A DNA stretch of 41,764 nt from Clostridia bacterium (GTDB lineage Bacteria; Bacillota; Clostridia; Christensenellales; Borkfalkiaceae), in contig JAIEFR010000015.1 in NCBI GenBank assembly GCA_029066845.1, positions 141,412 to 183,175 of the forward strand, given 5' to 3'. Positions 1-41,764 of this stretch are shown here, piece by piece (the first letter of the stretch is position 1; each line of letters opens with the position of its first letter). The translations under genes and the position numbers were made by a program. The notes beneath the pieces were generated by a model, which did no database searches, was not told the DNA's origin, and worked only from the letters and a program-made list of their open reading frames with translations.

Positions 1-1054
1 TTTCTTCCGTAACAACTTCTTCAACAACTTCTTCTGCCGTTTCAACAGGCTCTGCGGTTTCTTCTGCAACAACCTCTTCGACAATCGGCTCAGCAGTTTC
101 CTCGGCAACCGCTTCTTCAACGGGCTGCACTTCCGCAACAGTTGCTTCAGTGACGACGGGCTCTACACTGACCGAATTCAAATCGGACTGAATTTGTCCC
201 GAAAGCTCGTCAGCGGAAGCAAACTCTTCGATTTCGCGCACGAAATCAATAAACCGAACGGTCAAAACCTGACCGTAAAGGTCGCCGCTGAAGCCTTCGA
301 AATACGCTTCAAGCGCTACCCTGTCGTCCCCGAACGTAGGGCAGGTTCCGAAATTGGCAACGCCCTGATAATCGGTTTCGCCTATAAGGCACTTGACGCT
401 GTAAACGCCGTGCTTTAAAGGATGCTTCCACTCGGGATAAACTATATTTACCGTAGGATAACCAACGACTGAGGTTCCTCTGCCCGCACCCTTAACGACT
501 TCGCCCGTAAGCGAAAATTCACTGCCGAGCAACTGGTTGGCTTTTGCAACATTGCCCTCGTCAAGGCAGGACTTTATAAGCGTAGTGCTGATTTTTTCGC
601 CGTTCAGATCGACGTCCTTTATCGGCATATACCATACTCCGTTCTCGTCATCCTCGGCGTAATTTTTAAGCGTGGACGACTTGCCCTTCGCCTGTGCCCC
701 GAAGCGGAAATCCTTTCCGCTCATATAGGCCTTAACGTTGATTTTATCTTCAACCATTTTCAAAAAGTCAAGCGGCGCCGTCTTTTTGAATTCTTCGTCA
801 AAATCGATTACAACTACGAATTTGACATTGAATTGCTCCAAAATCGCCAGGCGTTCCTCAAACGAATAGATAAGCTTACCGCCCTTGCCGTCCCTGAACA
901 TCATAACGCCAAGGTCGAGTCCGTTGATTTTTGCCTGTAATTTAGCCTTCTTCAACAACTCGCGGTGACCTGCGTGAAGCGCGTCGAAACATCCCAACAC
1001 GATGAGCGCGGGAAAATCGTATTCGTCCTTACCGTATTCAACTACATTCAACAT
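1..1054 (-). CDS. ribF: Bifunctional riboflavin kinase / FAD synthetase, 3' end off the left edge
   Basis: Predicted to make FMN from riboflavin and then FAD, in the cytoplasm. The ATG at 1054-1052 overlaps the truB stop by seven bases, with AGGAC just upstream. The 351 residues in view hold the adenylyltransferase nucleotide-binding motif GCFDALHAGH (21-30), GKDFRFG (113-119), STTLIK (156-161), and the riboflavin kinase motif GYPTVN (198-203, usually G-x-PTAN). The recognisable enzyme ends near residue 290, close to the usual length of about 310. The frame then continues for at least 55 residues as a Val/Glu/Ala-rich acidic tail that leaves the window, which is not usual for RibF. Last gene of the nusA-infB cluster seen here, as in many Bacillota. 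Identity is firm; the tail's length and role are unknown. Confidence 0.92.
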   Translation of the reverse strand, partial: MLNVVEYGKDEYDFPALIVLGCFDALHAGHRELLKKAKLQAKINGLDLGVMMFRDGKGGKLIYSFEERLAILEQFNVKFVVVIDFDEEFKKTAPLDFLKMVEDKINVKAYMSGKDFRFGAQAKGKSSTLKNYAEDDENGVWYMPIKDVDLNGEKISTTLIKSCLDEGNVAKANQLLGSEFSLTGEVVKGAGRGTSVVGYPTVNIVYPEWKHPLKHGVYSVKCLIGETDYQGVANFGTCPTFGDDRVALEAYFEGFSGDLYGQVLTVRFIDFVREIEEFASADELSGQIQSDLNSVSVEPVVTEATVAEVQPVEEAVAEETAEPIVEEVVAEETAEPVETAEEVVEEVVTEE

Positions 1055-1896
1055 AATTTTGTCCTCATTTTCATTTTGCCGCCGGTTACAACCGCCAAGC
1101 CGTAAAAATTTTCGTCTTCCGTATATATCTTATACGTGCCGTCACAAAGACTGCTGTCCACGCCCAAGCCGTTTAAAAGCTTTTTCGCCGTTACTCCCTC
1201 GGGATGAAAGCTTTCGAAAGGCAATACGTTGTCGCACGGAATAAGATAATCGTAAACGTTGTTTTCAGTTAAAGAACTACTTGCAACAGCGTTTTCAATC
1301 GTAAAAATGCCGCTCTTCGTTCTTGTAAGCGCGCTCATTGCTGCGTATGTGGAAAGCTGTTCAGCCATATCCCGTGCAATAGAGCGTATATAAGTTCCGC
1401 CGCCGCAGGTAATTTCAAACGAAAAACATTTTTCGTCCTCCTGCCGTAAAAGTTTAACGGAATTTATCGTAACTTTTTTTGGGGGTAGTTCGAAATCAAC
1501 GCCCTCTCTGGCCAATTGATAACCTCTTTTACCGTTGACGTTTTTCGCGCTGTATCTGGGAGGTATCTGCATAACCTCGCCGACAAGAGAAGGAATAACT
1601 TCTTCTATCTCCTCAACCGAAGGTATCCGTCCGCCACTTTGCACCACGCTGCCCGTAGTATCGAGAGTATCGAAATTCTCGCCGAAACGGAATGTTGCAA
1701 CGTAGGTTTTTTCCTTTTTAAGAAAATAGTCAAACAGCCTTGCGGCATTTCCCACGGCAACCGGCAACACGCCGTCCGCCATAGGGTCTAACGTGCCCAT
1801 ATGTCCACACGGAACACGCGTAAGCCGCTTGATAATCGCAACTTCCCTGGCCGAGCTTGCTCCTGCCGCCTTGTTGACGTTGATAAAACCCGTCAT
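1048..1896 (-). CDS. truB: tRNA pseudouridine(55) synthase TruB
   Basis: Converts U55 of the tRNA T-loop to pseudouridine. 282 residues. The N-terminal block NVNKAAGASSAREV matches the family's K-P-x-G-x-T-S motif in a relaxed form. GHMGTLDPMADGVLPVAVG (31-49) carries the catalytic aspartate D37. The later RYSAKNVNGKRGYQLAREG and GGGTYIRSIARDM blocks are also typical. The start overlaps the nrnA stop as ATGA (1896-1893), so translation is probably coupled; no good ribosome binding site is visible before it. It overlaps ribF by seven bases downstream. Length is slightly below the 300 or so residues common in Bacillota, with a short C-terminal domain. Confidence 0.95.
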   Translation of the reverse strand: MTGFINVNKAAGASSAREVAIIKRLTRVPCGHMGTLDPMADGVLPVAVGNAARLFDYFLKKEKTYVATFRFGENFDTLDTTGSVVQSGGRIPSVEEIEEVIPSLVGEVMQIPPRYSAKNVNGKRGYQLAREGVDFELPPKKVTINSVKLLRQEDEKCFSFEITCGGGTYIRSIARDMAEQLSTYAAMSALTRTKSGIFTIENAVASSSLTENNVYDYLIPCDNVLPFESFHPEGVTAKKLLNGLGVDSSLCDGTYKIYTEDENFYGLAVVTGGKMKMRTKLC

Positions 1897-2870
1897 AGCT
1901 GCTGATAGACCGCGTGAGTCAACCGTTCGATAACTTCCTCGTATTCGCCGAACAGCATACAGCCGCTTGCAAGCACGTGTCCGCCGCCGCCGAATTTATC
2001 CGCCACGGCGTTTACGTTTACGCTTCTGCTCCTGAGCGACGCCTTGTACTGATTTGTCTTGACCTCCATAAGCGCTATGGAAACCTCCACCCCGTCTATC
2101 GAAAGAGGGAAATCGACAAATCCTTCGGTCTGGCTTTTATCGGTACCGGTTTCTTCGAAATCCTTTTGAGTGACCGTAAGAAACGCAAGCTTGTCTTCAA
2201 GTGCAAAACGCATTTTTCCAAGCACTCGGGTATAGAGCATCGCGCGTGCCTTTGACTGGCGTGTAAACATCTCGTACCCTATATCGCAAATATCGGCACC
2301 GCATTGCTTCAGCTTTGCCGCAACCGAAAAGGTCTTTGCGCTTACATCACGGTGGGAAAAGTTGCCGCTGTCGGTAAGCAGTCCAAGCGCCAGAAGGTCT
2401 GCGATTTCTTTGGTGATTTCAAAACCTGCCGCCTCTAAAATTTCAGGCAGAATTTCGCAGGTTGCCGTGCTGTCCGCCAGAACGTAGTTGTATTTTGCGT
2501 AGCGCGGGTTGGATATATGATGATCGATATTGAGCGTTTTGCCCTTAAAAGCCGCATACTGCGCCGCAAAAACGCCTACGCGGTTGAGCTCCGCACTGTC
2601 AACCGAAACGAACAAGTCAAGCGCCTCGGGATTAACGGGCAAGGTCTGTAAAGTGGTTTTCATTACCGGAAAAACGCACAGCCTGTCCGGCGTAGGGTCC
2701 TCGCACAAAACGTAGACATTTTTGCCCGCGTTTTTCAAAGCGCACCCCAGCGCCAGCGCGCTGCCAAGAGCGTCGCCGTCGGGTCTGAAGTGGCATACTA
2801 CGGCAACGTTACTACTGCGGTTTAATACCGCCGCTATTTCAGTGAGGCTGTTATTTGTCATCTTCACCAT
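1893..2870 (-). CDS. nrnA: DHH-family oligoribonuclease / pAp phosphatase NrnA
   Basis: Cytoplasmic phosphoesterase that degrades short RNA oligonucleotides and, in characterised members, dephosphorylates 3'-phosphoadenosine 5'-phosphate. 325 residues with the DHH/DHHA1 layout: CHFRPDGDALGS near residues 26-37, SVDSAE, the metal-binding DHH in NIDHHISN, and the C-terminal substrate motif GGGGHVLASGC. It overlaps the rbfA stop by 20 bases, and truB follows by an ATGA overlap, so it sits within a tightly coupled operon. Two ATGs are possible, at 2870 and at 2861 (residue 4); neither has a clear Shine-Dalgarno, so the exact start is unsettled by three residues. The rbfA-nrnA-truB order is standard in Clostridia. 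Confidence 0.93.
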   Translation of the reverse strand: MVKMTNNSLTEIAAVLNRSSNVAVVCHFRPDGDALGSALALGCALKNAGKNVYVLCEDPTPDRLCVFPVMKTTLQTLPVNPEALDLFVSVDSAELNRVGVFAAQYAAFKGKTLNIDHHISNPRYAKYNYVLADSTATCEILPEILEAAGFEITKEIADLLALGLLTDSGNFSHRDVSAKTFSVAAKLKQCGADICDIGYEMFTRQSKARAMLYTRVLGKMRFALEDKLAFLTVTQKDFEETGTDKSQTEGFVDFPLSIDGVEVSIALMEVKTNQYKASLRSRSVNVNAVADKFGGGGHVLASGCMLFGEYEEVIERLTHAVYQQL

Positions 2871-3228
2871 CGCCGCCTTTATCTATTTCTTTAAGTAACC
2901 TGTCGATTTTTTCCCCGTACTCCAGACTTTCGTCCAAAGTGAACCTGAGCTCGGGAACGCATCTTATGCGTAGCACCTTGGAAAGCGCGTGCCTTATATA
3001 TCCCGCGTTATCTGCAAGAATTTTAAAGCTTGCGCGCCGCTTTTCCTCGTTCGTGTCGTAGATGCTTACGAACACCTTACAGCTCTTTAAATCGGGCGCA
3101 ACGTCGGCGTCTATAACGCTTATAATCGCACTGAGCTCGGGATATCTGTTCTTTAAATCGGTTGAAATTACTCTGTATATCTCTTCGCGGAACTGACTTG
3201 ACAGTCTTTCCCCTCTCAAACCTTTCAT
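2851..3228 (-). CDS. rbfA: 30S ribosome-binding factor RbfA
   Basis: Binds the 30S subunit during late maturation near helix 1 of 16S rRNA. 125 residues, normal for the family. The N-terminal SSQFREEIYRVISTDLKN and the KH-like core with VFVSIYD, and the LRIRCVPELRFTLDESLEYG stretch, are typical RbfA sequence. It lies nine bases after the infB stop and its end overlaps nrnA. The C-terminal GGDGEDDK tail is acidic. Part of the nusA-infB transcription unit. Confidence 0.94.
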   Translation of the reverse strand: MKGLRGERLSSQFREEIYRVISTDLKNRYPELSAIISVIDADVAPDLKSCKVFVSIYDTNEEKRRASFKILADNAGYIRHALSKVLRIRCVPELRFTLDESLEYGEKIDRLLKEIDKGGDGEDDK

Positions 3229-3237
3229 CTATCCCTC

Positions 3238-5787
3238 TTACTTACCTGCCGTCAATTCCTCGATGGTGTAGCACTCGATTACGTCGCCGACCTTTATATC
3301 ATTGAAGCCCTCTATTGCGCAACCGCATTCGTAATTATAGGCAACTTCCTTTACGTCGTCCTTAAAGCGCTTTAACTGACGAACGTTACCTTCTACTATA
3401 AGCACGTCGTCACGGTAAATTCTCAGCTTACCGCCGCGAATAATCTTACCTTCCGTAACGTAGCAGCCCGCAACGGTGCCGACGCCCGTAATTCTGAAAG
3501 TCTGGCGTACCTCGCACTTGCCGAGATATACGTCCTGATATTTGGGCGTAAGCATACCTTTAAGCGCCGCTTCAATATCGTCGAGAAGGTCGTAAATAAT
3601 TCTGTACGTCCTGACATCTACTTTGCTGCGCTCGGCAGTCGTCCTTGCCTTTGCATCGGGACGGACGTTGAATCCGAGAATAATCGCATTGGAAGAATCG
3701 GCAAGCATAACGTCCGATTCGGTGATTGCGCCCGCGCCGCTGTGGATAACCTTAACCTGCACTTCCTCGTTTGAAAGCTTGACGACAGACTGCTTTACAG
3801 CCTCGACAGAGCCCTGAACGTCGCCCTTTATTATAAGGTTGAGGTTCTTCATATTGCCTTCGGCAATCTTGCCGAACACGTCGTCGAGAGAAACTTTGGA
3901 AGTGACCTTTATCATCTCGTCGCTTTCCTTTCTCTTTCTCTCTTCTATAACGGACTTCATAAGGTCCTGAGTTACGGCGAATATAGAGTCGCCGGCATTG
4001 GGCACTTCCTCTAAACCGAGAACAAATACCGCTGTAGACGGACCTGCTTCCTTAACCGTTTTGCCCTTGTCGTCAATCATTGCACGCACACGACCTGTGA
4101 CGGTACCGGAAATGATATTGTCACCAGTATGCAGCGTGCCGTTCTGAACGAGCACCGTTGCAACGGGACCCTTGCCCTTGTCGAGTTGGGCTTCGATGAT
4201 AACGCCGCGCGCCTGTCTTTCGGGATTTGCCAGAAGCTCTTTGAGCTCGGCAACCAAAAGAACGTTTTCCAGAAGCTGGTCTATGCCCTCGCCAGTCTTG
4301 CACGAAATGGGGCAAACGGGAGTATTGCCGCCCCACTCTTCGGGAACCAGGTCGTAGGTCGTAAGCTCCTGCTTGATTTTTTCGGGATTAGCTCCCACTT
4401 TATCCATTTTATTAACGGCAACGATTATCGAAACGCCAGCCGCCTTTGCGTGGTTTATTGCCTCCACGGTCTGCGGCATTATTCCGTCGTCTGCGGCAAC
4501 AACAAGTATAACTATATCGGTTACCATTGCGCCGCGCGCCCTCATTGCGGTGAACGCTTCGTGACCGGGGGTGTCTATAAAGGTTATACTCTTGCCCTTT
4601 ACTCCTACGGAGTAAGCGCCGATATGCTGGGTTATACCGCCAGCTTCGCCTGCCGTTACGCTCGATTTTCTTATATAATCCAAAAGCGAAGTTTTACCGT
4701 GGTCAACGTGTCCCATAACCGTAACGACGGGAGCACGGGGCACAAGGCTTTCGATTTCTTCAACCGTATCCGCCTGCTTCTCGCTGAGAATTTCTTCCGC
4801 GGTCTTTTCGGGCTTGTATTCGAGCTCAATGTCCATACTTGCCGCAAGCAATGCCGCAGTGTCGTAGTCAATGGACTCGTTTACCGTCTTCATTATGCCC
4901 TCTTTAAAGAGCCACTTGGTTATTTCGACGGCGGACATACCTATCTTTTCGGACAGAACCTTTAAAGGAATGTCGTTTGTGGTTACGACTGCGTGATCGA
5001 TTTTAACCGTCTGGGAGCTCTGGCTCGATTTAGCTTTTTTAACTCTTAGCTTTCTGTATCCGCTCTTATTCTCGTCAAAGTCGGCAACCGTTGCGCCCTG
5101 CTGCTTAACGAGCGCGCGCTTGGATATGGCGTGTCTGTCCCTTTCTACGTAGGTCTTTTCAAAGCTCTGCTTCTTTTTGTCCGCGCCGAAATTCTTGCCG
5201 GCGGACTTTGCGGGTGCCGCGGTTGCAGAAGCCACGTATTTTGCGCCAGCCTTGCTCTGAACGCCGGTTGCGCCCGTACGCGTTTGCTGACCGTATGCGG
5301 GTCTGGGTCTGTCACCTCTGCCTGCGTCCTTGTTGACGTATGTCTTTGCGGGTGCCGCGGGCGCCTTTGCAACTATATACGAAGGGCGGGCGGGTTTAGC
5401 TACGGCAGGTGCGGGAGCTGACTCCTTTTCTTCCTGTTCCTTAACGGGCTGAGCTTGCTTCTTTGCAGGCTCTTCCGCACTTTCAACGACCTCGACGGTC
5501 TTAACCTCCGCCGCGGGTTCAGCTTGCTTCTCTTCAGGTGCGCGTTCGGAAGCCTTGCTCTCTTTTGCGGTTTCCGCTTTAAGCGCCGCTTCCTCTGCGG
5601 CAACAGCCTCGCGCGCCAGTCTTTCTTCCTCGGCGCGTTTTGCTATTCTGGCGTTATCCAATTCGGAAAGCTTCTTTAAAATTTCCGCCGCCGCTCTTTC
5701 GGAAGCAGAAACCTTTTTGGAAAGTTCGCCGAACGTTCCCTCCGATAACATTTTAGCAATATTTAAAATATTCTCGTATTTTGCCAT
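3238..5787 (-). CDS. infB: Translation initiation factor IF-2
   Basis: GTPase that places initiator tRNA on the 30S subunit and promotes subunit joining. The open frame extends to 5877, but the start is the ATG at 5787: AGAGGTGAT lies at good spacing before it, the ylxQ stop is inside that site, and the protein then begins MAKYEN. That gives 849 residues. An IF2N-like helix is at 1-45, followed by a Lys/Ala/Glu-rich low-complexity linker (about 50-220) and a second IF2N block (270-320). The GTPase has G1 GHVDHGKT (359-366), G3 DTPGH (405-409) and G4 NKMD (459-462). Domains II, III and the tRNA-binding C2 domain follow. Full length for a Bacillota IF-2 with a long N-terminal linker. Confidence 0.97.
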
Positions 5788-5794
5788 AATCGCA

Positions 5795-6109
5795 TCACCT
5801 CTCGGTATATAATTCGTAATCGCCGTCCGCGTTGGCACATATCGCCCTCGCAAGCTCGTAATCCCTGACTGCCGCAATTTTGCAACCCGGCTTATGTACG
5901 GCGTTTTCCAGCCCGACCTTGCATATAATCAGCGGGCAGGAATATCTGTTTTTGTATTTGAGCGCAAGTGAGAAAGTATTTTCGGAAGCAGTTGAACAGA
6001 CTATTATGAGATATACGCCTTTTTTCAGAACGTCTACCGACCCGCTGCCAAGCGCGATTTTGCGTGCCCTTAAACAGAAGCCGATATAGCTTTCAACCTT
6101 TCCTGCCAA
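5795..6109 (-). CDS. ylxQ: L7Ae/YlxQ-type K-turn RNA-binding protein
   Basis: Small ribosomal-protein-L7Ae-like protein found between ylxR and infB in Bacillota; homologues bind kink-turn RNA, but the cellular role is not settled. The longest frame opens at 6133, overlapping ylxR by 41 bases, but a better start is TTG at 6109. A perfect AGGAGG lies at 6121-6116, six bases upstream, and the protein then starts at the conserved region (AGKVESYIGFCLRARKIALG). That gives 104 residues, near the family norm, and a 17-base overlap with ylxR. The conserved core is the SYIGFCLRARK basic helix and the LIIVCSTASENT strand-turn. The stop lies within the infB ribosome binding site. Confidence 0.87.
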   Translation of the reverse strand: MAGKVESYIGFCLRARKIALGSGSVDVLKKGVYLIIVCSTASENTFSLALKYKNRYSCPLIICKVGLENAVHKPGCKIAAVRDYELARAICANADGDYELYTER

Positions 6110-6368
6110 AATACTCCTCCTCGATTGCCGCATACACGCCCTCGTCCACGCGACAGGTAAACACCCTGTCCAAAAGACGGTTCTTTCTCAGCTTTGCAAC
6201 ACATTCGGGGTTGTCGCATATATACGCGCCGCGCCCGTTTGCCTTACCCGAAAAATCGAGAAAGATTTTGCCTTCGGCGTTTTTAACCACCCTGAGCATC
6301 TCTCTTTTTTCCTTGGGTTCTCGGCAGGCTATGCACTGCCTGAGCGGCGCTTTTTTCACTTTGGGCAT
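6093..6368 (-). CDS. rnpM: YlxR/RnpM (DUF448) RNA-binding protein
   Basis: 91-residue protein of the YlxR family. The Bacillus subtilis member has been described as a modulator of RNase P (RnpM). Family features are complete: RQCIACREPKEKREMLRVVK near the N-terminus, then GKANGRGAYICDNPECV with its GRGAYIC signature. The ATG is three bases after the nusA stop. The end overlaps ylxQ, whose ribosome binding site is inside this gene. Its position between nusA and ylxQ is the invariable one in Bacillota. Confidence 0.93.
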   Translation of the reverse strand: MPKVKKAPLRQCIACREPKEKREMLRVVKNAEGKIFLDFSGKANGRGAYICDNPECVAKLRKNRLLDRVFTCRVDEGVYAAIEEEYFGRKG

Positions 6369-6371
6369 ATT

Positions 6372-7466
6372 TTATTCGTTATCCTCTCCCGCTTCTTCTT
6401 CGCCTATGCCGATTCCCAGCTTAGCCGCAGCGGATTCGCTCTTTACGTCTATCTTCCAACCCGTCAGCCTTACTGCAAGGCGTGCGTTCTGACCGTCCCT
6501 GCCGATTGCAAGCGAAAGCTTGTCGTCGGGCACGACCGCCATTGCCGTATTTTCGCCTTCGAGCTGGGTTACGGAAATAACCTTTGCGGGCGAAAGCGCC
6601 TTTGCGATAAATTCAAGGGGATTTTCGCTCCAGGGGATAATATCTATCTTTTCACCGTGCAGTTCCTCGACGATGGCGTTTACGCGCGCGCCCTTGTTAC
6701 CAACGCACGCACCGATAGCGTCCACTCTCTGGTCCTCGGAATAGATAGCGATCTTTGTTCTTGCGCCAGCTTCGCGGCTGACTTCCTTTATGATTACGGT
6801 ACCCTGTTTGATTTCGGGCACTTCCTCTTCGAAAAGCTTTCTTACCAAGCCTGCGGACGAACGGCTGACAAGCACCTGCGCGCCCTTGAAACCGCTCTTT
6901 ACGCGCTTGACGAACACTTTGATTTTATCGTTTACCTCGTACTTCTCGCCGGGCACCTGGTCGGAAGGAAGCATAAGTCCTTCAACCTGTCCCTTGCCGA
7001 GCTCTACGTAAACGTTCTTCAAATCGATTTTTCTGATTTTGCCGACGACGAGCTCGCCTTCCTTATCGGAGAATTCGTTCATTGCTGCGTCGCGCTCGGT
7101 TTCGTGGAGCTTCTGCAAAATGACCTGTTTTGCCGTCTGTGCGGCTATACGCGAAAAATCTTTTGGCGTGAATTTTTCGGTAACTCTGTCACCGACCTTA
7201 TAGCTCTTTTTTATAGCGCGTGCGTCCTCAAGCGATATTTCCATATCCTTGTCAACGACTTCTTCCACGACGGTCTTAGCCGTGTAGAATTCAATCGTAC
7301 CCTTTTCGGGAACGAGCTTCAATTCAACGTCGCCTACCGCACCCGCACTCTGCTTTTTGCAAGCGGAAACGAGCGCGTTGCGAAGTGCTTCGATAAACAC
7401 TTCCTGGGGTATGCCCTTTTCCTTTTCCAAATCTGCAAGCGCAGCAAAAAAATCCTTGTTAACCAT
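6372..7466 (-). CDS. nusA: Transcription termination/antitermination factor NusA
   Basis: RNA polymerase-associated factor controlling pausing, termination and antitermination. 364 residues, the short Gram-positive form without the acidic repeats of enterobacterial NusA. The N-terminal polymerase-binding domain (1-125) begins MVNKDFFAALADLEKEKGI. An S1 domain follows (about 130-200), then two KH domains with RTKIAIYSEDQRVDAIGACVG and VVPDDKLSLAIGRDGQNARLA, the latter holding the GxxG-type loop. TAGGAGAAA stands before the ATG at 7466. It lies 47 bases downstream of rimP in the same transcript. Confidence 0.97.
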   Translation of the reverse strand: MVNKDFFAALADLEKEKGIPQEVFIEALRNALVSACKKQSAGAVGDVELKLVPEKGTIEFYTAKTVVEEVVDKDMEISLEDARAIKKSYKVGDRVTEKFTPKDFSRIAAQTAKQVILQKLHETERDAAMNEFSDKEGELVVGKIRKIDLKNVYVELGKGQVEGLMLPSDQVPGEKYEVNDKIKVFVKRVKSGFKGAQVLVSRSSAGLVRKLFEEEVPEIKQGTVIIKEVSREAGARTKIAIYSEDQRVDAIGACVGNKGARVNAIVEELHGEKIDIIPWSENPLEFIAKALSPAKVISVTQLEGENTAMAVVPDDKLSLAIGRDGQNARLAVRLTGWKIDVKSESAAAKLGIGIGEEEAGEDNE

Positions 7467-7513
7467 TTTGATTTCTCCTAAATTTATCTGTAAGCGTTTT
7501 TAAGCGCAATTTA

Positions 7514-7972
7514 TTATTCGAATTTGATAGCCTTGTTTATCTTTGCAATTTTATTGCGGGGAATTTTCAGCTTCTCTTTACCGACCGTTACGGTTACGGT
7601 GTTTTCGTCGAACTCTTCCAAAAAGCCCTGCAAAAACTTTTTGCCCTTTAACGGTGCGTAAAGCTTAAGCTCCACTTCCTTGCCGATATTTCTTTCGAAA
7701 TCCCTTGCCGTCTTGAAAGGTCTGTCAAGCCCGGGACTGGATACGTTTAACGTGTAAGGCTGTCCGTAGCTGGGGTCCAGCTCGTCTATGGGGTCGAAGA
7801 TTGCGTTGTGGAATTTCTCACAGGTGTCGAGATCCACTCCCGCCTCGGTTTCGATATAGACCGTAAGCGCACCAGACTTTTCGTTGCACTCCACTTCGAC
7901 TATTTCTATACCCATAGGCTCTGCTATATTTTCAAGCATTTGACATATTTCTTCGACAGGTTTGAATTTCAT
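7514..7972 (-). CDS. rimP: Ribosome maturation factor RimP
   Basis: Acts in 30S subunit assembly. 152 residues, normal length. The N-terminal domain has the ETEAGVDLDTCEKFHNAIFDPID stretch, and SSPGLDRPFKTARDFERNIG is the hallmark central motif. The C-terminal SH3-like domain ends KIPRNKIAKINKAIKFE. AGGGA precedes the ATG at 7972. It is the first gene after the promoter at 8050-8078 and its leader contains a strong hairpin. Conserved partner of nusA across bacteria. Confidence 0.96.
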   Translation of the reverse strand: MKFKPVEEICQMLENIAEPMGIEIVEVECNEKSGALTVYIETEAGVDLDTCEKFHNAIFDPIDELDPSYGQPYTLNVSSPGLDRPFKTARDFERNIGKEVELKLYAPLKGKKFLQGFLEEFDENTVTVTVGKEKLKIPRNKIAKINKAIKFE

Positions 7973-7991
7973 ATTTCCCTACATATAAAGT

Positions 7992-8020
7992 ATTGAGTGC
8001 CTTTCGTCAAGGCACTCAAT
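7992..8020 (-). promoter_or_regulatory. 12-bp perfect hairpin in the rimP-nusA leader
   Basis: Bases 7992-8003 and 8009-8020 are exact inverted complements with a five-base loop (8004-8008). On the minus strand it lies about 23 bases after the predicted transcription start and about 20 bases before the rimP ATG. The bases that follow are mixed A/T rather than a clean U-run, so it is a poor intrinsic terminator. It could be an attenuator, a processing site, or a weak terminator for the upstream ispG-exonuclease unit. Known fact: rimP-nusA leaders are regulated in other bacteria. The function here is inference. Confidence 0.6.
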
Positions 8021-8049
8021 CTTAAAGCATAAGTATTAAGCTTGCCTCT

Positions 8050-8078
8050 ATTATAGCACCCGTGTTTCGATTTGGCAA
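8050..8078 (-). promoter_or_regulatory. Sigma-A promoter for the rimP-nusA-infB operon
   Basis: Reading the minus strand: TTGCCA (8078-8073), 17-base spacer, TATAAT (8055-8050). The -10 is a perfect consensus and the -35 is four of six. It begins just past the stop of the PolC-like gene at 8082, in a 109-base gap, so the translation-factor operon has its own start. Predicted start near 8043, giving a leader of about 70 bases. Confidence 0.85.
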
Positions 8079-8081
8079 GTT

Positions 8082-9617
8082 TTAACAAGGGGTTGGTAAA
8101 GATTTTTTTATTTTAATGAGTTCTATGAATATTTTTGCCGTAACCAGCGCGTCATCAGCCGCTCTGTGATGGTTGAAAGAAATCCCGAAATAGTCCGCAA
8201 CTGTATTGAGCTTGTAATTTGAAAGGCGCAGCAATCTCTGTGCAAGCGGAATAGTATCGAAAAGCTTACGCTCGGGCACGTAGCCGCACTGCGAACAATA
8301 GTAATCAATAAATTTGTAGTCGAAGTTCGCCGCGTTATGACCCACGAGATAGCAGCCATTTATAAACTTGAAAAAATCAGGCATTACCTTATCGTACGTG
8401 GGCGCTCCGTCCACCGTTTTCTGGTCTATTCCCGTCAGATTTATAATCTCGGCGGAAAGCTTTCTCTGCGGATTGACGAAAGTGTTAAAACACTCTTTAA
8501 TTTCTCCGTCGATTATCTTATATGCACCTATTTCGATTATCCTGTCCATAATGCCGCCTGCAGGCGAACTGTTTAGTCCAGTGGTTTCCAGATCGAAAAC
8601 GACGAAAGTATTGTTTTTTAGGCAGTCGGGTAACTTCATATCGACGAACAGATTGCTCTGCGTGTAGTCCATAAACGGTTCGGGAAATACCGTTTCGTAA
8701 TATTTGGGCACGGGTTTGGACGCGCGCTTTTCGGGCACAAAACCGCTGGGAATACTTCCGTAGTCGATATAGTTTGCCGTCGTTCTTACCTCGCCGTTGA
8801 AAAGTTCGGCTTTACAGGTAAGCACTATATTATCGCCCGTTTTCAACTGTTTTATCTTTTCAAGACTCTTCTGCCGCGTAAAATACCCCACACGGGTAGA
8901 AGCCGTAGTATCGTTGACGGTGAAATAGAACATCAGCTTCTCTTTGCCGGACGAGCTTGTTATGGTCTTTTCGCGTATGTCCGTTATCGTTCCGCAGATG
9001 ACGACGCTTTCGCTGACGAAATTCAAATCCGCAATATATACGGCGGTCTTGGGCGTAGCCACGCCTTCGAGCAATGCGAAATCGGCAATTTCGAAGGTGC
9101 GCGGCGCTATCTCGTACTGAACGTTTTCGTGCTTTTCTTCTATGACAACGTCGTCGAGCTTACTTGCCGCAGCAATGCACTTGCCGCTGAAATTACCGCA
9201 AAAGCATTTTTTAAGCGCCGAACAAATACTTTCGGCAACGTCCGAAGTATACGACGAAGCGTGAATTACCGCTACAGTGAAATAAAAACCGCCGTCAATC
9301 TTTTCCACTTTTATATCGTCCGCCGTAACGAAAGCCGCAAGCTGGCGGTTGGTTTCGCCTATGACGGTGAGGATTTTTCTTGCAACCATATCGCAGTCGG
9401 GCGTGAGCTTGGTAACGTGCAGGCTGTAAGAAAAAAGCTCGGGCACGAATGCTCGGACGATTTTCTTTGCAGCCGCCTCATCCTCATCCGAGTACGTTTT
9501 ATCGGTTATAAGACGCACGGCTACGCAATTTTTAGCTTTCTCGAGAGTTACGGAAGAAATTATTGCCGTATCGAACGATGAAATTTTTCTTATTTCTTCC
9601 AAAAATTTTTCAGTCAT
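8082..9617 (-). CDS. PolC-derived NTD-OB-DEDDh exonuclease lacking PHP and polymerase domains
   Basis: 511 residues. Residues 1-190 resemble the PolC N-terminal domain. Residues 195-290 are an OB fold (VVICGTITDIREKTITSSSG, then YFTRQKSLEKIKQLKTGDNI). Residues 336-505 are a DEDDh 3'-5' exonuclease with DLETTG (D342, E344), HNAANFDYKF (D433) and HHRAADDA (H484, D489), so the proofreading site looks intact. Full PolC is about 1400 residues, with PHP sequence around the exonuclease and the polymerase after it. Here OB runs through a 45-residue linker straight into the exonuclease and the gene stops at it, with a promoter immediately beyond. It starts inside the ispG stop (eight-base overlap). 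The ispG-polC-rimP position is the usual place of polC in Clostridia. Likely a 3'-5' exonuclease derived from polC, or one half of a split polC. Confidence 0.8.
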   Translation of the reverse strand: MTEKFLEEIRKISSFDTAIISSVTLEKAKNCVAVRLITDKTYSDEDEAAAKKIVRAFVPELFSYSLHVTKLTPDCDMVARKILTVIGETNRQLAAFVTADDIKVEKIDGGFYFTVAVIHASSYTSDVAESICSALKKCFCGNFSGKCIAAASKLDDVVIEEKHENVQYEIAPRTFEIADFALLEGVATPKTAVYIADLNFVSESVVICGTITDIREKTITSSSGKEKLMFYFTVNDTTASTRVGYFTRQKSLEKIKQLKTGDNIVLTCKAELFNGEVRTTANYIDYGSIPSGFVPEKRASKPVPKYYETVFPEPFMDYTQSNLFVDMKLPDCLKNNTFVVFDLETTGLNSSPAGGIMDRIIEIGAYKIIDGEIKECFNTFVNPQRKLSAEIINLTGIDQKTVDGAPTYDKVMPDFFKFINGCYLVGHNAANFDYKFIDYYCSQCGYVPERKLFDTIPLAQRLLRLSNYKLNTVADYFGISFNHHRAADDALVTAKIFIELIKIKKSLPTPC

Positions 9618-10665
9618 TTATAATCTTATCCAACTCCGAAAAAAACTCACGCTCCGCGTCAACCGCGGGAACGCGCTTATAAATATCGCCGTTTTTGAAT
9701 ATTACGCAGTATTCGGCTGAACCTGCAATTCCCAAGTCGCAGTCCTTCGCCTCGCCCGGTCCGTTTACGACGCAGCCCATAACCGCAATTTTTAAAGGCT
9801 TTCTTACTCTTTCCACCCTTTCGTTGACTTTGCCTGCAAGGGATATGACGTCCCATTGACATCTGCCGCAAGTCGGGCAGGAAATTACGTCAACGAAGTC
9901 GTTATCCAGTCCAACGGCTCTTAGAAGTCTGCGTGCGGCAACGACTTCACGGACGGGGTCGCCGGTTATAGAAACACGCAGTGTGTCGCCTATGCCGTTC
10001 AACAAAAGCGCACCGAGAGCGGCACTCGATTTCACCACCGCCATCTGCTCGGTACCAGCCTCGGTTACTCCTATATGCAAAGGATACTGGCACCTTTCGG
10101 ACAGCAGGCTGTAAGCCTGATAGGTAAGGTCCGCACTCGAAGCCTTAACCGATATAACTATGTCGTTTACACCGCGCTTTTCCAGAATGTTAACGTTGTA
10201 AAGCGCGCTTTCGACGAGCGCCTGTGCGCTCCTTCCGTACTTTGACAAATATTGCTTTTCGATACTGCCTGTATTCGCGCCGACGCGAACGGCGGTTTTG
10301 TGTACCTTTATGCAATCGGCAACTATATTTATCTCTCTGTCGCCGCCTATATTTCCGGGGTTTATGCGCACCTTGTCGCAGCCGTTTTCAATTGCCGCAA
10401 CGGCAAGCTTATGGGAAAAATGTATATCCGCCACGAGCGGCAAAGAGCACTTGTTTTTAAGCGCCTTTATCGCTTTAGCATCGTCCTCGTCCAGCACGGA
10501 AACACGTACGATATCGCACCCTGCAACGGCGAGCGCGTCAATCTGTGCGGCAGTTGCGTCCACGTCGGACGTCTTTGTAGTGCACATCGACTGAATTTTA
10601 ACGCTCTGTCCGCCGCCGATTTTTACTCCGCCGATATCGACGAGTCTTGTTACTTTTCTTTCCAT
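9610..10665 (-). CDS. ispG: 4-hydroxy-3-methylbut-2-enyl diphosphate synthase IspG
   Basis: Iron-sulfur enzyme of the MEP isoprenoid pathway, converting MEcPP to HMBPP. 351 residues. The [4Fe-4S] ligands expected for the family are present: C263 and C266 in SCPTCGRC, C298 in MGCVVNGPGEA, and E305. The TIM-barrel half includes VADIHFSHKLA and RINPGNIGG. No Shine-Dalgarno stands before the ATG at 10665. Instead TAAAAT sits exactly six bases upstream, so the mRNA may be leaderless. The end overlaps the PolC-like gene by eight bases. dxr and rseP, common neighbours in Clostridia, are absent; nrdR lies upstream. Confidence 0.95.
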   Translation of the reverse strand: MERKVTRLVDIGGVKIGGGQSVKIQSMCTTKTSDVDATAAQIDALAVAGCDIVRVSVLDEDDAKAIKALKNKCSLPLVADIHFSHKLAVAAIENGCDKVRINPGNIGGDREINIVADCIKVHKTAVRVGANTGSIEKQYLSKYGRSAQALVESALYNVNILEKRGVNDIVISVKASSADLTYQAYSLLSERCQYPLHIGVTEAGTEQMAVVKSSAALGALLLNGIGDTLRVSITGDPVREVVAARRLLRAVGLDNDFVDVISCPTCGRCQWDVISLAGKVNERVERVRKPLKIAVMGCVVNGPGEAKDCDLGIAGSAEYCVIFKNGDIYKRVPAVDAEREFFSELDKIIND

Positions 10666-10671
10666 ATCAAA

Positions 10672-10700
10672 ATTTTAAGGCAGTTTTCACTGCCTTTTAA
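10672..10700 (-). promoter_or_regulatory. Possible leaderless ispG promoter with a palindrome in its spacer
   Basis: Minus strand: TTAAAA (10700-10695), 17 bases, TAAAAT (10677-10672), then six bases and the ispG ATG. The -35 is weak. The spacer is almost entirely the palindrome GGCAGT-GAAA-ACTGCC; the full inverted repeat is 10677-10684 with 10689-10696. The same repeat could instead be a weak terminator for nrdR, since it lies between the two genes, but the tail after it is AAAATTTT rather than a U-run. Confidence 0.45.
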
Positions 10701-10705
10701 TACTT

Positions 10706-11164
10706 TTATTTTCTGTTTGCCATCATCTGTTGAAGCTCTGCCATAAAGCTGTCTATATCCGTAAACGAGCGGTATACACTTGCATAGCGCACGTAAGCGA
10801 CTTCATCCAGATTTTTAAGTCCGTCCATAACCATCTCTCCGATTTCCTTGGAGGAGATTTCCTGCTCCATAGAATTATAAACGCGCTTCGTGATTTCATC
10901 AACCAGCTGGTCGATTTTCTCCATAGATACGGGACGTTTTTCACAGGATTTGATAATTCCGCTTTTGATTTTCTGCGGGTCGTAGGACTGTCTTGCGCCG
11001 CCGGTCTTTACGACGAGTACCGGAGTATCTTCAATGGTTTCGTAAGTGGTGAAACGCTTGCCGCACTGCACGCACTCTCTTCTGCGCCTTATCGTTCTGC
11101 CCTCGTCCGCGGAACGGCTGTCGATAACCTTGCTGTCTTCACAACCGCAAAACATACACTTCAT
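10706..11164 (-). CDS. nrdR: Transcriptional repressor NrdR
   Basis: ATP/dATP-sensing repressor of ribonucleotide reductase genes. 152 residues, standard length. The zinc ribbon has C3, C6, C31 and C34 (MKCMFCGC and ECVQCGKRF), and the basic RRRRE stretch precedes the second pair. The ATP-cone domain follows from about residue 46 (VLVVKTGGARQSYDPQKIKSGI). AGAGGT stands before the ATG. Its own promoter carries a near-perfect NrdR box in the spacer, so autoregulation is likely. No ribonucleotide reductase gene is in this window. Confidence 0.96.
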   Translation of the reverse strand: MKCMFCGCEDSKVIDSRSADEGRTIRRRRECVQCGKRFTTYETIEDTPVLVVKTGGARQSYDPQKIKSGIIKSCEKRPVSMEKIDQLVDEITKRVYNSMEQEISSKEIGEMVMDGLKNLDEVAYVRYASVYRSFTDIDSFMAELQQMMANRK

Positions 11165-11191
11165 ATTGTGACCTCTGCTTTAGTTTTTATA

Positions 11192-11220
11192 ATTATAACA
11201 CAAAATATTGTGTTTGTAAA
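11192..11220 (-). promoter_or_regulatory. nrdR promoter with an NrdR box in the spacer
   Basis: Minus strand: TTTACA (11220-11215), 17-base spacer, TATAAT (11197-11192), with TG one base before the -10 (extended -10). Bases 11213-11198 read ACACAATATTTTGTGT, matching the published NrdR-box pattern acaCwAtATaTwGtgt, and they fill 16 of the 17 spacer bases. A repressor bound there would block polymerase directly. Predicted leader about 21 bases. Confidence 0.85.
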
Positions 11221-11240
11221 GTGAAATAGACACAATTAAA

Positions 11241-11271
11241 GCGGGCTTGAAGGTTTTAAGTTCAAGCCCGC
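11241..11271 (-). terminator. Intrinsic terminator at the end of the pur operon
   Basis: Inverted repeat of 11 bp, 11241-11251 with 11261-11271, loop of nine bases, GC-rich at the base. On the minus strand it follows the purL stop (11284) and is followed by TTTAATTGT. It separates the purine operon from nrdR. Confidence 0.85.
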
Positions 11272-11283
11272 AGTCTTTATTAT

Positions 11284-14200
11284 TTATTTGAAATACTTTA
11301 CGCCGCTTTCGAATATCTTCATATCGAAATTGCCTTCGTAGTTCTTATAGAGGTCTTTGCCGACGCGCTCGCTGTGACCCATCTTACCGAACACTCTGCC
11401 GTCCGGCGAGGTTATACCCTCGATAGCCCACATACTGCCGTTGGGATTGTAGGGGCTGACCATTGTGGGCTTGCCGTTGAGGTCAACGTACTGGGTCGCT
11501 ATCTGACCGCCTTCGAGCATCTTCTGAAGCTCTTCCTGCGGCGCAACCACTTTACCCTCTCCGTGAGATACGGGAACCGAATAAACGTCGCCGACGTTGC
11601 AACCCGAAAGCCAGGGGCTGAGATTGCTTGCCACGCGGATGTTGACCATTGTGGAAACGTGGCGCGAAATGTTGTTGTAGGTAAGCGTGGGCGACGACGC
11701 CGTGAGAGGACTTACCTTGCCGTAAGGCACAAGTCCCAGCTTGATAAGCGCCTGGAAGCCGTTGCATATGCCGAGTGCAAGACCGTCGCGGTTGTTCAAG
11801 AGCTCCATTATCCGCTCTGCAATCGCGGGGTTCTTAAACGTGGTTGCTATGAATTTACCCGAACCGTCAGGCTCGTCACCGCCAGAAAAGCCGCCGGGGA
11901 ACGCAATTATATTTGCTCCGTCTATCGCCTTTATAATCGCCTGAACGCTCTCTTCGATGTCTGCCGCTGAGCGGTTTTTAATTACAAGAATTTCGGGAGT
12001 TGCGCCAGCCAGTTTAAACGCACGAGCTGTGTCAAGCTCGCAGTTGGTGCCGGGGAACGCGGGAATAAATACGCGCGGCGACGCCGTTTTGGTTGCGATA
12101 TTGGAATACTTTTTACCTTCCGAATAATCGCAGTCGGGAACTTCGCCCTCCGCCTTTGCCGTAACGGGGAACACGGTTGAAAGCTTGCCCGCATAGTAAC
12201 CCGAAGCGTCCCTTACGGTTATGCTTTCCGAGCCGTAATTGAAAGCGTCGTGCGACGACGTACCGAGGAGTACGCGCACGATATCGTTGCCGAGCTTGCT
12301 TACGTCCTTAGCAGACACTATAATATCGCCGTAGTGTTCGGCAAACAGATAGCCTGCGTCGCCCGTAAAATCAAATCCGAGCCCGTTACCGAGGCAGCTC
12401 TTAATTACCGCCGATACGGCTCCACCCTTTTCAACAACGGTTGCAAAGTCGATATTGCCGTTATCGATATTCAGTTTGATAACGAAATACAGTTTCTTTA
12501 AATACTCGAAGTCGGGAATTGAACAGCCGTCCTTTCTCATAGGAAGAAGGTACAGCTTGCGCCCCTCCTCGCTTACCACGTTATTTATAAGCTTGGAAGC
12601 CTTTGCGGGAGCAAGAGCAAACGAAATAAGCGTGGGCGGAACGTCGATATTTTCAAAAGTACCGCTCATAGAATCCTTGCCGCCGATTGCGCCCAGGCCG
12701 AGATTGAGCTGGGTATACAACGCACCGAGAAGTGCGGAAAGCGGCACGCCCCAACGCTTGGGATCGTTTCTCAATCGCATAAAGAATTCCTGCAACGACA
12801 GGCGGATATCTCTGTAATCGGCGCCCGCCGCAACTACTTTCGCAACCGATGTGACGATTGCGTAAATCGCGCCCGTGAATGGCGACGACGAGGACAGCTC
12901 GGGGTTGTAGCCGTACGCCGAAACCGTACAATCGTCGGTTTCACCGCCCATAATCTTTGCCGCCATTGCAATGACGGGAGTCAACTGATATTTGCCGCCG
13001 AAAGGCATATAAACCGATTTTGCGCCTATCGTCGAGTCGAACATTTCCGCAAGTCCCTTTTTGGAACATACGTTGAGTTGCGTAAGCGTGTGAGCTACGG
13101 CGTTTTTAAAGTCGCCGACTGCGGGCTTATCGAAAAACTTAGTAGTGTTGTCGTTTATTTCCGCGGAAGTAATCTGCTTTACGCCGTTAGTATCGAGGAA
13201 GTCACGGGAAATATCGACGATAGCCTTTCCGCGGTAATACATCTTCATTCTTCTGTCGTCGGTTACGGTTGCCACGGGCGTTGCGGAAAGATTTTCTTCC
13301 GCCGCAAGAGCAATAAAGCTTTCCACGTCGTCAGCCGCAACCACTACCGCCATTCTTTCCTGTGATTCGGAAATAGCAAGCTCCGTACCCGAAAGACCTT
13401 CGTACTTCTTGGGGACTTCGTCAAGCTCTATTACAAGTCCGTCGGCAAGTTCGCCTATGGCGACGGATACGCCGCCCGCGCCGAAGTCGTTGCACTTTTT
13501 GATCATACGGGTGGCTTTTTCGTTTAAGAACAGCCTCTGCAATTTTCTTTCGGTAAGCGCGTTGCCTTTCTGCACTTCCGCGCCGCAGGTCTGCACCGAC
13601 TTTTTGTCGTGCGCCTTAGACGAACCCGTAGCGCCGCCGCAGCCGTCGCGCCCGGTTTCACCGCCCAAAAGTATAATCTTATCGCCTGCCGCAGGCTTTG
13701 CGCGGTAAATCATATCAGACTTTGCGCCGCCGACAACAAAACCCGTTTCCAGCCTCTTAGCCTTAAAGCCGGGATGATATACTTCCTCTACCTGACCAGT
13801 GGCAAGGCCTATCTGGTTGCCGTAGGACGAGAAGCCTGCCGCCGCCGTCTTGGTTATAACGCGCTGGGGAAGCTTGCCCGCAAGCGTCTTTTCAATGGGT
13901 TCCGTGGGGTCCGCACAGCCGGTGACGCGCATAGACTGCAACACGTAGGTTCTGCCCGAAAGCGGGTCGCGAATCGCTCCACCAAGGCAGGTTGCCGCAC
14001 CGCCGAACGGCTCTATTTCCGTAGGGTGGTTGTGCGTTTCGTTCTTGAACATTACGGTGTATTTTTCTTCCTTGCCGTCGATTACCGCGTCAATCTTTAT
14101 AGAGCACGCGTTGATTTCGTCCGACTCGTCGAGATTGTCTAGCAATCCCTCTTTTTTAAGCTTTTTAACCGCAATCGTAGCTATATCCATAAGGCAGGGA

Positions 14201-14988
14201 TATTTGTCGGGACGATTGGCGTACATCTCCGCAAACAGCCCCTTGTATGCCTGTAACGCTCTGTTTATATGGGGATTATCGCTGTTGACGATAACGTCCT
14301 CTATTTCGGTTGCAAACGTCGTGTGACGGCAATGGTCGGACCAATACGTGTCGATAACCTTGATTTCCGTTTCGGTGGGATTTCTTCCTTCCTTAGTGAA
14401 ATAGTCACGGACAAAAATCAAATCTTCGACCGACATTGCAAGCCCGAGCTGTGAATGATATTCCGCAATCTGCTCGTTGGAAAGCTCAATAAAACCCTCA
14501 ACCGTTTTCACGTCCTCGACTTCGAGCGCGACGTGGGCAAGACTTTCGGGTTTTTCAAGTCCCACCTCCTCGCTTTCAACGGGGTTAATAAGGTGCTTTT
14601 TAATTCTTTCAAGCTGTTCGGGCGTTACGCCGTTTACCGCATAGACGGTGGCGCACTTTACCAAAGGACGCTCCTTTTGGGTGAGGAGCTGAACGCACTG
14701 CGCCGCACTGTCTGCACGCTGGTCGTACTGACCCGTAAGATACGCGATAGCAAATACGGAGTAGTCTTCTGGAAATTCCACCTCTTCGAGGTACACGTTG
14801 TCTACGGGAGGTTCTGAAAATACGCAGGGCACTGCCGCGTTGAATTCCGTTTTGGTGATATTCTCCACGTCGTAACGCAAAAGCTGACGTACGTCCTTTA
14901 CGTCAATCTTTAAGAGGTTATGAATATCCTCGGCAACCTTTTTAGCCTGCAAATTGTCCTTTTTTTCTACGAAAATTCTGTAAATCAT
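11284..14988 (-). CDS. purL: Phosphoribosylformylglycinamidine synthase, single-chain PurL (clade II)
   Basis: Fourth step of purine synthesis: FGAR + glutamine + ATP to FGAM. 1234 residues, the fused form with synthetase and glutaminase in one chain that occurs in Clostridia and streptococci, so no separate purS or purQ is needed. N-terminal MIYRIFVEKKDNLQAKKVAED is typical of that clade. Synthetase motifs include NETHNHPTEIEPFGGAATC and ELADGLV. The C-terminal class I glutaminase (from about residue 980) has the nucleophile C1075 in GICNGFQ and the pair H1205/E1207 in MGHSER. GAGGG precedes the ATG, two bases after the purD stop. Last gene of the operon. Confidence 0.96.
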   Translation of the reverse strand: MIYRIFVEKKDNLQAKKVAEDIHNLLKIDVKDVRQLLRYDVENITKTEFNAAVPCVFSEPPVDNVYLEEVEFPEDYSVFAIAYLTGQYDQRADSAAQCVQLLTQKERPLVKCATVYAVNGVTPEQLERIKKHLINPVESEEVGLEKPESLAHVALEVEDVKTVEGFIELSNEQIAEYHSQLGLAMSVEDLIFVRDYFTKEGRNPTETEIKVIDTYWSDHCRHTTFATEIEDVIVNSDNPHINRALQAYKGLFAEMYANRPDKYPCLMDIATIAVKKLKKEGLLDNLDESDEINACSIKIDAVIDGKEEKYTVMFKNETHNHPTEIEPFGGAATCLGGAIRDPLSGRTYVLQSMRVTGCADPTEPIEKTLAGKLPQRVITKTAAAGFSSYGNQIGLATGQVEEVYHPGFKAKRLETGFVVGGAKSDMIYRAKPAAGDKIILLGGETGRDGCGGATGSSKAHDKKSVQTCGAEVQKGNALTERKLQRLFLNEKATRMIKKCNDFGAGGVSVAIGELADGLVIELDEVPKKYEGLSGTELAISESQERMAVVVAADDVESFIALAAEENLSATPVATVTDDRRMKMYYRGKAIVDISRDFLDTNGVKQITSAEINDNTTKFFDKPAVGDFKNAVAHTLTQLNVCSKKGLAEMFDSTIGAKSVYMPFGGKYQLTPVIAMAAKIMGGETDDCTVSAYGYNPELSSSSPFTGAIYAIVTSVAKVVAAGADYRDIRLSLQEFFMRLRNDPKRWGVPLSALLGALYTQLNLGLGAIGGKDSMSGTFENIDVPPTLISFALAPAKASKLINNVVSEEGRKLYLLPMRKDGCSIPDFEYLKKLYFVIKLNIDNGNIDFATVVEKGGAVSAVIKSCLGNGLGFDFTGDAGYLFAEHYGDIIVSAKDVSKLGNDIVRVLLGTSSHDAFNYGSESITVRDASGYYAGKLSTVFPVTAKAEGEVPDCDYSEGKKYSNIATKTASPRVFIPAFPGTNCELDTARAFKLAGATPEILVIKNRSAADIEESVQAIIKAIDGANIIAFPGGFSGGDEPDGSGKFIATTFKNPAIAERIMELLNNRDGLALGICNGFQALIKLGLVPYGKVSPLTASSPTLTYNNISRHVSTMVNIRVASNLSPWLSGCNVGDVYSVPVSHGEGKVVAPQEELQKMLEGGQIATQYVDLNGKPTMVSPYNPNGSMWAIEGITSPDGRVFGKMGHSERVGKDLYKNYEGNFDMKIFESGVKYFK

Positions 14989-14990
14989 AA

Positions 14991-16271
14991 TTAACCCTCG
15001 CGGTATTTAACGCCTATGTCGGTGCGGTAACTCATACCTTCCCAACTGATATTTTTAACTGCGGCGTACGCCTTGGCCCTTGCCGCGTCAACCGTCGCAC
15101 CCTTTGCAACTACTCCAAGCACTCTGCCGCCGTTGGTCACCAGCTTGCCGTCCTTTATTGCCGTACCTGCGTGTATTATCTGGCAGTCGCCGACGTCGCC
15201 TATCGTTATTTCCTTACCCTTCTGGTAATGAACGGGATAACCGCCGCTTGCAAGCACTACGCACACGCACGCGCCTTCTTCCCATTCGATTTTTATATCG
15301 GCAAGCCTGCCGTCCGTAACCGCCTCGAAAATGTCCATCAAGTCGGTCTTTAACATAGGCAGTACGACCTGCGTTTCGGGGTCGCCGAAGCGTGAATTGT
15401 ATTCGACGACTTTCATACCCTTATCGGTGCGCATAAGCCCGAAATACAGACAGCCCTTGAACGGCTTGCCTTCCGCATTCATTGCCTTTACCGTAGGTAA
15501 AAGTATTGTATCGTAAACTTCCTTTTCAAGCTCATTCGTCCAGAACTGGCAGGGCGAGAACGTGCCCATACCGCCCGTATTCAACCCCTTGTCGCCGTCA
15601 AACGCGCGCTTGTGGTCGCAGGAAGTTATCATAGGAACGATGGTCTTGCCGTCCGTAAAACACAGCACGGAGACCTCCTCGCCGGGAGTATATTTCAGTC
15701 CGCGCATACACTCTTCTATTACGATTTTGTTGCCAGCCGCGCCGAAGGTCTTGTCGAGCATTATCTCTTTCAATCCCTCTTCGGCTTGCTTTAAAGTTTC
15801 GCAGACGAGAACGCCTTTGCCGAGAGCAAGTCCGTCCGCCTTCAAAACTATGGGTGCGCCCTCTTTTCTTACATAGTCGAGCGCGTCGCCGTAGTTTTCG
15901 AACGTCTGTGACTTTGCGGTGGGTATGCCGTACTTGTGCATAAGCTCCTTTGCGAAAGCCTTGCTGGCTTCAATCTGAGCCGCAGCCTTGTTGGGTCCGA
16001 AACAGCGTTTGCCTATCTTTTCAAGCTCGTCCACGAGTCCTATCGCAAGAGGATCGTCGGGAGTGACTACATAGTAGTCAATCTGCGGATTTGCAAGCGC
16101 AAACGCCTTAACCGCCTCGACGTCCATATAATCGACATTGACGTTTTCGGCTATTTCCGCCGTGCCCGCATTGCCTTTCATACAATACAGCTTTTCGACC
16201 CTTTTGCTCTTTGAGAGAGCAAGCAAAACCGCGTGTTCTCTTCCGCCGTTTCCTATAACTAATACGTTCAT
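14991..16271 (-). CDS. purD: Phosphoribosylamine-glycine ligase
   Basis: Second step: phosphoribosylamine + glycine + ATP to GAR. 426 residues, full length. N-terminal VIGNGGREHAVLLALSKS, then the ATP-grasp core with APIVLKADGLALGKGVLVC and the SRFGDPETQVVLPML motif near residue 290. AGGATAA stands before the ATG. It follows purH by 49 bases and is followed by purL after two bases, so translation of the pair is probably coupled. Confidence 0.96.
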   Translation of the reverse strand: MNVLVIGNGGREHAVLLALSKSKRVEKLYCMKGNAGTAEIAENVNVDYMDVEAVKAFALANPQIDYYVVTPDDPLAIGLVDELEKIGKRCFGPNKAAAQIEASKAFAKELMHKYGIPTAKSQTFENYGDALDYVRKEGAPIVLKADGLALGKGVLVCETLKQAEEGLKEIMLDKTFGAAGNKIVIEECMRGLKYTPGEEVSVLCFTDGKTIVPMITSCDHKRAFDGDKGLNTGGMGTFSPCQFWTNELEKEVYDTILLPTVKAMNAEGKPFKGCLYFGLMRTDKGMKVVEYNSRFGDPETQVVLPMLKTDLMDIFEAVTDGRLADIKIEWEEGACVCVVLASGGYPVHYQKGKEITIGDVGDCQIIHAGTAIKDGKLVTNGGRVLGVVAKGATVDAARAKAYAAVKNISWEGMSYRTDIGVKYREG

Positions 16272-16321
16272 AAATTATCCTGTTTTATCTTTAGTTGACT
16301 TTAAGTGCGAAGGTCATATTA

Positions 16322-17941
16322 TCAGTGTTTGAAATGCCTGTCGCCGACAAACACCATAGCAATTCCCGCTGCGTTGCACGCGTCTACCGAAGCCTTATCC
16401 TGAATAGAGCCGCCCGGCTGAATTATTGCGGTGATGCCCGCCTTTACGCACTCTTCAACGCAATCGGGGAACGGGAAGAACGCATCCGAAGCCATAACGG
16501 AGCCCTTCGCTTCCTCGCCCGCGTGCGCTATAGCCTGCTGAGCCGCCCAGATACGGTTGGTCTGTCCCATACCTATACCCGTCGTTCTGCCGCACTTACC
16601 GATAACTATGGCGTTGGACTTGGTGTGCTTTACGACCTTCCAGTTGAAGAGCATTGCCTCAACTTCTTCCGCCGTAGGTGCGCGGTCGGTTACAACGCCA
16701 CAGCCGTAAACGGTTTTAAGCTTGCCGCTGGGCAACGTGGACGTTTCCACGCTTGCCTTGGTCTTGAACAGGTTCATATCCTCGTCCTTTATAAGGCACT
16801 CGTCGTACTGCTGAACGAGAAGTCCGCCGTAAACCTTTTTCATATCCTTTGCAGAAGACTCTCTGCGTGCGGAAATGTCGTCGATTATAAGAAGACGGAT
16901 ATTCTTTTTCTGTTCGAGTATTTCAAGTGCTTCCTTGGAATAGGAAGGCGCCATTACTATCTCAATGAAAATTTTATTAATTTCGGTTGCAGTTGCCGCG
17001 TCCACTTCGCCGTTGATTGCAAGTATGCCGCCAAACACCGAAACGGGGTCGGAATTGTACGCGCGCAGATATGCTTCGTGAATATCCTTGCCCGTGCCTA
17101 CGCCGCAGGGATTTGCGTGCTTGCAGGCAACTACCGCGGGAGTTTTACCGAATTCCTTTAAAAGCTCGAGCGCGCCGTTTGCGTCGTTGATGTTGTTGTA
17201 GGAAAGCTCCTTACCCCAAACCTGCTTTGCCGACGAAAGGCAACCCTTGCGGGGGAACTCTTCCTTATAAAAGACTGCGGACTGCTGGGGATTTTCACCG
17301 TAGCGCAAGTCCTGCGCCTTCTCGTATGCGAAAGTTACGCTGTCGGGATATTCGATACCCAGTTGCGAAGCGAGATAGTTGGAAATAAGGCTGTCGTATA
17401 CCGCGGTATGCGCAAAAACCTTGTACTGCAAATACTTCTTGGTTTCAAGCGTTACGCCGCCGTTTTTAAGCTCGGCAAGCACCTTATCGTAGTCCTTGGG
17501 ATCTACGATAACCGCAACGTCCTGATAGTTCTTAGCCGCCGCCCTTATCATTGTGGGACCGCCTATATCGATATTTTCGATACATTCGGCAAAGTCCGCG
17601 CCCTTTGCAAGCGTAGCCTTGAAAGGATATAAGTTTACGCAGACTATATCAATAGTATTTATATTCAGCTTTTCGAGCTGAGCCATATGCTCGGGATTGG
17701 AACGCATTGCAAGCAAGCCTGCGTGAACGTTGGGGTGCAAAGTCTTGACTCTACCGTCAAGGCACTCGGGGAAACCCGTTATTTCGGATATGCCGATAAC
17801 TTTAAGCCCCGCTTCTTTAAGAGCCTTGGCAGTGCCTCCGGTTGAAATAATTTCAAATCCGTTTTCAACCAAACCCTTGCAAAATTCTACCACACCCGCC
17901 TTGTCCGATACGCTGACAAGCGCCCTTTTCTTCATTTCCAT
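16322..17941 (-). CDS. purH: Bifunctional AICAR transformylase / IMP cyclohydrolase
   Basis: Last two steps of IMP synthesis. 539 residues. The cyclohydrolase (MGS-like) domain is at 1-195, with [16 protein letters not shown] and [14 protein letters not shown]-type sequence. The transformylase domain follows, with [12 protein letters not shown] and the C-terminal [28 protein letters not shown]. The start at 17941 has GGAGAT ten bases upstream; M3 at 17935 is a second choice. Slightly longer than the usual 510-525 residues because of extra sequence around [17 protein letters not shown]. Confidence 0.96.
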
Positions 17942-17969
17942 ATATACATATCTCCAAAAATTTTTATCG

Positions 17970-18584
17970 TTACGATACGGTTACGGTTCTGCCGTTCTTT
18001 TTAATCTTCCCTTCGCACAGCTTTTTGACACAGTAGGGCAACAGCTCGTGCTCTTTTTCAAGTATGCGAGATTGAAGACTTTCGGGCGTGTCGCCGTTCT
18101 TAACCTCAACCGCGGTCTGCGCTATAATTGCGCCGCCGTCGGGTATCTCGTTGACAAAGTGAACGGTGCAACCCGAAACCTTTGCTCCGTACTCCAACAC
18201 CGCTTTATGCACGTTGAGCCCGTACATACCCGCACCGCAGAACGCGGGAATAAGCGAAGGATGAATATTTATTATTCTGTCCTCAAATGCCTTTATAAAG
18301 CTTTCGGGCATAATTTTAAGCCAGCCCGCAAGCACGATATAGTCAACGCGGTTGATATTTAAAAGATAAGTCAGTTCTGCGTAAAGCTTCTCGATGTCGG
18401 GATAATCCTTTTTAGCAAACACCGCCGTGTTGATGCCGTGCTTTTTCGCCCTGTCGATTGCTCCTATTCCGTCTTTCGACGCAATAAGATAAACTATTTC
18501 GCAAAACTTATGCTTTTCGTTCGCGTCGATTACCGACTGAAAATCGGTACCGCCGCCGCTTGCAAATACCGCTATGCGCTTCAC
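17970..18584 (-). CDS. purN: Phosphoribosylglycinamide formyltransferase PurN
   Basis: Third step: formyl transfer from 10-formyl-THF to GAR. The open frame reaches 18632, but the start is GTG at 18584. It overlaps the purM stop as GTGA, GGAG lies ten bases upstream, and the protein then begins [17 protein letters not shown] as the family does. That gives 204 residues. Catalytic set: [10 protein letters not shown] (Asn, His) and the Asp in PDGGAII. The [25 protein letters not shown] block is highly typical. Translationally coupled to purM. Confidence 0.94.
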
Positions 18585-19600
18585 GTCAGCTCGACTCCTT
18601 TGCCATTTACAGTCTGTCCGATAACGTCGCACTCTTCGCCGTTTTCTTCGAGGATATCCATTGCCTTTTCAACGTCCTTATAATCGACGCAGACAACCAT
18701 TCCTATACCCATATTGAACGTGTTGTAAATCTGCTCGTCACTGAGATTTGCGCGCTGTTGCATTATCTTGAAGATTTTGGGAACCTCGTATGACTCCATC
18801 TGAATTTTACAGCCTATGCCCTCGGGGAATATGCGTGGAATGTTTTCGATAAAGCCTCCGCCCGTGATGTGGGCAATGCCCTTTACGTCCACCTTTTCAA
18901 CAAGCTTTAAAATGCTGTCAACATAAATTTTCGTGGGGGTCAAAAGCACGTCGATAGGCTTTGCACCGAGCTCCTCGTCATACTTTGAAAGAGCCTCGAT
19001 ATCCTCACCCCAGAGCTTTCTGACAAGTGAATATCCGTTTGAGTGAATACCGCTTGAGTGTATACCGATTAAAATATCGCCCGCCTTTATTTTACTGCCG
19101 TTGATTATCTTCTTTTTATCGACAACGCCTACAGCAAAGCCGGCAATGTCGTAGTCGCCGTCGGGATAGAAGCCGGGCATTTCCGCCGTTTCACCGCCTA
19201 TTAAAGCTGCGCCCGACTGACGGCAACCCTCGGCAACGCCCGAAACTACCGTTGCAACCTTTTCGGGACTCAATTTGCCGGTGGCAAAATAATCGAGAAA
19301 GAAGAGCGGTTTTGCGCCCTGACACACTATGTCGTTTACACACATTGCGACGGCGTCGATACCTATCGTATCGTGTTTATCGGCGATTATGGCGTATTTA
19401 AGCTTGGTGCCTACGCCGTCCGTACCGGCAACAAGTACGGGTTCTTCCATACCCTTGGGCATAGAAAAGAAACCGCCGAACGATCCGATATCGCCGAGCA
19501 CGCCCTCGGTATAAGTCGATTTAACGTGCTCGCGCATAAGTTTAACCGCCTGATAGCCTCTCTCTACGTCTACACCGCTGTCCTTATATGAAATAGCCAT
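18581..19600 (-). CDS. purM: Phosphoribosylformylglycinamidine cyclo-ligase PurM
   Basis: Fifth step: FGAM + ATP to AIR. 339 residues, normal. N-terminal YKDSGVDVERGYQAV, then GTDGVGTKLKYA, DIVCQGAKPLFFLDYFA, GGETAEMPGFY and ITGGGFIENIPR, the family's ordered motifs. AGAGGTAAAA stands before the ATG. It follows purF by 24 bases and overlaps purN by four. Confidence 0.97.
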   Translation of the reverse strand: MAISYKDSGVDVERGYQAVKLMREHVKSTYTEGVLGDIGSFGGFFSMPKGMEEPVLVAGTDGVGTKLKYAIIADKHDTIGIDAVAMCVNDIVCQGAKPLFFLDYFATGKLSPEKVATVVSGVAEGCRQSGAALIGGETAEMPGFYPDGDYDIAGFAVGVVDKKKIINGSKIKAGDILIGIHSSGIHSNGYSLVRKLWGEDIEALSKYDEELGAKPIDVLLTPTKIYVDSILKLVEKVDVKGIAHITGGGFIENIPRIFPEGIGCKIQMESYEVPKIFKIMQQRANLSDEQIYNTFNMGIGMVVCVDYKDVEKAMDILEENGEECDVIGQTVNGKGVELT

Positions 19601-19624
19601 TGTTTTACCTCTGTCGTATTATTT

Positions 19625-21037
19625 TTATTCTAATTTGAGTTTGTCCGTTTCGCCCGAGAGCGGATAGGGATATTCGCCGTTGAAGCAGCCTAAGCAGAAC
19701 TTGCGCTTGGACTTGTTGCAGCTTTTAAGCAAATCTTCTACGGACAGATATTTTACGCTGTCCGCGCCCAGACTTTCGCAAATCTGCTGTTCGTTTTTGT
19801 ATGCGCCTATCAACTGCGAATAGGTCTGAATATCGATGCCCAGATGGCAGGGATGCTTTATAATCGGCGAGCATATACGCACGTGCACTTCCTCCGCACC
19901 CGCATTGCGCAACATCTTTATTATCTTGCGCATCGTAGTGCCGCGCACTATTGAATCGTCAATCAGAATTACTCGCTTGCCCGTAACGTTGGCGCGCAGG
20001 GCGTTCATCTTTACGCTTAAACTGTTTTCGCGCTGACTCTGGTCGGGTTGAATAAAGGTTCTGCCGACGTATCTGTTCTTTGCCAGAGCTTCCACGAAGG
20101 GAATACCGCTCTCCTCGGCATAGCCGCGCGCCGCGACGTTTGCAGAATCGGGAACACCCGACACTATGTCAGCTTCCACTCCGTAATTTTTAGCAAGCAG
20201 TCTGCCCGCCTCTTTACGCGCTTCGTACACGCTGCAACCGTCCAGCACCGAATCGTGACGTGCAAAATAGACGTATTCGAATATGCACATCGCGCTCTTT
20301 TCGGGAATGTCGTCCATCATATAGGAATGAAGTCCGTCGCTGTCAATCACAACGATTTCCCCGGGCTCCACGTCGCGCAGATAATTTGCCGAAACCGCGT
20401 CGAGCGCGCACGTTTCGCTTGCCACTACGAAATCGTCAACTATGGTGCCTATGCAGAGCGGACGTATTCCGTAAGGGTCGCGCACCGCGATAAGCTTGTC
20501 GGTCGTCATTATAACCAGCGCGTATGACCCGCAGAATTTAGGGCACGCGCGCTTTACGCCCGTAAGCAGGTCGCCGTCCGAAAGGCTGTTTATCATAATA
20601 GCCATTACTTCGGAATCAATCGTCGTCTGGAATACTGCGTTTGAAGCAATTAGCTCGTCGCGCAATTGTTTCGTGTTGGTTAAATTTCCGTTATGGGCGA
20701 GAGCCATCTTTCCGCACTTACCCGTAAAAACTACAGGTTGCGCGTTAAGCAGCTGGCTTGCGCCCGTAGTCGAATAGCGGACGTGACCTATGGCAATGTC
20801 GCCTTCGGGAAGGGTATCCAGCTTGCCGCCCGAAAAGACTTCGGGCACGAGCCCCATTCCCTTGTAGTAACTTATCTTGTCCGCATAGGAAACGGCGATA
20901 CCCGCGCTTTCCTGTCCGCGGTGTTGCAGTGCGTAAAGCCCGTAATACACGGTATGCGCCACATTGCGGTTTTCCTGCGAATACACGCCGAACACGCCGC
21001 ACTCTTCGTGAAATTCGTCCAAATTACTTTCTTTCAT
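19625..21037 (-). CDS. purF: Amidophosphoribosyltransferase PurF (active form)
   Basis: First committed step: PRPP + glutamine to phosphoribosylamine. The frame opens with GTG at 21046, but ATG at 21037 is preferred because GGGTGA lies five bases before it; 470 residues. The glutaminase nucleophile is C13 in EECGVFG, behind a 12-residue propeptide of the kind that is cut off in Gram-positive PurF. RGQESAGIAV, the PRPP motif VILIDDSIVRGTT, and four cysteines typical of the [4Fe-4S] class (MCIFEYVYF, KHPCHLG, FCLGC) are present. It lies 22 bases after a paralogue that lacks the nucleophile. Confidence 0.95.
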   Translation of the reverse strand: MKESNLDEFHEECGVFGVYSQENRNVAHTVYYGLYALQHRGQESAGIAVSYADKISYYKGMGLVPEVFSGGKLDTLPEGDIAIGHVRYSTTGASQLLNAQPVVFTGKCGKMALAHNGNLTNTKQLRDELIASNAVFQTTIDSEVMAIMINSLSDGDLLTGVKRACPKFCGSYALVIMTTDKLIAVRDPYGIRPLCIGTIVDDFVVASETCALDAVSANYLRDVEPGEIVVIDSDGLHSYMMDDIPEKSAMCIFEYVYFARHDSVLDGCSVYEARKEAGRLLAKNYGVEADIVSGVPDSANVAARGYAEESGIPFVEALAKNRYVGRTFIQPDQSQRENSLSVKMNALRANVTGKRVILIDDSIVRGTTMRKIIKMLRNAGAEEVHVRICSPIIKHPCHLGIDIQTYSQLIGAYKNEQQICESLGADSVKYLSVEDLLKSCNKSKRKFCLGCFNGEYPYPLSGETDKLKLE

Positions 21038-21059
21038 ACGGTTCACCCGAAAAAAAGAA

Positions 21060-22481
21060 TTACTCCTTGCCCGTCCAGCAGTAAGTGCACAGCTTGCAGG
21101 GCTCTATTCCGATTGCCTCGATAAGTCCTTCTATCGACTGGAACTCAAGACTTTCAAACTGGAACTTGTCGCAGATTGCCTTGCGCATTGCCTTGCCGCG
21201 CTCGGTATTACCGTCGCTGTATTCGTCCATATGCTTTACGGCTTCGTCGCCTTCGAGCTCCGCCATAGTGCGGCGGGTAATCAGATCCATATCGCCCGAC
21301 GAACGCGAGAAATTCAGGTATTTGCAGCCGTACATTATGGGCGGGCAAGCCGAACGCATATGCACCGCTTTTGCGCCGTGTGAATAGAGGAAATCAACCG
21401 TTTCCTTCAGCTGCGTGCCGCGGACTATCGAATCGTCAACGAGAAGCAGCCTTTTCCCTTCGATAAATTCGTGAACGGGAATGAGCTTCATTTTTGCAAC
21501 TTTATTGCGCTCTGTCTGGTTGACTGGCATAAAGCTGCGCGACCACGTGGGCGTATATTTTATGTAGGGACGCGCAAAAGGAACTCTGCAAGCGTTTGCA
21601 TAGCCTATTGCGTGCGGTGTGCCCGAATCGGGAACGCCGCCTACGTAATCGATTGCGTGCATATCGTGCGTCTTTGCGTCGCTCTTTGCGAAAATTTCGC
21701 CGTTCTTGCAACGCATCATTTCGACGTTCACGCCCTCGTAGCTGGAAGTCGGATAGCCGTAATACGACCAAAGGAACGCGCATATGCGCATCTTTTCACC
21801 CGGAGGCGCAAGCTGCGTTATGCCGTCCGCAGATATTTCGACTATCTCGCCGGGGCCGAGCTCGCGCTCGTCCGTGTAGCCGAGTTTTCTGTAAGCGAAG
21901 CTTTCGAACGAAGCACAGTAACCGTCGGCGCATTTGCCGAGATGAATGGGAAGTCTGCCGACCTTATCCCTTGCGGCGATAAGCGTGCCCCTGTCGGTAA
22001 GCAGAAGTATCGAGGCAGTGCCCTCCACCTGCTCCTGTGCGTAGCGAATACCTTCGACGTAGCTGTCCTTGCTGTTGATGAGTGCGGCAACGAGCTCGTT
22101 GGTGTTGACCTTGCTGCCCGTCATCGCGTCGAAATATCCGCCGCCTTTGAGCACGTCCTTAATGAGCTTGTCTGCGTTGTTTATAACGCCTATCGTGCAG
22201 ATTGCGTACGTTCCGACCTTGGAGACCATCAAAAGAGGCTGAGGGTCGGTATCGCTTATGCAACCTATTGCGGCGTTACCCGTCATCTCGTTTACGACCT
22301 TTTCGAATTTCGTTCTGAAAGGTGCGTTTTCTATGTTGTGGATTTCGCGCTGTAAACCGACAGCCTTATCGTAAGCCGCCATACCTCCGCGCTTGGTGCC
22401 CAGGTGCGAATGATAGTCGGTGCCGATAAAAACGTCGAATACGGCGCTGCTCTTTTTAACCGAACCGAAAAAACCGCCCAT
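21060..22481 (-). CDS. PurF paralogue without the glutaminase nucleophile
   Basis: 473 residues with the full two-domain PurF layout. The N-terminus is MGGFFGSVKK where active PurF has (propeptide)-CGVFG, so the catalytic N-terminal cysteine is glycine. The codon before TCT-ATG is an in-frame stop, so no longer start restores it. The PRPP-binding motif LLLVDDSIVRGTQLKE and the Fe-S-type cysteines (ICAFLW, MYGCKY, CKLCTYC) are kept. From memory of the family, proteins starting MGGFFG and DYHSHLGTRRGG-like occur widely beside purF in Clostridia and are usually labelled amidophosphoribosyltransferase. It may use free ammonia, or partner with or regulate PurF; unproven. It sits between purC and purF in the operon. 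Confidence 0.85.
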   Translation of the reverse strand: MGGFFGSVKKSSAVFDVFIGTDYHSHLGTKRGGMAAYDKAVGLQREIHNIENAPFRTKFEKVVNEMTGNAAIGCISDTDPQPLLMVSKVGTYAICTIGVINNADKLIKDVLKGGGYFDAMTGSKVNTNELVAALINSKDSYVEGIRYAQEQVEGTASILLLTDRGTLIAARDKVGRLPIHLGKCADGYCASFESFAYRKLGYTDERELGPGEIVEISADGITQLAPPGEKMRICAFLWSYYGYPTSSYEGVNVEMMRCKNGEIFAKSDAKTHDMHAIDYVGGVPDSGTPHAIGYANACRVPFARPYIKYTPTWSRSFMPVNQTERNKVAKMKLIPVHEFIEGKRLLLVDDSIVRGTQLKETVDFLYSHGAKAVHMRSACPPIMYGCKYLNFSRSSGDMDLITRRTMAELEGDEAVKHMDEYSDGNTERGKAMRKAICDKFQFESLEFQSIEGLIEAIGIEPCKLCTYCWTGKE

Positions 22482-22487
22482 AGACTA

Positions 22488-23210
22488 TTACTCTCCCGTA
22501 AGGCGCTTGAATACTTCCTGATAAGCGTCCTCTACTCCGCCGAGGTCGCGGCGGAATCTGTCCTTATCCAGGCTGACGTGCTTGGTCGTATCCCAGCTGT
22601 CTGCTTCCCAGAAACGGCAGGTGTCGGGAGAAATTTCGTCCGCAAGAACTATCTGTCCCTTAAATCTGCCGAACTCGAGCTTGAAGTCGATAAGGTCGAT
22701 TTTAAGCTGTTTGAAGAACGCCTTCATAGCGTCGTTTACCGCGAACGCCATTTTGGTTATGGTGTCTATCTCCTCCTTGGTTGCAAGGTTGAGCGCAAGA
22801 GCGTGGTAATTGTTGATAAGCGGATCGCCGAGGTCGTCGTTCTTATAGGAAAACTCAATCGTGGGATTTGCAAGCTTGGTGCCTTCTACAACGCCGTATT
22901 TCTTGGAGAAGCTGCCTGCCGCCACGTTTCTTATAATGACTTCCAGAGGAACTATCTGAACCTTTTTAACGACTGTATTTCTGTCGTCGATTTGCTCTAC
23001 GAAATGAGTGGGTATACCCTTCTTTTCAAGCATCTGCATCATAAGATTGCTCATCTTGTTGTTGATGACGCCCTTGCCTGAAATCGTACCCTTTTTAAGT
23101 CCGTTGAACGCAGTCGCATCGTCCTTGTACGATACGATAACGTAATCGGGGTTTTCGGTTGCAAAGACCTTTTTTGCCTTGCCTTCGTAAAGCTGCTCTT
23201 TCTTTTCCAT
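22488..23210 (-). CDS. purC: SAICAR synthase PurC
   Basis: Joins aspartate to CAIR. 240 residues, normal for the Bacillota type. N-terminal EQLYEGKAKKVFAT, then YKDDATAFNG, VPLEVIIRNVAAGS, DFKLEFGRF and DEISPDTCRFW are the family motifs in order. AAGGAG stands 11 bases before the ATG. A hairpin with a U-run lies between purE and this gene, so its transcription may depend on read-through or a weak internal promoter that I cannot identify. Confidence 0.97.
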   Translation of the reverse strand: MEKKEQLYEGKAKKVFATENPDYVIVSYKDDATAFNGLKKGTISGKGVINNKMSNLMMQMLEKKGIPTHFVEQIDDRNTVVKKVQIVPLEVIIRNVAAGSFSKKYGVVEGTKLANPTIEFSYKNDDLGDPLINNYHALALNLATKEEIDTITKMAFAVNDAMKAFFKQLKIDLIDFKLEFGRFKGQIVLADEISPDTCRFWEADSWDTTKHVSLDKDRFRRDLGGVEDAYQEVFKRLTGE

Positions 23211-23259
23211 AATGTATTTATCTCCTTAAAGATTTGTTTGTAAGATTACTTTTTAACGC

Positions 23260-23281
23260 AAAAACCCGCAATTTATGCGGG
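23260..23281 (-). terminator. Terminator-like hairpin between purE and purC
   Basis: Six G-C-rich pairs, 23265-23270 with 23276-23281, loop of five, followed on the minus strand by five Us (23264-23260). It is 14 bases after the purE stop and 50 bases before the purC start. Short, but it has the shape of an intrinsic terminator; likely partial, giving more purE than the rest of the operon. Confidence 0.65.
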
Positions 23282-23294
23282 TACTCTACGTTCG

Positions 23295-23792
23295 TCAAAA
23301 ATCCGCCGCTTCCTGTTGTACGGCAGCGTCGTCCACGTTGATTTTGTCTTTCATTTTCTGCTTGTACGCGGCAAGCTTTTCGGCAATTTCGGGATACTTT
23401 ATTCCCAGAATCTGCGCCGCAAGTATACCGGCGTTTTCGCCGCCGTTCACCCCTACCGTTGCAACGGGTATGCCCGAGGGCATCTGAACTATCGAAAGCA
23501 GACTGTCGAGCCCGCCCATCATATCCGTCTTTATAGGCAACCCGATAACAGGCAGCGTCGTATAAGCCGCCATAACTCCGCCGAGGTGAGCCGCCTTGCC
23601 AGCCGCACAGATTATGACCTCTGTTCCGTTATTAGCGGCGTTCTTTGCAAAGTCGTGCGCTTCGTCGGGCGTTCTGTGCGCCGAAATGACGCGCACTTCA
23701 ACCTCTATTCCGAACCCCTTTAAAACGGTAACCGCCGACTTGACGACTGAAAGGTCGGACTTCGAACCCATAACTACAGCTACTTTTGCCAT
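23295..23792 (-). CDS. purE: N5-carboxyaminoimidazole ribonucleotide mutase PurE
   Basis: Carboxylation branch of purine synthesis. The frame reaches 23828, but the start is ATG at 23792, with GGGAG six bases before it, giving 165 residues that begin MAKVAVVMGSKSD as in the family. SAHRTPDEA, AAGKAAHLGG and MPSGIPVATVGVNGGENAG are the signature motifs of class I PurE, which normally works with PurK. No purK is in this window. First gene of the purine operon. The C-terminal VDDAAVQQEAADF tail is a little longer than usual. Confidence 0.95.
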   Translation of the reverse strand: MAKVAVVMGSKSDLSVVKSAVTVLKGFGIEVEVRVISAHRTPDEAHDFAKNAANNGTEVIICAAGKAAHLGGVMAAYTTLPVIGLPIKTDMMGGLDSLLSIVQMPSGIPVATVGVNGGENAGILAAQILGIKYPEIAEKLAAYKQKMKDKINVDDAAVQQEAADF

Positions 23793-23839
23793 TATTATCT
23801 CCCGTATGAACTTCTTTGTTTGCGGCATACTATTTTTAT

Positions 23840-24142
23840 ATGCTGCTTCTTTATATCATTTTTGCCGCCTATATCGTGGCAGTCAACGTCTATTCGGTAA
23901 TGCTGCTCATTTCCCAGCGGAACGAGTACCTTATGGACGAAAGCAAACTGAACACAGGCGACGGTAAGCTGATACTTTCCGCACTGCTGGGCGGCGCACT
24001 GGGCATATACGTAACGATGTTCATAACCCGTTTCAAACTGAAAAATATGGTGCTTATGATACTACTGCCCGTAATAGCCGTTTTAAACGTCTGGTTCTGC
24101 GTGCTTGCGTTCCGTTCGGGATTTACGTTTATCACCGCGTAA
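23840..24142 (+). CDS. DUF1294-like small membrane protein
   Basis: About 100 residues with three or four hydrophobic helices. The line-up MLLLYIIFAAYIVAVNVYS, then KLILSALLGGALGIYVTMFITRFKLKN matches the general pattern of DUF1294 (N-terminal helix with a conserved Asn, LLGGxxGxxxxMxxF, basic K). It lacks the basic DKxxA motif of typical members. Function unknown. The frame can be opened at TTG 23816, but ATG 23840 matches family starts and has TACTAT exactly six bases upstream, so it may be leaderless; the -35 is poor. Transcribed away from purE, with start regions overlapping the purE upstream region. Confidence 0.6.
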   Translation: MLLLYIIFAAYIVAVNVYSVMLLISQRNEYLMDESKLNTGDGKLILSALLGGALGIYVTMFITRFKLKNMVLMILLPVIAVLNVWFCVLAFRSGFTFITA

Positions 24143-24167
24143 CACAACATTTTCAAGACTCAGCCTC

Positions 24168-24196
24168 ATTATAACACAACATATTGATAAAATAAA
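24168..24196 (-). promoter_or_regulatory. Candidate promoter upstream of the pur operon
   Basis: Minus strand: TATAAT (24173-24168) preceded by TGT (extended -10), with a weak -35 TTTATT (24196-24191) at 17 bases. The 11 bases TAACACAACAT (plus strand) occur at 24172-24182 and again at 24140-24150, 32 bases apart. The spacer resembles an NrdR box (12 of 16). It points toward purE, 370 bases away, across the divergent DUF1294 gene; no closer pur promoter and no purine riboswitch is visible. Confidence 0.45.
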
Positions 24197-24250
24197 ACGT
24201 TTTGAATTAAGTTTTTTTAAATTTGTGCACAATTTTTCAGGCGTCACCGC

Positions 24251-24291
24251 AAAAAATATCCACCCGTCGTGCAATTAAGACACGGCGGGTG
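24251..24291 (-). terminator. Terminator after mscL
   Basis: Inverted repeat of 11 bp with one G-U pair, 24261-24271 with 24281-24291, loop of nine, followed on the minus strand by GGATA and six Us (24256-24251). It lies 20 bases past the mscL stop. Confidence 0.75.
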
Positions 24292-24310
24292 ATTTTATAC
24301 GATATTAAAA

Positions 24311-24910
24311 TTATTTTTCTTCGCTCTTCGCGCTCTTGCCTGCGGACGCCTTGCTCTGTGCGGCAAGCAGATCTCTTATTTCGGTCAGCAATTCGTCCGT
24401 GGTGGGCTTGGGAGGCTCTGCGGGAGCTGCAACCTCTTCCGCCGCAACCTCTGCTTCAGCCTGAGCCTGAGCCTCTTCCTCGCTCATACCTTGCTTTTTG
24501 AACCTCTTGGCAGCCTTTTCCTTTGCCTTCTCGTGTGCCTTTGTAGTAGCGTTTTTAAGACCCATAAACACTTTGATAATTATAAACAGTACGAGAGCGA
24601 TAAGCAGGAAGTCGATAACCTTCATAATGAAATCGCCCCAGTCTATGTATATAGAGTTAGCCCAGTTTATAACGTCCGTTACGTTGCCATTTGCGTCTAC
24701 TTCATAAACGGCTTTGAGCATTGTCTTTAAGCCGACGCCTTCGGGGTCGCCGACGGCCCAGTCAACAAGCGGCTTGATGATGCCGTTCGTCATCGACGTT
24801 ACGATTGCGCCGAATGCCGCGCCTATAATTACGGCGACAGCCATATCGACTACGTTACCGCGCGTTATAAACGCTTTGAATTCAGCTAAAAGTGCCTTGA
24901 TTTTTTTCAT
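24311..24910 (-). CDS. mscL: Large-conductance mechanosensitive channel MscL, long C-terminus
   Basis: Homopentameric membrane channel that opens under turgor stress. TM1 (about 18-45) reads NVVDMAVAVIIGAAFGAIV, and TM2 (about 95-118) reads FLLIALVLFIIIKVF, followed by the K/R-rich stretch. At 199 residues it is some 50-60 longer than common MscL. The extra part is an Ala/Glu-rich segment (about 140-170) before the conserved C-terminal bundle helix TTDELLTEIRDLLAAQ, and a Ser/Lys tail. The periplasmic loop is also extended (EVDANGNVTDVINWAN). AGGAGAT before the ATG; own promoter and terminator, so a single-gene unit. Confidence 0.93.
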   Translation of the reverse strand: MKKIKALLAEFKAFITRGNVVDMAVAVIIGAAFGAIVTSMTNGIIKPLVDWAVGDPEGVGLKTMLKAVYEVDANGNVTDVINWANSIYIDWGDFIMKVIDFLLIALVLFIIIKVFMGLKNATTKAHEKAKEKAAKRFKKQGMSEEEAQAQAEAEVAAEEVAAPAEPPKPTTDELLTEIRDLLAAQSKASAGKSAKSEEK

Positions 24911-24943
24911 TGTATATCTCCTATAAATTTTTTTACAGTTTGT

Positions 24944-24972
24944 ATTTTAACGGTATTAAATCAAAAGGTCAA
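24944..24972 (-). promoter_or_regulatory. mscL promoter
   Basis: Minus strand: TTGACC (24972-24967), 17 bases, TAAAAT (24949-24944); five of six at both elements. About 27 bases of leader with a good ribosome binding site. Confidence 0.8.
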
Positions 24973-24990
24973 ATTTTTTAAGGTGAAATT

Positions 24991-25614
24991 TTATTCTCCC
25001 CTGTTTTTAATCTTGCGGGCGGGAACTCCCGCGACCACCGCGTAGGGCGGCACGTCCTTGGTGACTACGCTTCCCGCAGCCACTACCGCGCCCTTGCCGA
25101 TATGCACTCCTTTTAAAATTACAGAATTAGACGCTATCCAGACGTCGTCCTCTATAACTATCGGTTCGGCGGTGTGCCCCTGCTTGGTTATCGGCGTATC
25201 TCTGTCGATAAAAACGTGGTTGCTGTCGTTTATAACGACGTTCGGTCCGAGCATTACGTCGTTGCCCAAAGTTACTCCGCTACGAGCGGTTATGCTTACG
25301 TTGCGGTTGAAAATCATATTGTTTCCCAGCTTTACGTTTTCGGGATAGTTTATCACAAGTCCGCCGTGCAAAAACTGAAAATCAACGCCGCCGGGCATTG
25401 TGAATTTATAAAAAATTTTGCGCTTTTTCGGTCCGATTCCCGCCGACGGCAAAGCGTTTACTATGTCCTGCTCCTTATACCATTTTTCCGAAGCAAGCTT
25501 AATTTTCTTGCAACGTCTGATATAAAAATAAAGACTGATGCGCTCCGACAACTTCGGCTTTTTTCTTTTTTTACCTACTATCCCCGTGCGCTCTCTGAAA
25601 GCAATGTGTTCCAT
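24991..25614 (-). CDS. Hexapeptide-repeat acyltransferase
   Basis: 207 residues. From about residue 75 there is a left-handed beta-helix of hexapeptide repeats ([30 protein letters not shown], then [27 protein letters not shown]), ending [15 protein letters not shown]. This is the CysE/LacA/NodL-type acetyltransferase fold. The His in DSNHVFI is in the place of the catalytic histidine. The first 60 residues are very basic ([25 protein letters not shown]), which may associate with membrane or a sugar carrier. Acceptor unknown; sugar or cell-envelope O-acetylation is inference. No ribosome binding site: the -10 is six bases from the ATG. Confidence 0.85.
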
Positions 25615-25620
25615 AAGGTT

Positions 25621-25649
25621 ATTTTATCATAGCCTTGCGATATTGGCAA
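25621..25649 (-). promoter_or_regulatory. Leaderless promoter of the acyltransferase gene
   Basis: Minus strand: TTGCCA (25649-25644), 17 bases, TAAAAT (25626-25621), then AACCTT and the ATG. The expected start of transcription, seven bases after the -10, is the A of the ATG. No Shine-Dalgarno is possible. Confidence 0.75.
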
Positions 25650-25697
25650 ATACTATCGCAAAAAAATTTTAAACTTTGTTCTTCGATAAGCTACTGT

Positions 25698-26957
25698 TTA
25701 TCTGACGTTGCCGTTGCCAGATATTACGTATTTATAGGTAGTCAATTCCTTTAAACCCATAGGTCCGCGAGCGTGCAGCTTCTGGGTGGATATACCCATT
25801 TCGCAGCCCAGCCCGAATTCTCCGCCGTCGGTAAAGCGCGTGGAAGCGTTGACGTACACCGCCGCGCTGTCCACCGAAGAAACGAATTTTTCAGCCGCCG
25901 CGCCGTCCTCGGTTATTATGCAGTCGCTGTGCCCAGTGGAATGTGCCGAAACGTGCGCGATTGCGCCTTCAACTCCGTCCACGACGGCAACCGCCATTTT
26001 GTAGTCCAGAAATTCGGTGTCGAAATCATCTGCCTCCGCCGCACAGCAGTTTTGTTTTCCGCCGAGCACGGAATAAGCCTCTTTATCCAGAATAAGCTGT
26101 ACTGGATTTTCCTCTCTTGCATACGCAAGCTTTTCCCACAGCATAGGCAAAAACTCGCGCGCAACAACTTTATCCACAAGGCAGACTTCCATTGCGTTGC
26201 ACACCGAAGGGCGCGAACACTTTGCGTTTTCGACAATTTTAAGCGCCTTTTCCAGGTCGGCTTTGCCGTCCACGTAAACGTGGCAAATACCCGTTCCCGT
26301 TTCTATGCACGGCACTTTGGCGTTGTCCACGCACGCCCTTATCAACCCTGCGCCGCCGCGCGGAATCAAAAGGTCGATATAACCCTTTGCGCGCATAAGC
26401 TCGAGCGCGCTGTCGCGCGACACGTCCTCGATAAATCCGATAGCCGCGCCGTCTATACCGACTGCCGCCAAGCCCTTGCGCATTGCGTTTACGATTGCCT
26501 CCGCCGAACGGTGCGCCTCCCTGCCAGTACGCAGAACGCAGGCGTTGCCGCTCTTTAAGGCAAGCGCAGCCGCGTCCGAAGTGACGTTGGGGCGGCTTTC
26601 GTAAATGATTGCAACCACGCCAAGCGGCACGGAAATTTTTTTGATTTTAAGACCGTCCGCGCGCGTGATTTCGTCCAGCGTTACGCCGACGGGGTCGGGA
26701 AGCTTAGCTACCTGACGAACGCCGTCCGCCATTGCCTTTATGCGCTTTTCATCGAGCGCAAGCCTGTCCAGCATAACGGAGGATACAGACGAACAGGCTT
26801 CGCGCATATCCTCCGCGTTAGCCGCTAAAATTTCCGCCGTGCAGGCTTCAAGGCTGTCCGCAACTGCGTTGAGAGCCGCGTTTTTGCACTCGGTTGACAA
26901 TGCGGCAATACTTCGCTTTGCCGACGAGCACGCCTTTAATATTTCAATCGTAGTCAT
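25698..26957 (-). CDS. proA: Glutamate-5-semialdehyde dehydrogenase (gamma-glutamyl phosphate reductase)
   Basis: Second step of proline synthesis. 419 residues, normal. [18 protein letters not shown] carries the catalytic cysteine region. [16 protein letters not shown] and [27 protein letters not shown] are classic ProA motifs, and [25 protein letters not shown] near the C-terminus completes the set. It overlaps the proB stop by four bases (ATGA), so the two are coupled. Confidence 0.97.
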
Positions 26958-27724
26958 TGTTTTTTACCTATAAAATGAGTGCCCGCTTTTTCGCCCGCAA
27001 TTATTTTGTAAAGAATTTCGGGTGCCGCGCCGTTGGCGATAACCATATTGCACCCCGACTGCATACATATTTTCGCGGCGTGCAGCTTGGTTGCCATACC
27101 GCCCGTGCCCACTCCGCTTACCGAACCGCCCGCAATGCGCTCGAGCTCGGGAGTGATTTCCTCCACCACGGGAACAAGCTTTGCGTTTTTATCCTTATGC
27201 GGATCGGCGGAATACAGACCGTCGATGTCCGATAAAAGCACCAGCAAATCGGCTTTTACCGTTACCGCAACCAAAGCGGAAAGCGTGTCGTTATCACTGA
27301 CCGAAATTTCCGCCGTTGCAACGGTGTCGTTTTCGTTGATGACTGGCAACGCGCCCAGCGACAAGAGCCGCTCCATCGTGTTGCCGAAATTTATACTGCG
27401 CTCACCGCCGTTCAGATCTTCCGCGGTGATAAGAACCTGCGCAACCGTGTGGTGATATTCCGAAAAAGCTTTGTCGTAAAAGCACATAAGCTCGCTTTGA
27501 CCTACCGCCGCAGCCGCCTGTTTGGTGGGAATATCCGCGGGGCGTTCGCTTAAACCCAGCTTGCTTTTGCCGAGCGCAATTGCGCCGGACGAAACCAAAA
27601 TTACCTGGTTGCCCGCATTCTTTATATCCGCAACGGTTTTGCAAAGGTTTTCAAACGTATGCACGTTCAGATTGCCGTTAAGATAGGTCAGCGTAGACGT
27701 ACCTATTTTTATAACCACACGCAT
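26954..27724 (-). CDS. proB: Glutamate 5-kinase ProB (no PUA domain)
   Basis: First step of proline synthesis. 256 residues: an amino-acid kinase domain only, the short form without the C-terminal PUA domain of E. coli Pro[51 protein letters not shown] and [17 protein letters not shown] are the motifs in order. AGAGGTGA before the ATG. Promoter TTGACT-17-TATTAT upstream. Feedback control by proline is known for the family but cannot be judged here. Confidence 0.96.
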
Positions 27725-27745
27725 TATAAGTCACCTCTTTTCATT

Positions 27746-27774
27746 ATAATAAAAGATTTCACGCTTTTAGTCAA
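27746..27774 (-). promoter_or_regulatory. proBA promoter
   Basis: Minus strand: TTGACT (27774-27769), 17 bases, TATTAT (27751-27746). TATAAT three bases further on is an alternative -10. A 7-bp inverted repeat (27768-27774 with 27785-27791) covers the -35 and the end of the preceding gene. Confidence 0.7.
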
Positions 27775-27788
27775 ATAAATGCTGTTGA

Positions 27789-29450
27789 CTACCTCAAACG
27801 TATGGGCAGTTTATATTTTTTGACGAGGACGATAGCCGTTTTGTAGTTATACACCACGACCACGTCTGTCTTTCCCGCCTGAACCCTTCGTTTGACGTAC
27901 ATACTGCTGACCTTTATCGTGTGAGCTTCGCCGTCCGTATCCACGTACTTACACTCATAGGAAGGGCTGTCGTTGCCCCTGTAAGTCGTTTCCGAACAAA
28001 CAAGTTCTCCCTTCACCGCGACGTAATCGGTTTTAAGCAAAGCTTTGAATTTAAGCCGTGCGCTGAGCGGAATGAGCAGATAAACTAAGCCTATTCCTCC
28101 CAGCATCAACGCCTCGACAACGAAGAACCACCGCATACCGCTCCACAGAGTGGAAAACGAAACATCCGAATTAGACGACATAATGAAGAGCGCCGCAAGA
28201 GTTACCGCCATTGACACAAAGCAAGCGCACAACAAAACCAACGCCGTCAGGTAAAACATTTTGCTTTCTTTGACTGGCATATACTCCGAAATATCGGTAA
28301 TTCTTCTTGCGCGCTTAGCCTTTCCCGTCTTTTCGTTTTCAGCGGCTTCAACGACTTCAACGCTTTCCGCACTTTCGACGATTTCGTCTTCCGCAACTTC
28401 CTGGGCTTGCACTGTCCTGCCTGCGTTAATCTTTGCGGGCATTTCGTCCATTATCGTGTATTTGGTCAGTAAATAGCTCTTATCTTCGTTGTACGCAATA
28501 ATTACCTCCTGCCCCTTAAAGAACTGGGAATTGAAGTAATTATACGTGCGCGTAAAACCGCCCTCTCGCTTTTTATCGCCGTCATAATAAACGTAGTAAA
28601 CCCCCACGTCGTCACGGCGGTCACGGTCACCGTCGCTGTCGCGTACGTAACGGGTACGCACGGTAACCTCGGTAACTATGCCGTTAGTCACCTCCATTTG
28701 CTCCAGAATTTCTTTTTTAATGCGCGAGCCCCTTAGCATATAAGCGGTGAACAGCGCAAGAGCAGCGGCAAACAATACGCCTACCACGATAAAGAATATG
28801 TTGAATTTGGAGTCCAGACTGCCGTTTTTTACGTATTCCGCAACGGCAATTATGGTAAGCAACACAACGAAAAAGCACGCTATGCCCAGAAAAAACTTAG
28901 GGAACATAACGATTTTTTCTTCTACCTTTATAGGCTTGGAAGGGTCCAGCCTTATCTTCCGCACCCTGTCTGGCGTTATTGTGAAATTATCCTTGGGCGC
29001 GATTTCTTTTACGAGTATCTCTTCGTTCACGCCGTAGCCCGAGGGGTTTTCCATAGGCTCGTAGCCGTTTTTGGTAAAAAACTCTTGCGACTCGGTGGTC
29101 TGCATAACGTAGATGCGGGGCAGCTCCTTTTTTGCCGCTCTGCGTTCAAGCGCCTTCATCAGGCTCTTTGCGGCTTTTTCGGAATGCGCTCCGCTTACGG
29201 TCACCAAAATGCCCGCGTTGCCTTCCTTGTCCATACTCGCAAAGCCAACCAGCTCCTCATCCTCAAACGCCAGAAACGAATAGGTTTTCGCAAGCAATTT
29301 GTGCAGCTTCTGTTTGTCAGTCTGCTCTTCAGACAAAAGCTTTGAAATATCGAAGTACACGTCGGAAGGCAATTGCACACGGTTATTTTCACGCCTGAGC
29401 AAGTCCTCCACGCCGCCGATATGTTCCAAACTGTATTTTTCGGTATTCAT
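27789..29450 (-). CDS. GNAT-like domain fused to a four-helix membrane protein with two DUF3592-like modules
   Basis: 553 residues; not a protein I know. Residues 1-150 look like a GNAT acyltransferase: SFLAFEDEELVGFASMD, then a helix AAKSLMKALERRAAKK and IYVMQTTESQEFFTKNGYE. Two membrane helices follow (184-205, 217-239), then a soluble beta-rich module (248-335) with YYVYYDGDKKREGGFTRTY and GQEVIIAYNEDKSY, resembling DUF3592. After an acidic linker (340-380) come two more helices (399-424, 441-463) and a second, similar module (470-553). So the membrane half is duplicated. No Shine-Dalgarno; the promoter -10 is six bases from the ATG. Single-gene unit. Function unknown. Confidence 0.75.
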   Translation of the reverse strand: MNTEKYSLEHIGGVEDLLRRENNRVQLPSDVYFDISKLLSEEQTDKQKLHKLLAKTYSFLAFEDEELVGFASMDKEGNAGILVTVSGAHSEKAAKSLMKALERRAAKKELPRIYVMQTTESQEFFTKNGYEPMENPSGYGVNEEILVKEIAPKDNFTITPDRVRKIRLDPSKPIKVEEKIVMFPKFFLGIACFFVVLLTIIAVAEYVKNGSLDSKFNIFFIVVGVLFAAALALFTAYMLRGSRIKKEILEQMEVTNGIVTEVTVRTRYVRDSDGDRDRRDDVGVYYVYYDGDKKREGGFTRTYNYFNSQFFKGQEVIIAYNEDKSYLLTKYTIMDEMPAKINAGRTVQAQEVAEDEIVESAESVEVVEAAENEKTGKAKRARRITDISEYMPVKESKMFYLTALVLLCACFVSMAVTLAALFIMSSNSDVSFSTLWSGMRWFFVVEALMLGGIGLVYLLIPLSARLKFKALLKTDYVAVKGELVCSETTYRGNDSPSYECKYVDTDGEAHTIKVSSMYVKRRVQAGKTDVVVVYNYKTAIVLVKKYKLPIRLR

Positions 29451-29456
29451 ATTTTC

Positions 29457-29485
29457 ATTCTATCAAATTCCGCGCACAATTTCAA
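29457..29485 (-). promoter_or_regulatory. Leaderless promoter of the GNAT-membrane protein gene
   Basis: Minus strand: TTGAAA (29485-29480), 17 bases, TAGAAT (29462-29457), then GAAAAT and the ATG at 29450. The predicted transcript starts at the A of the ATG. Confidence 0.75.
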
Positions 29486-29503
29486 TTAAATTTTGCAATA
29501 ATT

Positions 29504-29531
29504 AAAAACCCGCCGCAAAGGACGGGTTTTT
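29504..29531 (-). terminator. Terminator after the first surface-protein gene
   Basis: Inverted repeat 29504-29512 with 29523-29531 (nine pairs, four of them G-C), loop of ten, ending in five Us on the minus strand. It lies 15 bases past the stop of the surface protein. The A-run on the other arm makes it potentially active on both strands. Confidence 0.8.
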
Positions 29532-29546
29532 GTTGTTTAATGTTTG

Positions 29547-32500
29547 TCAGTCTTTATCCGTTTCGTCGTCGAAGCCCAAATCGGTTACGGGGTCCGCAGG
29601 GGTATAGAAGCCGCCGACGTCGAATACTCTGCCGTCGTCAACAGGCATAGGCGCAACGTAATTGCGCACCACCGTTCTGACGGGAGCCGCCTGAGCCTGC
29701 GCAGTAGGCGCGGGCTTCTTGGTCGTGTCTATCTTGGTGGTAGTCACAGTCGTCATAACTGCGTCGGGAGGTACCTGCGTTGATGCGGGGGCCGCCGCAC
29801 TTTCGGGCGCGGCAGGTGCCGCAGCCTTCTTTTCCCTGCTGTCAAGTGCGTTGTTGACTTCCGTCCTGATAAGCTCGGTCAGCTTATCCAGCGATATGCC
29901 GTTGGAAATGACCTGCTCGCCGCCGGAATGGGCTGCCATATTCGCAACCTGCGTTTCCAGTTTTGACTGCGCAATCTGCTGTTCGGTAGCCTGTCTGGAT
30001 TTAAGCTCCGCCAGTTCCTTTGCCGTCTGTTCGGCTTTAAGCGCAGCCAATTCCGCCTGCATCTGCATCTGAAGGAACTGCGCCTCGGTTACGGTACCGC
30101 CGCCCGCCGCCACAGGTTGCTGCTGAGGCGCGTACTGGGGCTGAGGTTGAGGCTGGAGAGGCATTTGCATCATTTGCGGCATAATTTGCGGCATCATCTG
30201 AGGCATAATCATCTGCGGCATCTGCGGCATTTGCTGCTGTGACATACGCTCCACTCTGCGCTCCTCACGCTCTTCGCGACGGCGTTCTTCTCTTTCCTGC
30301 TTCTCGCGCTCTTCCTTTTCGAGCCTGCGCTGTTCCTCCAGCTCTTCCTTCTTGCGCTTTTTCTTCTTTGCCGCAACTATTAGGCAGATAAGTAAGATGA
30401 GTAACAACAGAGCCACTGCCGCAATTACCAGCCACAGCCAGTTTGCTTTGAGGAAGTTAAGCGTGCTTCCGAAGAACGCCGCAGCACCGCTCTGAGGCAC
30501 GGTATAGCTTATTTTGTCGCTGACCGCGCCGAAGTTTCCGTCCGCAGTCTTGAATAGAACGTTTCCACTCTCCGCGTCTATGCCGCCGAATACCGCTTCA
30601 ACTCTGAACGACTTGCCGCCCTTCAATTCGGGAGTTTCTATGTACTGTCCCGCATCGTCGTAGTACTTATAAAGCAAGCTCAAAGTTTCAGCATTGATAA
30701 GTTTGGTGATATTCTCGGGCAGGTTGAGCGTTGCGCCGTTCTTACCCTTCACCCACATCTCGCTCACGTCCACAACCAGAGGCGTAATGTTCCACTTCAA
30801 TTCTGCGGTTGCATTGTCCAAAATGGTGATTTCGCTGTCGAACAGCTTAGCCGCGAAAAGTTTCAGGCTTGCGGGTTCCGCCGTCGTCGGTATTGCCCAC
30901 TTATAGTCGGGGGTGGCTAACGTCAGGCGCGCCTTGTAGCCGCTCTGGCTGACGTTCCTCAATTCCAAATAGTCGCCGCTGAGAGTGATTATATCCTTAT
31001 ATTCGGCATAGCTGCCGCCCAGGTAATCGGCAAGACTGATATACTCGCCGCTGAACGTAATATTTCCAACCGTAGGCAACGCGATTTCCTTCTTCTCTAT
31101 CGTAACTCTTATTACGTCCAGAAGCAGAATATAGTCGTCCTGCGCACTGCTGCCCAGCTTGACTTCCATCATATATTCGCCCGCCTGCACGGGGTATTCT
31201 CCGTCCGCAAACTTTTCCGCGGTAAGGGTTGCACCCTTATAATAGGTCACGGTAAAGTCGGAAATCTTTACTCCGTTTATGCTTACCACTTCAAGCTGAT
31301 TAAAGTGCGGCTGCCCGTCGTAAACCACTTTGCAGTCCGAAGCTTTTATTCCGTCAATCATAACGCCGTCTATAACCGCGTACACGGGGTCGTTGTTGCT
31401 GCCCGTCGTAACGGTGTCCGTAGGGTCGGAGCCGTTATCGACAACTTCGAAGTTAGCTGCAGCAGTCGCCGCAGGGTCTATGTATGCGCGCACCGTGTAA
31501 GTCTTTGGCGAGGTCATATCTACCGCATCGATTATCTCCTGTAGGGATACAACCGTTCCGTTAGAATCGATGTACTCGTACTTGACGAAACTTTTATACT
31601 TGTCGTCGATATCGAGAATTTTATTGTAAAAACTTACTACGGTCGTGCCGTCGCTCTTGGTCGCCTGCACCTTTTCATACTTGAAATTGGTGTACAGATT
31701 TTTCTGCTTAATCTCCCACGACAAAGTCAGCGTTGCCGCCGTAACGTCGGGGTCGTTGAAATTTGCCGTACTCCAGCTAAAATCGGACTTTTTCGCCGAG
31801 GCGGAATAGCTGTCTACGTTCCTTTGCCTGTCGCTGTACTGATATGCGGGCACAAGCGTAAGTCCCGCGGGAAGCGTGCTTTCCTTAATTCTTACGGCGT
31901 AATTGACGTCATCGAATTCAATCGCACCCGTATAATCCTTGGTCTGCTTTTGACCGTTTGAATCGGTGTAATAGTATTCCCACTTGACGCCCGACAAATC
32001 AAACGTGCCCTTGACAATCTTCCAAGCGATAGTCAAATCGTAAGTTGCCGACTTATTTCCGCTACCGACATCAAACTCTTTCGTGTTGTCCGTCGATTTA
32101 AGCGCGACCGTCAGAGTGTACGTACCGCCGACAGTTGTAACCGCGCTCTTTGACTTATCTCCGTTATAGCCACCGTTATATTTAGCCGTATCAACCTCGA
32201 TATAACTCATATCGGAAGGAATATTTACGCTCAACTCGTACTGAACTCCAACAGTCGTGCTACCAGTCTTTAAAGTGAAAGGCAGTTCGCCGCCGTCCTC
32301 TATCTTTCCGCCCGTTGCGCCATCAACCGTGTAATCCCACTTGATTTTGCTTAAATCTATCGAACCGGAGGTTACGTTAAAGTTGAACGAATTCTTGTTT
32401 TCAGCAAGCTTATAGTTGGCGTTGTCACCCGCAGTACCGTTAAGCACCGCATACAGCGTATGACTGCCGTTAGCTACTGTATCGGGTATCGATAATATTG

Positions 32501-34073
32501 TAGCCTTGGCATTATTCGTGTCGGGCGTTCCCGATAAAGTTGTTGTCGTTGTATCGTAATAGAATACAAAGGAAAGACTGTCACCTGCAACACTGTCCTC
32601 GGTTGCCGTAACCGTTACGCCGCTTGTGCCGTATTCCCACGAGCCATTCGTTTCCGAACAAGTGAAAGTAAAACTCAACTCCTTTTGCGTAATTTCAAAG
32701 TCCAGCTTTTTTACACCCGTGTTAGGCGTACCGTTCCAGCAATAGTTGTTAGTATCTCTAAGGCTGAGTGTTGCGGTGTATTCATCTACGTACTTCGCCT
32801 CGAATGTGCTTGTAGTATCCGTAACAGCCGCACCGTTCGCTCCCGTTACAGTGTTACCGTTCGCTCCCGCAGCCGAATCCACTTTCATTGTAGTACTGTT
32901 AAAGCCCGTCATAATGAACTGCTGCGGCGAGCCGTTATATGTATGCTCCGCCGTGATACTCGGCACGGTTAACGCTTTTTGAGTTATTGTTATACTAATG
33001 GGGTCGTTCGATGTGGGATCCCAAACCGCGCCGCAGCCATCCGCAATATCAAATTCAAATTTATAAGTTCCTGCATTTACCAACGTACAGTCACCGGCGG
33101 TATCTATCGGGCAAGTACCAGTACCGCTAAAATAAGTGCTTACGTTTCCACTCACGTCAGTATATGTAACCGATGAAAGTTTAACTTGATTTTGATTATA
33201 AGCAAATTTGAATACTTTTCCGCCAGGCGTGTACTCCGCCGAGGTTTTATCTACGGATACCGATACGGGTGATACAGTTATACTTTCGGACATAGTTGCC
33301 GTAGATGTCCACTCACTCTTAAGGCCGTTATTATGATACGGAAAATAGCCCAACATACCAAAATATGCCGTATAGTTCTGAGCTGTATTTGTATTATTAG
33401 TCATAGTGACGACCGGTATAGATATTGTAGAGCTATACTCATCCCCAATACTCTTTGCCTTTATTTTTCCGACAGAATAATCCGCACCTGTTGATGATGT
33501 CGATTTTCCATCAGCACAGAGGAAAGACATAGTGCTAGACTTGTCACTACCTCCGTTAGAGCTGTTTCCGTAGTAGAAGAACTCGGCATAGCCTATAGCA
33601 ACATTAGGGGTACCGGTACAAGAAATTTTCTTTATGTATAAAGCACAACTAAAATCAATTTTATATTCGGTATAAGCCGGCACGTTAATTGTACAGGTGA
33701 TCCCAACATAACCCGCTATAGCAGGATTTTGATTATCCTTTGTTATAGTTGCCTTTTTAGAGTCTGCATCAAACATAGCAACCCCATAAGCTGTGTCAAC
33801 TGCTACAAAACTTGAATGAGGAACAGGTATGTAAGCTCCACCGGATTGAATATACTGTTTAGGACCACTCTCCGCATACGTTACTGCAAAAGTAGACGCA
33901 GTCGCCGCGTCGGCGGTTACCTTGTTATCCGTTTTTAAAAATAAAAAAACTGTGCCGACACATAGTGCGACACAGAATATGGGCGTGAGTATATAAAGCA
34001 ACGCGCGCTTTACGCTTTGCTTAGAACTTAAAAGTGCTTGCCCCCCCCCAGTGGTCATTTTAAACATCTTCAT
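29547..34073 (-). CDS. Large MBG/Ig-like surface protein with a long cytoplasmic tail (family member A)
   Basis: 1508 residues. A basic start (KQSVKR) is followed by a hydrophobic signal or anchor helix (24-46). A long ectodomain with MBG/Ig-like modules follows (for example ITQKALTVPSITAEHTYNG and the repeated 'YTATLSLRDTNNYCW'-type strands). A C-terminal membrane helix lies near 1211-1234 (LWLVIAAVALLLLILLICL), then KKKKRKK, so the last 274 residues should be cytoplasmic. The tail has a charged coiled coil (EE/RR-rich), a Met/Gln/Pro repeat (PQMMPQIMPQMM), a second helix, and a C-terminal motif RTVVRNYVAPMPVDDGRVF. AAGGAG before the ATG; promoter at 34113-34141. Nine Gs lie in codons 9-11. 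No LPxTG anchor or catalytic motif. Probable surface adhesin or sensor; the role is unknown. Confidence 0.75.
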   Translation of the reverse strand: MKMFKMTTGGGQALLSSKQSVKRALLYILTPIFCVALCVGTVFLFLKTDNKVTADAATASTFAVTYAESGPKQYIQSGGAYIPVPHSSFVAVDTAYGVAMFDADSKKATITKDNQNPAIAGYVGITCTINVPAYTEYKIDFSCALYIKKISCTGTPNVAIGYAEFFYYGNSSNGGSDKSSTMSFLCADGKSTSSTGADYSVGKIKAKSIGDEYSSTISIPVVTMTNNTNTAQNYTAYFGMLGYFPYHNNGLKSEWTSTATMSESITVSPVSVSVDKTSAEYTPGGKVFKFAYNQNQVKLSSVTYTDVSGNVSTYFSGTGTCPIDTAGDCTLVNAGTYKFEFDIADGCGAVWDPTSNDPISITITQKALTVPSITAEHTYNGSPQQFIMTGFNSTTMKVDSAAGANGNTVTGANGAAVTDTTSTFEAKYVDEYTATLSLRDTNNYCWNGTPNTGVKKLDFEITQKELSFTFTCSETNGSWEYGTSGVTVTATEDSVAGDSLSFVFYYDTTTTTLSGTPDTNNAKATILSIPDTVANGSHTLYAVLNGTAGDNANYKLAENKNSFNFNVTSGSIDLSKIKWDYTVDGATGGKIEDGGELPFTLKTGSTTVGVQYELSVNIPSDMSYIEVDTAKYNGGYNGDKSKSAVTTVGGTYTLTVALKSTDNTKEFDVGSGNKSATYDLTIAWKIVKGTFDLSGVKWEYYYTDSNGQKQTKDYTGAIEFDDVNYAVRIKESTLPAGLTLVPAYQYSDRQRNVDSYSASAKKSDFSWSTANFNDPDVTAATLTLSWEIKQKNLYTNFKYEKVQATKSDGTTVVSFYNKILDIDDKYKSFVKYEYIDSNGTVVSLQEIIDAVDMTSPKTYTVRAYIDPAATAAANFEVVDNGSDPTDTVTTGSNNDPVYAVIDGVMIDGIKASDCKVVYDGQPHFNQLEVVSINGVKISDFTVTYYKGATLTAEKFADGEYPVQAGEYMMEVKLGSSAQDDYILLLDVIRVTIEKKEIALPTVGNITFSGEYISLADYLGGSYAEYKDIITLSGDYLELRNVSQSGYKARLTLATPDYKWAIPTTAEPASLKLFAAKLFDSEITILDNATAELKWNITPLVVDVSEMWVKGKNGATLNLPENITKLINAETLSLLYKYYDDAGQYIETPELKGGKSFRVEAVFGGIDAESGNVLFKTADGNFGAVSDKISYTVPQSGAAAFFGSTLNFLKANWLWLVIAAVALLLLILLICLIVAAKKKKRKKEELEEQRRLEKEEREKQEREERRREEREERRVERMSQQQMPQMPQMIMPQMMPQIMPQMMQMPLQPQPQPQYAPQQQPVAAGGGTVTEAQFLQMQMQAELAALKAEQTAKELAELKSRQATEQQIAQSKLETQVANMAAHSGGEQVISNGISLDKLTELIRTEVNNALDSREKKAAAPAAPESAAAPASTQVPPDAVMTTVTTTKIDTTKKPAPTAQAQAAPVRTVVRNYVAPMPVDDGRVFDVGGFYTPADPVTDLGFDDETDKD
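29572..29675 (-). repeat. 104-bp direct repeat, copy 1 (C-terminal motif of surface protein A)
   Basis: Aligns without gaps to 37134-37237, with eight mismatches that I count, about 92 percent identical. Seven are silent and one is Val/Ile. It codes for the conserved C-terminal motif from RTVVRNYVAPMPVDDGRVF to the TDLG stretch. Confidence 0.85.
33964..34014 (-). repeat. 51-bp exact direct repeat, copy 1 (signal-anchor start of surface protein A)
   Basis: Identical base for base to 41688-41738. It codes for the basic residues before the membrane helix and the first part of the helix (VKRALLYILTPIFCVAL). Outside it the two genes diverge quickly into their ectodomains. Confidence 0.9.
34041..34049 (-). 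repeat. Nine-G homopolymer in the first codons of surface protein A
   Basis: Nine consecutive C on the plus strand, that is nine G in the coding strand, forming Gly9-Gly11 of the protein. It lies 25-33 bases into the gene. A one-base slip would shift the frame before the signal helix. Such tracts are known switches in surface genes of other bacteria; here it is a candidate. Confidence 0.7.
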
Positions 34074-34112
34074 AATATTTCTCCTTACGTAACAAATACT
34101 TTGAGTGTTGGA

Positions 34113-34141
34113 ATTATATCACATATTTTTAAAATTTTCAA
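34113..34141 (-). promoter_or_regulatory. Promoter of surface protein A
   Basis: Minus strand: TTGAAA (34141-34136), 17 bases, TATAAT (34118-34113). About 33 bases of leader with AAGGAG before the ATG at 34073. Near-consensus, so the gene should be well expressed. Confidence 0.85.
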
Positions 34142-34187
34142 TACCTTTCGACAAAATTTTTAAAAATAGTTGTTAATTTTGCATAAA

Positions 34188-34203
34188 ACACAATATATTG
34201 TGG
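34188..34203. promoter_or_regulatory. NrdR-box-like palindrome ACACAATATATTGTGG
   Basis: Fifteen of 16 bases fit acaCwAtATaTwGtgt, and the inner 14 bases (34189-34202) are a perfect palindrome. It lies nine bases past the hydratase stop and about 47 bases upstream of the -35 of surface protein A. No second box at the usual three-turn distance and no overlapping -10 is seen, so it may be chance in AT-rich sequence. Confidence 0.4.
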
Positions 34204-34211
34204 GTGGTATA

Positions 34212-36437
34212 TCACTTTTTGTTGAAATTTATAAGGCAGCCGCTTAAAATTATCTTCTTTTCCTCCTCGGTAAGCGCGCCGAGAGTCAAATAGATATTCT
34301 TGGCCTTGCCTTCGGAAATATGCTTTGCGGGTATTGCCGCCTCTCCCTTTTCGACGAACGAGCGGATATTTTCAATATATATATAATCGCCAGTTTTGTA
34401 GTCGAACTGCTTGCAGACGAGGGGCAACATACCCCAGTTTATCAGGTTGGAACGGTAACGCTTGGTTGCGTACTCCAAAGCGATATTGGCAACGCCGCCC
34501 AGCACGCGCTGGCAGGAAGCCGCCTGCTCGCGCGCGGAACCGTCGCCCGGCTTTTTGGCAACTACCGCGCTGCCCAGCATCGTGTCCTTTGCAAGCTTTA
34601 TGCCTACTTTTTCGAGTATCTCTGCGTTAAGCGCGCCGTTTGCCCTGCGCTCCTCTTCCGCCTTTTTGATTTCCTTTGCCCTGCCCACGTATGCGGGGTC
34701 CTTGCGCGAAAGAGCGAACTCGGCAAGCCTTAGCGGGTTGGAACGGTAGGACGAAGTTTCGCCCGAAGGAATGAGTTCGTCGGTGGTAGTGACCTCGTCG
34801 TTGATGACAGAGGCAACGCAGATGAGCAGGTTGTCCGCAAGGGGAAGCTGTTCGGGCCAGTCGGCAATGTTGTTGCCGTAAATAAGCTGTTCTTCGGGCT
34901 TGGGGTTGCCTGCGCCGTGATATACGCGGTGCTCGTAAATAGAGCCGTCGAAATAATACTTTTTAACCTTTTTGGTGTACTCAACCTCGGTTGCGGGGGT
35001 CAGAACGCCGCCGTTTGCCGCCGTTGCCGCAATCGAACGCGCGTCCATAAGAGCGACCGCCGCAAGCTGACCTTCGCCGAGCTTGCTGCCCTCCCTGTTT
35101 TCGAAGTTGCGCGTGGTGTGACGAATGGAAATGCCGTTGTCCGCAGGAGTGTCGCCCGCACCGAAGCAGGGTCCGCAGAACGCCGTTTTGCAAATCGCAC
35201 CCGCGCCCATAAGCGCGGAAATATAGCCGTTGTCCACAAGGCACTTGTACACGGGCTGGGACTGGGGATAGACGTTGAGCAGAAACTCGCCGTTGCCGCA
35301 GTTTTTGCCGCGCAAGATTTCGGCGGCTTCGGCAACGTTTTCGTAGGTGCCGCCCGCACAGCCTGCAATTACGCCCTGGCTGACGTACACCTTGCCGTCC
35401 TTAATTCTGTCGAGAAGGCGGTAAGGCTTTGCCCCCTCGCCCTTTAACTTGTTGCCCGCCTTTTCCACTTCGGAAAGAATGTCTGCCGCGTTGTCGATGA
35501 CCTCGCGTATGGTGTACGCGTTGGACGGGTGGAACGGAAGCGCAATCATAGGCTCTATTTTGGAAAGGTCGATGACAACCGCGCCGTCGTAGTATGCGGG
35601 GTCGGTGGGGTGAAGCTCCTTAAAGTCACCCTCTCTGCCGTGAATTCTGAAAAATTCTCTGGTGGTTTCGTCCGTTTCCCATATGCTGGAAAGGCAGGTC
35701 GTTTCGGTGGTCATAACGTCGATGCCGCTGCGGAAGTCCATTGAAAGGTTCTTTATTCCGGGGCCGATAAATTCCAGAATTTTATTCTTGACGAAGCCCT
35801 TTTTGAAGGTCGCGCCGACAAGCGCGATTGCAACGTCGTGGGGACCTACGCCCTTTCTAGGCTTGCCCTTTAAGTAGACTGCGATGATTTCGGGGCGTTT
35901 GACGTCGTAGGTCTGACCGAGAAGCTGTTTGACAAGCTCAGGTCCGCCCTCGCCCACCGCCATAGTGCCGAATGCGCCGTAACGCGTGTGGCTGTCAGAG
36001 CCGAGAATCATTTTGCCGCAGCCCGCCTCGGCTTCACGCATATACTGGTGAATTACTGCAATGTGCGGGGGAACGTAGTTGCCACCGTACTTTTTAGCCG
36101 CCGAGTAGCCGAATAAATGGTCATCCTCGTTGATGGTGCCGCCCACCGCGCACAGCGAATTGTGGCAGTTGGTCAGCGTGTAGGGCACGGGGAATTCTTT
36201 CAGCCCCGAAGCCTTTGCCGTCTGGATAATTCCCACGTAGGTTATGTCGTGGGATGCAAGCGCGTCGAAAGAGATTTTCAGGTTCTCGCCGTCGCCCTTG
36301 TTGTGGCTTTTCAGAATCGAATACGCAAGCGTGCCCTTGATGGCTTTCTGCTTTTTCGCCTCAACCATAAAAGCGTGGTTTTCCTTAACGAGCGTGCCGC
36401 CCATATAGTAAACGCCGCCTTTGATAAGTTTAATCAT
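34212..36437 (-). CDS. Aconitase-superfamily hydratase (YbhJ-like)
   Basis: 741 residues from the ATG at 36437, which has GGAGGT before it. The open frame reaches 36485, but its extra 16 residues precede the ribosome binding site. Aconitase features: SDSHTRYGAFGTMAVGEGG, C in AGCAGGT, CGPCFGAGDTP for the [4Fe-4S] cluster, and the C-terminal swivel with GSAREQAA and RSNLINWGMLPLVCK. The overall form resembles the uncharacterised YbhJ/'hydratase' group rather than TCA aconitase A or the two-subunit LeuCD. The substrate is not known; citrate/isocitrate activity is possible but not shown. Own promoter, divergent from the gene at 36570. Confidence 0.85.
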   Translation of the reverse strand: MIKLIKGGVYYMGGTLVKENHAFMVEAKKQKAIKGTLAYSILKSHNKGDGENLKISFDALASHDITYVGIIQTAKASGLKEFPVPYTLTNCHNSLCAVGGTINEDDHLFGYSAAKKYGGNYVPPHIAVIHQYMREAEAGCGKMILGSDSHTRYGAFGTMAVGEGGPELVKQLLGQTYDVKRPEIIAVYLKGKPRKGVGPHDVAIALVGATFKKGFVKNKILEFIGPGIKNLSMDFRSGIDVMTTETTCLSSIWETDETTREFFRIHGREGDFKELHPTDPAYYDGAVVIDLSKIEPMIALPFHPSNAYTIREVIDNAADILSEVEKAGNKLKGEGAKPYRLLDRIKDGKVYVSQGVIAGCAGGTYENVAEAAEILRGKNCGNGEFLLNVYPQSQPVYKCLVDNGYISALMGAGAICKTAFCGPCFGAGDTPADNGISIRHTTRNFENREGSKLGEGQLAAVALMDARSIAATAANGGVLTPATEVEYTKKVKKYYFDGSIYEHRVYHGAGNPKPEEQLIYGNNIADWPEQLPLADNLLICVASVINDEVTTTDELIPSGETSSYRSNPLRLAEFALSRKDPAYVGRAKEIKKAEEERRANGALNAEILEKVGIKLAKDTMLGSAVVAKKPGDGSAREQAASCQRVLGGVANIALEYATKRYRSNLINWGMLPLVCKQFDYKTGDYIYIENIRSFVEKGEAAIPAKHISEGKAKNIYLTLGALTEEEKKIILSGCLINFNKK

Positions 36438-36466
36438 AGATAACCTCCGTGAGTGTGTACGGATAT

Positions 36467-36495
36467 ATTCTACAATAAAACGCATTTTTTTTCAA
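36467..36495 (-). promoter_or_regulatory. Promoter of the aconitase-like hydratase
   Basis: Minus strand: TTGAAA (36495-36490), 17 bases, TAGAAT (36472-36467). Leader about 23 bases with a ribosome binding site. Its -35 is 40 bases from the -35 of the divergent gene. Confidence 0.8.
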
Positions 36496-36534
36496 CCGTT
36501 ATTGACAGGAATTTAAAATTTGTCGCCGCGCGGG

Positions 36535-36563
36535 TTGCGTTTTGGCGCGTTTGAGGTTATAAT
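36535..36563 (+). promoter_or_regulatory. Leaderless promoter of the small membrane protein at 36570
   Basis: Plus strand: TTGCGT (36535-36540), 17 bases, TATAAT (36558-36563), then AGCCTT and the ATG at 36570. The predicted transcript starts at the ATG; there is no room for a Shine-Dalgarno. Confidence 0.75.
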
Positions 36564-36569
36564 AGCCTT

Positions 36570-37055
36570 ATGAAAACCTTTAAATATAAGTTTACTCCGC
36601 TTATGAAAGCGTTGATGATACTCGGTATGGTGCTGTGCGCCCTCGGGTTCGGACTCAACCTTTTTTATTGCATACGCAACGGCGCGAGCCACGCAGCCGA
36701 CCCCGTCTACCCCGTTTTGCAGTACGTGCTGATGTTTGTTGTTACCGTTGTGCTGTTCGTACTGCTTTTCAGTATTCTGCTGTTTTCGGCGTACTCGGTT
36801 GACGACAAGTTTTTCAAGACTAAGTTCGGGCTGATTGTAAGCAAATATGACGTGACCAAAATAAAAGAGGTCGTGCTGGACAGAAAGACGAACAAGCTGA
36901 CCGTCAATTTCGAAAGCGGCGAATTTATTGTGATTGTTGTCAAGCAGGAATGGTACGAAGATTTTATTAACGCCGTGCTGGAAGCAAACCCCAAAATCGA
37001 ATACACCGTCAACTCGCTGGAAAACGACGGCACGAACAAGGACGAAAAGAAATAA
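36570..37055 (+). CDS. Small membrane protein with a PH-like C-terminal domain
   Basis: 161 residues. Two membrane helices (about 12-33 and 48-73), then a soluble domain (76-148) reading SVDDKFFKTKFGLIVSKYD, IKEVVLDRKTNKLTVNF and a final helix EWYEDFINAVLEANP. That order (strands, then one C-terminal helix) resembles bacterial PH-like domains (bPH/YcxB-type) placed after two helices. The C-terminus is charged. Function unknown. It is the only plus-strand gene in this half, with its own promoter and terminator, lying between the hydratase and surface protein B. Confidence 0.65.
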   Translation: MKTFKYKFTPLMKALMILGMVLCALGFGLNLFYCIRNGASHAADPVYPVLQYVLMFVVTVVLFVLLFSILLFSAYSVDDKFFKTKFGLIVSKYDVTKIKEVVLDRKTNKLTVNFESGEFIVIVVKQEWYEDFINAVLEANPKIEYTVNSLENDGTNKDEKK

Positions 37056-37070
37056 ATTGAAAATGTAAAA

Positions 37071-37107
37071 GCCCCGCGCACGGTGTGCGCGGGGCTCTCT
37101 TTTTTTT
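37071..37107 (+). terminator. Strong terminator, possibly bidirectional
   Basis: Eleven-base GC-rich stem, 37071-37081 with 37085-37095, three-base loop, followed on the plus strand by TCTC and eight Ts (37100-37107). It ends the gene at 36570. On the minus strand, four Us follow the stem, so it may also end surface protein B, whose stop codon overlaps the T-run. Confidence 0.85.
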
Positions 37108-40100
37108 AATCTTTTTTGTCCGTTTCGTCAGTTAAGCCCAAATCGGTTATAGGGTCCGCGGGGGTGTAGAAGCCGCCGACGTCGAACACTCTGCCGTCGT
37201 CCACGGGCATAGGCGCGACGTAATTGCGCACCACCGTCCTGGTTGCGGGAGCCGCGCGGTCAACGGGCGAAGCCTGCTTCTTGGTCGTGTCTATCTTTGT
37301 TGTAGTCACGGTGGTCATAACCGCGTCGGGAGGGCATACGGGAGTTGCATCCTTTGCCTCCTCCTTCTGTTCCGCCGACTGCTGCGCGTTGGGCGCAAGC
37401 ACGCTTTTAAGCGCAAGCGTTATAATCTCCGTCAACGTATCCACGGTCACGGCTTTGCCCGTATTGGCGTCGGTCATTAAAGGCTGACCTCCTTTGAGTT
37501 CGGCGCGGAGCTTTGCCATTTCACATTCCACCCTTGCCGCCACGGACTGTTCCGAACGGAGCGCGGAAAGCTGGTTTTCAATGCTGATAAGCAGCGCGCT
37601 GTCGCCTATGCCGTTCGCCGTCTGGGGCTGTGCCTGCACCTGAGGCGCCTGTTGTGCCTGAGGCATTTGCATCTGACCGCCCATCATCTGGGGCATCATT
37701 TGCGGCATCATCATCTGAGGCATTGCCTGCTGCTGATTGAGCCTTGCCATACGCTCCTCGCGCTCTAAGCGGCGTTCTTCCTGCTCGCGCTTCTTCTCTT
37801 CCTTTTCTTCAAGTCTGCGCTGCTCCTCGCGCTCACGCTTTTTCTTAGCCGCGCGTGCTATCAACGCGATTACGGTTATGAACAGTATAAGCGCAACGAC
37901 TGCAATAACCAGCCACAGCCAGTTGGTCACAACAAACTTGACTATCTTATCCCAAAGCGTAAGCTCCTTTGCAGGAGTTGTATAAGGCACGTTAAGAACC
38001 TGCGCCACGGTGCTGTCAAGCTTAAAGTTAGTTTCATCCAAAAGGTCAGCTTGCATATAATAAGACGTTTCGTATGCAAGTTCGTCTGCCGCTACCTCCT
38101 GAGTGCAAGCTTCGTCCGCAAAGAATTTCAAGCCAACCGCTTGCGCAATCGCCGCAGCGGATATGCCGTCGCTCTTGAACACGGGCTTGCCGTCCGCGCC
38201 AATAGTTGCAGTAATGACTGCCCTTTCCAAAGTCCAATCAACCGCTCTTTCAATTGTCGGGTCGAGAACTATTTCGTCATAGACAGCAACTGCGAACAAG
38301 GTCTTTTTAAGCGTTGTGCTTGCCGTTGCCCATTCATAGCGCGCGGTGTCCGTCAATGCAAATACCGCCTTGTATGTACCTGCGTTTAAGCCCGCGATAG
38401 TTTTGCTTTCGACGAACGACATAAGTGCGCCGTCATAGCCCGTAAAGTCTGTTGCCGCGGGTTTCAGTTCGTTGCCGTTATAAGTTAAGCTGCCGCTATA
38501 TACGGGCAATGCAACTTTTACTTTTGCAACCTCGATTTCAACGGTTGTCGTAAAATCGTTTGCGCCGTCGTTATACATAACCGTTATAGTCTGCGTGCCT
38601 ACTTCAAGCAAACCGCCGTCGCGCAATGTTGCGCAGGTCACGGTTAAATCTTCAACCTTAACTTCCTCTTTCGTGCCATTATTGAACTCGATTTCTGCCT
38701 TAATCTTAGCTATAACGTCGTCCAGCGTGCTGTTTATATCAAACTTTGCGCCGTCCTCCACCTTTGCCGAAACGCCCGTTACCACCGCGTCACTGATGAA
38801 AATCGCAAATTCAACGGGCGCTATTCCGCCGTTATAGTTTGCGGGGTCGGTCGGGTCAAACTCAAACACAACCTTATATTCGCCCGCTTCCTTAATTTCG
38901 GTAACCGTATCCCAGTTGCCGTTCACAAGCTTCTTGTAAACTGGCGCTTTGGGCGTCGCCGCCGCAGGTATACTTGCGGGGTCGAGGTCGGCAACCGTAA
39001 ATGCGAAGCCGCTTCCGTCAGGGTCATAAGTCGCCTTATATCCACCGTTGTCGTCCTCCGTCAGTCCGCTGATTGCGGAGGGCTTAAACGTCGCGCCGCT
39101 CGCGTCTACGTCCGCCTTTGCAACGTTAACGGTGAAGGTTGCAGTACTACCGTCCGAATATGTAACCGTTATAGTGCGCTGACCTGCCGCAAGCAAACCG
39201 TCGCCGTGCGTGGAATCGGCTGTCAATGTGTACCCTTCCGCACTGAGCGTTTTCGTGTCGCCATTGTTGTACGAAAGCACGACTTCCAGACCGTCTTTCA
39301 AATTTTCCAAACCCTTGGAAGCGTCCAGAGTAAAGCCTTCGGGCAAGGTATACGTAGGCGTTATTCCGTTTACAGCAACGTCGGTTACCGTAACCGTAAA
39401 CGTCGCCGTTTTTGTAACGTCGCCCTTTTTCCACGTAACCGTAATTTCGTTATTTTCCGAAGAGAAATTGTCGGGAATAGTTACGGTGTAGCTGTCTTTA
39501 TCCAGTGTATCCCCGTCACCGTTGTTGAAAATTGCATCTACTGACAACAGAGTGTCTATGTTCAAATCTTCAACCTTAGCGGAGCTATAAATAACACCTG
39601 TCTGCGTATAGTTTGGCGTAAGCGTATCTACCAGCACCGCGCTAACCGTTACGGTTTTAACGTTTGTTGAAGTCTTTCCGCCGTAAATTACGTTAAACGC
39701 GCACTGTCCCGAGGTGAGCACGTTTTTATCGTTTGCAGGCGTTACCTTTACGGTGAAGTTGTCGCTGGCACTCAACGTCTTTTTGGTTCCGTTGCCATCA
39801 TCATAAGTTACTTCCACCGTCAAATATTGCTTAATTGTATTTGCCGCGTCACCTTCCCAAAGCTTGGTGCCAGCAGGAACGTTGACTTCTTTGATAGTAA
39901 CTTTATCTATCCCTGCAACGGCAACCGTAATAGTAGTGTCGCCTTTAAGTTCCTTTTCGGTGCCGTCCACAGAGTATTTATAGATTACTTCGATTTTAAA
40001 ATCGCCGTCTTCCAAAGCAAAATCATCGGGCAAAGAATATTCGGTTGCTTTCAACGTCTTGCCCGTCGTGCCGTCGTTGTTTTTAATCTTGACGGTAAGC

Positions 40101-41764
40101 TGACCTTTAAGCGCGTCAGCACTTGTGGAGGTGTAAACCGTCGTGCCGTCGTGCGTTATAACAAGCTCTGCAGGAACCACCGCAAGTATTTCTGGGATAG
40201 TAACCGTGCAGCTTATGCTCGGTTTGTCTTTAAGCTGAACTGTAAGCTGCTTATTTTCGCCCGCAGTCAGCGTAGTGCCGGTTGCAAACTGAATTTCACT
40301 TACGTCGGCAATGCCGCCGTCCGTGCCGTCATTGTTGGTCTTTCTAACCTCTAAGCGATTAAGTACGTCTTCAAGCTTGGTCGAGGTAAATATGTCGCCC
40401 GAGCCAGTAAACGTCGCGGATATACCGCCAACCGCTATTTGCTCAACATTTATCCGCGTGCTGCCATTGCGGGTCTTGAAATTTTTATTGTCCGTGGGCG
40501 TGAAAGTCCAGTTATAATCTTTTGTAGTGCTTAAAACCTGACCGCTATCCCAGACGAGGGTGCCCTTGCCTTCCCACAATGTAGGTGGCTTTATGGTGGG
40601 GAAACCGCTGGTCGCGGTACCCGAAAAATACTTTTTAGTCGTTCCGTCCGCTTCCTCACCGTAATCAACGGTTGGCAGGAACGGGTCGATTTCCTGTTGC
40701 TCTATGGTAAATGTCAGTGATTTTTCCGCCGTGCCGCCGCCAACCCATTCAATGCCGCCAGCGATTGCCGCAACCTTTAAATTAAACTTGACTTTGTACG
40801 TACCCGATTCGGTTGCGGTAAGCGTTCTGTTTACCCCTTCCGCACTTAAACTGTACGTGCTTGAGGCTATCGTATCTTCGTCGAAATCCAACGCTTCAAC
40901 CGTTGTTTCTATATTTTTATAAGCGTTTGAATACGTTATATTAGAGCCGTATGCGGTTACGCTCGGTACATCATATTTGAACGCAAACGTTTTATTATTA
41001 CCGTCATACTCCTTCGGCGTGGTATCAGTTGTCGTAGGCGCCTTTATCTTTGTTGCGGTTACGTTCGTGGGGATAATCGTAAATACCTGACTACTCGGCG
41101 CAAAACTAGCAGTCGCGTCTGCGTGAGCACTGTAAAACGCATAACGGGTTATCTCTCTTTCTTCTGCGGTATTATTTTCAATTACAAGCCCGTATTGTTC
41201 GGGATGCTGTCCGACAGTATAAGTTACACCGTCGGCGTGGTGTTTACCGACCCAATCCGTAACGTTATTAATATTACTCACGTACGACCAAGTATTCAAA
41301 GCATAGGACGTAATCTCATCTTCTGACCAACTATCGTAAAACTTGTTTGTTCGTCCCGCATTAGGATTCAACGAAAATGACGTATTATACTCTATCGTAT
41401 AAATCGTATATGCTGGAACAGTAATTTTCAAAATTACTGGTGCGGCAGCCACTGCACTTTTATAAGTACTGTTCGATTCGACGCTAAAGGTGAAACTGTT
41501 GGAAGCCGCCTGCGCCGTTATGCCCGTAGGTTGCGTTGCAGACATAGTAGAATAATTACAATTCTGCGTTAATATGTTGGCTGTTTGGTATCTGATTTCA
41601 CCGAATTCTATCGTAGGCTGATTTGCCGCAGCTTCGGCGGTTACCTTATTATCGAATTTTAAAAATGAAAAAACTGCGCCTACACACAGTGCGACACAGA
41701 ATATGGGCGTGAGTATATAAAGCAACGCGCGCTTTACGGCACTTTGCTTACTTCTTAAAAGTGC
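37106..41764 (-). CDS. Large Ig/MBG-repeat surface protein with a long cytoplasmic tail (family member B), 5' end off the right edge
   Basis: 1552 residues in view. The frame stays open to the window edge and reads ALLRSKQSAVKRALLYILTP, matching member A one-to-one, so the TTG at 41725 is not the start; the real start is beyond 41764. After the signal helix come a divergent region, MBG-like modules, then about six Ig-like repeats of roughly 85-95 residues (pattern: YNDG..KTLS..YTL....L..G...ITVTY.DG). A membrane helix (LWLVIAVVALILFITVIAL) is followed by KKKRERE and a cytoplasmic tail with a charged coiled coil, a PQMM repeat, and the same C-terminal motif as member A. No sortase signal or enzyme motif. 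Surface protein of unknown ligand. Confidence 0.75.
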   Translation of the reverse strand, partial: ALLRSKQSAVKRALLYILTPIFCVALCVGAVFSFLKFDNKVTAEAAANQPTIEFGEIRYQTANILTQNCNYSTMSATQPTGITAQAASNSFTFSVESNSTYKSAVAAAPVILKITVPAYTIYTIEYNTSFSLNPNAGRTNKFYDSWSEDEITSYALNTWSYVSNINNVTDWVGKHHADGVTYTVGQHPEQYGLVIENNTAEEREITRYAFYSAHADATASFAPSSQVFTIIPTNVTATKIKAPTTTDTTPKEYDGNNKTFAFKYDVPSVTAYGSNITYSNAYKNIETTVEALDFDEDTIASSTYSLSAEGVNRTLTATESGTYKVKFNLKVAAIAGGIEWVGGGTAEKSLTFTIEQQEIDPFLPTVDYGEEADGTTKKYFSGTATSGFPTIKPPTLWEGKGTLVWDSGQVLSTTKDYNWTFTPTDNKNFKTRNGSTRINVEQIAVGGISATFTGSGDIFTSTKLEDVLNRLEVRKTNNDGTDGGIADVSEIQFATGTTLTAGENKQLTVQLKDKPSISCTVTIPEILAVVPAELVITHDGTTVYTSTSADALKGQLTVKIKNNDGTTGKTLKATEYSLPDDFALEDGDFKIEVIYKYSVDGTEKELKGDTTITVAVAGIDKVTIKEVNVPAGTKLWEGDAANTIKQYLTVEVTYDDGNGTKKTLSASDNFTVKVTPANDKNVLTSGQCAFNVIYGGKTSTNVKTVTVSAVLVDTLTPNYTQTGVIYSSAKVEDLNIDTLLSVDAIFNNGDGDTLDKDSYTVTIPDNFSSENNEITVTWKKGDVTKTATFTVTVTDVAVNGITPTYTLPEGFTLDASKGLENLKDGLEVVLSYNNGDTKTLSAEGYTLTADSTHGDGLLAAGQRTITVTYSDGSTATFTVNVAKADVDASGATFKPSAISGLTEDDNGGYKATYDPDGSGFAFTVADLDPASIPAAATPKAPVYKKLVNGNWDTVTEIKEAGEYKVVFEFDPTDPANYNGGIAPVEFAIFISDAVVTGVSAKVEDGAKFDINSTLDDVIAKIKAEIEFNNGTKEEVKVEDLTVTCATLRDGGLLEVGTQTITVMYNDGANDFTTTVEIEVAKVKVALPVYSGSLTYNGNELKPAATDFTGYDGALMSFVESKTIAGLNAGTYKAVFALTDTARYEWATASTTLKKTLFAVAVYDEIVLDPTIERAVDWTLERAVITATIGADGKPVFKSDGISAAAIAQAVGLKFFADEACTQEVAADELAYETSYYMQADLLDETNFKLDSTVAQVLNVPYTTPAKELTLWDKIVKFVVTNWLWLVIAVVALILFITVIALIARAAKKKREREEQRRLEEKEEKKREQEERRLEREERMARLNQQQAMPQMMMPQMMPQMMGGQMQMPQAQQAPQVQAQPQTANGIGDSALLISIENQLSALRSEQSVAARVECEMAKLRAELKGGQPLMTDANTGKAVTVDTLTEIITLALKSVLAPNAQQSAEQKEEAKDATPVCPPDAVMTTVTTTKIDTTKKQASPVDRAAPATRTVVRNYVAPMPVDDGRVFDVGGFYTPADPITDLGLTDETDKKD
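37134..37237 (-). repeat. 104-bp direct repeat, copy 2 (C-terminal motif of surface protein B)
   Basis: Partner of 29572-29675. Differences are mostly at third codon positions, so the protein motif is under selection or the two copies have been homogenised. Confidence 0.85.
38520..40445 (-). repeat. Tandem Ig-like protein repeats in surface protein B
   Basis: About six diverged units of roughly 85-95 residues, for example those ending ITVTYSDGSTATFTVNVA, ITVMYNDGANDFTTTVEI and ITVTWKKGDVTKTATFTV. One MBG-type unit (EAGEYKVVFEFDPTDPANY) lies between the last two. Bounds are approximate. They resemble bacterial Ig-like (Big_3/Big_4-type) folds. Confidence 0.6.
41688..41738 (-). repeat. 51-bp exact direct repeat, copy 2 (signal-anchor start of surface protein B)
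   Basis: Identical to 33964-34014. Beyond it toward the start, the genes differ by one inserted codon (Ala) and a few bases but remain alignable to the window edge. Confidence 0.9.

Follow-up and report, generated by a model that had tools for sequence, protein, structure and literature searches.

A modular family of predicted surface proteins with a constant tail and candidate poly-G switches in an uncultured Clostridia bacterium

Two neighbouring genes at the end of a Clostridia contig encode predicted surface proteins that look alike at both ends and different in between, which raises the questions of whether they belong to a larger modular family and of how the members of such a family might be expressed. 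The stretch of DNA analysed (the window; 41,764 nucleotides, G000:C7:141412-183175) belongs to a genome of 1,561,092 bases in 25 contigs that was judged 99.1% complete. Window positions 1-27724 comprised housekeeping genes of an ordinary kind (20 proteins scanned), with products including riboflavin kinase, TruB, RbfA, IF-2, NusA, RimP, GcpE and NrdR, as well as proteins of purine synthesis and of the amino acid kinase and aldehyde dehydrogenase families. An unusual fusion protein of 553 amino acids was encoded at 27789-29450 on the reverse strand, with an N-terminal GNAT acetyltransferase domain (Pfam E 3e-10) followed by hydrophobic stretches resembling membrane helices.

The two open reading frames in question were confirmed on the reverse strand, at 29547-34073 (gene 1) and 37106-41764 (gene 2). 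The right edge of the window is the end of contig C7, so that the real start of gene 2 lies outside the window; the contig ends three bases past the expected end of the poly-G tract of this gene, and the TTG at 41725 is the ORF finder's pick only. Both genes belong to the type A copies defined below, and their features were as follows.

29547..34073, reverse strand: gene 1 (type A, in frame, ON), ATG at 34071-34073, 1508 amino acids
34136..34141, reverse strand: -35-like box TTGAAA of gene 1, with a 17-nt spacer to the -10-like box
34113..34118, reverse strand: -10-like box TATAAT of gene 1
34081..34086, reverse strand: Shine-Dalgarno-like AAGGAG of gene 1
34041..34049, reverse strand: coding poly-G tract of gene 1, G9 forming codons 9-11 (Gly-Gly-Gly) between start codon and signal helix; proposed switch
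33906..34040, reverse strand: signal peptide region of gene 1, QALLSSKQSVKRALLYILTPIFCVALCVG...
33006..33905, reverse strand: variable head of gene 1, ~300 amino acids, boundary approximate, matched by few paralogs
30453..33005, reverse strand: stalk of gene 1, of the class ending YTVPQS; main matching region for 12/23 paralogs
30363..30452, reverse strand: C-terminal membrane helix of gene 1, KANWLWLVIAAVALLLLILLICLIVAA
29550..30362, reverse strand: tail of gene 1, ~270 amino acids, with a charged coil, PQMM segment, second coil, LDKLTELIRTEVNNAL and two conserved motifs
29715..29771, reverse strand: tail motif 1 of gene 1, PPDAVMTTVTTTKIDTTKK, invariant in 24/24 members
29598..29678, reverse strand: tail motif 2 of gene 1, RTVVRNYVAPMPVDDGRVFDVGGFYTP, mostly invariant, with related ends in divergent relatives
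37106..41764, reverse strand: gene 2 (type A), start lost at the contig end, frame unreadable
37844..37933, reverse strand: C-terminal membrane helix of gene 2
37109..37843, reverse strand: tail of gene 2

The first-pass annotation had described the two proteins as sharing a signal helix, a membrane helix, a charged coiled coil, a PQMM-rich segment and a C-terminal motif. All of these were found in both: the signal helix KRALLYILTPIFCVALCVG, the membrane helix with NWLWLVIA, the charged coil with its PQMM-rich stretch, and the C-terminal end PPDAVMTTVTTTKIDTTKK ... VRNYVAPMPVDDGRVFDVGGFYTPADP. The ectodomains, which had not appeared to align by eye, gave no match to each other by BLASTP (E<=1e-3) or phmmer (1e-3). 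The labels MBG-like and Ig-like that had been attached to them did not hold, as no MBG or Ig family of Pfam matched either window protein at E<=1.

The last 74 residues had 24 matches in this genome (E 1.1e-44 to 1.3e-28), so the shared tail is not due to chance. All 24 members lie on open frames, of 1523-1982 codons each, which sum to ~124 kb or ~8% of the genome. An N-terminal query returned 22 rows, representing 19 genes and three second-frame rows. Nineteen of the 24 copies, termed type A, carry the signal ..LLYI[LF]TP[IL]FC; the other five, type B (C9:156624, C10:247, C10:5525, C15:124902 and C20:74108), start with MKIKRKTF.GG, have a different signal peptide and are without a poly-G tract. 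The median pairwise aligned identity among the 24 members was 20% in the ectodomain, 63% in the membrane helix, 62% in the tail (240-295 residues across the family, after the helix) and 78% in the last 85 residues. The first-pass proposal of a modular family, varying outside and common inside, which predicted many same-tail copies with differing ectodomains, is well supported: this genome holds 24 of them, three close relatives hold 13, 14 and 22, and divergent versions occur elsewhere in the genus. Neither of the two outcomes named against it, a tail absent from other genomes or alignable ectodomains, occurred.

Pfam domains at E<=0.01 were found in some of the 24 members (DUF6273 in five, Big_3 in two, Invasin_D3 in two, MBG_3 in one and Big_13 in one), and LPxTG in none of them. 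Sortase-dependent wall adhesins have LPXTG, a helix and a short basic tail, whereas the present proteins lack LPxTG and carry their long tail after the helix. Bacterial Ig-like and DUF6273 surface proteins are similar in bearing Big_3, Big_13, Invasin_D3, MBG_3 or DUF6273; the present family adds to these the 240-295-residue inside tail and the candidate poly-G switch. Because the genome encodes PBP transpeptidase domains (two matches), the cell is probably walled, a wall-less cell is unlikely, and a long stalk could carry its head past the wall.

The modular family thus stood, but the first-pass annotation had missed the main feature of the type A copies (19/24), a poly-G tract at the gene start. 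Type A starts share the layout ATGAA...AC.AC[TG] - G run - CAA[GA]CACTTTTAAG, in which the G run follows the eighth codon and lies ahead of the hydrophobic signal helix. Whole tracts were readable in 11 of the 19 copies and comprised one G8, three G9, five G10 and two G11 runs, one of the G11 copies spending a G on the preceding codon. Three of these 11 were in frame, all G9 and on three separate contigs (gene 1, C17:1270 and C20:103590), and eight were out of frame; the frame at C21 was read by eye, the 60 upstream bases needed by the frame script being absent there. The downstream frames were open in all 24 members despite the out-of-frame tracts, and the out-of-frame copies with enough upstream sequence had promoter-like boxes, a ribosome site and a start codon.

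In the remaining eight type A copies, gene 2 included, the contig ended at the tract or within ~30 bases after it, and two of the eight carried poly-C junk. Many contigs end at or near type A starts, so that the assembly seems to be broken up by the tracts themselves. The contigs of this genome with ends at or near type A starts were C4, C7, C9, C12, C14, C15, C18, C20, C21, C22 and C24. Relatives with at least four tail matches were assembled in 140-390 contigs, with the exception of G068 (50 contigs).

The genome contains 19 runs of at least eight Gs on both strands, of which 18 lie at family starts or in adjoining contig-end junk: the 11 tracts read whole, an orphan upstream half that closes C14, and six runs next to type A genes, in the junk with which C9 ends and C12 begins. 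The other run, at C12:73040 (L218:1502-1511), is a G10 that fills part of the 17-base gap of a promoter-like TTGACA...TAACAT, ~80 bases upstream of a gene with the lipoprotein-like product start MKAKKIVAVVMGAALAGTLAIGMSACSGG. It is the sole G8+ run away from the family, and a candidate promoter-type phase switch. One apparent locus was present at both the C14 end and the C21 end, with 12 and 11 Gs, respectively; this difference is a weak hint of length variation, because the C14 end carries other mismatches. Loss of mismatch repair as a source of tract instability was rejected as far as loss of MutL is concerned, since MutL is present in the genome.

As read from the assembly, then, there is a family with a tract, mixed frames, open frames and the mosaics described below. 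We consider it probable that these are the marks of a large modular surface family in which 19 of the 24 copies are phase-variable by poly-G slippage, the heads are shuffled by recombination, and one tail is kept inside. It is much less probable that the tracts are fixed and the out-of-frame lengths are assembly errors in an ordinary, constantly expressed, expanded adhesin family. Homopolymers are error-prone and their lengths can be misread in assemblies, clear poly-C junk stands at two contig ends beside family genes, and of the 25 poly-G loci taken from five further genomes in the genus, most were contig-end junk or lay off gene starts. However, the nearest contig end is 1.3 to 26 kb away for seven of the 11 whole tracts (within 550 bases for the other four), and lengths of 8, 9, 10 and 11 are all present. 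A plain adhesin would need no G run, and only one of the 19 G8+ runs, in a promoter-like spacer, is away from the family. Campylobacter poly-G tracts can be sequenced accurately on Illumina, according to the available portion of one report (PMC6321876).

Ectodomain matches among paralogs were found for gene 1 in 12/23 and for gene 2 in 11/23, mainly in the stalk, and few paralogs matched the first 250 residues (phmmer). C8:10520 (type A, out of frame) and C10:5525 (type B) were 86.5% identical over their last 2.9 kb and unaligned in the first half, which contains the head, signal and switch; their stalks gave dN 0.036 and dS 0.34. The stalk of gene 2 matched locus L242, on a G124 MAG contig, with 68% identity, in a match that ends at the membrane helix and excludes the head. 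The stalk-to-tail part of gene 1 was closest to L249 (57%), the head of which was only 30% identical, and the head of gene 1 was closest to L260 (40%), with a stalk identity of 26%. To judge from these alignments, heads, stalks and tails recombine, between species too. The median pS was 0.25 in the type A signal region (19 copies), compared with 0.51 over the final 85 codons, 0.64 where the tail begins (its first part) and 0.69 across the 120 codons preceding the helix; the signal beside the switch is the least diverged among the regions compared.

Such strong mosaicism and the low divergence of the signal region would also suit a system in which the out-of-frame copies are silent donor cassettes for a few expressed loci, as in antigenic variation by gene conversion, and the tract is incidental. 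This seems very improbable, as the out-of-frame copies with enough upstream sequence bear promoter-like boxes, a ribosome site and a start codon of their own as well as open frames, the in-frame type A copies are spread over three contigs and mark no single locus of expression, and the stalk dN/dS is ~0.1 for one out-of-frame type A copy and its type B partner. Phase variation of the individual copies, together with recombination among them, is the reading we prefer.

Most positions of tail motif 2, VRN[FY]VAPMPVDDGR[VI]FDVGGFY, were invariant among the 24 members. The residue after VRN was F or Y in 24/24 members of this genome versus 12 of 40 relatives' loci (44 fetched, four giving no reading), and its fixation here but minority in relatives fits homogenisation within the species. 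The first-pass annotation supposed one common cytoplasmic partner for the tail, and we infer the same. The tail may instead be a mere cytoplasmic anchor or a low-complexity linker that has no specific partner, which would be compatible with the poly-G switch and which we rate as a real, if less likely, option. Its coiled-coil and PQM-rich parts differ in length and look disordered by eye, and no curated family clearly claims the tails of the window genes. All Pfam matches of genes 1 and 2, tail included, were under the cut-off, an NCBIfam match of gene 1 reached 16.3 bits versus a 22-bit cut-off, and sequence searches of the PDB gave no match to the family profile at E<=0.1, two weak chance matches to the gene 1 ectodomain and weak coiled-coil matches only to the tail. 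On the other hand, the two C-terminal motifs are near-invariant in 24 copies and have related motifs in divergent species, as would be expected of a docking motif, and we retain a common partner as the preferred reading. For the other 22 members, Pfam matches were judged by E-value alone, e.g. Phage_Gp23 (1.6e-6) and FAM176 (5.7e-6). The suggestion that the family may be undescribed agrees with the window tails having no Pfam match that passes the cut-off.

Type B genes were preceded by a structured, attenuator-like leader with a terminator-like hairpin (L025, L033, two in L036, and L041). Fifteen leaders were compared: five from this genome, three from close relatives (L091, L112 and L243) and seven from divergent species (L182, L186, L188, L189, L190, L194 and L196; L195 and L261 were excluded as cut short). 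The divergent leaders were picked by terminator sequence, so that their hairpin is present by choice; the family genes of divergent species are preceded by a different sequence with the same layout. The hairpin ended at most ~110 bases from the gene start in 13 of the 15 leaders, and lay ~220 bases before the gene in L194 and ~660 in L182. The strand past a GGC-containing loop (GTACC.. in this genome, GTATCTCTT in divergent species) can pair with bases just before the terminator, and the summed pairing over the 15 leaders was 117.5; when the first strand was shuffled 500 times, it was 82 (sd 4) and never exceeded 93.5. A long-range antiterminator pairing is suggestive only, because the strand was motif-chosen and three own-type leaders pair over only 5 bases. 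An Rfam scan of 11 loci at gathering thresholds found four tRNAs, an L10 leader and a ZTP riboswitch, and none at the leaders; a permissive scan around one leader gave nothing at gathering score.

A more far-reaching version of the preferred reading, which we regard as speculative and rather unlikely as a whole, is that 19 poly-G switches, each acting independently and together allowing up to 2^19 surface states, feed one cytoplasmic signalling or cytoskeletal partner via the common docking motif, with type B copies, under an undescribed leader RNA, supplying a regulated baseline. If it were true, cells would look, sense or stick differently via a single inside pathway.

The distribution of the tail was examined in relatives, all of which are MAGs; 44 of their loci were taken from GTDB 220 contigs. 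Profile A2 matched 13 of 93 genomes of the genus (E<=0.01), with 24 matches in this genome (G000), 22 in G124, 14 in G131, 13 in G023, 28 in G010, 11 in G130, 10 in G020, 7 in G068, 6 in G040, 4 in G021, 2 in G050, 1 in G064 and 1 in G128; the G128 match is weak and partial (E 0.003), as are many weaker rows of G010 and G020 partial. The broader profile A4, with at most the best 12 candidates scored per genome, matched at least 16 of 398 genomes of the taxonomic family at E<=0.001, all in one of its 18 genera. With A2 and A4 combined, the tail was found in at least 18 of the 93 genus genomes, and, among the matches listed, in no other genus (398 genomes, 18 genera). The narrow profile A1 matched 4/121 genomes, this one included, all of the same genus. 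Divergent tails retained P.DAV.TTTTT-like and FD.DGFY-like ends. A phage or mobile origin was rejected, as neither the exact tract-plus-start pattern nor the tail had any match in IMG/VR.

Both frame states also occurred in the close relatives: four tracts included two in frame (G131) and two out of frame (G131 and G023), and a fifth, in G124, was in frame as read by eye. The single G064 copy had the same signal helix without the tract. Among 20 more divergent loci, 18 had no tract within the stretch read, including 5/5 from G010; one, in G040, had a G10 poly-G start with a different flank and signal, and one, in G020, ended with its contig at the same place.

L199:1226-1235 (G040:C352): second type of poly-G start, with signal KISLFTLIMLFFCTA, in a more distant species
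Start of L197 (G020:C275), reverse strand: copy cut by the contig end

The switch may have had more than one origin, or may have been grafted repeatedly. In G010, with its 28 tail matches, many of them partial, several of the five loci had repeat-like sequence upstream of the gene by eye.

A run of nine or more Gs was present in 85 of the 93 genus genomes. Poly-G as a genus-wide trait was rejected, since most of the 25 loci inspected (from G024, G050, G130, G006 and G061) were contig-end junk or away from a gene start. At G061:C1:104077 (L309:1502-1511), a G10 run immediately precedes a possible TTG start, which would open a long frame whose beginning is signal-like (KSHTRKLLIAVLSVILSVCLC). 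The G061 genome, of the same genus, is without a tail match, and this run may be a switch that acts at the ribosome site of a different surface protein.

Most known cases of random surface switching by G runs come from host-adapted Proteobacteria, with a few from other lineages. The poly-G tracts of Campylobacter are spread across many different genes, whereas the coding tracts described here are confined to one constant-tail protein family; the likeness is in tracts of at least 8 Gs, mainly of 9 and 10. The Opa proteins of Neisseria are Gram-negative outer-membrane proteins of barrel fold, which the one C-terminal membrane helix and tail of the present proteins do not fit, and they are switched by CTCTT repeats rather than a single-base G run. 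They resemble the present family in that their genes are multi-copy and scattered and have a repeat within the part that codes for the leader peptide, the run here standing just before the signal helix. Gardnerella offers a parallel in its long G/C tracts outside Proteobacteria, some of them in surface genes.

In the accessible parts of the published accounts, tracts of at least 8 Gs switch genes in C. jejuni, 52% of Campylobacter poly-G tracts in one data set are 9G and 30% are 10G, and the median in one data set is 20 phase-variable tracts per genome, mostly inside ORFs (PMC6321876). The Opa genes of Neisseria, in an account available in part, number ~11, are scattered over the chromosome, carry their repeat in the leader-peptide coding sequence and switch at ~1e-3 per cell per generation (PMC3745409). 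The G/C tracts of Gardnerella are of at least 8 bases, ~70% of them upstream of ORFs and some in surface protein genes, and one was shown to vary in length; the available text describes no shared-tail family (PMC11287997). Among the literature matches listed, from sources within reach (preprints and most subscription papers lay beyond it), no description of the present family was found. The breaking of assemblies by the tracts may explain why it had gone unnoticed.

We infer that slippage takes place in the living population, that the proteins are displayed at the surface, and that the tail and a selective agent have the parts outlined here. The members would be type I membrane proteins with a signal peptide, a variable head, a repeat stalk, one membrane helix and a tail inside. 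DNA polymerase would slip on the run of ~9 Gs just past the start codon so that daughters gain or lose a G, bringing the protein into or out of frame independently at 19 copies, and each cell would display a random subset of heads. Recombination between copies would exchange not only heads, stalks and tails but the switch as well. Through the constant tail, the displayed heads would all be tied to common machinery in the cell, probably an anchor or adaptor recognising both C-terminal motifs, and type B copies, with a terminator-like-hairpin leader in place of the tract, look regulated rather than random. The likely use is a change of adhesins under pressure of host antibody, phage or changing surfaces.

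In uncultured Clostridia, these genes are a strong candidate for a contingency family that is Opa-like and as yet undescribed. A Clostridia genome of 1.56 Mb would devote ~8% of itself to one such family with a single inside tail, the two motifs of which are a clear lead to the inside component. It becomes testable whether such bacteria deploy contingency genes at the scale of Neisseria or Campylobacter against host antibody or phage.
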